Origin: Desulfobotulus mexicanus | GTDB taxonomy: Bacteria; Desulfobacterota; Desulfobacteria; Desulfobacterales; ASO4-4 | Reading direction: 5' to 3' | Length of the DNA: 43,686 bases | Assembly (NCBI RefSeq): GCF_006175995.1 | Contig: NZ_VDMB01000008.1 | Location: 95,518 to 139,203, forward strand | Notes under the pieces: generated by a model | What the model was told of the DNA's origin: nothing | What the model saw: only the letters and a program-made list of their open reading frames with translations | Database searches by the model: none | In this document: positions 1 to 43,686 of the stretch, piece after piece | How positions within the stretch are numbered: the first letter of the stretch is position 1 | Layout of the letters: the number at the start of each line of letters is the position of its first letter | Position numbers and translations under genes: made by a program

Positions 1-96
1 GAAGCAAGGAAAAAAGCAGAAGAAGAGGCCAGAATAAAGGCCGAAGAAGAAGCAAGGAAAAAAGCAGAGGAAGAGGCCAGAATAAAGGCCGAAGAG
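1..96 (+). repeat. Two tandem 48-bp coding repeats
   Basis: Bases 1-48 and 49-96 are the same 16-codon unit (begins gaagcaaggaaaaaagcag) with about two differences. Diverged copies continue to about 230. The repeats encode the charged coiled coil and may extend upstream of the window. Confidence 0.8.
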
Positions 97-675
97 GAAG
101 CAAGAATAAGGGCGATAAAAGCGGAAGAAGCAAGAAAACAGGCCGAAGAAGCAGCCCGCATAAGGGCCGAGGAAGAAGCCAGAATACAGGCCGAGGAAGA
201 AAAAGCCCGGCTGCTGGCCGAAAAAAAGGCACGATCCGAAGCCATAGTTAAAAATATGCTGACAGCAGGGGCCTGTATTGCGGCCATCTTTGTTCTGATT
301 ATCGGTTCAAGCATATCTAATAAAAGCCAGTATTTTATCAAAACCAATAAAGATTCCATTGAAATCTGGCAGGGTGCTTTCTCTCCAAGAGGAAAAAATC
401 ATATACTCACACTGCCCGGTGTTACCGGACCCGAAGTGGCAAAGGAAGCATACACACGCAGTGAAGTGATGCCTTTGGCCTTTAATTTCTATATGGATAA
501 AGCCATCGAGGAATCCCGGAAACGGGGAACACCTGATTTTGATAAAGTGGAAAAACTTCTGAAAAAAGCCCAGTCCTTTGCCAGTTCACAGGACGAGCGT
601 CAGGCCGTTGCAGCCAGGCTTCAGGCCATCACCAAGACCATCGAAAATTATAAGGCAGAAATAGCCAATCCTTGA
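1..675 (+). CDS. C-terminal part of a coiled-coil, membrane-anchored protein (5' end outside window)
   Basis: The reading frame is open from base 1, so the start lies upstream. The first ~80 visible residues are a highly charged Ala/Glu/Lys/Arg run (EEARKKAEEEARIKAEEE type), typical of a long single helix or coiled coil as in TolA-like linkers. A single hydrophobic segment (MLTAGACIAAIFVLIIGSSI) follows at about 256-315. A ~115-residue polar domain then ends NYKAEIANP; its last third is helical and tetratricopeptide-like (FDKVEKLLKKAQSFASSQDERQAVAARL). I do not recognise the family. The order suggests a cytoplasmic coiled coil, one membrane span and an external C-terminal domain. A strong hairpin terminator follows. 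Confidence 0.75.
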   Translation, partial: EARKKAEEEARIKAEEEARKKAEEEARIKAEEEARIRAIKAEEARKQAEEAARIRAEEEARIQAEEEKARLLAEKKARSEAIVKNMLTAGACIAAIFVLIIGSSISNKSQYFIKTNKDSIEIWQGAFSPRGKNHILTLPGVTGPEVAKEAYTRSEVMPLAFNFYMDKAIEESRKRGTPDFDKVEKLLKKAQSFASSQDERQAVAARLQAITKTIENYKAEIANP

Positions 676-718
676 ATACTCAAGGGAGCAGACTCCCTGT
701 TTAGATGAAAAATCTGAT

Positions 719-748
719 AAAAGGGCGGGAACTTTTTCCGCCCTTTTT
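719..748 (+). terminator. Rho-independent terminator
   Basis: Perfect inverted repeat AAAAGGGCGG / CCGCCCTTTT with a 9-nt loop, followed by a T run. It lies 44 bases after the stop of the coiled-coil gene and could also serve the converging gene ending at 824. A smaller hairpin (AGGGAG..CTCCCT, 683-698) precedes it. Confidence 0.85.
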
Positions 749-823
749 CTTATGCCAAAAAAGTATAAATACTTTTTATTTTCATCATGACTCTGATTTA
801 AGGCTGGAAAAGTGGGAGAGCGA

Positions 824-1822
824 TCAGACAAAAAGCATGGGATCCAGGGGTTTTGAAAATTTTACATGCACAGAATACTCATTGTCCATGTGGCTTAGAA
901 CGCCAGTTACAACCCCCTTACATACCATGGGCTGCAAGTTGCCGGAAGCCGAAAGCACAAACTTCATACCCAGCTTGGCATCCAGAAGCTGACGGACATT
1001 TTTATCGTTACCTGTCTTCACATAAAAGGAGAGACCGCCTGCTGAAATATCAGACATTCTTCCCTTAAAAAGTCCCGGCGAAGAGCCCTGACCAGACTCT
1101 TTGGGAATCACCTGAAAAACAATGACTCCCTGAGCCGGGATACGTTTATACATCCTCCGATTGATCCCTTTGGACTGAAGAACAGCACTGGATGACCTGC
1201 CTTCAAGACAGAAATCCTGAAGCTTCGGTGCAAGTCCCGGAACCTTTTCAGCCAGAGGCAAAAGTTTTTTTCTCTTCAATACACGACAAGCTCCTGCTGT
1301 CAAAGCCACAAGACTTGTGGTACAGACACTGGTTTTATAGAATGTATCCTCACCGGCAAAGGTTCCCGGCGCCAAACGCCGTATCAGCGTTTCCTGCCCC
1401 CCGTCAGAAACTGAAATCAGCTGCAGAGAACCTCTGTCCACAAAAAATAAAGATCTGTTTTTTTCTCCCTGACGGAATAGAGATTCTCCCGCCGAAAAAA
1501 GCAGTGGTTCCGTTGCAAAGAAAAAAGCACTGCGCTCCTCAGGCGCAAGGCGGGTGTACCAGGGCTTCCAAAGGGCCATATGCTCTTTGTCAATGGCCTT
1601 GTTTTTTTCCTGCTCAATACGTTCCGCTGCCGCAACAATCTGTTGTATGGCAAGGGAGTCCAGCGCCATCATTTTCTGACGCAGCATTTCCGCGCGCTCA
1701 AACTGCCCCATTCTGGCAAAAATAACCACCAGCTCAAAAAGCAGATCCATGGCTTCAGCCCTGCGACCTGCTGCAAGAAGAGATTTTAACTGTATTTCCT
1801 TGGCCTTCAGGATTTCCTTCAT
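824..1822 (-). CDS. cNMP-binding domain + PilZ domain protein (paralogue 1)
   Basis: 332 aa. Residues 1-80 are helical, rich in Ala/Glu/Met. Residues ~95-185 match a Crp/Fnr-type cyclic-nucleotide-binding barrel (LFRQGEKNRSLFFVDRGSLQL, then GTFAGEDTFY). The phosphate-binding arginine of canonical cAMP receptors is not evident. Residues ~222-332 are a PilZ domain with both c-di-GMP signature parts: RRMYKR (R223-R227) and DISAGG (D258, S260, G262). There is no HTH, so it is probably a signalling adaptor and not a transcription factor. It is about as long as, and clearly related to, the next gene on the same strand. The PilZ half probably binds c-di-GMP; the ligand of the barrel, if any, is unknown. 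Confidence 0.85.
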   Translation of the reverse strand: MKEILKAKEIQLKSLLAAGRRAEAMDLLFELVVIFARMGQFERAEMLRQKMMALDSLAIQQIVAAAERIEQEKNKAIDKEHMALWKPWYTRLAPEERSAFFFATEPLLFSAGESLFRQGEKNRSLFFVDRGSLQLISVSDGGQETLIRRLAPGTFAGEDTFYKTSVCTTSLVALTAGACRVLKRKKLLPLAEKVPGLAPKLQDFCLEGRSSSAVLQSKGINRRMYKRIPAQGVIVFQVIPKESGQGSSPGLFKGRMSDISAGGLSFYVKTGNDKNVRQLLDAKLGMKFVLSASGNLQPMVCKGVVTGVLSHMDNEYSVHVKFSKPLDPMLFV

Positions 1823-2315
1823 GCCATTTACACCCAGATTTTTCCGGCATACGCCAAGAGAATTAACCTACCCGCCTATACAATGGATCTGCTGTTTTAT
1901 CAAAACCATGAAACATCAGTAACATAAAAAAAAAATAACACAAGATAAAATCAGAATACATTTTCAAGCAGCCATTAACTGCTGCCAGGTGAAAGATGAT
2001 GAGATTCAGGCATATCTGTGGTGGCCAGATCCTTATAAGATAACAGCATAAAGTAATTGCAACAATCCTGCCAGAGAGGAAACCAACTCAAAAAAGATAC
2101 AGAAAACGTTTAAGGATAATACACAGTATTTGGCTTCGCTCATTTTGATGATATATCAGGCATCAGAGACAAGTGAAACAATTATAACACCAAAAAAATG
2201 CCTGTTAAAATAAGGATCTGACTGAAACAGAAAAGGAAAAGCGTATTTGGAACGAGCTTTGAATAGCCCTTCTGTCAAAGCTTTTCCTCTCTTAGCTGAC
2301 TTGCTATGGCTGAAT
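1823..2315 (-). other. 493-bp intergenic region between the two paralogues
   Basis: AT-rich with no credible gene. It holds a perfect inverted repeat AGCTTTGA / TCAAAGCT at 2255-2282, nested in an outer AGGAAAAGC / GCTTTTCCT pair (2233-2287). This lies just past the stop of the 2316 gene on the minus strand and may be its terminator, though the T run is poor. I see no clear promoter for the gene starting at 1822. Confidence 0.4.
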
Positions 2316-3314
2316 TCAATGGACTTCAAGGACAGCAGGAAGGCACTTGAGCTGCTTCCTGAATTTTACATGGACTGAGTATTCAAGGTTCTGACAGGGC
2401 AGAATCCCCACCACTGTCCCCTTGCAGACCACAGGGTGTCTTCCCTCCTGCAACTGCAAGATAAGCTTCATGCCTATCTCTCTGCCCAGAAGGCTGCGCA
2501 CGGCCCTGTCATTGGATGCTGAAACATAAAAGGAAAGACCACCCGCAGAAATATCGGACATCAGTCCTTTTAAAAGGACATTTTCAGCACGCCCCTCCAT
2601 GCAAAGAAGCTGAAACACTATGATGCCGCTATCAGGAATACGGACATATGCCCGCCGGTTCACACCTCTGGCGGAAAGTTTCTGGCCCGTGGTCCCGGCA
2701 TGAATACAATAAGCCTGAATTCTTTTAATGAAACCTGGAAAATCATCTTCAAGACGACCCAGTGCCTCCAGTGACAGCTTTCTACAGACACCGCCCTTAA
2801 GCCCCACAAGGCTTGCGGTACAAAAGAGACTGTTACCAAAGAAGGTATCCTCTCCGGCAAACTCACCCGGCCCCACTCGACCTAATATTTTTGCATGTCT
2901 CTCACCGGACAAAAAAATCAGATGCAGACACCCTTCATCCACAAAAAACAGATTCCTGCTTTTCTCCCCCTGGCGAAAAAGAAAATAACCTGAAGAAAAG
3001 GGAAGGGGATCACAGGCAAAGAAAAAAGCACTGCGCTCTCCCGGTGTAAAAGAGCTGTACAAATCCTTCCAGTTTTCACGGTGCCTGCCATCAATGATCT
3101 GATTTTTTTCCTGCTCAATACACTCTCCTGCCTCAACAATCAGAGCAATGGCCATGTCATCGAGCTGCAGCATTTGTTTCCGAAGAGCTTCCGCCCTGAC
3201 AAAATCCCGCTGCCGGGCTGCTTCCCCAACCATTGCACAAAGCAGATGCATGGCATCTCTCTTCCGACCCTCAGCAATCAGGCTTTCAAGAACACAGCCC
3301 TTATCAGATGTCAT
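2316..3314 (-). CDS. cNMP-binding domain + PilZ domain protein (paralogue 2)
   Basis: 332 aa from the chosen start, the same length as paralogue 1. I chose the ATG at 3314 because AAGGAG precedes it at good spacing; an upstream in-frame ATG at 3359 would add 15 residues and lacks such a site. Architecture is the same: helical N-terminus, cyclic-nucleotide-binding-like barrel (FRQGEKSRNLFFVDEGCLHL, GEFAGEDTFF), then PilZ with RRAYVR and DISAGGLSFYV. The two proteins share long identical stretches (for example APEERSAFFFA versus TPGERSAFFFA), so this is a tandem duplication that has diverged. Probably a c-di-GMP-responsive adaptor; target unknown. Confidence 0.85.
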   Translation of the reverse strand: MTSDKGCVLESLIAEGRKRDAMHLLCAMVGEAARQRDFVRAEALRKQMLQLDDMAIALIVEAGECIEQEKNQIIDGRHRENWKDLYSSFTPGERSAFFFACDPLPFSSGYFLFRQGEKSRNLFFVDEGCLHLIFLSGERHAKILGRVGPGEFAGEDTFFGNSLFCTASLVGLKGGVCRKLSLEALGRLEDDFPGFIKRIQAYCIHAGTTGQKLSARGVNRRAYVRIPDSGIIVFQLLCMEGRAENVLLKGLMSDISAGGLSFYVSASNDRAVRSLLGREIGMKLILQLQEGRHPVVCKGTVVGILPCQNLEYSVHVKFRKQLKCLPAVLEVH

Positions 3315-3380
3315 AGGCTCTCCTTTATTCAGCCTTTGCAACAGCCAGGCTATCCTCAAATGAAAAACTGCCCTTCAAGA

Positions 3381-3770
3381 TTACAGCCCGTCACTTTGGG
3401 AACGGAAACGGTTAACCCTTGGCAGATTCTTCTTCTCACCCTTTTCATCCAGTCCTGCAAAGGTAACGCAGGTTGAAAAAATCGCCTCTTCTTCACTGGC
3501 TCCGGGCGCATCGGCAAAGACAGTCACTTTGTATCTTACAGAGGAATTCCCCAGATGCTCCGGCAGAATCTCAAAACGCAGGATAGAACCGCTCACCGCA
3601 CGTTTTCTAAACTGCAGATCCTCCATGGCTACGGTTACAAGGGTGCACCCCTGAAAATCTCTGGATGCCACCAGCCAGGCATATTCATCCACCCACCGGA
3701 GCATGGCACCACCAAAAAGGTAGCCATGGTGATTCAGGTGTTCCGGCCTCACAATGGTGTAGGTATTCAT
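3381..3770 (-). CDS. Acyl-CoA thioesterase, YciA-like hotdog fold
   Basis: 129 aa, a usual length for single-hotdog acyl-CoA thioesterases. The N-terminus (VRPEHLNHHGYLFGGAMLRW) carries the H-x-N-x-x-G-x-x-F/L-GG-x-x-L/M pattern of the YciA/BACH family. MNTYTIV is the only sensible start. The start overlaps the stop of the upstream thioredoxin-like gene (TGATG at 3768-3772), so the two are translationally coupled. Predicted to hydrolyse acyl-CoA in the cytoplasm; chain length cannot be judged. Confidence 0.85.
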   Translation of the reverse strand: MNTYTIVRPEHLNHHGYLFGGAMLRWVDEYAWLVASRDFQGCTLVTVAMEDLQFRKRAVSGSILRFEILPEHLGNSSVRYKVTVFADAPGASEEEAIFSTCVTFAGLDEKGEKKNLPRVNRFRSQSDGL

Positions 3771-4711
3771 CAGGATGCCTCCAGGGCTGCCATGGCATCT
3801 TCAATGGCCTCACGAATATCAACACCCGATAAAGACATAAGGGATGCGAGCCTTGGTTTCCATAGAGAAGGACGACCAAAACCCATAAGATAAACCATGT
3901 CTCCCATTACGGCATCATCCAGACTTTCTCTTTTTTCCCAAACCCACTCCAGAAGCTCCTCTCCCAGATCCGGAGATGCCAGAATAATACTTTCCGATGC
4001 CACCATGGCCCCAAGGCGCACAGTCCATTTCTCATGGATAAGAAGATTATAAAAATTCGGTAAAATAAGATTTTCCGCCTGCATCATGGCAACCAACCGC
4101 TGGGCATCCCCGCTTTCCAGAATATTCAGAAGGCTCTCTTCACTCAACAATTGCGGATTCACGCCACAAAGGGCATCTTCTATATCTTTTCCATTCAAAT
4201 GCCCTGTCCAGCGGAAGATATCCTCTTTTCCCGCCAGCATGAGGGTGGGCACAGCCATCACCTGATAATCCGACGCCATATCCGGGCAATGGTCCACACT
4301 TACCACCTCAAGGGAAATAAGCCCGTTATCCAAAAATCCCAGAAGCATCCTGAGGGCTCCGGGACAATGGGGGCAATGACCGCTGACAAAAAGACGCAGC
4401 AGGGCAGGTTCCATCATATCAGGTGCAGAATAAATTTTCTGATAAGATCCGGTCAGATAGTCAAGCAGAATACCCTCTTCCCTTTTTCCGGGAATTCCAC
4501 GAAAAATAAGCCCTCTGTTCTCCAGGGAAAAACCGGGACAACCTCCATCTTCACCTCCTGAAAAAACACTTCCGCCGCTTTTGATGCCCCCCAGAAAAGA
4601 GTCTATATACTCTTTCACAGAATGCTCCGAGCCACCCTTCCCCAAAAGGCGAATACAAAGACTTCCACGGGAAGATCTGCCGTCCTTGGCCCCCTGATCC
4701 TTTTCCATCAT
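3770..4711 (-). CDS. Thioredoxin-fold protein with CPHC motif and helical C-terminal domain
   Basis: 313 aa. Residues ~104-185 form a thioredoxin-like domain: LFVSGHCPHCPGAL (C113, C116), then VMAVPTLML supplying the cis-proline loop. The CPHC active site is the DsbA/glutaredoxin-like form. There is no signal peptide, so it should act in the cytoplasm. The first ~100 residues are unassigned and glycine-rich. The C-terminal ~110 residues (VRLGAMVASESIILASPDL, SLWKPRLASLMS) look like HEAT-type helices. This three-part arrangement is not one I can name. Overlap with the thioesterase gene suggests an operon. Start could also be the next ATG at 4708. Confidence 0.7.
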   Translation of the reverse strand: MMEKDQGAKDGRSSRGSLCIRLLGKGGSEHSVKEYIDSFLGGIKSGGSVFSGGEDGGCPGFSLENRGLIFRGIPGKREEGILLDYLTGSYQKIYSAPDMMEPALLRLFVSGHCPHCPGALRMLLGFLDNGLISLEVVSVDHCPDMASDYQVMAVPTLMLAGKEDIFRWTGHLNGKDIEDALCGVNPQLLSEESLLNILESGDAQRLVAMMQAENLILPNFYNLLIHEKWTVRLGAMVASESIILASPDLGEELLEWVWEKRESLDDAVMGDMVYLMGFGRPSLWKPRLASLMSLSGVDIREAIEDAMAALEAS

Positions 4712-4851
4712 CCAGCCATCCCTTTTTCCTGCGGGTGCCCAATAAGCCCCACAGAAAGAATGTATTCATTTAAAAATTAAAAATCCCCACAGCCTGATGC
4801 CCTGAAACAAAGAAATCTGAAGCCTCCGGACTTTCCAATGACAAAAAAAAC

Positions 4852-5982
4852 TTAATGACGATCCTGGTATTGAAGGAAGGCGGCAAACTCAATCTGATAA
4901 AGATACAGAAAAACTGAAGCCATCCCGAAAATAAGGGGACCATAAAGAAGACCGGCCATGCCAAAGAGCTGAAGTCCTCCGAGAATAGCAAAGAAAACAA
5001 GGATTCCGTTCATCTGTGCTCCACCGCGCATGAAAAAAGGCCGGAGAAAATTATCCAGAGACCCCACCACCACCAGACACCAGACCAGAAGCCCCAAAGC
5101 CTTGCCGCCCTCTCCGGCCAGCCACAGCCAGATCACGGCAGGTACCCATATCAGTGCCGTTCCAACCATAGGAATCAGAGATGCAAAGGCCATGACAGCC
5201 CCCCAGAAAATCCCCGGAAAACCCACAGCCATAAAAGCCAGACCGCCGGCAGCTCCCTGGGCTGCTGAAGTCATAAAGGTACCCACAAAAACCGAACGGA
5301 CCAGAAGTCTCAACCTTTCAAAAATTCTTTTTTCCTGCGTTCCGGAAAGGGGAAGAAGATGAAAAAGCTTTGATAAAATGGCATCATGGTTACGGATGAC
5401 CATAAAAAAAACCAGAAGCATTAAAAAGAAATGCAATAGAAGTATGCCGATATTCCCCGCCAGACCACCGCCATGGCGGACAAGAAAACGGAGGCCCGAA
5501 GTTGCTGTAGCTAAAAGCCCACCCTGTATATCAATGGTATTAATATTAAAATCCGGATAAAAATACATAATCTTATCCATCCATGCGCCCTTAACGCCCT
5601 CAAGGGCAGCCTGCAGCCAAAGCTCTATGCGTGCAGGCCCTCCTCCCGCTATCCAGGACTGCAGGGTCTGAAAAAATGCAATCCCCTGACTGATCACAGC
5701 CCCTGTAATCAGAAAGGCTGGCACCACCACCAGCAGTACCAGCATCAGCGTACTTAGAGCCGCAGCCAGCGTTCTGTTGCCCCGGGCATATCCTTCCAGC
5801 CGGTTCTGCACAGGATGGCAGGCCATGGCCAGAAGAATCCCCAGAATTATGGGATGACGGTAGGGCCACATCAGACAGGCAACTCCCAGCAGACCAAGAA
5901 CCAGAAAAAATAAAAGAACTCCTCCTGCACCCCTGCGATAAAAGCCCTTTTTCAAAGAACCGTAAGGCCTGTAAGATACCAT
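4852..5982 (-). CDS. AI-2E family transporter / PerM-type permease
   Basis: 376 aa from the ATG at 5982; an upstream in-frame ATG at 6084 would lie deep inside the preceding gene. Multiple hydrophobic segments occur in the pattern of the family (formerly DUF20): two N-terminal spans (GVLLFFLVLGLLGVACLM, PIILGILLAMACHPV), a long loop, then C-terminal spans including the PMVGTALIWVPAVIWLW stretch and a final GLLYGPLIFGMASVFLY. Inner-membrane protein. Family members have been linked to autoinducer-2, Na+/H+ or lipid-like substrates, so the substrate is unknown. Start and the upstream stop share TGATG, implying co-translation with the receiver-Hpt protein. Confidence 0.85.
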   Translation of the reverse strand: MVSYRPYGSLKKGFYRRGAGGVLLFFLVLGLLGVACLMWPYRHPIILGILLAMACHPVQNRLEGYARGNRTLAAALSTLMLVLLVVVPAFLITGAVISQGIAFFQTLQSWIAGGGPARIELWLQAALEGVKGAWMDKIMYFYPDFNINTIDIQGGLLATATSGLRFLVRHGGGLAGNIGILLLHFFLMLLVFFMVIRNHDAILSKLFHLLPLSGTQEKRIFERLRLLVRSVFVGTFMTSAAQGAAGGLAFMAVGFPGIFWGAVMAFASLIPMVGTALIWVPAVIWLWLAGEGGKALGLLVWCLVVVGSLDNFLRPFFMRGGAQMNGILVFFAILGGLQLFGMAGLLYGPLIFGMASVFLYLYQIEFAAFLQYQDRH

Positions 5983-6791
5983 CAGTCTTTCCCATCCCGC
6001 ATGAAAGTATCTGCCTGATTTACCAGTCCGTCCAGCATTGCCCGTGCTTCCTTGCATACCTGACCGCAATGAATACGAAGGCATGCATAAATATCCGGAA
6101 TACGGTCCTCAGCTCCCTCAGAGAGAACCTGCTGCAGCAGCTCCCCATAGGAGGCAGCCCTGTTTGCAGCCAGATACTTCAAAGCACCCGTGAGTTTATG
6201 GGCCATTTTACCCAAGGCTTCATAATCTTTTTTCTCCACCAGACGACCCATTATCTCAATTTCCTGCGGTTGATTCTCTATGCAGTTTCTCAACAAAACC
6301 TTCTGGACAAGGGGACTTTCCCCTACAATGGCAACCAGAGCTTCTCTGTCAATGGCAGGGCCTTCCCCTTTGGATACAGCCAAACCCCTTCCTTTTTCCC
6401 CATTATGGGAATACAGATACTTTGTCAGCATTGCCCCAAGGGCCTGTTTTCTAAGGGGCTTGGTCAGATAATCATCCATGCCTGCGGCCAGAAAACGCTC
6501 CCTGTCCCCTTTCAGGGCATGGGCGGTAAGGGCAATGACAGGGAGACTTCTCCCATATCGCTCCCGGATTTTTATGGTGGCTTCAAATCCATCCATTTCC
6601 GGCATCTGCCCATCCATCAATACAAGATCCGGCAAACCTTCCTTCTCCAGCCAGTCAAGGGCTTCTTTCCCGTTTTCCACTGACACCACACCAAAGCCGA
6701 TGGAACGTAAGATGTTTTCGGCAACCTCACGGTTAATGACATGGTCCTCCACCAGCAGGATCTGAAAACCTTCTCCTGAAAAATTATTCAT
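5982..6791 (-). CDS. Receiver domain-Hpt domain two-domain phosphorelay protein
   Basis: 269 aa from the ATG at 6791, chosen for the AAAGGAATTCC upstream. Residues ~9-125 are a complete response-regulator receiver: acidic pocket E14/D15, phosphoacceptor D60 (LVLMDGQMPEMDG), T89 and K111. Residues ~145-265 form a histidine phosphotransfer domain with H198 in MAHKLTGALKYLA. No kinase core, DNA-binding or output enzyme domain is present, so it should act as an intermediate in a multi-step phosphorelay whose hybrid kinase is encoded elsewhere. It resembles the detached C-terminus of a BarA/ArcB-like hybrid kinase. Translationally coupled to the AI-2E permease downstream. Confidence 0.9.
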   Translation of the reverse strand: MNNFSGEGFQILLVEDHVINREVAENILRSIGFGVVSVENGKEALDWLEKEGLPDLVLMDGQMPEMDGFEATIKIRERYGRSLPVIALTAHALKGDRERFLAAGMDDYLTKPLRKQALGAMLTKYLYSHNGEKGRGLAVSKGEGPAIDREALVAIVGESPLVQKVLLRNCIENQPQEIEIMGRLVEKKDYEALGKMAHKLTGALKYLAANRAASYGELLQQVLSEGAEDRIPDIYACLRIHCGQVCKEARAMLDGLVNQADTFMRDGKD

Positions 6792-6951
6792 GGAATTCCT
6801 TTTTTTCTGAACAGGTGGCTGCAGATAATGCCTTATGCAAATAAAAGACAACCCCACACCTGAAAAAACGGCCATTGTCTTCTCAAATCCCGAAAACTTT
6901 TGAAAACAAAAAAATACTGTAAAGACAGATTTCCGCTTATTTTATAAAATA

Positions 6952-7314
6952 TCACGCTTCAGAAACTTCTGTTTTCTCAAGAGAAGAAGGAGATTCAGGT
7001 TCCCTGTGCGGAAACTCTTCCCCACTTTTTTCAGCAATGATTTCAGACAACTCAGGATATTGCCCTGCTATAAAATCCAGAGCTGCGGCCCTTCTTCCAG
7101 CAATGGTTTCAAGATTTCCTATGGAAGTCCTCTGACTTTCCATAATGGAAGAAAACTGCATACGTACCTGTTCCTCATTTCGTTTAAGAATATTGTAAAC
7201 AAAAATCAGAGATAAAACCTCAAGGAAGAGCGCAAGCATGAATCCAATGACAAAGCCCCTGTCATAACCGTAATAGACGCAGCCCATGGCAAGAACGGCT
7301 GTTATCAAAACCAT
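6952..7314 (-). CDS. Small membrane protein with cytoplasmic helical tail
   Basis: 120 aa from the ATG at 7314, which has GCAGGAG six bases upstream; the ATG at 7341 lacks a site. There are two closely spaced hydrophobic segments (MVLITAVLAMGCVYYGYD and FVIGFMLALFLEVLSLIFVY). A ~75-residue polar helical region and an acidic Ser/Pro-rich end (PHREPESPSSLEKTEVSEA) follow. No family recognised. It starts divergently from the LOG-family gene. Confidence 0.65.
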   Translation of the reverse strand: MVLITAVLAMGCVYYGYDRGFVIGFMLALFLEVLSLIFVYNILKRNEEQVRMQFSSIMESQRTSIGNLETIAGRRAAALDFIAGQYPELSEIIAEKSGEEFPHREPESPSSLEKTEVSEA

Positions 7315-7605
7315 AAAAAACTCCTGCTCCCCAGAAAACATAAGAGATCTGATGCGTTCCCACCAGCAGGTCCGGACACAGAATACGGACTATTACCGGG
7401 TTTCAATATACATGGCTACTGTGTTAAATATACTTTCTTTTATTATACAGAAGGTGGCATGCTGAAAAAAGGGTAAAAACAAAACTCCGACAGAAAAAAT
7501 GAAAGCAGGATTAAAAAAACACCTTTTTTTTCCTGTACCCGGAGTTATAATAATACTTTAAGCTGGTACAAAAATATCCGGCGATTCAGAATGAGGGAGA
7601 TCGAT

Positions 7606-8484
7606 ATGAGTGTAATGCAATATCCCAGAGGTGCTTTCCCATCCGCAGACATGGATGCCAAGCGCGCCCAGCAGATAGAAGAAACGGAACAGACCCTTTC
7701 CCCGGCCTACAGGCTGGCTTTTCTGGACGAAGATCTTCTGGTACGCAGCAGCCTGCGACCTGTCCGCCTTCAGCTGGAAATGATGAAACCTGAAATTGTC
7801 CTCACCGAAGAGGGCATAGAATCCACAATCGTGATTTTCGGCAGTGCCCGCCTTCCGGATCCGGAAACAGCCCTTTACCAGATGGAGGAAGCCAGACGGA
7901 ATCTCGCCATGGCTCCCGAAGATGAGGAACGTATCCAGCGGCTGAAACAGACGGAACGGGCCGTGGAAATGAGCCGCTATTATGATGAAACAAGAAAGCT
8001 TGCCCGTCTTGTTTCTGAAAACACAGGCCCCAACCGCCATGTGGTCATCACCGGCGGCGGTGGCGGCATTATGGAGGCTGCCAACCGCGGTGCACACGAT
8101 GTCAATGCCAAAAGCATCGGCCTTAATATTGTCCTGCCCTTTGAGCAGGCACCCAACCCCTACATCACACCGGAGCTATGCTTTCAGTTCCACTACTTTG
8201 CCATAAGAAAAATGCATTTTCTCATGCGGGCCAAAGCTCTGGTGGCCTTTCCCGGCGGTTTCGGCACCCTCGATGAGTTGTTTGAAGCCTTAACCCTCAT
8301 CCAGACCGGAAAAATGGAAAAACTGCCGGTGCTGCTTTTCGGTAAGGAATTCTGGCACAACCTCATCAACTTTGACTACCTCGTTGAGCAGGGAACCATT
8401 TCTCCCTCGGATCTTTCCCTCTTCCAGTATGTCAGTACCGCAGAAGAAGCATGGGAAATCATCCGGGCCTCCAACGGACTTTAA
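7606..8484 (+). CDS. LOG-family protein (cytokinin-activating / nucleotide 5'-monophosphate phosphoribohydrolase-like)
   Basis: 292 aa from the ATG at 7606, preceded by GAGGGAG at 6-nt spacing. The Rossmann-type LOG (lysine-decarboxylase-like) core shows IFGSARLP, the GGGGGIMEAANRGA loop and the signature PGGFGTLDELFE. LOG proteins cleave ribose 5-phosphate from purine nucleotides. This one has an N-terminal extension of ~70 residues and an inserted helical segment between the first strand and GGGGG, as in the longer YgdH/PpnN-like and TIGR00730-like bacterial forms. Exact substrate unknown. Ends at a bidirectional terminator. Confidence 0.85.
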   Translation: MSVMQYPRGAFPSADMDAKRAQQIEETEQTLSPAYRLAFLDEDLLVRSSLRPVRLQLEMMKPEIVLTEEGIESTIVIFGSARLPDPETALYQMEEARRNLAMAPEDEERIQRLKQTERAVEMSRYYDETRKLARLVSENTGPNRHVVITGGGGGIMEAANRGAHDVNAKSIGLNIVLPFEQAPNPYITPELCFQFHYFAIRKMHFLMRAKALVAFPGGFGTLDELFEALTLIQTGKMEKLPVLLFGKEFWHNLINFDYLVEQGTISPSDLSLFQYVSTAEEAWEIIRASNGL

Positions 8485-8594
8485 CAGGAGTTTTTTCCCT
8501 GGCAGTCAGACTATAAAGCCGGACCTGCCGGAAAAAAGCAACTCCCTTTCATGTCTCCTTCCCTCATCGGGATAGAGATAATTCATGTAAACAC

Positions 8595-8632
8595 AAAACC
8601 CCCACCGTATCAAAGATGCGATGGGGGTTTTT
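8595..8632. terminator. Bidirectional rho-independent terminator
   Basis: AAAACCCCCACCG / CGATGGGGGTTTT hairpin (one mismatch) with a T run on the plus strand and a matching A run upstream that becomes a T run on the minus strand. It separates the converging LOG and HdrD-like genes. Confidence 0.85.
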
Positions 8633-8659
8633 AGTGTAGCTTATTCAGATCAGAAAACT

Positions 8660-9991
8660 TTATTCGTCATCTTCCGCAGTTTTGGGAAGGTTTACTTCCT
8701 GAAGCTCAGGACCCAGATAGGTTCTCTCATTGGGGCCAAGAATACCAAGGGAAAGACAGATAATAGTCCAGATGTGAACCACATGATAATGGGCACCATA
8801 AACCTCACCCAACTCATGGATCTGAGCGTGGCAGTTATGACAGCCTGCAACGCAATAGGTGGCACCTGTGGCCTGAATCTGAGCGTCCTTGATTTTTCCG
8901 TACTGCAGGCGTTCTTCCTTGAATCCGCTCTGGAGAAAACCACCGCCCCCGCCACAGCAGAAGTTGTTGGACTTGCCCGGATACATATCAATCAGATTTT
9001 CTTTGCCCACACAGGATTCAATGACAAAACGGAGGTTGTCCGCAGCCCTGTCGCCAAAGGCTTTGCGTACAATATTGCAGGGATCCTGTACCGTGAACTT
9101 GATCCCAAGCTCCTTGTTCCAGTCGGAATTTACGGGAAGCTTGCCTTCACGGATCCAGTCTGCATAGTAATTGTAGATGTTTTCGATTTTTTCTACGTTG
9201 GTATCAATGTTGAACTTTTTCTGTCCTGCCAGGACAGAGAAGGTGATGTGCCCTCATTCAGTATTGAGGAAAACCTTGCACCCCAGTTCATCGGCCTTAC
9301 CCAAAGTCCCCCTTGTATGCTTTTCCCAGGAAGGATCATCGGCAAGAAAAAGACAATAGTTCTCACCGGCCCAGCCAGTAGAACCATAGGTCCAGTCCGC
9401 ACCCACAAGGTTGAGAATCTTCCAGAGGGGAACCATTTCCTCAGGCTCCACCATGGGCTCACGGGAGTTCTGGTTCAGGAAGAAGTAGGCACCCTGCTTG
9501 TCTATGGGGGCCTGAAGATCTCTTTCTTCCCATTCGGGCTGCTCTTCCCTCACTTCATCCAGAATATCCTGCACCACAAACTCAAAATCCTCCTGGGTTG
9601 TGCCCATGGCACTCAGGGTAGGATTCTTCATGGCCATATCACAGGAAGCAAGAATACCTTTGGGTCTTTCTTCTCTGGGATTCAGTTTTCTGGCATTGAA
9701 CACCAGCTGCGGGATATTGATCTTCATGGGGCAGGCATACATACACCGCGTACACATGCTGCACATCCATACCCACTCGCTCTTTTTGATCTCCTCATCC
9801 ATGCCCAGCGCGGCCATTCTCAGAAACTTCCGGGGATCCATATCCCGAAGCCCTGTAGCCGGGCAGCCGGAAGCACAGAGACCGCAAGTCAGGCAGGCAT
9901 TGAGGTTTCCGCCCTCCGGCAGAATCTCCTTCACCTTATCGATGAAGAAGCTGCCCGACTTCTTCTCTATCTTGACTGCTTCTTCCGCCAT
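8660..9991 (-). CDS. Selenocysteine-containing HdrD/DsrK-like (Fe-S) CCG-domain protein, read through UGA at 9254-9256
   Basis: 443 residues if the in-frame TGA (9254-9256, codon 246) encodes selenocysteine; the frame is otherwise open and unshifted. Start ATG has GGAGGAG upstream. Two [4Fe-4S] ferredoxin motifs come first (C33-x2-C36-x2-C39-x3-CP; C77-x2-C80-x2-C83-x3-CP). A degenerate first CCG domain ends ..VFLNTE-U-GH. A complete C-terminal CCG domain follows: C305-x39-CCG-x36-CxxC (C345, C346, C384, C387). This is the layout of HdrD, DsrK and GlpC-like subunits that pass electrons to disulfides. In relatives a cysteine is expected in the E-C-G-H position, so Sec would replace a ligand or redox residue. 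Partner subunits are not adjacent. Without recoding it would be two fragments, the second lacking a start. Confidence 0.85.
9221..9256 (-). promoter_or_regulatory. Putative bacterial SECIS element following UGA codon 246
   Basis: On the mRNA strand the UGA (9256-9254) is followed after 23 nt by an apical loop GGC, closed by a perfect 7-bp stem CUGUCCU / AGGACAG (9237-9221). Bacterial SECIS elements are described as a short stem with a small loop whose first bases include a conserved G, about 16-37 nt after the UGA. All these features are met. Evidence is sequence and geometry only. Confidence 0.8.
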
Positions 9992-10519
9992 TTGTGCATC
10001 TCCTCCGTTTTGTTTTTTCTCAAAAACTTTCTTCCATCAGGTTTTCCATAATATTTACAGGAAATCTTCCGTGACGGGCTGGCCACGGCACACCTTCAGG
10101 AAACCCGAATATCGGCGGGAGGCCGCCCACTGGCGATCAGGGACTGCCTCCTGACATGTAGTGTCTGAACAAAAGCCGCTTTTTTCCCGATCCAATACCT
10201 GAAATTTTATTATCATTTTATACATGCATCCCATAGTCTCACCGGAATGCGGATTTTCATAATTTCAGATTATCACAATACCCGGAAAGGCCAAAAAACC
10301 ACTTTCGGCCAGCCACTATTTAGACTATTACTTTTTCTTCTCCCTTATTCCAGTGCCTGTGTCAATACAAAATCGGGAATCCATTTATAATGCAAATACG
10401 ACTCATTGAAAAAATACCACCGTCATATCCCGCTGCCAAGTCTTTGAAAAAGTTCCATGGCACCACATCAAACAGAAATAAAATCATAAAAAAAAGACAA
10501 TAACAGAATATATGTCGGA
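9992..10519 (-). other. Long upstream region / structured leader of the HdrD-like gene
   Basis: No gene. On the minus strand, upstream of the HdrD-like start, inverted repeats occur at 10069-10088 (CCGTG..CACGG) and 10118-10151 (GGAGGC..GCCTCC). Between them lies CCGAATATCGG. These could form a structured 5' leader. The stretch from 10160 to 10519 is AT-rich and I see nothing else in it. The promoter of the HdrD-like gene could not be placed with confidence. Confidence 0.35.
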
Positions 10520-10548
10520 TTGACACCGATTTAGCCATACGATAATAC
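10520..10548 (+). promoter_or_regulatory. Sigma-70-type promoter for dapL
   Basis: TTGACA (10520-10525), a 17-nt spacer and TAATAC (10543-10548): a near-consensus promoter about 110 bases before the dapL start, in the right orientation. Confidence 0.7.
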
Positions 10549-10656
10549 TTATTATGGGGAAAAAAACGCATCCCCTTTCCCAAAAGCCAGATACCCTGCC
10601 CCATACGCAGGGAAAACCTTTTTAAAGCCCAATGACCTCCAGCCAAGGACTTATCC

Positions 10657-11877
10657 ATGATCAGAATGAACAGCCATTACAAAAAACTCAAGGCCTCCTA
10701 TCTTTTTTCCGACATTGCAAAGCGTGTCAGCACCTTTCAGGAAAACAATCCAGACACCCCCATCATCCGCCTTGGCATAGGGGATGTAACCCACGGACTG
10801 CCCGAGGCCTGCATCAAAGCCCTGCATAATGCCGTGGATGAAATGGCTGAAGATAAAAGCTTCAAGGGCTATGGCCCGGAGCAGGGCTATGCCTTTCTGC
10901 GGGAAGCCATTGCAGAAAATGATTTCAAATCCAGGGGATGCGCCATTGAAGCCGATGAGATTTTTGTCAGCGATGGTGCCAAATGTGACACAGGCAATTT
11001 TCAGGAGCTCTTTGCCACAGACATCCGGGTAGCCATTCCCGACCCCGTATATCCGGTGTATCTGGATACCAACATCATGGCAGGACGCACCGGAGAATTT
11101 CTTGATGGCCGGTATCAGGGTCTCGTTTATCTGGACAGCACAGCAGAAAACGGCTTTGTTCCCCCTGTCCCCGAACAGGCCGTGGACCTGATCTACCTCT
11201 GCTACCCCAACAATCCCACCGGAGCTACGGCCAGCCGTGCCCAGCTTCAGGAATGGGTGGACTATGCAAGGAAAAACAAGGCTCTGATTCTCTTTGATGC
11301 GGCCTATGAAGCCTTTATCACAGACCCGGAAATCCCCCACTCCATCTATGAAATTCCCGGCGCAAGGGAAGTGGCTGTGGAGTTCCGCAGTTTTTCAAAA
11401 ACCGCAGGCTTCACCGGCACCCGCTGTGCCTTTACCGTGGTTCCCAAGGATTGTATGATCTATGATGAAAAGGGAGAAGCCCATGCTCTCCATGCCCTGT
11501 GGAACCGCCGCCACTGCACCAAGTTCAACGGCGTGGCCTACCCCATCCAGAAGGCGGCTGCAGCAGTGTACAGCCCCGAAGGGCAGGCGCAGGTCAAGGC
11601 CCTCATCACCGGATACCTCGAAAATGCCACCATTATCCGCAGCGCCATGAAAGAGCTTGGCTTTGACTGTGTGGGGGGCGACAACTCTCCTTATATATGG
11701 ATCAACGGTAAAAGCGATTCCTGGGAATTCTTTGACCGCCTTTTAAAGGCTGGGGTTGTCTGCACACCGGGTGCTGGCTTTGGCCGCTGCGGAGAAGGCT
11801 TCATCCGCATTTCCGCCTTTAATTCAAAGGTCAATGTGGTTGAGGCCATGGAACGCATCCGGAAAACACTGGCCTGA
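10657..11877 (+). CDS. dapL: LL-diaminopimelate aminotransferase
   Basis: 406 aa, typical for DapL. It is a PLP-dependent class I/II aminotransferase that converts tetrahydrodipicolinate directly to LL-diaminopimelate for lysine and peptidoglycan synthesis. Visible family marks: [20 protein letters not shown] at the N-terminus, [42 protein letters not shown], and the PLP lysine K248 in [12 protein letters not shown]. An AAGGA sits 7 bases before ATG 10657; ATG 10666 is a weaker alternative. Expressed from its own promoter. Its stop codon falls inside the target-site duplication of a MITE-like element that separates the gene from its terminator. Confidence 0.95.
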
Positions 11878-11879
11878 TT

Positions 11880-12298
11880 GTAACTATTCGCCACACTCTT
11901 CCATGCAAGATTGTGAATTAATTTCAACATATTGATTCCATCAAAAGACAATCGGGCTGTTTGTGAGTGACATTGCAATCGTTTCGGATCAGAGCTTTGT
12001 CCGGCACTCAAGCCATAAACCTATAGTCTGCTGTGAAAAAACAATAAGCTTTTTCAGGCTTGAGTGCCGGAGTGCTAATAAGAAGCGGCAAACTGTCTGA
12101 GCCGCCACAAAGGCAGCGTGCTTAAGCCTGCCATGGTAATCAAAAAGCTTATTCTGCCTGTGGCGGGGAGTTTTTGCCGCTTCCGCACAGGGCAAGAAGC
12201 TCCCGAATAAGATTGCGTCACGAACAAATAGTCCGGTTGTCTATGCGCCTGATTAAAGGCATTCGATTTACCAAAGGAAAATTGTGCTGAATAATTAC
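11880..12298. mobile_element. 419-bp MITE-like palindromic element, complete copy, with 8-bp target duplication
   Basis: Ends are inverted repeats: GTAACTATTCGCCACA (11880-11895) and TGTGCTGAATAATTAC (12283-12298), 13/16 matching. Flanks GCCTGATT (11872-11879) and GCCTGATC (12299-12306) look like an 8-bp target duplication. Subterminal inverted arms carry TTTGTGAGTGACATTGCAATC (left, ~11960-11980) and GATTGCGTCACGAACAAAT (right, 12211-12229). A central hairpin pairs 12082-12116 with 12154-12183 (GAAGCGGCAAA..CGCCACA..GGCAG). An extra perfect 14-bp stem CCGGCACTCAAGCC / GGCTTGAGTGCCGG (12001-12070) is absent from the second copy. No coding capacity. GTAA ends plus 8-bp duplications recall IS66-family elements, but that link is inference. 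Confidence 0.85.
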
Positions 12299-12338
12299 GC
12301 CTGATCTTACAAAACCACGAGAAAATAAAAACGTACAT

Positions 12339-12375
12339 AAAGACCCGACGCAGATTCCCTCCGTCGGATCTTTTT
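12339..12375 (+). terminator. Rho-independent terminator, probably the original dapL terminator
   Basis: AAAGACCCGACG / CGTCGGATCTTTTT hairpin with T run. If the 419-bp element and one 8-bp duplicate are removed, it would sit about 30-40 bases after the dapL stop. It therefore seems to be the dapL terminator displaced by the insertion. It also insulates the downstream AAA operon. Confidence 0.8.
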
Positions 12376-12436
12376 ATCCTTGCCTTTTTCATTTTGCAGC
12401 CTATGTTTTGCATTTTAAGAAAAGCAGGGAGACAGA

Positions 12437-13594
12437 ATGCAGAAAGAACCCGTTGATATTCATATTACAGAGCTGGAAGAAATACTGGACCACTATCTGG
12501 ATGCCGCAGGCAGACTCAATTATGCCATCAAGATCGTGGGACATCCGGGTATCGGCAAAAGCTCAGTGGTCCGTCAGGCTGCGGAACGCAAAAACTTCCT
12601 CTTCATAGATACCCGCCTTGCCTTCAAGGAAAATATCGATCTTGGCGGCTACCCCGTTCCGGATCACGAAAACCAGCGCATGATCTATTTCAGGCCCCGC
12701 TTCATTCCGCCGGAAAGCGTTCCCACAGAACATGAAGGCATCCTCTGGTTTCTGGATGAAGCCAACCGTGCCCACCCTACGGTGATTCAGACCCTTTTCC
12801 AGATCATCACCGAAGGCCGCTGCGGAGAACATCTGCTGCCGGAAAAAACCGCCATTGTTCTGGCCGGTAACCTCGGAGAAGAAGACAGCACAACCATCAC
12901 GGATTTTGATGATGCAGCCCTGGATGGCCGCCTTGCCCTTTTCCACTTAAAACCCCGTGCCATTGACTGGCTGCGCTGGGCTGCGGGCAGGGATGTCCAT
13001 CCTTCCGTACTCCGTTACATCGCCCTTTTCCCGGAAAGACTCTGGGATGAACAGCGCATCCATCCCAATCCCAGGGGCTGGCATCAGGTATCCCATGCCC
13101 TTGCCACGGCCTATGGCCTGACCAGCGAAGCAGCCCTCATAGAAGCTTTAAAAACCAAAAAGACAGCCAGCCTTGAAAAACTGATCATCTCCCTTGTGGG
13201 AGATCTTGCAGCCTTTGATTTCATCCGCCAGCTGACCCATCCAAGACAGATTACTACGGCGGATATCCTCTCGGGAGCCCCGGACAAACTGGATGCTGCG
13301 GAAAAGGAAAAACTTCCCGCCGAAGATCTGCTCTGGGCCATCACAGGTGCCATCTCAAAGCTAAGGGAAGATCTGCTGGCCCAGACCACAGACCACGCCC
13401 GTAAAACCACGGAAGAACTCAGCCATGTTCTCTCTTTTATAGCCTGCTGCCGCAGCGACAGCAGACTGGCCTTTTTCCATCTGCTCCTCAGGGAATGCGG
13501 GCTGCTGACAGCCATTCCTGCAGCCATTGCCATTATGGAAAATCCTGAGACAAAAGAAAAAATCCGCCTTTCCATGGAGACGCTTCTCTCATGA
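12437..13594 (+). CDS. MoxR-type AAA+ ATPase
   Basis: 385 aa. Walker A GHPGIGKS (35-42), Walker B LWFLDE (103-108), and a sensor-1-like asparagine in VLAGNLGEED (~144). LDGRLALFHL contains the arginine of the AAA lid region. Domain type AAA_5/MoxR. Such ATPases act as chaperones paired with VWA-domain proteins. AGGGAG precedes the ATG. The stop overlaps the start of the next gene (ATGA, 13591-13594), which encodes exactly such a VWA partner. The C-terminal ~180 residues (ALDGRL to METLLS) are helical and of unknown contact. Cytoplasmic. Confidence 0.9.
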   Translation: MQKEPVDIHITELEEILDHYLDAAGRLNYAIKIVGHPGIGKSSVVRQAAERKNFLFIDTRLAFKENIDLGGYPVPDHENQRMIYFRPRFIPPESVPTEHEGILWFLDEANRAHPTVIQTLFQIITEGRCGEHLLPEKTAIVLAGNLGEEDSTTITDFDDAALDGRLALFHLKPRAIDWLRWAAGRDVHPSVLRYIALFPERLWDEQRIHPNPRGWHQVSHALATAYGLTSEAALIEALKTKKTASLEKLIISLVGDLAAFDFIRQLTHPRQITTADILSGAPDKLDAAEKEKLPAEDLLWAITGAISKLREDLLAQTTDHARKTTEELSHVLSFIACCRSDSRLAFFHLLLRECGLLTAIPAAIAIMENPETKEKIRLSMETLLS

Positions 13595-15009
13595 AGGTAA
13601 AACAGCATCCCGTATGGGAGACCGTACTGGAAGAGTTGTGGCGGCAGAGCCGATTCACATCCTATTTCTACCAGAGCGTCCAGTTTACCCCCAGCACTTC
13701 GGTGCCCACACTGGCCTTAAGCATAGCTTCCATGCGGCCTGTGCTTCTCTATCATCCGGATTTTGTGGAACGCCAGAACAAAGAAAGTCTTAAGGCACTG
13801 CTGGTCCATGAGCTTCTCCATATTGTCCACGGACATGAGCACAGACAGCTCAAGGACCATGAACCCTATCTCCAGAATCTGGCGCAGGACATGGTCATCA
13901 ACTCCTTTCTAAGAAGCCGGGCAAAGAACTTTTTCTCATCCACGGATGGTCAGCAGCAAAGCCTTTACCTGCCAGCGGAACTTCCCGGTATTCCCGATGC
14001 CTTTTTTGAAGAAACCGGAGAAAAAGATCCCTCATGGGAAAATCTCTACCACTGGTTCGGCAGACGGGGACCGGAATCATTAAGAATTTTCAGTGATGCG
14101 GTGCGAGATATGTTCCGGGATCTGAAGAAAAAACCGGCAAAAAAAGCCCTTGATAATAAGTCCGTCCATTTTACGGAACCTGAGGACAGCGATGATCCGG
14201 CAGATACTGACACCATCCCCGAAGGCATCTGCCTTGTGGATAAAAAAGGAGAGGCTCTGCCCACGGGTACCCACCTTTTTCTGGGCACCATGGAAAAACG
14301 ACAGCTTCAGACCCAGGTACGTAAAATCATGGATCTGGCCGGAAACGACCCTTTCTCACCCACAGACCGGGTTTTCGAAGCCCTGAGCCGCATGATTGAA
14401 GGTGTGGAAAAACTGCATTCCCTTCCCTGGCAGCGCAGACTGCGGAGTATTCTGGACCGCAATGTCCACTCCAGCGAATGGTTCTACACAAAGAGCCGTT
14501 TCAACCGTCGTTTTCTGCCCCACGGCATCTACAGCAGCGGCCGCATGTTCCGGGAAAAGGAACTGCTCACGGTCTGCGTGGATGTTTCCTCTTCCATGAC
14601 CACCACCCCCGGAGAAATGGCAGGGGCCTTTGCCGTCATTGAAAGCCTCTTAGACAGATTCCGGGTAAATCTCCTCTGCGTGGATGAATCGGTTTTTGTT
14701 CCCCGCATCCGGAAAGAAGGCATGGAAAAACAACAGGATCTGAAAAAACCTTATTTTTACAAAAAAGGGGACTGGAAACATCTGGAAACGGGCAATTCCG
14801 GCACCACCTTCTTTGCACCGCTCTTCAATACCTATATGAGAAAGCACAGGGAGCTGCTGCTGGTAATCACAGACGGCCATATCCATGATCTGGGCCGCCT
14901 TATCCCTTACAGCCCCACCCTCTGGCTCATTTCATCGGGCAGAAAAGAACCCTTTAAGGCCCCCTTTGGAAAAGCCCTTATCCTTGAAACTTCCGGAGCC
15001 ATATCATGA
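13591..15009 (+). CDS. DUF2201-type protein: N-terminal metallopeptidase-like domain + C-terminal VWA-like domain
   Basis: 472 aa. The N-terminal domain has a zinc-protease motif HELLHIVHGH (73-82), the HExxH form with a third histidine nearby. The C-terminal domain starts ELLTVCVDVSSSM with a MIDAS-type D331-x-S333-x-S335 and ends ..ELLLVITDGHIHDLG..; it binds a divalent metal and probably the MoxR partner. A ~100-residue linker includes an acidic stretch (EPEDSDDPADTDTIPEG). This pairing with a MoxR ATPase is recurrent in bacteria, but its substrate is not known to me. Overlaps both neighbours by 4 bases, so three products are probably made in fixed ratio. Confidence 0.85.
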   Translation: MKVKQHPVWETVLEELWRQSRFTSYFYQSVQFTPSTSVPTLALSIASMRPVLLYHPDFVERQNKESLKALLVHELLHIVHGHEHRQLKDHEPYLQNLAQDMVINSFLRSRAKNFFSSTDGQQQSLYLPAELPGIPDAFFEETGEKDPSWENLYHWFGRRGPESLRIFSDAVRDMFRDLKKKPAKKALDNKSVHFTEPEDSDDPADTDTIPEGICLVDKKGEALPTGTHLFLGTMEKRQLQTQVRKIMDLAGNDPFSPTDRVFEALSRMIEGVEKLHSLPWQRRLRSILDRNVHSSEWFYTKSRFNRRFLPHGIYSSGRMFREKELLTVCVDVSSSMTTTPGEMAGAFAVIESLLDRFRVNLLCVDESVFVPRIRKEGMEKQQDLKKPYFYKKGDWKHLETGNSGTTFFAPLFNTYMRKHRELLLVITDGHIHDLGRLIPYSPTLWLISSGRKEPFKAPFGKALILETSGAIS

Positions 15010-15776
15010 ATCCTTCTGACATCCATCAGTCCGTGATGCAGGGACAGCTCTCTCCGGAAAAGGGGCTTGAAATACTGGGAAGATTCCCCGATGCAGAGAC
15101 CCTTTTTCTTGCTGGCAGATACTGGGCCGGTCTTGACCATGAAAAGGCCCTTGACCTTCTCATGGCCACACGCAGTGCATTTTTTTTGTACCGGGCAGGA
15201 CTGCACTGGCCTGAAATCAAGCACAAAAAAGCCGCAGAGGCCCTCATATTACTCAATGACAGCGAATCCATATATAAAGCGGGCCGGACATGGAAAAGCT
15301 TTGATCCAAAAGCAGGCCTTGATGCCCTCTTTGCCCTCAAGGACAGCCGCCGCATCTACTATGCAGGTAATGACTGGAAAAACTTTAACTTTATAAAGGG
15401 TCAGAAAGCCCTTGCCATACTGGGAGATTCTGCCTTTATTTTTTATGCTGGCTGCCACTGGCGCAGTTTTGATTTTACAAAGGGCATGCAGGCCCTGCTG
15501 GCAACGGGCAACCTCAATTATCTCTTTCAGGCAGGAAAACGCTGGCAGCACTTCGACCATGCAGCAGCATGGGATCTTTTTGAAAAACAGATCCGGGATG
15601 GTTCCCCATGGCGGGCAAAGGCCCTTGAAGACCCCAGATGGAAAAAGCACCTTCTCCGCCGTTTCAAGGGGCTGTGCGGCATGGAGCAAAGGGAAGAAGG
15701 AAAGGAAAAAAGCCAAGCGCCGGAACGGGGACCGGGACGATGGGAAATCCATTTCAGCCCCAAAGGACCATCCTGA
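15006..15776 (+). CDS. Unrecognised protein of exact 28-residue AGxxW repeats, third gene of the AAA/VWA operon
   Basis: 256 aa. The motif A-G-x-x-W falls at residues 36, 64, 92, 120, 148 and 176, a strict 28-residue period. Consensus per unit: AGxxWxxFDxxKALxALLAxxDSxxIYY. Each unit probably folds as two short helices, so the protein should be an alpha-solenoid or superhelical scaffold. After residue ~185 comes a basic tail (KKHLLRRFKGLCGM) and a charged low-complexity end. No signal peptide or membrane span. GGAG lies upstream of the ATG, which overlaps the VWA gene's stop (ATGA, 15006-15009). Its place suggests it is a substrate, adaptor or scaffold for the AAA-VWA pair. I know no named family for it. 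Confidence 0.75.
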   Translation: MNPSDIHQSVMQGQLSPEKGLEILGRFPDAETLFLAGRYWAGLDHEKALDLLMATRSAFFLYRAGLHWPEIKHKKAAEALILLNDSESIYKAGRTWKSFDPKAGLDALFALKDSRRIYYAGNDWKNFNFIKGQKALAILGDSAFIFYAGCHWRSFDFTKGMQALLATGNLNYLFQAGKRWQHFDHAAAWDLFEKQIRDGSPWRAKALEDPRWKKHLLRRFKGLCGMEQREEGKEKSQAPERGPGRWEIHFSPKGPS

Positions 15777-15937
15777 GACCGAATCGGATCTGCATACAGA
15801 CCTCCTTCCCAGGGACAAAGATCCTGTCACTTCCTTCTGTTCAATGCATTGGATATGGTATATATATTCCGACGGTAAAAAAATCTGCGTCAGATATGTA
15901 AAAAACAGAAGATCACGCAACCGGAGGCATTATTCCC

Positions 15938-16900
15938 GTGGAAATTCATTGCACTGCATGCAAAAAAAAATATATCCTCTCACCGGAACAGGCTGAAAAG
16001 CTTGTTTCCGTTCCCAAAATCCCCTGCCCTGCATGTGGCACCCTGATTATCACCCAGATTGAAAAGCCTGCTTTCATCAGCAAAGAAAAACTCCTGAAAC
16101 AGACCGGCGCCCTGCCCCCCATGCCGGAAATCCTCATCCGGGCCAAATCCATCATTGACTCACCCTATGGGGACATACGGGATCTTGCCGATATCCTTGA
16201 AAAGGATCAGGCCATGACTTCAAGACTTCTGAAGCTGGCAAACTCCGCCTATTATGGTCTCCGTTACCCAGTGGAATCAGCACACAAGGCCTGTCTTGTA
16301 CTGGGGGAACAGACCCTTTTGCAGATGATTACCATAGTCAGTACATCCAAACTTTTCTCCAATAATCTTGATGGATACGATCTGGATGCGGCAACGGTTT
16401 TCTCCCATGCCCTTTTTGTGGCGCTGGTTTCCAGAGACATCTGCAAAAACCGTTTTAAAGTACTGGAAAACAGTGCCTTTGCCGCAGGCCTCCTCCACGA
16501 TGCCGGAATGCTGGTACTTGATTCCCACATAAAAAACACAAAAGCACATTACAGAAAACTAAGAGACAAAGGCCTTTCCCAGCATGCGGCAGAAAAAGAA
16601 TTTTTCGGCTTTGACCATGCAGAAATCGGATATGATTTTTGTATCAACTGGAATGTGCCCGCAGATCAAGCCCTGGCAATCCGGTGGCACCATGAACCCC
16701 GGATGGCAGATTCGGATCTGGCCCATGTGCTTTATACAGCAGATATTCTAGCATGGCAGGATCCCGACCGCATACCCGGCGATGATCTTGATGAAGTCAG
16801 CTTCCGCAGGGTGGGCCTTTCCAGTGAAGAACTGCATGAAATCCGCAGCCGGGCATGGCAGGATGTGGCACAGATTGTTGCCGATATTCTCATCTCCTGA
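15938..16900 (+). CDS. HDOD-domain signalling protein with N-terminal zinc ribbon
   Basis: 320 aa starting at GTG 15938 with GGAGG upstream. Residues 1-35 form a small Zn-ribbon of the MJ0042/FmdB type (C5, C8, C30, C33). Residues ~58-260 are an HDOD domain: ALPPMPEILIRAKSIID, DQAMTSRLLKLANSAYYGL, AFAAGLLHDAGMLVLD, EIGYDFCINWNVP and IRWHHEP. HDOD is a degenerate HD domain, common in deltaproteobacterial signalling, usually without phosphodiesterase activity. Partly HD-like residues (LLHDAG) remain here, so catalysis is not excluded. It lies 160 bases after the repeat protein; co-transcription is possible but unproven. Confidence 0.85.
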   Translation: MEIHCTACKKKYILSPEQAEKLVSVPKIPCPACGTLIITQIEKPAFISKEKLLKQTGALPPMPEILIRAKSIIDSPYGDIRDLADILEKDQAMTSRLLKLANSAYYGLRYPVESAHKACLVLGEQTLLQMITIVSTSKLFSNNLDGYDLDAATVFSHALFVALVSRDICKNRFKVLENSAFAAGLLHDAGMLVLDSHIKNTKAHYRKLRDKGLSQHAAEKEFFGFDHAEIGYDFCINWNVPADQALAIRWHHEPRMADSDLAHVLYTADILAWQDPDRIPGDDLDEVSFRRVGLSSEELHEIRSRAWQDVAQIVADILIS

Positions 16901-16902
16901 AA

Positions 16903-17547
16903 ATGGTGTCATCCATGCCGAAAACCTGTCTCATTGCCGCCATGACCCTCTGCGGCCACATCGGTCCCCATACCTTTGCCAGTCCCGAAGACCGCCAGCA
17001 TCTGGAATACTGGCGGGACAAAAGTGATGCCAGTCTCATGGGTGCTGCCACCCTGAGGGATGCAGACCCGGAGATGCGTGGCTCCGGTGGTATTCTTAAG
17101 GCAAACCGCATCCGGGCCTTTATCTCCGCATCAGGAGATATCCCCTTTGACGGACGTCGTGCTTTTCTCCATGGCCCACCGCCACTCATCTTCACATCTG
17201 AATACCTTGCAGAACCCCTTCAGAAAAAAGCAGGCTCCCGTGCAAAGGTTCTGATCGCAGACACAGAAGATACAGGGCTTAACCTGAAACATGTTCTGGA
17301 AATTCTCAAAAACAAAGGGGTAAAAACCCTGCTTCTGGAAGGTGGCGGCGGTCTCAACCGGGAAGCACTTAAGCAAGGTGTTGTGGATGAACTGCTCCTT
17401 ACCCTCTGTCCTGTGATCTGCGGCAGCTCCAATGCCGTTCCCTTTGTCCGAAAAGGAAGGCCTCTCCATGAAACCGGCCACTGGCGACTTGCAGCCCATA
17501 GAACCGGAAAATTCGGTGAAATTTTTCTGCATTACAAAAAAACATAA
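16903..17547 (+). CDS. RibD C-terminal-domain / dihydrofolate-reductase-like reductase
   Basis: 214 aa from ATG 16903; ATG 16915 is equally possible since neither has a strong ribosome site and both lie just after the HDOD stop. RibD_C signatures: MTLCGHIGPHTFASPEDRQHLEYWR near the start, SLMGAATLRDADPEM, and LLLEGGGGLNREALKQGVVDELLLTLCPVI, the NADPH-binding and active-site region of 5-amino-6-(5-phosphoribosylamino)uracil reductases. There is no deaminase domain and no other rib gene nearby, so it may be a stand-alone reductase with another pyrimidine or pterin substrate. Confidence 0.85.
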   Translation: MVSSMPKTCLIAAMTLCGHIGPHTFASPEDRQHLEYWRDKSDASLMGAATLRDADPEMRGSGGILKANRIRAFISASGDIPFDGRRAFLHGPPPLIFTSEYLAEPLQKKAGSRAKVLIADTEDTGLNLKHVLEILKNKGVKTLLLEGGGGLNREALKQGVVDELLLTLCPVICGSSNAVPFVRKGRPLHETGHWRLAAHRTGKFGEIFLHYKKT

Positions 17548-17610
17548 GCGCTCCGTATACTTTCCAGCCTTGTAGCTGCCATATCCTTAAAGCAGATGTA
17601 TAGGAACACA

Positions 17611-17662
17611 GGCGATTTGCTCGTGAGTCAAAACGATTGCAAGGTTACCCACAAACAAGCTG
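17611..17662. repeat. Degenerate remnant of the MITE-like element's subterminal arms
   Basis: AACGATTGCAAGGTTACCCA and following CAAAC (17637-17661) match the inner arm of the 11880 element in about 22 of 25 positions. Just before it, GGCGATTTGCTCGTGA (17612-17627) matches the opposite arm (reverse of TCACGAACAAATAGTCC, about 14/17). The pair reads as a copy whose central part was deleted. The outer GTAA ends are not recognisable. Confidence 0.45.
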
Positions 17663-17746
17663 TCTACCTTATGATCCACCGGTATATTGTCAAACCCAAA
17701 CCACAGACACCTGGCCTGTAGAACCAAAAACAAGGAGATTTTAATA

Positions 17747-18499
17747 ATGAGCAGCCCGGCCCCCCTTGCCATACTTTTTTCCGGAGGCAGCGATTCCCTT
17801 GCCCTGTATACCATGGCCCTTTCCGGGCATCACCGGGCCATACCGAAAACCTCTTCCGTGCACCTTGTCACCATGCTCAACGGGATGGCCCGCTTCCCCC
17901 ATTTTACGGAAAACCGCTTCCGGACCGCCCGTGAACTCCTTGAGAAACAGCAGCCATCTCCCCTTCCTCCATCCTTCCGGGTTGAGCTGGACTGCGGCCG
18001 TCTCTTTCAGGAACTGTGGCTGGACCGCTACGAGACACTCATGCCCCGCTTTGGCGGTAAAAATCTTGTATGCGTTGCCTGTAAGCTGGCCATGCACACC
18101 CGCATCCTGCTTTACTGCCTTGAGCAAAAAATCCCTGCCATGCTTGCGGGCTACACCCTGAAGCAATCCTTTTACCCGGAACAGACCCCGGCCTTCATGG
18201 ACCGAATGAAAATATTCAGTGAAGATTTTGATATAAAAACAACTTTTCCTGTGTATGAGGATTTTTCTGAAACCGCTGTTTCCAGACATTATCTGGAAGA
18301 TCAGGGGCTGCCTTCAAGCGGAGGCGGTGAACGTAAATGTCTTTTCTCCCAGACCCGTACCACAGCCACAGAAGAGGAAACAGCAGCCTACCTCGATGCA
18401 ATGATTCCGGTGGTTTCCGACTATATCCGCCTGAGGCGCAAAGGAGATGTTGCTGCTGCAGCAAGGGCCTTTCATGCCATAGACAGCACAACGGCCTAA
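17747..18499 (+). CDS. PP-loop superfamily ATP pyrophosphatase
   Basis: 250 aa from ATG 17747, which has AAGGAGA upstream; an in-frame ATG at 17687 has none. The N-terminal PP-loop SGGSDSLAL (12-20) binds ATP. A conserved-looking cysteine pair VCVACKLAMHTRILLY and a late GGGERKCLFSQ segment may bind metal or sulfur. PP-loop enzymes adenylate a carbonyl and swap it for N or S (QueC, TtcA, ThiI, GuaA); this one matches none closely enough to name, though the CxxC and late Cys suggest QueC-like or tRNA-thiolation-like chemistry. Its stop codon abuts a 9-bp tandem array. Confidence 0.75.
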   Translation: MSSPAPLAILFSGGSDSLALYTMALSGHHRAIPKTSSVHLVTMLNGMARFPHFTENRFRTARELLEKQQPSPLPPSFRVELDCGRLFQELWLDRYETLMPRFGGKNLVCVACKLAMHTRILLYCLEQKIPAMLAGYTLKQSFYPEQTPAFMDRMKIFSEDFDIKTTFPVYEDFSETAVSRHYLEDQGLPSSGGGERKCLFSQTRTTATEEETAAYLDAMIPVVSDYIRLRRKGDVAAAARAFHAIDSTTA

Positions 18500-18656
18500 G
18501 ACCCCTAAGGACCTTAAAGACCCCAAAGACTATAAGACCCTAAAGTCCCCAAAGACTATGAAACCCTAAAGACCCTAAAGACCCTAAAGACCCTAAAGAC
18601 CCTAAAGACCCTAAAGACCCTAAAGACCCTAAAGACCCTAAAGACCCTAAAGACCC
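18497..18656. repeat. 9-bp tandem repeat array (unit CCCTAAAGA)
   Basis: About 18 units. The right part (18564-18656) is perfect, about ten copies of CCCTAAAGA. The left part (18497-18563) is the same unit with many substitutions (for example aaagacccc, aaagactat). The gradient suggests recent expansion or homogenisation from one side. It starts at the stop codon of the PP-loop gene. One forward frame has a TAA in every unit. Confidence 0.95.
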
Positions 18657-18672
18657 ATGACTAAAAAAACAA

Positions 18673-18715
18673 TTGACAGGAAACAAGAGATTTTGTAAAA
18701 AACTGACATGTCAGT
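18673..18715 (+). promoter_or_regulatory. Promoter and operator of the TetR gene
   Basis: TTGACA (18673-18678), 17 nt, TAAAAA (18696-18701). A perfect 14-bp palindrome ACTGACATGTCAGT (18702-18715) follows and covers the TetR start codon. The same half-site recurs upstream of the RND gene at 19580-19597, so this is likely an autoregulatory operator. Confidence 0.75.
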
Positions 18716-19325
18716 CACCGCTTCACATAAAGCCACCACAAGGCAAAATATCCTGGATGCAGCCATAGCCATCTTCAGGGAAAAGGGCTTTCAGAAAACC
18801 CGTGTATCGGACATTGTTTCCGCTGCGGGTCTGGCCCAGGGCACCTTTTATCTGTATTTTAAATCCAAGGAAGACATCGCAAGGGAAATCTGCAGAAACT
18901 TCATGGACAGTTTCAGTGGCATTGTTGAAGCAGACCACAACATCTTTGAAAGCAAAACCATAGATGAGCTAAACAGCCGCCTCAGGCAAATGGTTTTCAG
19001 TGCGCTGAAGGTCTTTAAAAACAATGCCGAAGCCGCTGAAATTGTTCTCAGGGAAGGCATAGGTCAGGGCGGGCTGTTCAAGGAACTTTACGAAAATCTT
19101 ATCATCCGTTTTATTGAGCTTCTCGGTGAAAAAATTGCCAATGGTCGCAGCCAGAACATGCTGGGCATTCCCAATCCGGACACAGCAGCCGTTTTCATTG
19201 TAGGCCTTGTAGAACGCAGTTTCTTCTTTTTTATGGTCATGCGCAAAGACCTTAATATTGATGTAATTGCCGATGATATGACCTCTTTCATACTACACGG
19301 GCTTGCACTGCAGTCCCAGCAATGA
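18708..19325 (+). CDS. TetR/AcrR-family transcriptional regulator
   Basis: 205 aa, usual length. The N-terminal HTH domain is clear: TRQNILDAAIAIFREKGFQKTRVSDIVSAAGLAQGTFYLYFKSKEDI (residues ~11-57). The C-terminal ligand domain is helical and hydrophobic (ends ..DDMTSFILHGLALQSQQ). It is followed on the same strand by the RND exporter operon, and its operator palindrome is shared with that operon. It therefore probably represses both itself and the exporter until a hydrophobic ligand binds. The start codon lies inside the operator. Confidence 0.9.
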   Translation: MSVTASHKATTRQNILDAAIAIFREKGFQKTRVSDIVSAAGLAQGTFYLYFKSKEDIAREICRNFMDSFSGIVEADHNIFESKTIDELNSRLRQMVFSALKVFKNNAEAAEIVLREGIGQGGLFKELYENLIIRFIELLGEKIANGRSQNMLGIPNPDTAAVFIVGLVERSFFFFMVMRKDLNIDVIADDMTSFILHGLALQSQQ

Positions 19326-19416
19326 AATGCATGGTCAGACAAGACCCATACGAACGAATATTTTGATGCAGGCAGGCTTGAAGGCCTGCCCCAGCGAAGG
19401 TTTTTTCGGCCCTCTT

Positions 19417-19521
19417 TTGTAGGGGCAGGCCCCCGTGCCTGCCCTGGTTTTGGGCAACCACAGGGGGTTGCCCCTACAGAAAACCCATTAATGTTTCACG
19501 GTTGACCGCTTGGAGTATAAG
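19417..19521. repeat. 105-bp dispersed repeat with REP-like hairpin, copy 1
   Basis: Identical over all 105 bases to 33437-33541. The first ~61 bases form an imperfect palindrome (TGTAGGGGCAGGCCCCC.. / ..GGGGGTTGCCCCTACA). The remaining ~44 bases (..aatgtttcacggttgaccgc..) are not palindromic but are copied too. Another small hairpin (GGCAGGC ttgaag GCCTGCC, ~19371-19390) lies just before it and could act as the TetR terminator. Confidence 0.95.
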
Positions 19522-19579
19522 ATGCAGAGCATGGAAACACCACTGCCCGGAAAATGGCAGTTTTTTTAAAACCAGCAAG

Positions 19580-19597
19580 TGACTGACAAGTCAGTCA
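19580..19597 (+). promoter_or_regulatory. Operator upstream of the RND exporter gene
   Basis: TGACTGACAAGTCAGTCA: 8-bp perfect arms around a 2-bp centre, sharing CTGACA..TGTCAG-type half-sites with the palindrome at the TetR start (18702-18715). Predicted TetR-family binding site. Confidence 0.75.
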
Positions 19598-19614
19598 AGA
19601 AACGGAAAAGGCTG

Positions 19615-22600
19615 ATGGTGAAAGAAAAAAAGCTTGCCGATATTATTCTCCCCGCTGCAGGCAACTTCAAGCTGCTGATCAGCTGCCTGAGTCTCATTAC
19701 AGTCTTTTTTGCCCATGGCATGGGAAAACTCACCATAGAAAATGACATCATGTTCATGCTCCCGGACAGCAACCGGGAGAAAACCATCTTCATGGATACC
19801 CAGGAAACCTTCGGTTCCACAACGGGTATAGTCATTTCCATTGGCTCGGAAAAGGGCATCCTTGACCCCCTGCTGCCCGAAAAACTTCAGACAGCAGGAA
19901 ACCGGATTTTAAAAAGCAACCAGACCATACCTGCCCGCCTTATAGAAAAAAAACTGGGCATCTCCCTGAATCAGGCCCTTGTGCTTACGGCCTTTCTTCA
20001 GAACCTCGCTGCCATTGAGGGCAAAGACTTCATCCCCCATCCCGACCTGTTTGCAGATACATATGAAATGGAAGAAAACCTAAGGGAATCCATCCCCTTT
20101 GATCTTTATACCTCCATTAATACGGAAGACATCCGCCGGGTAGCAGGCAGACTTTCGGAAAGAGCCACCCTGAATCCGGATTTCGGAAAAGAACTCATGG
20201 GCATCATCCATAAGCCCACAGACAACCGGGACTTCAATAAAGGGATCTGGGTGGATCAGATTTCCTCCATCATGGAAAGCGACACGGTATGGCCTGAATT
20301 TTCTTTCTTTGATGCCATCGACAGCTTTTTTGAAAACAAAGGTTTTGCAGATACGGCTTCCGGACGCAGGCTGGCCAGTCTGATGCTGGAAAAGGGCCTG
20401 ACCCGTCCTGAAAGCATAGGGACCTTTCTCATGGAATACAGGGGAAAAGGACCTGAAACGAACATCGCTCCGGACTTTTTCCGCCAGATCCGCGAGCAAT
20501 CCCTAAGAGATCCGGCCTTCATTACAGATTTTCATCATGCCATGGCAGGCACTCCAAAACAGATCCGCACAGGCCGCATCTTCAACCCGGAAACGGACAG
20601 CCCGGCACTGCTCCGGGAAAGACTTCAGGGCTGGTCCCTTTTTAAAGGAACCCTTTACAGTAGCGATGAAAAAGCCACCCTTCTTTTTGTAAAAACCGCA
20701 TCCAACCTCAACAAAGAGAATAAGGCCCTGCTCCTTGGCGAGGTTTCCAGAATTCTGGAAGATGTTTTTGGAGATACAGACTTCACATATCATATGGCTG
20801 GCGAACCTGTGGTGGACAATGAAATCGGAACCCTCATGATAAAAGACATTACCTGGCTCTTTCCCGTGGTGAGCCTTGTGGTCATAACATCGCTTTTTCT
20901 CATGTTCCGCAATCTGCCCGGCGTACTCTATCCCATGCTGACGGTACTGATTTCCCTTGTCTGGTGCTTTGGCCTCATGGGTTATGCCGGTATTCCAGTT
21001 TCCATTGTCTCTTCTGCCCTTCCCGTGCTTCTCGTGGCTGTCGGAACGGCCTATGCCATTCACCTCACCCACGCTTTTCAGCAGGGCAGAAAAGAAAACC
21101 CTGATCCAAATGCCCTTGCACGCAGGGTACTCAACCTCACCGGCGGCGGAGTTCTCATGGCCGGCCTCACAACCATGGCTGGCTTTGCCTCCCTTGCCGT
21201 CAACCGCATTATACCCCTGCGGGATTTCGGTATCTTCATAAGCCTTGGTATTGCCTTTGCCCTTATCCTTGCCCTTCTCATTATTCCGGCCTTCATGCTC
21301 CGCAGCCGGGATAATTCCATGGCTGAAAAAAAGAGTCTCCCGGCCCGCAAAAATCCGATGCTCTCGGCCCTCTCCCTTTTCAGCTGCCGGAAACCTAAAA
21401 CCGTTACCTTCCTCTACCTTGCCGTATTTGCCGTATCCATAACAGGGGCGATGCTGCTTCGGGTAGAGATGAATAACATCACATTTTTTAAAAAAGACGC
21501 CCCCATACGCATGGCAGATACCTTCATCAACGATCATTTTGCTGGCACTTCCGGCCTCACGCTGATTCTTTCGGGCGAAAACCCAGGCGATGCCCTGAAT
21601 CCTGAAATCGTGGCACTCATGGAAAAGCTATCCCGGCAACTTCTTGAGACCCATCCTGAAATTGGTAAAATTGTCAGCCCTGCGGATTTTATTAAAAAAA
21701 TGAATCAGGCCTTTTTTGATAATGACCCCTCCCGCTACAGACTGCCGCAGATGGCAGACCTTGCCGGAGAAAAAAGCCCGGAAGCCCTCCATGCCCAGTA
21801 TGAGGCCTACATGGACAAATACCAGAGAAGGGATACCCGGAGCCTCATGGATTCTTCCAGAAAAGAAGCTGCCCTTGGCATTCAGATGAAAACCGCCTGC
21901 AGTACGGTGGTCCGGGAAGTGACCCGAAGCGCTGTGGATTTTCTCCAAGGCCCCGGCGGACAAATTCTGCGGGACAAAAACATGACCTTTAAGGTTACAG
22001 GCCCCGGTACCCTCTACCTTGAAGCCAACCAGCTCATCGTGAAGGGACAGATCGGCTCCATCGCCATCTCCTTTTTTCTGGTATTTTTCGTGGTGGCCCG
22101 ACTGATGAAATCCTTTATCTACGGTTTTTTCAGCCTGATTCCCTTAGCTTTCACCATCACAGTTACCTTCGGCATCATGGGTTTTGCCGGTATTGCCTTA
22201 GATGTGGCCACGGCCATCACGGCATGTGTGGCCATAGGCATAGGCATTGATTACGGGATTCATTATCTGGTGCATTACCGGGATTCCAGAAGTCAGGGGC
22301 TGGGCCACATAGAAGCCATCCTCCACACGGCTCAGGGGACGGGTAAGGCCATTTTCTTCAACGCAACAGCCGTGACAGCGGGTTTTCTTGTGCTTCTGGC
22401 TTCCGCCTTCATTCCCTTAATAAATCTTGGCATCCTGATTTCCATCACCATGATCTGCTCTGCCCTTGCGGCCATGACCCTGCTTCCAGCAGCCCTCACC
22501 CTTGCGGAATCCAGACTCCATAAAATCCATGAAGCAGGCCGGAAAAACAAAAACACTTTAAGTGAAAAACCTTCCCATATCCCCCCAGACCAAGGAGAAG

Positions 22601-22617
22601 AATACCATGCAGCTTAA
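19615..22617 (+). CDS. RND-superfamily (MMPL/HAE3-type) exporter
   Basis: 1000 aa from ATG 19615 (GGAAAAGG upstream); a GTG at 19579 lies inside the operator and is less likely. Two repeated halves: TM1, a large periplasmic loop, then a bundle of spans (DITWLFPVVSLVVITSLFLMF, PGVLYPMLTVLISLVWCFGL, SIVSSALPVLLVAVGTAYAIH..). The second half repeats this with VTFGIMGFAGIALDVATAI, and GIGIDYGIHYLVHYRD carries the acidic residue typical of proton relay. The size and the sterol-sensing-like core fit HAE3/MmpL-like lipid or hydrophobe exporters. First gene of a three-gene envelope operon under TetR control; cargo is probably an apolar lipid or hydrocarbon. Confidence 0.9.
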   Translation: MVKEKKLADIILPAAGNFKLLISCLSLITVFFAHGMGKLTIENDIMFMLPDSNREKTIFMDTQETFGSTTGIVISIGSEKGILDPLLPEKLQTAGNRILKSNQTIPARLIEKKLGISLNQALVLTAFLQNLAAIEGKDFIPHPDLFADTYEMEENLRESIPFDLYTSINTEDIRRVAGRLSERATLNPDFGKELMGIIHKPTDNRDFNKGIWVDQISSIMESDTVWPEFSFFDAIDSFFENKGFADTASGRRLASLMLEKGLTRPESIGTFLMEYRGKGPETNIAPDFFRQIREQSLRDPAFITDFHHAMAGTPKQIRTGRIFNPETDSPALLRERLQGWSLFKGTLYSSDEKATLLFVKTASNLNKENKALLLGEVSRILEDVFGDTDFTYHMAGEPVVDNEIGTLMIKDITWLFPVVSLVVITSLFLMFRNLPGVLYPMLTVLISLVWCFGLMGYAGIPVSIVSSALPVLLVAVGTAYAIHLTHAFQQGRKENPDPNALARRVLNLTGGGVLMAGLTTMAGFASLAVNRIIPLRDFGIFISLGIAFALILALLIIPAFMLRSRDNSMAEKKSLPARKNPMLSALSLFSCRKPKTVTFLYLAVFAVSITGAMLLRVEMNNITFFKKDAPIRMADTFINDHFAGTSGLTLILSGENPGDALNPEIVALMEKLSRQLLETHPEIGKIVSPADFIKKMNQAFFDNDPSRYRLPQMADLAGEKSPEALHAQYEAYMDKYQRRDTRSLMDSSRKEAALGIQMKTACSTVVREVTRSAVDFLQGPGGQILRDKNMTFKVTGPGTLYLEANQLIVKGQIGSIAISFFLVFFVVARLMKSFIYGFFSLIPLAFTITVTFGIMGFAGIALDVATAITACVAIGIGIDYGIHYLVHYRDSRSQGLGHIEAILHTAQGTGKAIFFNATAVTAGFLVLLASAFIPLINLGILISITMICSALAAMTLLPAALTLAESRLHKIHEAGRKNKNTLSEKPSHIPPDQGEEYHAA

Positions 22618-23410
22618 AACCATCATGACAGCCCTTCTGTTTTTTGTACTGGGTACAGGTTCTGCATCCGCAGATATCGGCCCTTTCAATCCGGAAACAG
22701 CCGGAAAAGAAGGCCGGATCATTGCCGAAAAGGTAGAGGAATTCAACAGACCGGAAAAGGATCTGTCCATACTGGCCTCCATGACCCTGCTGGCAGGTGA
22801 AAGGGTCACTGATACCCGGCAGGTGGCCATACGCCAGAAAAATTATGGAGCAACGGACCGTTATGCCATGCGCTTTCTCGACTCCATCAAACGGGGGACC
22901 ACCTTTCTGACCATAGAAAATGAAAACAGGGACAATGACCAGTACCTCTACATTCCAGCCCTGGGACGGGCCAGAAAAATAGCCGTGGGTGACAGTCAGA
23001 ATGCCTTTGAAGATACGGATTTTTCCTATGAGGATCTGGGAGGACGAAAACTTGATGACTATATGCACGAGCGCAGAAGCGATGCCGTTTTTAACGAAAG
23101 GGAGTGCTTCCGTGTGGAATCCAGAGCCAAAGACAGTTCCGCACGCTATCCGAGACAGCTCAGCTGGATAGACAAGGAAAACTATCTGCCCCTTCAGGTA
23201 CGTTTTTTCGGCAGGGATGGCCGATTAGAAAGGGTGATTGTGGCGGGTGAGGTGCAGAAAATTGAAGGGATTCATATTCCCTTCCGCACCGTGGCCAGAG
23301 ATCTCAGGACCAGCCACACCACCACAATGGAAATCCTTGAAGTTACGATAAATACAGGACTGGGCAATGCAAGCTTTGACCCGGACAGAATGGGGGACGC
23401 ATGGCGATGA
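22607..23410 (+). CDS. LolA-like periplasmic outer-membrane lipoprotein-sorting family protein
   Basis: 267 aa from ATG 22607, chosen for the AAGGAG upstream and because it begins a clean signal peptide (MQLKTIMTALLFFVLGTGSASA, cleavage before DIGPF). The mature part has the beta-rich LolA_like pattern: KDLSILASMTLLAGERVTDTR.., YLYIPALGRARKIAVGDSQNAFEDTDFSYEDLGG.., WIDKENYLPLQVRFFGRDG. Such proteins shuttle lipids or lipoproteins across the periplasm and are often encoded beside HAE3-type RND exporters. The gene overlaps the RND gene by 11 bases and the barrel gene by 4-10. Confidence 0.85.
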   Translation: MQLKTIMTALLFFVLGTGSASADIGPFNPETAGKEGRIIAEKVEEFNRPEKDLSILASMTLLAGERVTDTRQVAIRQKNYGATDRYAMRFLDSIKRGTTFLTIENENRDNDQYLYIPALGRARKIAVGDSQNAFEDTDFSYEDLGGRKLDDYMHERRSDAVFNERECFRVESRAKDSSARYPRQLSWIDKENYLPLQVRFFGRDGRLERVIVAGEVQKIEGIHIPFRTVARDLRTSHTTTMEILEVTINTGLGNASFDPDRMGDAWR

Positions 23411-24819
23411 AAAAAATCTCCATACTGCTTCTTGTTCTTTTTCTGACAGCTTCCGCCATAGCCATGGACGAGGATGGGGATTTTGATTTTGCTGAACTGC
23501 TCGGAACTTCCCTGCCCGGCAGTACCCAAACAGCGCCTGCTGTTTCAATGACACAGCGGTTCAGGCTTGAAGGAGAGCTGAGACCTTCTATCTGGTATGG
23601 CCTGAAAGATCCCCATGATGTTCAGACCACAAACCGGTTGGATCTTCTCATGGAAGCACACATGAAAAATACAAGCCTTGTGGCAAGGCTCAGGGGAGAT
23701 TATCAGGATATAGAAAACAAGGATGAATTCACAGGAGATATCAGGGAGCTTTATTTCCAGCAGCAGGGCTATCTCAAAAAAACCTATCTTTCCTTCAGTG
23801 CGGGCAGAAAAATCCTGCACTGGGGCAAAGGGGATGAAATCCGGCCCATGGACCGCATCTGCCCTGAAGATATGCGGGCCTTTCTCTACTACGACAAAAA
23901 CGATCGCAAATCTGGCCTCACGGGTCTTTTTGTAGAATCCGCCATGCCGGGAGGACTCAGGGTGGAAGCCTTCTGGTCGCCTGTTTTTGTGGGATCTGCC
24001 ATGCCGGACCATGGAAGTTACTTCACTTCCATGCGTCTGCAGAAGTTCAGCGATGCAGGGGGCCGCATCATCGAAAGCGATGATGACTGGACCTGGGACG
24101 GCCAGAGTTCCATAGGCTTAAAGATCGGCCTGCCCCTGAAAAGGGCCGATGCCTCCCTCTATGCATGGCGGGGAAAAGACCCCATGCCAATGCTGAAGGT
24201 CTCCGGGGTGATCCGCCAGATTCCCATGGAAAACCCGCCTTATGATATGGATATACCGCCTGCGGCAACTACGCTTTCATGGTTTCACAGTGATGCCGTG
24301 GTTTTCGGGGCAGATTTTGAAGCCAGTGCAGGTGCCTGGGTTTTCCGCACAGAGGGCGCATGGCAGACAAAGGGCCATTACGAAATGATGGATTTTGAAA
24401 AAAATCCTCTTCTTCTGAATACCTTTCCCGAGGGCCTTGCAGAAAAGCAGAAGGGAGAATTTCTCATGGGCGTAGACAGAAACGACCTTTTCTTCCGCAA
24501 TCTTTTTGTCAATGTCCAGTATTTGGGTGTGTACATACACGACCATGAAAAATTTATGGAAAGGGATGCTTACACCCAAGGGGCCAGCTTTACCATGAAG
24601 TACAGCGCCTTTGACTCCCGCATCAGCACCCTTTGGCGGGTTTTTACCTGGATGAACAGTCAGGACAGACAGCATCAGGTGGAAGCATCGTGGAGGCCCT
24701 TTAGCAACACCCTTTTAACCGCAGGGGCATTTTTTTACAGCGGTGGCGGTGAAAGGGATGTGTTCGGCCAGTTCAGGGATAAGGATTTCACCTTTTTCAG
24801 GGGCAGTGTGATTTTCTGA
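23401..24819 (+). CDS. Outer-membrane beta-barrel protein, DUF1302-like
   Basis: 472 aa with an N-terminal signal peptide (MAMKKISILLLVLFLTASAIA). The body is amphipathic beta-strand-like and aromatic-rich, and the protein ends ..FTFFRGSVIF, with the terminal phenylalanine usual for BAM-inserted barrels. ATG 23401 has a G-rich site just upstream; ATG 23407 makes an ATGA overlap and is an alternative. With the RND exporter and LolA-like protein it makes a complete inner membrane / periplasm / outer membrane set, so it is probably the outer-membrane exit or docking protein. Closest remembered type is the DUF1302/DUF1329 barrel found beside RND exporters; this assignment is tentative. Confidence 0.8.
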   Translation: MAMKKISILLLVLFLTASAIAMDEDGDFDFAELLGTSLPGSTQTAPAVSMTQRFRLEGELRPSIWYGLKDPHDVQTTNRLDLLMEAHMKNTSLVARLRGDYQDIENKDEFTGDIRELYFQQQGYLKKTYLSFSAGRKILHWGKGDEIRPMDRICPEDMRAFLYYDKNDRKSGLTGLFVESAMPGGLRVEAFWSPVFVGSAMPDHGSYFTSMRLQKFSDAGGRIIESDDDWTWDGQSSIGLKIGLPLKRADASLYAWRGKDPMPMLKVSGVIRQIPMENPPYDMDIPPAATTLSWFHSDAVVFGADFEASAGAWVFRTEGAWQTKGHYEMMDFEKNPLLLNTFPEGLAEKQKGEFLMGVDRNDLFFRNLFVNVQYLGVYIHDHEKFMERDAYTQGASFTMKYSAFDSRISTLWRVFTWMNSQDRQHQVEASWRPFSNTLLTAGAFFYSGGGERDVFGQFRDKDFTFFRGSVIF

Positions 24820-24915
24820 AAACTATTCTGAACTGAAAGGGCAGGAAATAACAGGACAAATCACTAAAGAAATCACACAGACAGAAATTTATTGTTCAAG
24901 TTTTGTATTTTTACC

Positions 24916-25227
24916 TCAGATATCAAGGGCAAACCGAATTGCCTGCCCCACATCAATTATCTTATTTTTTGTTAAAGTTGTAATAAGGGAGCCGATTTTT
25001 GCTTTTGCGACAGTTTGTAAATGATCACAATTTATAGCGCAATCACGAGGCATACCATCAGCTTGAGAAAGAAAAACTTCAGATGGAATACCACGGACAG
25101 TGCTTGTGATTGGTGCCACAGTTACCTCACCAAGATATTTCAATACCGAATCTCGTGTAAGAATAAGAACCGGACGCTTTTTATCTGGATGGGCGAATTT
25201 ATACCAACGGATTTCACCATGTTTCAT
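24916..25227 (-). CDS. MazF/PemK-family mRNA interferase toxin
   Basis: 103 aa from ATG 25227, two bases after the antitoxin stop; an in-frame ATG at 25257 would overlap the antitoxin. The family pattern is clear: GEIRWYKFAHPDKKRPVLILTR, then VTVAPITSTVRGIPSEVFL, and CDHLQTVAKAKIG near the end. MazF-type toxins cut mRNA at short sequences. Second gene of a toxin-antitoxin pair. Confidence 0.9.
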   Translation of the reverse strand: MKHGEIRWYKFAHPDKKRPVLILTRDSVLKYLGEVTVAPITSTVRGIPSEVFLSQADGMPRDCAINCDHLQTVAKAKIGSLITTLTKNKIIDVGQAIRFALDI

Positions 25228-25229
25228 TC

Positions 25230-25457
25230 TTAACCCCAAGACTGCTCGGATTCCCAAATTGAAAATTCATCAGGAGAAACAGGATGCTGCCGGTACCCTT
25301 CTTGATGTTTACGTTCAAGTTCTTTGATATTATAACGATCAAGTGCCTCTCGTAATGCCATTCTTGTAAAAGCAGATCGGCTTGTGTGAAGTTTTTTCGA
25401 GATTTGGTCAACAGCGTTTACAAGATCTTCATCAAGGGTCATCTGTACGGTTTTCAT
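25230..25457 (-). CDS. Ribbon-helix-helix (CopG/MazE-like) antitoxin
   Basis: 75 aa. The N-terminal RHH motif MKTVQMTLDEDLVNAVDQISKKLHTSRSAFTRMALREAL is complete. The acidic C-terminus (SPDEFSIWESEQSWG) is the usual toxin-binding tail. Strong GGAGG upstream. It should bind its own promoter, where -10-like and symmetric AT-rich sequence occurs at ~25482-25510, and neutralise the MazF-type toxin. Confidence 0.9.
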   Translation of the reverse strand: MKTVQMTLDEDLVNAVDQISKKLHTSRSAFTRMALREALDRYNIKELERKHQEGYRQHPVSPDEFSIWESEQSWG

Positions 25458-25741
25458 GGACCACCTCCAGAACAGGGATAATAATAGCTATAATATCCAC
25501 ATTATAATGGATGTCAAAGTGGTTTTCCTAGAAGCCAAGGAGACAAGAGGGGGCAGGTATTTAAAATACTGTCAAATAAAAAAACACCCCTTCAAGCCTT
25601 ACCTCTTTTTTGCTTGATTCCTGCTTAGGCAAAATGCTGCACTCCCGGACAAGAAAAGCCCCGGAAACACTGGCGGCGCATGAAAAACGGGCCGCCCAGC
25701 GTTCGGTGTCTGCGTGGATGCGGTGGTTCGATGCCCTTCCA

Positions 25742-26155
25742 TCATGGTTTCACAGGGCATATCCTCTTTACGGTAGGAAAGTAAGTCCGATATCTGCCCT
25801 CATCCCTGGTGATCAAATCCATACCAAGTACCGCAGCATGTGCTCCAATATAAAAATCCGGCAAGGGTGAACGTTTGGTGCCCTTGCCTCTCCTGTAGAG
25901 AAGATAAGCTTTTCCGGCTAAGAACAGCGCTTCTTTTGGAATCTCCAACAAGTGAAATCCACCTGTATGCAGGGCTGATTCCAATTCCTCTATTTTTTCA
26001 AAAGCAATTGATACCTCGGTATAAACGATCTGATTTATGTAGAGCCTTGAGCTCTGACTGGCACTGGCGAGCGCAGCTTCCGACCAGTCGGCCCAATTCG
26101 GGTCATTGAGGAAGAGGTCTAAGATGACGTTCGAATCCACGAGAACGCCATTCAT
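25742..26155 (-). CDS. PIN-domain toxin, VapC-like
   Basis: 137 aa. PIN-domain acidic residues are visible in order: VLVDSNVILDLF (D7), IVYTEVSIAFE, SPLPDFYIGAHAAV, DLITRDEGRYRTYFP. These coordinate the metal for RNA cleavage. Start overlaps the antitoxin stop (ATGA, 26152-26155). Confidence 0.92.
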   Translation of the reverse strand: MNGVLVDSNVILDLFLNDPNWADWSEAALASASQSSRLYINQIVYTEVSIAFEKIEELESALHTGGFHLLEIPKEALFLAGKAYLLYRRGKGTKRSPLPDFYIGAHAAVLGMDLITRDEGRYRTYFPTVKRICPVKP

Positions 26156-26379
26156 TTATCCGACCTCGTCAGCGCCATGATCTCATCGGTGGTCATTTTG
26201 ACGGTCGCCAAACCACGTAGTTTTGCAAATTTCTTTATGGCTGACTTCTCCTCTTTTCGTATTACCAAAAAGACGCGTCCCTTCTCCTCGATGAAATCGA
26301 CCTCTGTTGCAGGGCTTATTCCCAGCTTCTCACGAATGTCTTGGGGTATTGTGACCTGACCTTTTGTGGTTACCCTCAT
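26152..26379 (-). CDS. AbrB/SpoVT-type antitoxin, VapB-like
   Basis: 75 aa. The swapped-hairpin DNA-binding domain is clear: MRVTTKGQVTIPQDIREKLGISPATEVDFIEEKGRVFLVIR. The rest (LATVKMTTDEIMALTRSDK) is the toxin-binding tail. GAGGTGAGG upstream of the ATG. A palindromic operator lies 19 bases before the gene. Confidence 0.92.
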   Translation of the reverse strand: MRVTTKGQVTIPQDIREKLGISPATEVDFIEEKGRVFLVIRKEEKSAIKKFAKLRGLATVKMTTDEIMALTRSDK

Positions 26380-26397
26380 AACCTCACCTCTCTTTTA

Positions 26398-26421
26398 AGT
26401 ATTACCGGTAATGGTAATACT
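26398..26421 (-). promoter_or_regulatory. Operator of the VapBC-like pair
   Basis: Perfect 9-bp inverted arms AGTATTACC / GGTAATACT around a 6-bp spacer, just upstream of the antitoxin start. Position and symmetry fit autoregulation by the AbrB-type antitoxin with its toxin. Confidence 0.8.
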
Positions 26422-26567
26422 GAGGTCGGAGACTGTCAACGAAATTTATGGCATCATCGTTCAGGGTCAGGGGGCGGATTTATGCATTTCGCCTGATGGT
26501 TACCGAAAGCCGGATCAGCGAAGTCGTCCAACGCAGCTTCTTGCCGGGTCGGGTCTGGCGCAGGGGG

Positions 26568-26891
26568 TTATCCCAGCGTGCTAAAGGTGGGGAGGCTGAT
26601 GGATGCGCCCTTGGTCATCCAGACCTGACATCCCCGGCACAGGCCCCATCGGCTGTCTATCCAGAAACAGGCCTCGTCCCGCATGGTCTGGCCCGTGTCA
26701 TAGGCGTTGCCGCCGGAATCTCTGGCCGCCCGCCAGATTTTCATCCGCAGGCCCGGTTCTCTGTCGATGGGCCAGCTCCGCTCATACAAAAAATGTTCCA
26801 GACCCGCCTCATCCGGTGAAAATCCGCTCCAGTTCGATGTTCCGTTTAGGTGCCCCCTGTTTTTTGAACCGCTTTGAGCAGTTCCATGTTT
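26568..26891 (-). pseudogene. Possible gene remnant in the 26.4-26.9 kb gap (PLD-like motif)
   Basis: The stretch 26422-26916 has no convincing intact gene. An open minus-strand frame of ~107 codons from 26891 to 26568 has no ATG start at its head. It includes NGTSNWSGFSPDE, which resembles the second-half G-S-x-N-W-S element of phospholipase-D-type nucleases, and a Cys/Trp-rich tail. It may be a decayed gene end. Base use here is GC-rich compared with the flanking toxin-antitoxin genes. Confidence 0.25.
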
Positions 26892-26916
26892 TCAAGCCAC
26901 CGGCTTTGTCGGTGGT

Positions 26917-28038
26917 CTATGACTTATTTTTTGCAAGATTAAAAAAAGGCTTCAGATCCACACCCGTCCAGTCCTGATATCCCGGCACCTTCACCATGAG
27001 GCTTCGCTCCGCAGGGACGGCCACAACCTGATACACCGTACGGATCTTTCCTTCCTCAGGCCATGTGGCCCCGCCCTGATCCATGGGGATATCCAGAAGG
27101 GCCATCATGGTGCTGGCATCCATTTTCCCCCTGTGGCTGTGACCAAGGCTCAGCAGATTGTCCCTCCGCAGGGGGGACTCAAATCCGGTATCCGGCTGCA
27201 GGGCCAGCCCCCATGCAGGATGGACAAAATGATTGGTGGCCACCAGCAGCCCCCCACTGTCCCCGTCCCGGCGCTTCATATCAAAGGGTGTCCATTCATA
27301 GGCAAAGGCTTTGCTGGCATCGGCCACATTAATAATAAAGGTAAACTCCGGTCTGGTGGAATGAAAGGCCGCATCCACCTGCTCCATACCCTTGTAATCC
27401 ATGAGAAAGCCCATGAGACTGACAATGGCGGGGACCCGGTTGGTATAGGTCAGTCCTCCGCCCGAAGGCAGCCCGTTGTTCAGCTCCATGAAAAGACCGT
27501 CCGCATTCATGCCCGTGGTCATGTAAACAACCCCGGCAAAGGTGATGGTGGCAGAAGGAATACCGGAATCCGGATGCCAGACAGCCACGGTGAGCTTTTG
27601 CGCAAAATCTGCATATGAGTCAAACCAGTCATAATTTCTGCCAGCCACAAGGGGACCACCGCCGGTAAAATCCCCCCAGGCAAAAATTCCGGAACACCCG
27701 ATCAGAACGCCGTAAAGTTCGAGGGCATTGAGGCGGAGATGCTGGCCGAGGGAAAGCCCTGAGGTTTCTGTCATGCCGGTAAGAATATCCCTGAAACGTT
27801 TCGGATAGAATGCATAAAAGGCCTCTGCCGTCTGATCCATAAGAAGCGGAGAAAGGCCCTTTTCCTTCAGAAAATAATTTTCTATGGCCAGACCGTAGAG
27901 TTCCTGCAGCTCTTTGGCAAGAAGACTGCCGTACTGCCTGCCCATGGCATGGAAAGATCCGTGCAGATCCAGCACAGCCAGCTTTCCGGATCTGTAAAGT
28001 GCCCCGCCTTCAAAACGGGTATGGGGTCCGGTGATCAT
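26917..28038 (-). CDS. C45-type Ntn-hydrolase (acyl-CoA:6-aminopenicillanic acid acyltransferase / choloylglycine hydrolase-like)
   Basis: 373 aa from ATG 28038, which has AAGGAGGGGG upstream; ATG 28089 would add 17 unlikely residues. The N-terminal part includes DLHGSFHAMGRQYGSLLAKEL, typical of the proenzyme region. The putative nucleophile is C115 in LIGCSGIFAWGD, followed by PLVAGRNYDWF, VYMTTGMNADGLFMELNNG and TNHFVHP. Members are made as precursors that self-cleave before the Cys, and they hydrolyse or transfer amide-linked acyl groups. No signal peptide is evident. Substrate unknown. It lies between toxin-antitoxin pairs with no obvious functional link. Confidence 0.85.
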   Translation of the reverse strand: MITGPHTRFEGGALYRSGKLAVLDLHGSFHAMGRQYGSLLAKELQELYGLAIENYFLKEKGLSPLLMDQTAEAFYAFYPKRFRDILTGMTETSGLSLGQHLRLNALELYGVLIGCSGIFAWGDFTGGGPLVAGRNYDWFDSYADFAQKLTVAVWHPDSGIPSATITFAGVVYMTTGMNADGLFMELNNGLPSGGGLTYTNRVPAIVSLMGFLMDYKGMEQVDAAFHSTRPEFTFIINVADASKAFAYEWTPFDMKRRDGDSGGLLVATNHFVHPAWGLALQPDTGFESPLRRDNLLSLGHSHRGKMDASTMMALLDIPMDQGGATWPEEGKIRTVYQVVAVPAERSLMVKVPGYQDWTGVDLKPFFNLAKNKS

Positions 28039-28092
28039 GCCCCCTCCTTTAAAAGTACCGTCAAATAAAACAGCACCTCTCCTGTTCAAGCA

Positions 28093-28491
28093 TTACCTCA
28101 TCTGATCATCTGCCATGGCATAAAGATTTCTGGCAAGTTCGAGAAATTTTCCGACGCTTTCCATGGAAGGTTTGCCATCCGGCATCAGGCCAAGATCCCC
28201 CGGATACCTTGCATTAATATAGATATCGTTGAGATCTTCAAGCGTGTCTTCATGTTCCTCAAGAAAATCCGGTGCAATACGGTTTTTCAGTGTGATCAGA
28301 TCGTGCTGTTTCGGGATATGTCCAAATCGGTATTCCAGAAGTGCCTTGAGGGATTTTTCTATGGCTTGCTGGGCATGAAATGCGGTGATATGGCTTAAAT
28401 GCTCACAGGGAAATATCTGTTCACAGGCCATGATATCGTCCTTTGCCGCTTTCAGCCATTCCGCAGCCATCCACCTGTTCGGAGTACTCAT
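28093..28491 (-). CDS. HEPN-domain protein (partner of MNT nucleotidyltransferase)
   Basis: 132 aa, all-helical HEPN fold: AAEWLKAAKDDIMACEQIF, then ITAFHAQQAIEKSLKALLEYRFGHIPKQHDLITL, and NDIYINARYPGD near the end. This is the class with a K-x-H-D-L motif and an RYP segment; I do not see a canonical R-x4-6-H RNase pair, so RNase activity is uncertain. Start overlaps the nucleotidyltransferase stop (ATGA, 28488-28491). Confidence 0.88.
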   Translation of the reverse strand: MSTPNRWMAAEWLKAAKDDIMACEQIFPCEHLSHITAFHAQQAIEKSLKALLEYRFGHIPKQHDLITLKNRIAPDFLEEHEDTLEDLNDIYINARYPGDLGLMPDGKPSMESVGKFLELARNLYAMADDQMR

Positions 28492-28823
28492 AAAAGTTGT
28501 TGTCCTTTCTCGTGGATTTCCCTGGAAAAAGAGCTGTTTGTTTTGATAAAATTTTCGCTCATGGTGCGGGTGTGGACAATGAGATCAATCCCTCGTCTTT
28601 TTCGGATATCCTGTATGGAACGGGAGTAACGCCTTGCCAGTTTTCTTTTTTCTTCCCATGTGGAAGGGATGAAATTGTCCTTTGTGACAATGTAAAGATC
28701 AATGTCACTGTCCTCCGTAGCTGTCCCGGAGGCATGACTTCCGAAAAGGATTACCTTTTCCGGGTCCATGGGCTGAAGGCAACGGATAATTTCTTTTTTC
28801 AGGGCTTCGATGGTTTCCGTCAT
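28488..28823 (-). CDS. Minimal nucleotidyltransferase (MNT) of a HEPN/MNT pair
   Basis: 111 aa. Catalytic signature VILFGSHASGTATEDSDIDLYIV (G28, S29, D40, D42), the polymerase-beta nucleotidyltransferase pattern GSx10DxD. In known HEPN/MNT modules the MNT protein is the antitoxin and modifies the HEPN toxin by nucleotide transfer. First gene of the pair. Confidence 0.9.
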   Translation of the reverse strand: MTETIEALKKEIIRCLQPMDPEKVILFGSHASGTATEDSDIDLYIVTKDNFIPSTWEEKRKLARRYSRSIQDIRKRRGIDLIVHTRTMSENFIKTNSSFSREIHEKGQQLL

Positions 28824-29127
28824 TGTGTGAGGTTCTCCCCTGTAAGGTTTTTAATCTGTTTATTTTATTATACAACATCCAGACAAAGAATCCAGCCGGG
28901 AATAGATGCGCAGACAATGGAAAAAAAGCTACTGGAAAAACGGCTGCTGCACCCCCCTCATTTCGGGACATACCCCACAATATCCTTATTTTTTCAAAAG
29001 ATCCGACATTTTTCCCATGTGCACCTGTTATTTTTTCATTCCGTACTTATACTTTCTTGGGTTATAAGGAAGCTGGACTGCCAACCTGCCCGGACAAAGG
29101 GCGGACAACCATAGGAGAGCAACACGT
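28824..29127. other. Divergent intergenic region between the MNT gene and nifU
   Basis: 304 bases without a gene. A weak promoter for nifU may be CTGTTA (29025-29030), 17 nt, TATACT (29048-29053). I do not recognise an IscR site. GGAGAG precedes the nifU start. Confidence 0.3.
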
Positions 29128-29955
29128 ATGTGGGATTACACAGACAAGGTTCGGGAACACTTTCTGAACCCAAAAAACGTCGGCGAAGTAGAAAATCCGG
29201 ACGGAATCGGTGAAGTAGGCTCCATTGCCTGCGGCGATGCCCTGAAACTAACCTTCCGCCTTGGAGAAGATAAAACCATTACCGAAGCTAAATTCAAAAC
29301 CTTTGGCTGTGCCAGTGCCATTGCATCTTCCTCCGCACTCACGGAAATGATCATAGGCAAGACCCTGGAGGAAGCCGAAAAAATCAGCAACGAAAACATA
29401 GCAGAGTTTCTAGGCGGTCTTCCCAAGGAAAAGATTCACTGCTCGGTCATGGGACAGGAAGCTCTGGAAAAAGCCATTGCCTACTACAGGGGCGAGCCGG
29501 AAAAGGTACTGGAAGGAGAAATTATCTGCCACTGCTTTAACGTGACAGACGTGGACATCCAGAGGGCCGTGAAGGAAAAGGGCCTGAAAACCTTAGAGGA
29601 TGTCACAGGCTACCTCAAGGCCGGTGGCGGCTGCGGCAACTGCCACGAAGAAATTTCAAATATCATCAAAGCAAGTCAGGGAATCTCCATTATGGAGCCG
29701 AAAAAACCGGCTGCCGGACTGACCAATCTCCAGAAAATACGTAAAATTGAAGAAACCCTTGAAGTCGAAATCAAACCGGCACTGATAAGGGATGGCGGCA
29801 ATATTGAACTGGTGGACGTGGACGGCAACCGGGTACTGGTTCGTCTTCAGGGTGCCTGTGCCACCTGCCCCAGAAGCCGTATAACCCTGAAAGACCACGT
29901 GGAAGCCAGACTGCGTAACCTCGTGGCCCATGACCTTGTGGTGGAGGAGGCCTGA
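29128..29955 (+). CDS. nifU: Three-domain NifU iron-sulfur scaffold protein
   Basis: 275 aa, the full NifU layout. The IscU-like domain has C35, C61 and C105 in GSIACGD, FGCASAI and KIHCSVMG. The central [2Fe-2S] BFD-like domain has C134, C136, C169 and C172 (IICHCFNVTD.., GGGCGNCHEE). The C-terminal NifU/Nfu domain has CATC (C244, C247) in RLQGACATCPRSRITLKDHVE. It assembles Fe-S clusters on sulfur supplied by NifS and passes them to apo-proteins. No nitrogenase genes are nearby, so this is probably the general Fe-S machinery, as in other anaerobes. nifS starts 2 bases after its stop. Confidence 0.95.
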   Translation: MWDYTDKVREHFLNPKNVGEVENPDGIGEVGSIACGDALKLTFRLGEDKTITEAKFKTFGCASAIASSSALTEMIIGKTLEEAEKISNENIAEFLGGLPKEKIHCSVMGQEALEKAIAYYRGEPEKVLEGEIICHCFNVTDVDIQRAVKEKGLKTLEDVTGYLKAGGGCGNCHEEISNIIKASQGISIMEPKKPAAGLTNLQKIRKIEETLEVEIKPALIRDGGNIELVDVDGNRVLVRLQGACATCPRSRITLKDHVEARLRNLVAHDLVVEEA

Positions 29956-29957
29956 AA

Positions 29958-31121
29958 ATGACCCCTGTTTATCTGGACAACAATGCCACCACCAGAGTGG
30001 CCGATGAGGTCATTGAGGCCATGCTCCCGTATTTTACAGAGCTTTATGGCAACCCCTCATCCATGCATACCTTTGGTGGTCAGGTGGCCCAAAAAATCCA
30101 GACGGCCCGACAGCAGGTGGCAAGCCTTCTGGGGGCAGCAAGCAGCGATGAGATTCTTTTCACCAGCTGCGGCACGGAATCAGACGCAGCAGCAGTCCAT
30201 GCCGCACTCCGGGCCTTTCCGGAAAGAAAGCACCTGATAACCTCCACGGTGGAACATCCTGCCATCAAGGCCCTTTTTGAAAAGCTTGCCAAAGAAGGCT
30301 TTCGCATAACAACCATTCCCGTGGACACACGGGGCAGACTGAACATGGATCTGCTGGAAAAAAGCCTGGATGAAGATACAGCCATTGTCAGCATGATGTG
30401 GGCCAACAACGAAACCGGCACCCTCTTTCCCGTGGAAGCCATCGGAAAACTCTGCAGGGAAAAGGGCATTCTTTTCCATACGGATGCGGTACAGGCCGTG
30501 GGGAAGATTCCCATGGACCTTAAAACCATGCCCATTGATCTTTTATCCCTGTCCGGACACAAGCTCCATGCGCCCAAAGGTGTTGGTGCCCTGTACATCA
30601 GAAAAGGGACCCCCTTTACACCTTACATTGTTGGGGGCCATCAGGAACATGGTCGCAGGGCTGGCACGGAAAACGTGGCCTCCATCATCGGTCTGGGCAG
30701 GGCCTGCCTTATGGCCGAAGAAAAAATGGCCGAAGAAAACACAAGGGTCAGGGCCATGCGGGACCGCTTAGAAAAGGAGCTTCTCAGCCGTATTCCCAAA
30801 TGCTTTGTCAACGGAGATCTGGATGCCCGCCTGCCCAATACCTGTTCCATCAGCTTTGAATACATTGAGGGAGAAGCCATCCTCCTGATGATGAACCAGT
30901 ATGGCATCTGTGCCTCTTCCGGTTCCGCCTGTACATCGGGCTCCCTTGAACCCTCCCATGTACTCCGGGCCATGGGCGTTCCCCATACTGCAGCCCACGG
31001 CACCATCCGTTTCAGCTTGAGCATCTACAATACAGAGGCTGAAATGGATACTGTCATTGAAAAACTTCCACCCATTGTTAAACGCTTAAGGGATATGTCA
31101 CCCTTCTGGTCGGACTCATGA
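29958..31121 (+). CDS. nifS: Cysteine desulfurase
   Basis: 387 aa. PLP-dependent class V aminotransferase fold: LDNNATTRVADEV at the N-terminus, H100 in STVEHPAI, HTDAVQAVGK, the PLP lysine K202 in SGHKLHAPKGVG, and the sulfur-carrying C325 in CASSGSACTSGSLEPSHVL. It takes sulfur from cysteine as a persulfide for NifU. GGAGG within the end of nifU serves as its ribosome site. Ends at a strong bidirectional terminator. Confidence 0.95.
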   Translation: MTPVYLDNNATTRVADEVIEAMLPYFTELYGNPSSMHTFGGQVAQKIQTARQQVASLLGAASSDEILFTSCGTESDAAAVHAALRAFPERKHLITSTVEHPAIKALFEKLAKEGFRITTIPVDTRGRLNMDLLEKSLDEDTAIVSMMWANNETGTLFPVEAIGKLCREKGILFHTDAVQAVGKIPMDLKTMPIDLLSLSGHKLHAPKGVGALYIRKGTPFTPYIVGGHQEHGRRAGTENVASIIGLGRACLMAEEKMAEENTRVRAMRDRLEKELLSRIPKCFVNGDLDARLPNTCSISFEYIEGEAILLMMNQYGICASSGSACTSGSLEPSHVLRAMGVPHTAAHGTIRFSLSIYNTEAEMDTVIEKLPPIVKRLRDMSPFWSDS

Positions 31122-31140
31122 GACCATGATGTCAAATAAA

Positions 31141-31169
31141 AAAACCGCTCCTTCAGGGGCGGTTTTTTT
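31141..31169. terminator. Bidirectional rho-independent terminator
   Basis: AAAACCGCTCC / GGGGCGGTTTT hairpin with a 4-nt loop (TTCA), T run on one side and A run on the other. It serves nifS and the converging PilZ gene. Confidence 0.9.
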
Positions 31170-31171
31170 AT

Positions 31172-31528
31172 TCAGCATTTTTCCATAAAGCGGCGGATAC
31201 GGTTTCTGTCCGGTGGAATCATATAAAGAAAAGCGCATCCAAGCCCCGTCTTTTTAAAACCTTCATAAACGGTTACCCATCGCACCTCCATCACCGCAGG
31301 AGCCGTCAGGACCAGCATTTCCTTACCCTTAAGAGCTTTCAGCTGAAAACGATCCCCTCGCTTAAAGGAAGTTTCCGGTTCAGTCTCAAGGCTTAGGGCA
31401 AGACCACCCTCACTGATATTCAAAACACGGGCAGAAAAAATGAGTTCTTCCTTAATCCGGATTTCACCGGCCACCTCATCCTTTGCGGAAAAATATACCC
31501 TGGGCCATTTACGGTTTTCTCTTATCAT
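31172..31528 (-). CDS. PilZ-domain protein
   Basis: 118 aa, a single PilZ domain: RKWPRVYFSAKDEVAGEI near the start (the basic R-x3-R segment is partly present as R-K-W-P-R) and NISEGGLAL (N-x-S-x-x-G). Predicted c-di-GMP receptor, cytoplasmic. AAGGAT precedes the ATG. It is divergent from the sulfatase gene, 133 bases away. Confidence 0.88.
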   Translation of the reverse strand: MIRENRKWPRVYFSAKDEVAGEIRIKEELIFSARVLNISEGGLALSLETEPETSFKRGDRFQLKALKGKEMLVLTAPAVMEVRWVTVYEGFKKTGLGCAFLYMIPPDRNRIRRFMEKC

Positions 31529-31661
31529 GGAGAATCCTTATGTATTAAGGGGTTGAGGAAGAAACAAAACCAAGATAAAGGAATACAGGCTTCGGCTTCA
31601 TCCGGTCAACGGATTTAAAAAAGCCTTACCGAAAAACATAAACACAATGAAAAAGTGAACT

Positions 31662-33311
31662 ATGAATATTGATAAGCTTAAAAGCATAAGCTTCCGTCTC
31701 TGTATCCATGGACTTCTCGCCCTTGCCATTGCCCTCTGCCTAATGCTTCCCGCACTCATTTTCAACAGCTTCAGCCCAAGCAATGTCATCTGGTTCAGCG
31801 AAAAATATTACTGGATATTCTTCGGATTTGCCCTCCTTCTTGCAGCATGCAGAAGCCACACCTTCATTGCCGTTGTTTTAGGTCTTCTCTGCCTGCTTGA
31901 AATCACACAGTTCGCATCCCTTGCCTATTTTGGAGATTACATCAATCCCTTCTGGATTCATCAGATGTTCATCGAGGCTGCAGATGTAAGCCAGGAAGCC
32001 CTTGCCAGCACAAAAAACCTGTATTTTGTTCCCCTGTCTGCCCTTCTTCCCTATGCTTCTGCCTTTTTGCTTATTTATGCCACAAAAAAAGCCCGTTTTA
32101 AACTCCCCTTCATGACAATTCTTGTGGCCCTTATTCTTATCTTCCCCGGAATCAGGATGAAAGTCCACAGTGATTCCGATGACATTTTCAGTTTTTTCCC
32201 TGTAATATCTGACCCTTCCCTTGCAAACAGCCTGCAAAGCTATTACGCATGGCTGAATTTTATCCTGATCCCCGGACAGGATACAGAAAATCTGCCTGAA
32301 TTTCCTCCCTACCAGACCGAAAACATCCCACTTCTCCATGAAAAAATGAATGTGGTTGTGGTCATGGGAGAAAGTGCCACGCCCAATCATATGTCCCTTT
32401 ACGGTTATCCCAGAAAAACAACCCCGAATCTGGATGCCCTTGCCGCAGAAACGGACCAGCTCATTACAAAACTGGGTATTTCTGCAGCCAATGCGACACG
32501 CTCTGCCCTTCCCGCCTTTTATACGGCCCAGTATCATCCCCTGGATACAAAGCCCGTACAGAATCAGAATACCAACCTCTTTACACTGGCAAAAAAGCAG
32601 GGCTTCAAAACCTTTTATATATCAGCCCAGAACATCAACTGCCTGAATGGGGTTAATACTAAGGACATCGATTTTATTGCCGCCTTTGACCACCACAGAA
32701 GCCTTTTTTCCCGAAAAAAAGACGATGGCATCATAGAACTTTTGCATCAGCTCGAACTTTCCGACAAAAACTTCATCATACTGCACCAGAGAAACTCCCA
32801 CAGTCCCTATGCCGTAAATTACAGCCACCGCCCGGAATTTGATGTTTTCTCCTCGGAAAATCCGACAAGGGAACAAAACCACATCGATACCTATGATAAC
32901 TCCATCCTCTACAGTGACTGGCTCTATGATGAGGTCATAAAATATTTCAAGACCATGCCGGAAAGTCCCCCCTCCTATATTTTCATAACATCAGATCATG
33001 GTGAAATGTTTGGAGAAAACGGTCTGTGGGGCCATAACCACATGGACATGGAAAATTTCAAAGTCCCCCTTATTTATTATGGTATCCATGCAGATCCCGG
33101 CTTCACCGGGAAAATCAGGGAAGAGAAGGTCATCACCCATTACCAGCTCAGCCTTTATACTGCCGAACTGCTCGGCACACGAATCATCAATCCCGGAGAA
33201 GAAGAGGGTATTTTCTATGTCAACGGCGTGGCTGCCTTTGGAAGAAGCGGGTATCTCAGGTTCCGCATTACAGAGGAAGGCAGCATTGAGGAAATTGAAC
33301 TCATGCGGTAA
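31662..33311 (+). CDS. Phosphoethanolamine transferase-like membrane sulfatase (EptA/CptA/OpgE superfamily)
   Basis: 549 aa. The N-terminal ~165 residues contain about four to five membrane spans. The periplasmic catalytic domain of the alkaline-phosphatase/sulfatase fold follows: VVVVMGESATPNHMSLYGYPRKTTPNLD, with S238 in the nucleophile position where EptA has Thr, then YIFITSDHGEMFGENGLWGHNHM with the metal-binding Asp-His. This family moves phosphoethanolamine (or a similar head group) from phospholipid to lipid A, LPS core or glucans. Serine at the nucleophile recalls the CptA/OpgE branch. Ribosome site is weak. A repeat and a terminator follow. Confidence 0.85.
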   Translation: MNIDKLKSISFRLCIHGLLALAIALCLMLPALIFNSFSPSNVIWFSEKYYWIFFGFALLLAACRSHTFIAVVLGLLCLLEITQFASLAYFGDYINPFWIHQMFIEAADVSQEALASTKNLYFVPLSALLPYASAFLLIYATKKARFKLPFMTILVALILIFPGIRMKVHSDSDDIFSFFPVISDPSLANSLQSYYAWLNFILIPGQDTENLPEFPPYQTENIPLLHEKMNVVVVMGESATPNHMSLYGYPRKTTPNLDALAAETDQLITKLGISAANATRSALPAFYTAQYHPLDTKPVQNQNTNLFTLAKKQGFKTFYISAQNINCLNGVNTKDIDFIAAFDHHRSLFSRKKDDGIIELLHQLELSDKNFIILHQRNSHSPYAVNYSHRPEFDVFSSENPTREQNHIDTYDNSILYSDWLYDEVIKYFKTMPESPPSYIFITSDHGEMFGENGLWGHNHMDMENFKVPLIYYGIHADPGFTGKIREEKVITHYQLSLYTAELLGTRIINPGEEEGIFYVNGVAAFGRSGYLRFRITEEGSIEEIELMR

Positions 33312-33436
33312 AAAAAAGGCTAACAGGGTCAGGCTCTATGACATAGAGTGACTTTTAATTCAGCCTGTAAAAAATTTTATATCGATTTATACTCTGCGTG
33401 GTCATTCTTGATACATGGGGCAGTCTTGAAACGATA

Positions 33437-33541
33437 TTGTAGGGGCAGGCCCCCGTGCCTGCCCTGGTTTTGGGCAACCACAGGGGGTTGCCCCTACAGA
33501 AAACCCATTAATGTTTCACGGTTGACCGCTTGGAGTATAAG
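33437..33541. repeat. 105-bp dispersed repeat with REP-like hairpin, copy 2
   Basis: Base-for-base identical to 19417-19521 and in the same orientation. It lies between the sulfatase gene and a terminator. The preceding bases 33312-33436 contain nothing I recognise. Confidence 0.95.
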
Positions 33542-33550
33542 GCATAAGTG

Positions 33551-33586
33551 AAAAGGGCCTTTTCCCTTAAAGAAAAGACCCTTTTT
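33551..33586. terminator. Rho-independent terminator
   Basis: AAAAGGG..TTTTC / GAAAA..CCCTTTTT hairpin with T run and A run, between the converging sulfatase and 3-hydroxyacyl-CoA dehydrogenase genes. Confidence 0.8.
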
Positions 33587-33629
33587 ATAAAGCAAAATGA
33601 ACATCCATTTAATTCAAAGCCAAAAAAAA

Positions 33630-34541
33630 TCAGCCGGAAGCCAGACCACCTTCAAGGAAATCCGGCTGTCCCCAGACAGGAGCTGGATAGGTATAAAAAC
33701 CCGTACCTGTTTTTGCCCCAAGCTTTCCTTCATCCACAAAGGGCTTCAGGTAATCCGCATTGGCCTTTGCCTGAGAAGCCTTGGTAACGGAAGCCCAGTA
33801 ATCGGTAATTTTCCAAACGGTCTCAAGCCCCACCTGATCCATCATACCAAAGGGACCTATGGGCATCTGCATCACACCCATCCAGGAGCGGTCCACATCC
33901 TCAGGGCTGGCAACCCCCCTTGCCGCCAGTGTAAGGGCCGAGCCCAGCAGGGACATGAACATGGAGTTAAAGACATAACCCGGATTTTCCCTGTGCATTT
34001 CAATGGGAATCATACGGATGGCCTTCACAAAATCCTGTATGGCTGCCATGGTTTCCTTTGAGGTGCCGGGATGGGGCATGATATCCACGATGCGGTCTAC
34101 CTCAGGATTATGGAAATGCAGGGCGGCAAAACGATCCGGTCTGCCTGTGGCATCGGCAAACATGGAGGGCATGAGGGAAGAGGTATTAGTGGTGAAGATA
34201 GCATGTGCCGGGCACAACTTATTCAGTTCACCAAAAACGCGTCCTTTAAGGGCAGGATCTTCGGGTATGGATTCACTGATGAAATCCGCGTCTTTTGCAG
34301 CCAGAGCCATGTCCGTAAAAGAAGAGATACGGGCCAGAACCCCCTCTTCCTCTGAAGCAGCAATTGCACCTCTGGTAACGGCCCTTCTGACTATCCGCTC
34401 CACACCCTTCTGCGCATCAGCAAGGGCCTTCTCACTGATATCATAAATCCGGGTATCAAAACCTGCCGCTGCCGTTAAAAAGGCAATTTTCCTTCCCATG
34501 GTACCACTGCCCACAATGAGCACCGTCTTGATTTCCTGCAT
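33630..34541 (-). CDS. 3-hydroxyacyl-CoA dehydrogenase, NAD-dependent
   Basis: 303 aa from ATG 34541, with GGAGG five bases upstream; ATG 34568 is not supported. The N-terminal Rossmann motif VLIVGSGTMGRKIA binds NAD. The catalytic region has FTTNTSSL, AALHFHNPEVDRIVDIMP (catalytic His) and NPGYVFNSMFMSLL. It oxidises 3-hydroxyacyl-CoA in beta-oxidation, or could run in reverse in butyryl-CoA-type pathways. Length fits the short PaaH/Hbd type without the enoyl-CoA hydratase domain. Last gene of the TetR / thioesterase / patatin operon. Confidence 0.92.
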   Translation of the reverse strand: MQEIKTVLIVGSGTMGRKIAFLTAAAGFDTRIYDISEKALADAQKGVERIVRRAVTRGAIAASEEEGVLARISSFTDMALAAKDADFISESIPEDPALKGRVFGELNKLCPAHAIFTTNTSSLMPSMFADATGRPDRFAALHFHNPEVDRIVDIMPHPGTSKETMAAIQDFVKAIRMIPIEMHRENPGYVFNSMFMSLLGSALTLAARGVASPEDVDRSWMGVMQMPIGPFGMMDQVGLETVWKITDYWASVTKASQAKANADYLKPFVDEGKLGAKTGTGFYTYPAPVWGQPDFLEGGLASG

Positions 34542-34574
34542 AATGCCTCCTGAAATTTTGCTTAACAATTAATT

Positions 34575-35642
34575 TTAATCCGCAATTGGCTGCACCAGAT
34601 CTTCAATGCGACCCTTTTCCCATGCCTCAAGAAAGGCGTCTCCCAGGCGCTGACTTTCCGCCACGGCCCTTTTCCAGAAACCCAGTCTCCCTGCATCATC
34701 GCCTTCAAACTGTTTAAAGTCCCTGCGGTCGGGAATCCGACCATAGGGCAGTTTTTCCAAATACTCAGGGGAGGGAGCAAGAAGGAGCACGTCACTGAGT
34801 TCCGTGGCTGAGGCCCTTCGTTTCATATTCTTTTTGTCAAACCAGCCAGGTACCACCTCAGGATAAAAATGGGGATAAAGGGCAATGCCGTCTTCCATGG
34901 GGCCGGGCGGCAGAGGATGATAATCCACAAGTCCACCGTCCCGAAAGATTCCTTCACCCGCACCGGGAATTCCTGACACACCACTCATGAGAAAGGGAAT
35001 GGAGCCCGTGGCCAGCAGGGCCGCACGCAGATTCTCCGAAGCCAGAGGCACAGGCGTTACCCCCTGAAAACCTCCATGCACCAGTCCCTCTTCCCGGGGA
35101 TCATGGAAGACTACCCGCTCAAACCGACGAACATAGGCAGGCCGTCCCTTCATATTAACCGTGAAGGCCATGCCCAGACCTAAGGCCAGAGCCAATGGAT
35201 TTTCCGAAGCCAGCCCCCCCCGGCACCGGATAACGGAAAGATGCAGCCTGAAAACAGGGTGGGAAAGGATTTCTCTGGCAGCCCCCGGCGGCAAAAAAGC
35301 ATCCACAATGCGCAGGGCTTCCTGATCCACATGCCGCCTGCGCACAGGCTTTTTATAAAACTGATGAATATAGGCATGGGCCAGAAAATCAAAGGCAGCC
35401 CTTGAATCCTTTCTTGCCGCTGCAGCCAGCTTCCATGCACCGATACTGGTTCCGAAAAGGGGAACGGGACGGGAGGCCTTAGAAAGAAAACCACCAAAAA
35501 CCGCCGCATCCAGCCCATGGATACCCAGCCACTTGGCCGCACCCGAAGCACCCAGAACCAGCCGCACGTCACCCACAGAAAAACCCTGACTGCGAATACG
35601 CTGGTAAGCCCTTGGACCAGCCAGAAAAAGAAGGGATTTCAT
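34575..35642 (-). CDS. Patatin-like phospholipase
   Basis: 355 aa from ATG 35642, which overlaps the upstream stop (ATGA at 35639-35642). Catalytic dyad motifs: GTSIG with S66 and the later DGG in GIFRDGGLVDYHPL. The oxyanion region is GASGAAKWLG, a variant of the usual G-G-x-R/K-G. Patatins release fatty acids from lipids. The operon context (thioesterase, hydroxyacyl-CoA dehydrogenase) agrees with lipid turnover feeding beta-oxidation. Confidence 0.88.
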   Translation of the reverse strand: MKSLLFLAGPRAYQRIRSQGFSVGDVRLVLGASGAAKWLGIHGLDAAVFGGFLSKASRPVPLFGTSIGAWKLAAAARKDSRAAFDFLAHAYIHQFYKKPVRRRHVDQEALRIVDAFLPPGAAREILSHPVFRLHLSVIRCRGGLASENPLALALGLGMAFTVNMKGRPAYVRRFERVVFHDPREEGLVHGGFQGVTPVPLASENLRAALLATGSIPFLMSGVSGIPGAGEGIFRDGGLVDYHPLPPGPMEDGIALYPHFYPEVVPGWFDKKNMKRRASATELSDVLLLAPSPEYLEKLPYGRIPDRRDFKQFEGDDAGRLGFWKRAVAESQRLGDAFLEAWEKGRIEDLVQPIAD

Positions 35643-36130
35643 GCACTCCTCCACATACTTTGGTTCATGGCATCCAGCATATTCTCCGGCACAAGATTCA
35701 TCCGAGTAAAAGCCTCCGCCGTGAACAGGGCAAAGACACCGGAGCTTTCCGCACAGATATCTCCGGAACTGTTTCGGATTTCAGCCTTTAATAGTGCCTT
35801 TCTGGGAGAGATACGTTCCGCCACACAGCTTTCCACCCGAACCTCCTCTTCAATGCGCACCGGCTTCTTAAAGCGCACGGTCATCTCCTGGGTCAGTATA
35901 AAACGCCCGGTCAGATGGATGGCAGCCCAGCTCATGGCTTCATCCAGTATGGTGGCCAGTACACCCCCATGCACCAGAGTATGCCAGCCCCGAAGATGTC
36001 CAGGGATGATGAGACGGGAACGGACCCTCTCTCCATCGGAGAAAAAACGCATATGCAGCCCGTGGGCATTTCCCTGACCACAGGCAAAACAATGGGGATC
36101 TATATTTTTAAGGGCTGTCCACTCCGCCAC
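35639..36130 (-). CDS. PaaI/YbgC-type hotdog thioesterase
   Basis: 163 aa if translation starts at GTG 36130, which has AAGGAGG at 8-nt spacing. The ATG at 36148 overlaps that Shine-Dalgarno and ATG 36196 is further inside the TetR gene. Hotdog pattern: CFACGQGNAHGLHMRF, GWHTLVHGGVLATILDEAMSWAA, TQEMTVRFKKPVRIEEEV. The N-terminal CFACG is seen in a subset of 4HBT thioesterases. Acts on acyl-CoA in the cytosol. Overlaps the TetR gene by 23 bases and the patatin gene by 4. Confidence 0.85.
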   Translation of the reverse strand: MAEWTALKNIDPHCFACGQGNAHGLHMRFFSDGERVRSRLIIPGHLRGWHTLVHGGVLATILDEAMSWAAIHLTGRFILTQEMTVRFKKPVRIEEEVRVESCVAERISPRKALLKAEIRNSSGDICAESSGVFALFTAEAFTRMNLVPENMLDAMNQSMWRSA

Positions 36131-36752
36131 AATCAAAACCTCCTTCATATAAAGCCAGTGTTTCAGGGCTGGCATCCAGAATTGCAAGGGCCGCACGAAT
36201 CATGGCTTTTCTGTGATTTTCTTCATTGTCTCCAAGGTGGTGCCTGAAATAATGGGAACCCTCACTTAAGGCCAGCAGGGCGGACACAGCACCGGACACA
36301 TCCTTTGACCTTATGATACCCGCATCCTTTGCCGCATGGACCTCCCGCTCCAGAAAGCGACGGTATCTCCCGTAAAGATGATCCACCCGCCTTGCAACTT
36401 CCCTGTTTCTGCGGGCAATGGCCAGAAAGGAATATACCACTGAAAGGGCAACGGCCCCATACCAGGAAGGTCCCCATATGGTGGACAGAATCACGAGAAG
36501 ACGCTGCTCGGCCGGACCGTCCTTGGGCAGGCGGCCAATGAGCTGCCCATACACTTCCAGTACCCGGTCCACCAGCTCCATGAGCATCTGTTCTTTAGTG
36601 CCGAAATAATGAATCACAAGGCTGGGATGGATGTCAGCCCGGGCTGCCACCTTGGCAACGGAAGCATTTTCTATCCCCTCTTCCCGGATCGCATCATAAA
36701 AAGCATCCAGTATCACGGGTTTTCTTTCCTGGGCATTCTGTCTTTTTCTCAA
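36108..36752 (-). CDS. TetR-family regulator of the lipid operon
   Basis: 214 aa. HTH domain: RKPVILDAFYDAIREEGIENASVAKVAARADIHPSLVIHYFGTKEQML (residues ~10-58). The C-terminal domain resembles the BetI-like group (VALSVVYSFLAIARRNREVARRV). First gene of the operon, with a 31-bp inverted repeat just upstream. Probably an autorepressor released by an acyl-CoA or related ligand; this is inferred from the neighbours. Confidence 0.9.
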   Translation of the reverse strand: MRKRQNAQERKPVILDAFYDAIREEGIENASVAKVAARADIHPSLVIHYFGTKEQMLMELVDRVLEVYGQLIGRLPKDGPAEQRLLVILSTIWGPSWYGAVALSVVYSFLAIARRNREVARRVDHLYGRYRRFLEREVHAAKDAGIIRSKDVSGAVSALLALSEGSHYFRHHLGDNEENHRKAMIRAALAILDASPETLALYEGGFDCGGVDSP

Positions 36753-36776
36753 TGTTTTTCCCCTCCAGCAAACTAT

Positions 36777-36807
36777 TGAACACCTGTTTAATAAAAACAG
36801 TCGTTCA
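36777..36807 (-). promoter_or_regulatory. Operator upstream of the TetR lipid operon
   Basis: Inverted repeat TGAACACCTGTTT / AAACAGTCGTTCA around a 5-bp centre, 11 of 13 arm positions paired. It lies 25 bases before the TetR start and overlaps where the promoter should be. Confidence 0.7.
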
Positions 36808-36830
36808 CCGCAAGCCTAAAATCAAACACA

Positions 36831-36866
36831 AGGGGGAGAAAGCCAAAAAACTGGCCTGCTCCCCCT
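36831..36866 (-). terminator. Hairpin terminator of the symporter gene
   Basis: AGGGGGAG / CTCCCCCT outer stem with an inner GCCA / TGGC stem. T-rich sequence follows on the minus strand. It ends transcription coming from the symporter gene, whose stop is at 37037, before the TetR promoter. Bases 36867-37036 hold no gene I can support. Confidence 0.65.
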
Positions 36867-37036
36867 CAAAAAACAACAGATTCTTTTGATCCAATGGATT
36901 ACAGGGCATTTAATGATCTGTCCGGAACATGGTTTTTCCCGGTTCCCTGCCAGCCAGAAAACCGGATAGTAGCACGGCACCATATTTTACAGACTTTTGC
37001 AATATCCATCATAAAGATACCCCTCCACCCCGGCGA

Positions 37037-38392
37037 TCAGGACCGGACTTCCTCAAAATATTCCTTTGTATAGCGGACCACAACTGGCGTCAGTATCAGA
37101 AGGGCAATCAGGTTGGGAAAGGCCATCATCCCATTGAAGACATCGGCAAGCCCCCAGACCAGCTCCAGCTTAAGCGTGGCACCAACAGCCACAAAAAGCA
37201 CATAAACAACACGATAGGGGAAAACAGCCTTTTCACCGAAAAGATATTCTATGGATTTTTCCCCGTAATAACACCAGCCCAGCATGGTGGAATAGGCAAA
37301 AAGAATAAGTCCGATGGTGACAATATAAGATCCAAGGCCCGGCAGGGCCATCTCGAATGCCCCTGCGGTGAGGGAAGCACCGGTAGCTCCGGAAGACCAG
37401 GCCCCCGTAAGGATAAGCACAAGCCCTGTCAGAGTGCAGACAACCAGGGTATCAATGAAGGTCTGGGTCATGGATACAAGGGCCTGGGTTACAGGATGGC
37501 CTGTCTGCGCTGCGGCAGCGGCAATGGGCGCACTACCGAGGCCGGATTCGTTGGAAAACACACCCCTTGCCACACCCATGCGAATGGTCAGCATGAGTAC
37601 GGAACCGGCAAAGCCACCGGTGGCGGCAATGGGAGAGAAAGCGTGGGTAAAGATAAGACCGAAGGCTGCAGGAATTTGATCTGCAAAAAGCAGAAGTACG
37701 GCGATGGAAGCCAGCATATATAAAACTATCATCACAGGAACCAGCACACTGGTAACCCGACCTATGGTTTTAATGCCACCCAGCACCACAGTGGCCACCA
37801 GAACCATGAGCACAAGCCCGGTCACCCATACGGGTATATTAAAGGTGGACAAAACCGCATCCGCAACGGAGTTGGACTGAACCATATTACCTATCCCAAA
37901 GGCGGCTATGCTGGCAAAGAAGGCAAAAAGAACAGCCATCCACTTCCAGCCCACTCCCTTTGCAATATAATACATGGGACCGCCGCGCATCTGTCCTTTT
38001 TCATCCTTTTCCCTGTATGCCACAGCAAGTACAGCCTCTGCGTACTTGGTTGCCATACCAAGAATACCCGTCACCCACATCCAGAAAAGGGCACCTGGTC
38101 CTCCAATGGCAATGGCCGTGGCCACACCGGCAATATTACCCGTTCCCACGGTGGCGGAAAGGGCTGTCATCAGGGCCTGAAAGTGGGAAATATCCCCTTC
38201 TTCCTTCTTATCTTCCTTACGTTTGACCAGAGCCAGATACAAGGCATGCATGAGTGAGGAAACCTGAATGCCCCGCAAGGCCCAGGTCAGCCATACGCCG
38301 GTTCCCACAAGAAGCACCAGCAAAGGCGCACCCCACACAAAACCACCGGCAATATCCACCCAGGTTTCCAGCCTGTCCAGCCATGCTTCCAT
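37037..38392 (-). CDS. Sodium:alanine/glycine symporter (AGCS family)
   Basis: 451 aa from ATG 38392 (GAGG upstream); an in-frame ATG at 38506 would add 38 unlikely residues. About 10-11 hydrophobic segments. Family signatures: [51 protein letters not shown], and [25 protein letters not shown]. It imports alanine or glycine with Na+ across the inner membrane. No catabolic gene is adjacent. Monocistronic by context. Confidence 0.95.
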
Positions 38393-38826
38393 AATAAATA
38401 TCCTCTCATGATTGCTTTCACCGGGGAGACAGCAGAAAATTTCATGTTCAAAAAACCACCGGCAAATCTTCAGGGAGCAATGATCATTCACTGTGCATTC
38501 AGGCAATGCATAATAATGGAAGGGTCAAACAGAAAGCTCTTTTGTACCCATAGCTCTGAGCAACCCACACCTCTACATCACAAGAATACGCCTCTTTTGA
38601 AAATACAGACAGATATCCAGCACAGCTATGCTTGCATGATTCAAGGGGATATAAGCCAGATAAGCTGTACACGCAAGTTTTTTTCTCATCTTTTTTGACT
38701 TTGGGTGTCTGATTTTATTCCTTAAAACATCACCACTTCCTTTTTTGTAACTTCTGAGCAACTTCAAAAGTTACTTTATGACAAAACACCGTAACAGGTC
38801 ATGGGTTGCTGTTCAGCACATTTTTC
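38393..38826. other. Intergenic region between the symporter and metE
   Basis: No gene supported. It contains an inverted repeat GTAACTT / AAGTTAC (38747-38774) with a 14-nt loop of unknown role. I see no cobalamin-riboswitch motif. Confidence 0.4.
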
Positions 38827-38860
38827 TTGCCAAATTCAATATATCAATATATCTTGATAT
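38827..38860 (+). promoter_or_regulatory. Candidate metE promoter with overlapping operator
   Basis: TTGCCA (38827-38832), 17 nt, TATCTT (38850-38855). An inverted repeat ATATCAA-N6-TTGATAT (38841-38860) covers the -10 element, as a repressor site would. AAAGGAG lies just before the metE start. Confidence 0.5.
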
Positions 38861-38890
38861 AAAAATTAACAAATAAAGGAGATTTCAAGA

Positions 38891-41179
38891 ATGAAAACCA
38901 CCATCATCGGCTACCCTCGCATCGGCTGTGGGCGCGAACTCAAAAAAGCAACGGAAAACTATTTCCAGAACAAAATCAGCCCTGAAAATCTCAATGAACA
39001 GGCAAAAAGCCTCCGTAAAATTCACTGGGAAAAACAAATCAGCAAAGGAATAGATCTGCCCGTATCCAATGATTTTTCCTTTTACGATACCCTGCTGGAT
39101 ACAGCTCTTCTCTTCGGTCTTATTCCGGAACGCTTCACTGTCCTGCCCCAGGACCCTCTGATCCGCACCTTTGCCATGGCCAGAGGCTATAAAAAGGATG
39201 GATATCAGGCCAGCGCCCTTGCCATGAAAAAATGGTTCACAACCAATTATCATTATATGGTGCCGGAAGTGGATGAAAGCAGCAGCATCGGGCTTTCCGG
39301 ACACAAACCCCTCACAGAATTCAGGGAAGCCCTTTCCGCAGGCTTCCTTACAAGACCCATGCTCACAGGCCCCTATACCCTTTTACGCCTGACCCGCTTC
39401 AGCGGGGAGACCTCTGCTGTAAAATGTGCCCAGCGCCTTATCCCTGCCTACGCTCAACTGCTTTCAGCCCTCGGCGCTGCCGGAGCAAAATGGGTGCAGC
39501 TGGACGAGCCCTGCCTGTGTCTGGACATGGATGCTAGCGAAAAAGCCTTCTTCCATTCCCTCTACCAGCGCCTTGGAGAAAAAAATCCCGGTGTTAAAAT
39601 ACAGCTGCAAACCGCCTTCGGCGACATTACCCAAGTATATGACAGCCTTTCTTCTCTGCCCGTTCAGGCCATCGGTCTGGACTTTGTGGAAGGTCAAGGC
39701 AACCTCCTGAAACTGGAAAGTGACGGCTTTCCTGAAGATAAAATACTGGTGGCAGGCATTGTAAACGGCCGCAATGTATGGCGGAACAATTACAAAAAAA
39801 GCCTTGACATCATTTCCCGTATTTCAAAACATCTGCCCGCAGAGCGCATATGGCTTTCCCCTTCATGCTCCCTGCTGCACCTGCCCTACTCCCTTGGCCC
39901 TGAAACCGGACTCTCGCCGGAGCTCAGGGATATTCTGGCCTTTGCCGAAGAAAAAATGGAGGAACTTGGGGAGCTTTCCATCCTTTCTGCAGAAAACAAA
40001 CCGGAAAACCACCCCATCTTTCTCCGTAACCAGCAACGCTTTGAGCAGGCTGAAAAAATCCCCGGCCGTATACTACCGGAAGTCCGTAACAGAACCAGTT
40101 TTCTCCGGGACCAGTCCTTCCTGCGCATGCCCGATGCCGAAGCGAGAAAGTCCTGCCAGCAGAATCGGCTGAACCTGCCCCCTTTTCCCACAACCAGTAT
40201 TGGTTCCTTTCCCCAGACTGCTGAGATCCGTGCCATGCGCAGACTTTACCGCAAAGGGGAGGTTAAGCTAAGCGAGTATGAAGCCTTTCTGCGAAAGCGC
40301 ACGGAAGAATGCGTAAAACTTCAGGATGACATGGGACTGGATGTGCTGGTTCATGGTGAGTTTGAACGCAATGACATGGTGGAATACTTCGGAGAACAGC
40401 TGGATGGCTTCATTTTTACAGAAAACGCATGGGTACAGTCCTACGGTACACGCTGCGTCAAACCACCCATCCTCATGGGGGATGTCCGACGTCCCTGCCC
40501 CATGACCGTAGACACCTGGCGTTTTGCAGCAGGCTGTACAAAAAAACCCGTAAAGGGCATGCTCACCGGCCCTGTTACCATCCTCAACTGGTCCTTTGTG
40601 CGGGACGATGTGGAAAATACAGAGTGCCTGCTTCAGCTGGCTCTGGCCATCCGGGAAGAGGTGCTGGACCTTGAAGCTGCTGGCTGCGCCATAATACAGA
40701 TTGATGAAGCTGCCCTGCGGGAAAAGCTGCCCCTGAAAAAAAAGGACTGGAAATCTTATCTGGACAATGCCGTTAATGCTTTCCATCTCTGCCACGACGG
40801 CGTACGGCCGGACACACAGATACACACCCACATGTGCTACAGTGAATTCGGAGATATCCTTGAAGCAATTGATGCCATGGATGCGGATGTAATAACCATA
40901 GAGGCCGCAAGAAGTGCCCTCACCCTCGTGGATCAGCTGAAGAAAACTCCCTATGCAAGGGATATCGGACCGGGTGTTTATGACATCCACTCCCCACTGA
41001 TCCCCGGAGAAGAAGATATTCTCTTACGACTTGATACCCTGCTTTCCACACTGGAGCCGGAACAGCTCTGGATCAATCCGGACTGCGGCCTCAAAACCCG
41101 CAGCCCGAAAGAGGCTGAGGAGTCCCTTAAGGCCATGGTGAATGCGGCAAAGAAGCTCCGGGAAAAATACAGGTCCTGA
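38891..41179 (+). CDS. metE: Cobalamin-independent methionine synthase
   Basis: 762 aa, full length for MetE. N-terminal domain: IIGYPRIGCGRELKKATENYF. The catalytic C-terminal barrel begins LPPFPTTSIGSFPQT. Zinc and substrate regions: VLVHGEFERNDMVEYFGEQLDGF, IQIDEAALREKLPL, THMCYSEFGDIL (His and Cys ligands), and INPDCGLKTR (last Cys ligand). It transfers methyl from 5-methyltetrahydrofolate triglutamate to homocysteine without B12. Possible promoter and operator lie just upstream. The presence of a B12-free enzyme is notable in a group that usually makes corrinoids. Confidence 0.97.
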   Translation: MKTTIIGYPRIGCGRELKKATENYFQNKISPENLNEQAKSLRKIHWEKQISKGIDLPVSNDFSFYDTLLDTALLFGLIPERFTVLPQDPLIRTFAMARGYKKDGYQASALAMKKWFTTNYHYMVPEVDESSSIGLSGHKPLTEFREALSAGFLTRPMLTGPYTLLRLTRFSGETSAVKCAQRLIPAYAQLLSALGAAGAKWVQLDEPCLCLDMDASEKAFFHSLYQRLGEKNPGVKIQLQTAFGDITQVYDSLSSLPVQAIGLDFVEGQGNLLKLESDGFPEDKILVAGIVNGRNVWRNNYKKSLDIISRISKHLPAERIWLSPSCSLLHLPYSLGPETGLSPELRDILAFAEEKMEELGELSILSAENKPENHPIFLRNQQRFEQAEKIPGRILPEVRNRTSFLRDQSFLRMPDAEARKSCQQNRLNLPPFPTTSIGSFPQTAEIRAMRRLYRKGEVKLSEYEAFLRKRTEECVKLQDDMGLDVLVHGEFERNDMVEYFGEQLDGFIFTENAWVQSYGTRCVKPPILMGDVRRPCPMTVDTWRFAAGCTKKPVKGMLTGPVTILNWSFVRDDVENTECLLQLALAIREEVLDLEAAGCAIIQIDEAALREKLPLKKKDWKSYLDNAVNAFHLCHDGVRPDTQIHTHMCYSEFGDILEAIDAMDADVITIEAARSALTLVDQLKKTPYARDIGPGVYDIHSPLIPGEEDILLRLDTLLSTLEPEQLWINPDCGLKTRSPKEAEESLKAMVNAAKKLREKYRS

Positions 41180-41195
41180 CTTTGTGTGTCCCAAT

Positions 41196-41216
41196 GGGCA
41201 CCCGTAAAGGGTGCCC
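41196..41216 (+). terminator. Hairpin after metE
   Basis: Perfect GGGCACCC / GGGTGCCC stem with a 5-nt loop, 16 bases after the metE stop. No T run follows, so it is either a poor terminator or an RNA-end-stabilising hairpin. Confidence 0.5.
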
Positions 41217-41343
41217 CCGCAAAGCATCGTACAAAAATATTTTTCCTTGACTTCAGCGCTATTTTATATAATACATCCCCTTGCCGCTTTTGGATGGGCC
41301 TTACTGAAAAAACCATGCACCATGTTCTTTTTCCTGAAGGTCG

Positions 41344-41448
41344 GGGATGGCACCCCTCCCATAACCACATTAATACGTGGTGCGGGTCATCCCTTCACCC
41401 GCCGGACGGGATAATTTCCCCAAAACCGGAAGGCGTGTAAGCCACGCC
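41344..41448 (+). promoter_or_regulatory. Structured 5' leader of the RNA helicase gene
   Basis: Three successive hairpins. The first is compound, 41344-41393: GGGATG / CATCCC, CCC / GGG and ACCAC / GTGGT nested. The second is CCCG-ccgga-CGGG (41398-41410). The third is GGCGTG-taagc-CACGCC (41432-41448), ending about 22 bases before the start codon. A TATAAT sits upstream at 41267-41272. It matches no riboswitch I know; autoregulation by the helicase or cold control are possibilities. Confidence 0.55.
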
Positions 41449-41470
41449 CCATTTTACTTCAGGAATATCC

Positions 41471-43144
41471 ATGACATTTTCAGAACTTAATCTCCACCCC
41501 CTGATCCTCGACGCCCTAAATTCACAGAACTTCAGCGAACCCAGCCCCATACAGAAAGCCGCCATTCCACCGCTAATGGAAAATCCTTTACAGGATGCCC
41601 TTATTCTGGCGGCAACGGGAACGGGCAAAACTGCTGCCTATGGACTGCCAATGATTCACCATCTCAACAGCACCGGAGAAAAAAATACCCTCCGCGGCCT
41701 AGTCATTGTCCCCACACGGGAACTCTGCATACAGGTGGGAGAATCTCTGGCTGCTTTTTCTTCCCGCATACCCGGCTTTTCCGTATGCATAGTCTACGGC
41801 GGTTCCAGCATCAGTCTTCAGGCCCGCGCTTTATCCAAAAAACCTTCCATACTTGTGGCCACACCCGGAAGACTGCTGGACCTTGTCATGCGCAAGGATG
41901 CCAGACTATCCGGCATAGAAAGACTGGTACTTGATGAAGGCGATGAACTGCTGACCCCCGGCTTCCTTGAAGATATCCGGAAAATCCAGAGCTATCTTCC
42001 GGAAAACCATACCCGTCACATGGTATCAGCCACACTGCCTGATTCAATCCGCTCAGAGGTTTTCTCTCTCCTGAGAAACCCTGCCGTCATCAAAGCAGAA
42101 GACAGCCCGGAAGCTCCGGACAGACTGGAGCATATCTGCCACTGCATGCGGGAACGCCATCGTTTTCCTGCCCTGCTCCGGGTACTTCAGGCCCATCCCG
42201 GTGCCCGCGCACTGATCTTCTGCCGCACCCGTAAAGAATCCCAGGAACTGACGGAACGCCTTACGGCATCCGGCATGCCAGCAGAAGCCCTCCACGGAGA
42301 CCTTTCCCAGGCACAGAGGGAAACCACTGTCAACCGCTTCCGCGCCGACCGTTTCCGGCTTCTGGTCGCCACCAACGTCGCCGCCCGTGGCATTGACCTT
42401 CCGGGACTGCCCCTGGTCATCCACTACAGGCTGCCCGAAGTTTCAGAAACCTATACCCACAGATCCGGCAGAACAGCCAGAGCCGGGCACAGCGGCATTG
42501 CCGTTGCCCTGATCTCACCTGAGGAACGTGGTCGCATGGCGGGTATTGCAAGAAGGACAGGCCTTGCCTTTATCCCCACCCCCCTGCCCGACGCCAGAGA
42601 AATTCAGGATTGTCAGCTTTCCCACCTTGCGGAAACCATTAAAAACAGCAAGGCCATGGATGAGAGCCTGATTGCCGAAGCAGAAAAACATATGGCCACA
42701 TGCTCCAGAGAAGATCTGATCCGCTCTCTGCTTGCCGTCCACGCCCCTTCCCTTGCCGGTCTTTCACAGACACAAGAGAAACTGGATGCGCCAATGAATT
42801 CTGCAAGGCCAGTCACTGGTGGTGGCCGTCCCTTCCAGAAAAATCATCCAGCTCAGTCACGGAGCAATGCCCTTTGCCGCTGCTTTGTCAATGCCGGTAC
42901 CCTGGACGGACTGACCCCTGCATCCATGACCCGTTTTATCGCTAAAAATGCAGGGATTCAGGCAGGCCGTATCCGTAAAATTGACATGCGCCGGGAATTT
43001 TCCTTTGTGGATGTGGAGCCCGATGTGGCAGCGATTCTTAAAAAAAATGTCTGCGATATCCCCTTGGGCACTCGCAGCGTTTCCGTAAAAGCCCTTGCAC
43101 CTCGCAAAAATGCCCGGCCTGATTACAGAAAACAAAGTGCATAA
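41471..43144 (+). CDS. DEAD-box-family ATP-dependent RNA helicase, DEGD variant, with C-terminal RNA-binding domain
   Basis: 557 aa. Q motif EPSPIQ (23-28), motif I ATGTGKT (48-54), Ia PTRELC, Ib TPGR, motif II D155-E-G-D158 (Ala of DEAD is Gly), motif III SAT, ..LIFCRTRKE.., VATNVAARGIDLPGL, and motif VI HRSGRTARAG. The C-terminal ~75 residues (RCFVNAGTLDGLTPASMTRFIAKNAGIQAGRIRKIDMRREFSFVDVEPD) look like the DbpA/CsdA RNA-recognition domain. It unwinds RNA, probably in ribosome assembly or mRNA turnover at low temperature. A long structured leader precedes it. Confidence 0.93.
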   Translation: MTFSELNLHPLILDALNSQNFSEPSPIQKAAIPPLMENPLQDALILAATGTGKTAAYGLPMIHHLNSTGEKNTLRGLVIVPTRELCIQVGESLAAFSSRIPGFSVCIVYGGSSISLQARALSKKPSILVATPGRLLDLVMRKDARLSGIERLVLDEGDELLTPGFLEDIRKIQSYLPENHTRHMVSATLPDSIRSEVFSLLRNPAVIKAEDSPEAPDRLEHICHCMRERHRFPALLRVLQAHPGARALIFCRTRKESQELTERLTASGMPAEALHGDLSQAQRETTVNRFRADRFRLLVATNVAARGIDLPGLPLVIHYRLPEVSETYTHRSGRTARAGHSGIAVALISPEERGRMAGIARRTGLAFIPTPLPDAREIQDCQLSHLAETIKNSKAMDESLIAEAEKHMATCSREDLIRSLLAVHAPSLAGLSQTQEKLDAPMNSARPVTGGGRPFQKNHPAQSRSNALCRCFVNAGTLDGLTPASMTRFIAKNAGIQAGRIRKIDMRREFSFVDVEPDVAAILKKNVCDIPLGTRSVSVKALAPRKNARPDYRKQSA

Positions 43145-43181
43145 TTTCTGAGTCCGTTAAAATACAGATTACTGGTGAAAA

Positions 43182-43210
43182 AAGGGCCCCGCATGCCATG
43201 CGTGGCCCTT
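43182..43210. terminator. Hairpin after the helicase gene
   Basis: AAGGGCC / GGCCCTT outer stem with an inner CGCATG / CATGCG-like stem. The T run is on the minus strand, not the plus strand, so on the plus strand it may be an attenuator or processing hairpin and not a strong terminator. Confidence 0.45.
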
Positions 43211-43235
43211 GGCAATGCAGCCCACAGGAGTTCAC

Positions 43236-43442
43236 ATGTCAAAAACAAAACCCCCCATATCTGAACAAAAAAAACGACAGGAAGCCCTAAGCAGCCTGCC
43301 CCCCAGTGCCCGCAACAACCTGAGTCCGGAAGAAGTCGAAATTTTTCTCCATGGTGATGTCTGGCCGGAGGAGCTCTGCCAAAAACTTTCTGAATTTATC
43401 TTTCCCCTGGAAGATGAAAAGCTTTGCAAAGATAAAGAATAA
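43236..43442 (+). CDS. Small hypothetical protein
   Basis: 68 aa from ATG 43236, preceded by AGGAG at 6-nt spacing; ATG 43209 lies in the hairpin region. Hydrophilic, starts MSKTKPPISEQKKRQEALSS and ends with an acidic/basic tail. The middle (PPSARNNLSPEEVEIFLHGDVWPEELCQKLSEFIFPLED) is predicted helical. No family recognised. A copy of the MITE-like element begins one base after its stop codon. Confidence 0.65.
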   Translation: MSKTKPPISEQKKRQEALSSLPPSARNNLSPEEVEIFLHGDVWPEELCQKLSEFIFPLEDEKLCKDKE

Positions 43443-43443
43443 G

Positions 43444-43686
43444 GTAATTATTCAGCACAGTTTATTCCGAACTGCCAATGCTGTAATTACAGCAGCATCG
43501 TACTGTTGCAAGGCTCCGTGGCTATTTGCAAGTGACATTGCAATCGTTTCGGATCAGAGCTTTGCAGGCCTGTGCGAAAGAAGCGGCAAACTGTCTGAGC
43601 CGCCACAAAGGCAGCGTACCAAGGCCTGCTATGGTAATCAAAAAGCTTATCCTGCCTGTGGCGGGGAGTTTTTGCCGCTTCCGCAC
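43444..43686. mobile_element. MITE-like palindromic element, second copy, cut by the window end
   Basis: Left terminal repeat GTAATTATTCAGCACA (43444-43459) equals the inverted right end of the copy at 11880-12298. The subterminal arm GTGACATTGCAATCGTTTCG and following GATCAGAGCTTTG (43532-43564) is identical to the first copy. The central hairpin (43580-43681) is nearly identical. It lacks the extra 14-bp stem of the first copy. The candidate left target duplicate is AGAATAAG (43436-43443); the right one is outside the window. Confidence 0.85.

Follow-up and report, generated by a model that had tools for sequence, protein, structure and literature searches.

The window analysed here is the whole stretch of 43,686 nucleotides from the sulfate reducer Desulfobotulus mexicanus, and the gene under study occupies 8660–9991 on its minus strand. 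Translation of the window bears out what the sequence-only reading had noticed, two pieces of a single minus-strand frame parted by nothing but one TGA at 9254–9256 (minus strand; codon 246, in the motif NTE-U-GH). Read through with selenocysteine (Sec) at this codon, the frame gives 443 residues with an N-terminal HdrC-like domain for two [4Fe-4S] clusters, then a degenerate first CCG domain (CCG1), then a complete second one (CCG2), as judged from the translation, the Pfam matches (Fer4_8 and one CCG domain), and an AlphaFold2 model. The start codon, read from the sequence, is the ATG at 9991–9989; a Shine-Dalgarno sequence GGAGG, read directly, lies 10 nt 5′ of it (10002–10006, minus strand). 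The second piece also lacks a credible start, as had been noted, because the first ATG, GTG, or TTG 3′ of the UGA is a GTG at 9010, 81 codons downstream; a CTG lies 7 codons downstream. The chance of 197 codons remaining open at the local base composition is about 7e-5. Fourteen TGA junctions in the window pass the length filter, and that of the HdrD-like gene is the one of the 14 analysed. A standard-code reading cuts the HdrD-like gene in two at the UGA; here it emerges as one gene, with a SECIS element behind its Sec codon.

Downstream of the stop codon, a terminator-like inverted repeat followed by TTTT was found by eye at 8595–8632 (minus strand); it is not among the results of a consensus terminator scan, which covers loops up to 8, and Rfam at gathering threshold gives no match in the window. 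The recognisable neighbours, a lysine-decarboxylase-like (LOG-type) gene at 7591–8484 and a class I/II aminotransferase gene at 10657–11877, are on the opposite strand, and an open reading frame of 98 residues on the same strand (10362–10658) has no Pfam match, its weak matches being confined to the nearest relative; the selenoprotein gene therefore has no recognised operon partner here. Elsewhere in the window, genes for a TetR-type regulator, an MMPL-family transporter, a LolA-like lipoprotein-sorting protein, and a DUF1302 protein follow one another on one strand (18708–24819); at 29128–31121 a nifU-like gene precedes one for a class V aminotransferase, a pair whose domains point to iron-sulfur cluster assembly; and a B12-independent methionine synthase, above its NCBIfam cut-off, is encoded at 38891–41179.

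Codon 246 is TGA in 113, TGC in 15, and TGT in one of 129 homologous tblastn matches in the fetched loci, so that the Cys expected at this position, and its exchange for Sec, are both seen among homologues; no further in-frame stop occurs in any of the 129 alignments. These counts refer to 129 HSPs in 126 loci, L021 being the window's own gene and L023/L071, L024/L109, and L025/L123 being apparently the same genes, counted in the 126; the sampling included the best 80 of 389 relatives in a scan of genome contigs and 16 further hand-picked stretches, 10 of them chosen for showing no TGA, which enriches the share of Cys among the 129. Counted as distinct sequences of 45 nt from codon 246 onward, which align without gaps, there are 89 with TGA and 16 with Cys.

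The RNA just past the UGA is predicted to form a SECIS hairpin (9221–9237, minus strand; 7 bp, 3-nt loop) that begins 16 nt past it. Over the 89 distinct UGA sequences, 97.4% of 623 cells are paired; double changes occur at four of the seven pairs, with a covariation score equalled by none of 500 shuffles and a number of further pair types equalled by seven of the 500. RNAalifold, unprompted, returns the identical seven pairs, and for the 51-nt segment of the window itself the folding z-score is −2.41. For the same columns of the 16 Cys sequences there is no support for a hairpin (50.0% of cells paired vs 48.8% in shuffles). The first base of the loop (9230) is G in all 89 UGA sequences; bacterial SECIS elements are described as requiring a G at this place. 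The residue at codon +8 is Arg in 50, Leu in 36, and Gln in three of these sequences, and where Leu or Arg precedes an Ala (72 sequences) it changes together with the third base of the Ala codon, giving 30 Leu-GCA and 42 Arg-GCC but no Leu-GCC or Arg-GCA. Among the remaining 17, two break that pair and one gives G-U. The sequences are related, and a Fisher value overstates the association; even so, a coupled switch of codon +8 and a synonymous third base, as read from these alignments, has hardly any explanation other than RNA pairing.

The genes for Sec synthesis and insertion, which had been named as a point to check, are present in the genome, each above its cut-off: selB (379 bits), the gene for tRNA-Sec (selC, 75 bits), selA (631 bits), and selD (381 bits). 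Absence of selB and selC had been named beforehand as refuting, and so had a lack of Cys at codon 246 in homologues; both genes are there, and 16 of the 129 matches carry Cys. The features of a bacterial selenoprotein gene are thus found together, namely a UGA at the Cys position of homologues, a SECIS element within the coding sequence just after it, and selA, selB, selC, and selD. From the codons of the homologues, the covarying hairpin (without support in the Cys forms), and these four genes it follows that UGA 246 almost certainly stands for Sec, as the sequence-only reading had proposed; it would be decoded by SelB and tRNA-Sec under the direction of the downstream hairpin. On the tree of the 50-row alignment described below, at least six changes between Sec and Cys fall at position 246, and the Sec and Cys forms therefore interchange.

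Whether the TGA form goes together with selA was considered and set aside as uninformative. The gene is found in 46 of the 47 family-bearing genomes (39/40 of those with a TGA match; 7/7 of those whose listed matches hold no TGA), which indicates no special association because 355 of the 395 genomes of the phylum sample have selA. G392 (90% complete) is a TGA-bearing genome without a selA match; for G005 (79% complete) and G078 (62% complete) a TGA match is listed and a selA match is absent. The selD match of the present genome (L018, G000:C12:40864-41781) itself has one in-frame TGA.

Substitutions on both sides of the UGA are mainly synonymous in three relatives, with omega values upstream/downstream of 0.047/0.106 (L051), 0.061/0.079 (L052), and 0.061/0.146 (L056); for a fourth relative (L022), dS is saturated upstream of the UGA and omega is 0.088 downstream. 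To judge by these substitutions, the downstream part is under real constraint, though weaker than upstream in L051, L052, and L056.

In the protein, Pfam recognises 4Fe-4S dicluster models (Fer4_8) and one CCG domain, and the N-terminal part matches HdrC with E 4.6e-21. The AlphaFold2 model built from 50 rows (mean pLDDT 89.1, pTM 0.87) has as its best solved fold match EtfD (9ojn; Foldseek E 1.5e-10, TMq 0.68), with a structural alignment of Z 26.1, rmsd 2.8, 369 residues, and 16% identity. HdrB chains come next (5odc, 8rvu, 8rvy, 8rwn, 7bkb; Z 21.1–22.0), and LutA (9a6l, Z 20.3) and a Helicobacter pylori protein (3kwl, Z 19.4) are other high matches. An HdrC-like dicluster part and two CCG folds are thus present in a single chain, CCG1 being seen in the fold and not by Pfam, and the product is, on the model, a soluble HdrC+HdrB fusion of the HdrD type (HdrD/EtfD fold) with both CCG folds present. 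The label HdrD/DsrK-like given in the sequence-only reading fits this order of fold matches. The absence of DsrK among them carries no information, and the identities of DsrK, TmcB, and HmcF themselves are rejected: these are the nearest NCBIfam profiles, yet their scores (TmcB 151.7, HmcF 144.8, DsrK 95.9 bits) are far under the equivalog cut-offs (735, 750, and 400, respectively). A true GlpC, subunit C of anaerobic glycerol-3-phosphate dehydrogenase, was rejected likewise (24 bits vs 279.9 for TIGR03379; 38.9 vs 278 for NF008369).

The cluster motifs were followed through an alignment of 50 hand-picked rows. Invariant in 50/50 rows are the 13 Cys that make up the dicluster and CCG2 motifs, E245, and H248, and position 246 is Sec or Cys. 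The 13 comprise two HdrC-like cubane [4Fe-4S] motifs, C33-C36-C39-C43 and C77-C80-C83-C87 (9731–9895, minus strand), and the CCG2 motif C305, C345-C346, C384, C387 (8831–9079, minus strand), which aligns with HdrB and EtfD; the perfect CCG domain that had been noted after the UGA is this complete CCG2. A degenerate first CCG domain carrying the Sec is likewise supported, with the refinement that an invariant His248 (9248–9250, minus strand) is kept besides codon 246; in the HMMER alignment this His falls on EtfD His583. Two complete CCG cluster sites, as in the HdrD type, are not found in the protein, where CCG1 keeps position 246 and, nearby, C213.

The 2026 structure paper on EtfD allows a concrete placement of Sec next to the noncubane cluster. 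According to this paper, Cys503, 538, 581, and 584 of EtfD bind a linear [3Fe-4S] cluster, and Cys637, 672, 673, 709, and 712 with His583 bind a noncubane [4Fe-4S] cluster; the same paper states that in Hdr the heterodisulfide is cleaved by noncubane clusters (PMC13083937). In a profile alignment to EtfD, position 246 falls on Cys581 and 248 on His583; 305 corresponds to Cys637 and the CC pair to 672–673, and a second sub-alignment agrees with this placement as far as that pair. Neither of two sequence sub-alignments extends to the first two ligands of the linear cluster in EtfD, the part of CCG1 before 246 being unaligned. Residue 249, at the place of EtfD Cys584, is Cys in none of the 50 rows. 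C213 is Cys in 96% of the 50 rows and Gly in the two most distant, both of which keep Sec or Cys at 246. The other ligands of the linear cluster appear to be lost, because the window protein has no Cys between 118 and 212 and at any position from 160 to 212 at most 3/50 rows have one. By comparison with EtfD, the noncubane site appears complete, His248 included, and the linear-cluster site appears reduced to Sec, perhaps with C213. His248 is probably a ligand of the noncubane cluster, by analogy only, because EtfD is only 16% identical over the fold alignment. The selenol of Sec246 would lie beside the noncubane cluster, as read from the anatomy of the aligned ligands.

The explanation preferred for the whole is a full-length soluble selenoprotein of the HdrD type whose selenol probably neighbours the noncubane cluster and works together with it, and we put the probability of this explanation at roughly three in four. 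With the hairpin as the signal, SelB and tRNA-Sec would read UGA 246 as Sec to give the 443-residue product. Electrons would pass from the two cubane [4Fe-4S] clusters of the HdrC-like domain to the noncubane [4Fe-4S] cluster, which would be bound by C305, C345, C346, C384, and C387 of CCG2 and probably by His248. The second cluster, bound by CCG1 in HdrB and EtfD, has apparently been lost, and the sole EtfD ligand of it that can be matched is position 246, now Sec. How the selenol might work with the neighbouring cluster is a tentative matter, drawn by analogy and a little short of an even chance: it may serve two-electron thiol/disulfide chemistry as the group that attacks or leaves, or it may bind the cluster's special iron as an exchangeable ligand. 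Somewhat more speculative again is the idea that the selenol has functionally replaced the lost second cluster, so that the selenol and one noncubane cluster would together carry out disulfide/selenenylsulfide chemistry, or Sec would serve as an exchangeable iron ligand. If true, a selenol working with a noncubane cluster would add a new type to the known redox sites. As to overall function, we infer electron transfer linked to thiols and disulfides, with HdrA/MvhD-type proteins as partners in some relatives.

Other explanations were weighed against this one. That the UGA is a true stop, a pseudogene, or a sequencing error, with a 245-residue HdrC-like fragment as the only product, would agree with genetic code table 11, where UGA is a stop, and with the weaker constraint downstream than upstream in the three relatives; it is hardly credible given that 88 other distinct sequences share the TGA of this codon, that no other stops occur, that the hairpin covaries, and that the Sec genes are present. 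A pseudogene or an assembly error is rejected on the TGA/TGC/TGT pattern of the homologues together with that hairpin. The function of Sec leaves more room for doubt. Sec246 might be a firm ligand of a second cluster in CCG1, held with C213 and non-Cys residues in the manner of the linear cluster of EtfD and only tuning potential. The alignment of 246 with Cys581, a ligand of the linear cluster, speaks for this, as does C213, which with Cys in 96% of the 50 rows might be the second ligand; but the absence of Cys from 118 to 212 leaves the HdrB/EtfD-type ligand set incomplete, and C213 gives way to Gly in the two most distant rows despite Sec or Cys at 246. This reading is unlikely, though far from negligible.

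Somewhat less probable still is that Sec is an oxidation-resistant stand-in for Cys that guards the noncubane cluster and has no catalytic role of its own. The exchange of Sec and Cys, with its six or more changes on the 50-row tree, speaks for this, since Sec is then not indispensable; the invariance of E245, position 246, and H248 in 50/50 rows suggests a chemical role instead. The family offers natural Sec and Cys versions, even in one genome (the window gene and a copy on G000:C44), that can be compared directly.

Sec in an Fe-S oxidoreductase of the UGH type is already known; what is added here is the proposed position of the Sec. Selenoproteins named Fe-S oxidoreductase (GlpC), with the motif UGH, are already in print (PMC1794560, PMC13188914, and PMC9312934), a table of the 2026 review among them giving "Fe-S oxidoreductase-like protein, UGH" (PMC13188914), and Sec in the GlpC-type family has been listed since 2006. 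The window protein shares with these COG0247-type selenoproteins of Deltaproteobacteria the Sec in U-G-H, here NTE-U-GH in a protein with CCG and Fer4 domains. The GlpC-family papers report operons that include hdrA and frhD, and HdrA- and MvhD-like genes do adjoin some relatives of the window gene; unlike those operons, the Sec copy in the window has no such neighbour, and the likeness is one of motif and domains. The genome paper on Desulfobacterium autotrophicum HRM2 lists a Sec-containing HdrD4 among soluble HdrD proteins with HdrC- and HdrB-homologous domains (PMC2702500), a likeness by description.

The resemblance to EtfD of Mycobacterium smegmatis (9ojn; PMC13083937) comprises the dicluster and two-CCG fold and the matching noncubane ligands, His583/His248 included. 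EtfD differs in its membrane part, its heme, and a linear [3Fe-4S] cluster bound by four Cys; in the window protein the set of linear-cluster ligands is incomplete and the position of Cys581 is Sec. The HdrB chains share the CCG2 motif and the CCG1-CCG2 fold; HdrB differs in having two noncubane clusters and in being a subunit separate from HdrC. In the open-licence literature searched, to the extent that its text was available, no text was found on the role of Sec or on its placement relative to the noncubane cluster.

Gene neighbourhoods were tallied for 55 gene copies with at least 3 kb on either side, all with TGA, in 54 of the loci L051–L130. Representatives of the MvhD/FlpD, MTHFR, MTHFR C-terminal (MetV), and CGGC neighbours were verified by Pfam; those of HdrA have NCBIfam matches under cut-off, plus FAD and Fer4 domains. 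In 20/55 copies an HdrA-like gene lies on the same strand no more than 3 kb away, and within these 20 fall all 12 copies with MetF-like, 10 with MvhD-like (FlpD), and 8 with MetV-like genes. None of the five neighbour types was found in 27/55 copies, including those of the nearest kin, Desulfobotulus and Desulfoluna; HdrA, MvhD, and MetV/MetF neighbours are absent beside the Sec copy in the present genome. A second copy in this genome (L131, G000:C44:4627-5904) has TGC at the Sec position and adjoins HdrA-like and MvhD-like genes. A CGGC-domain gene is near on the same strand in another 8/55 copies (e.g., L100:4010-4432). Genome G132 has two differing Sec-codon HdrD-like genes on one strand (L140:7350-8642 and L140:3342-4487; 64% and 35% identical to the window protein, respectively), with two ORFs between them that cluster with HdrA-like proteins, and Desulfamplus magnetovallimortis has tandem Sec-codon copies (L116:5001-6314 and 6779-8092).
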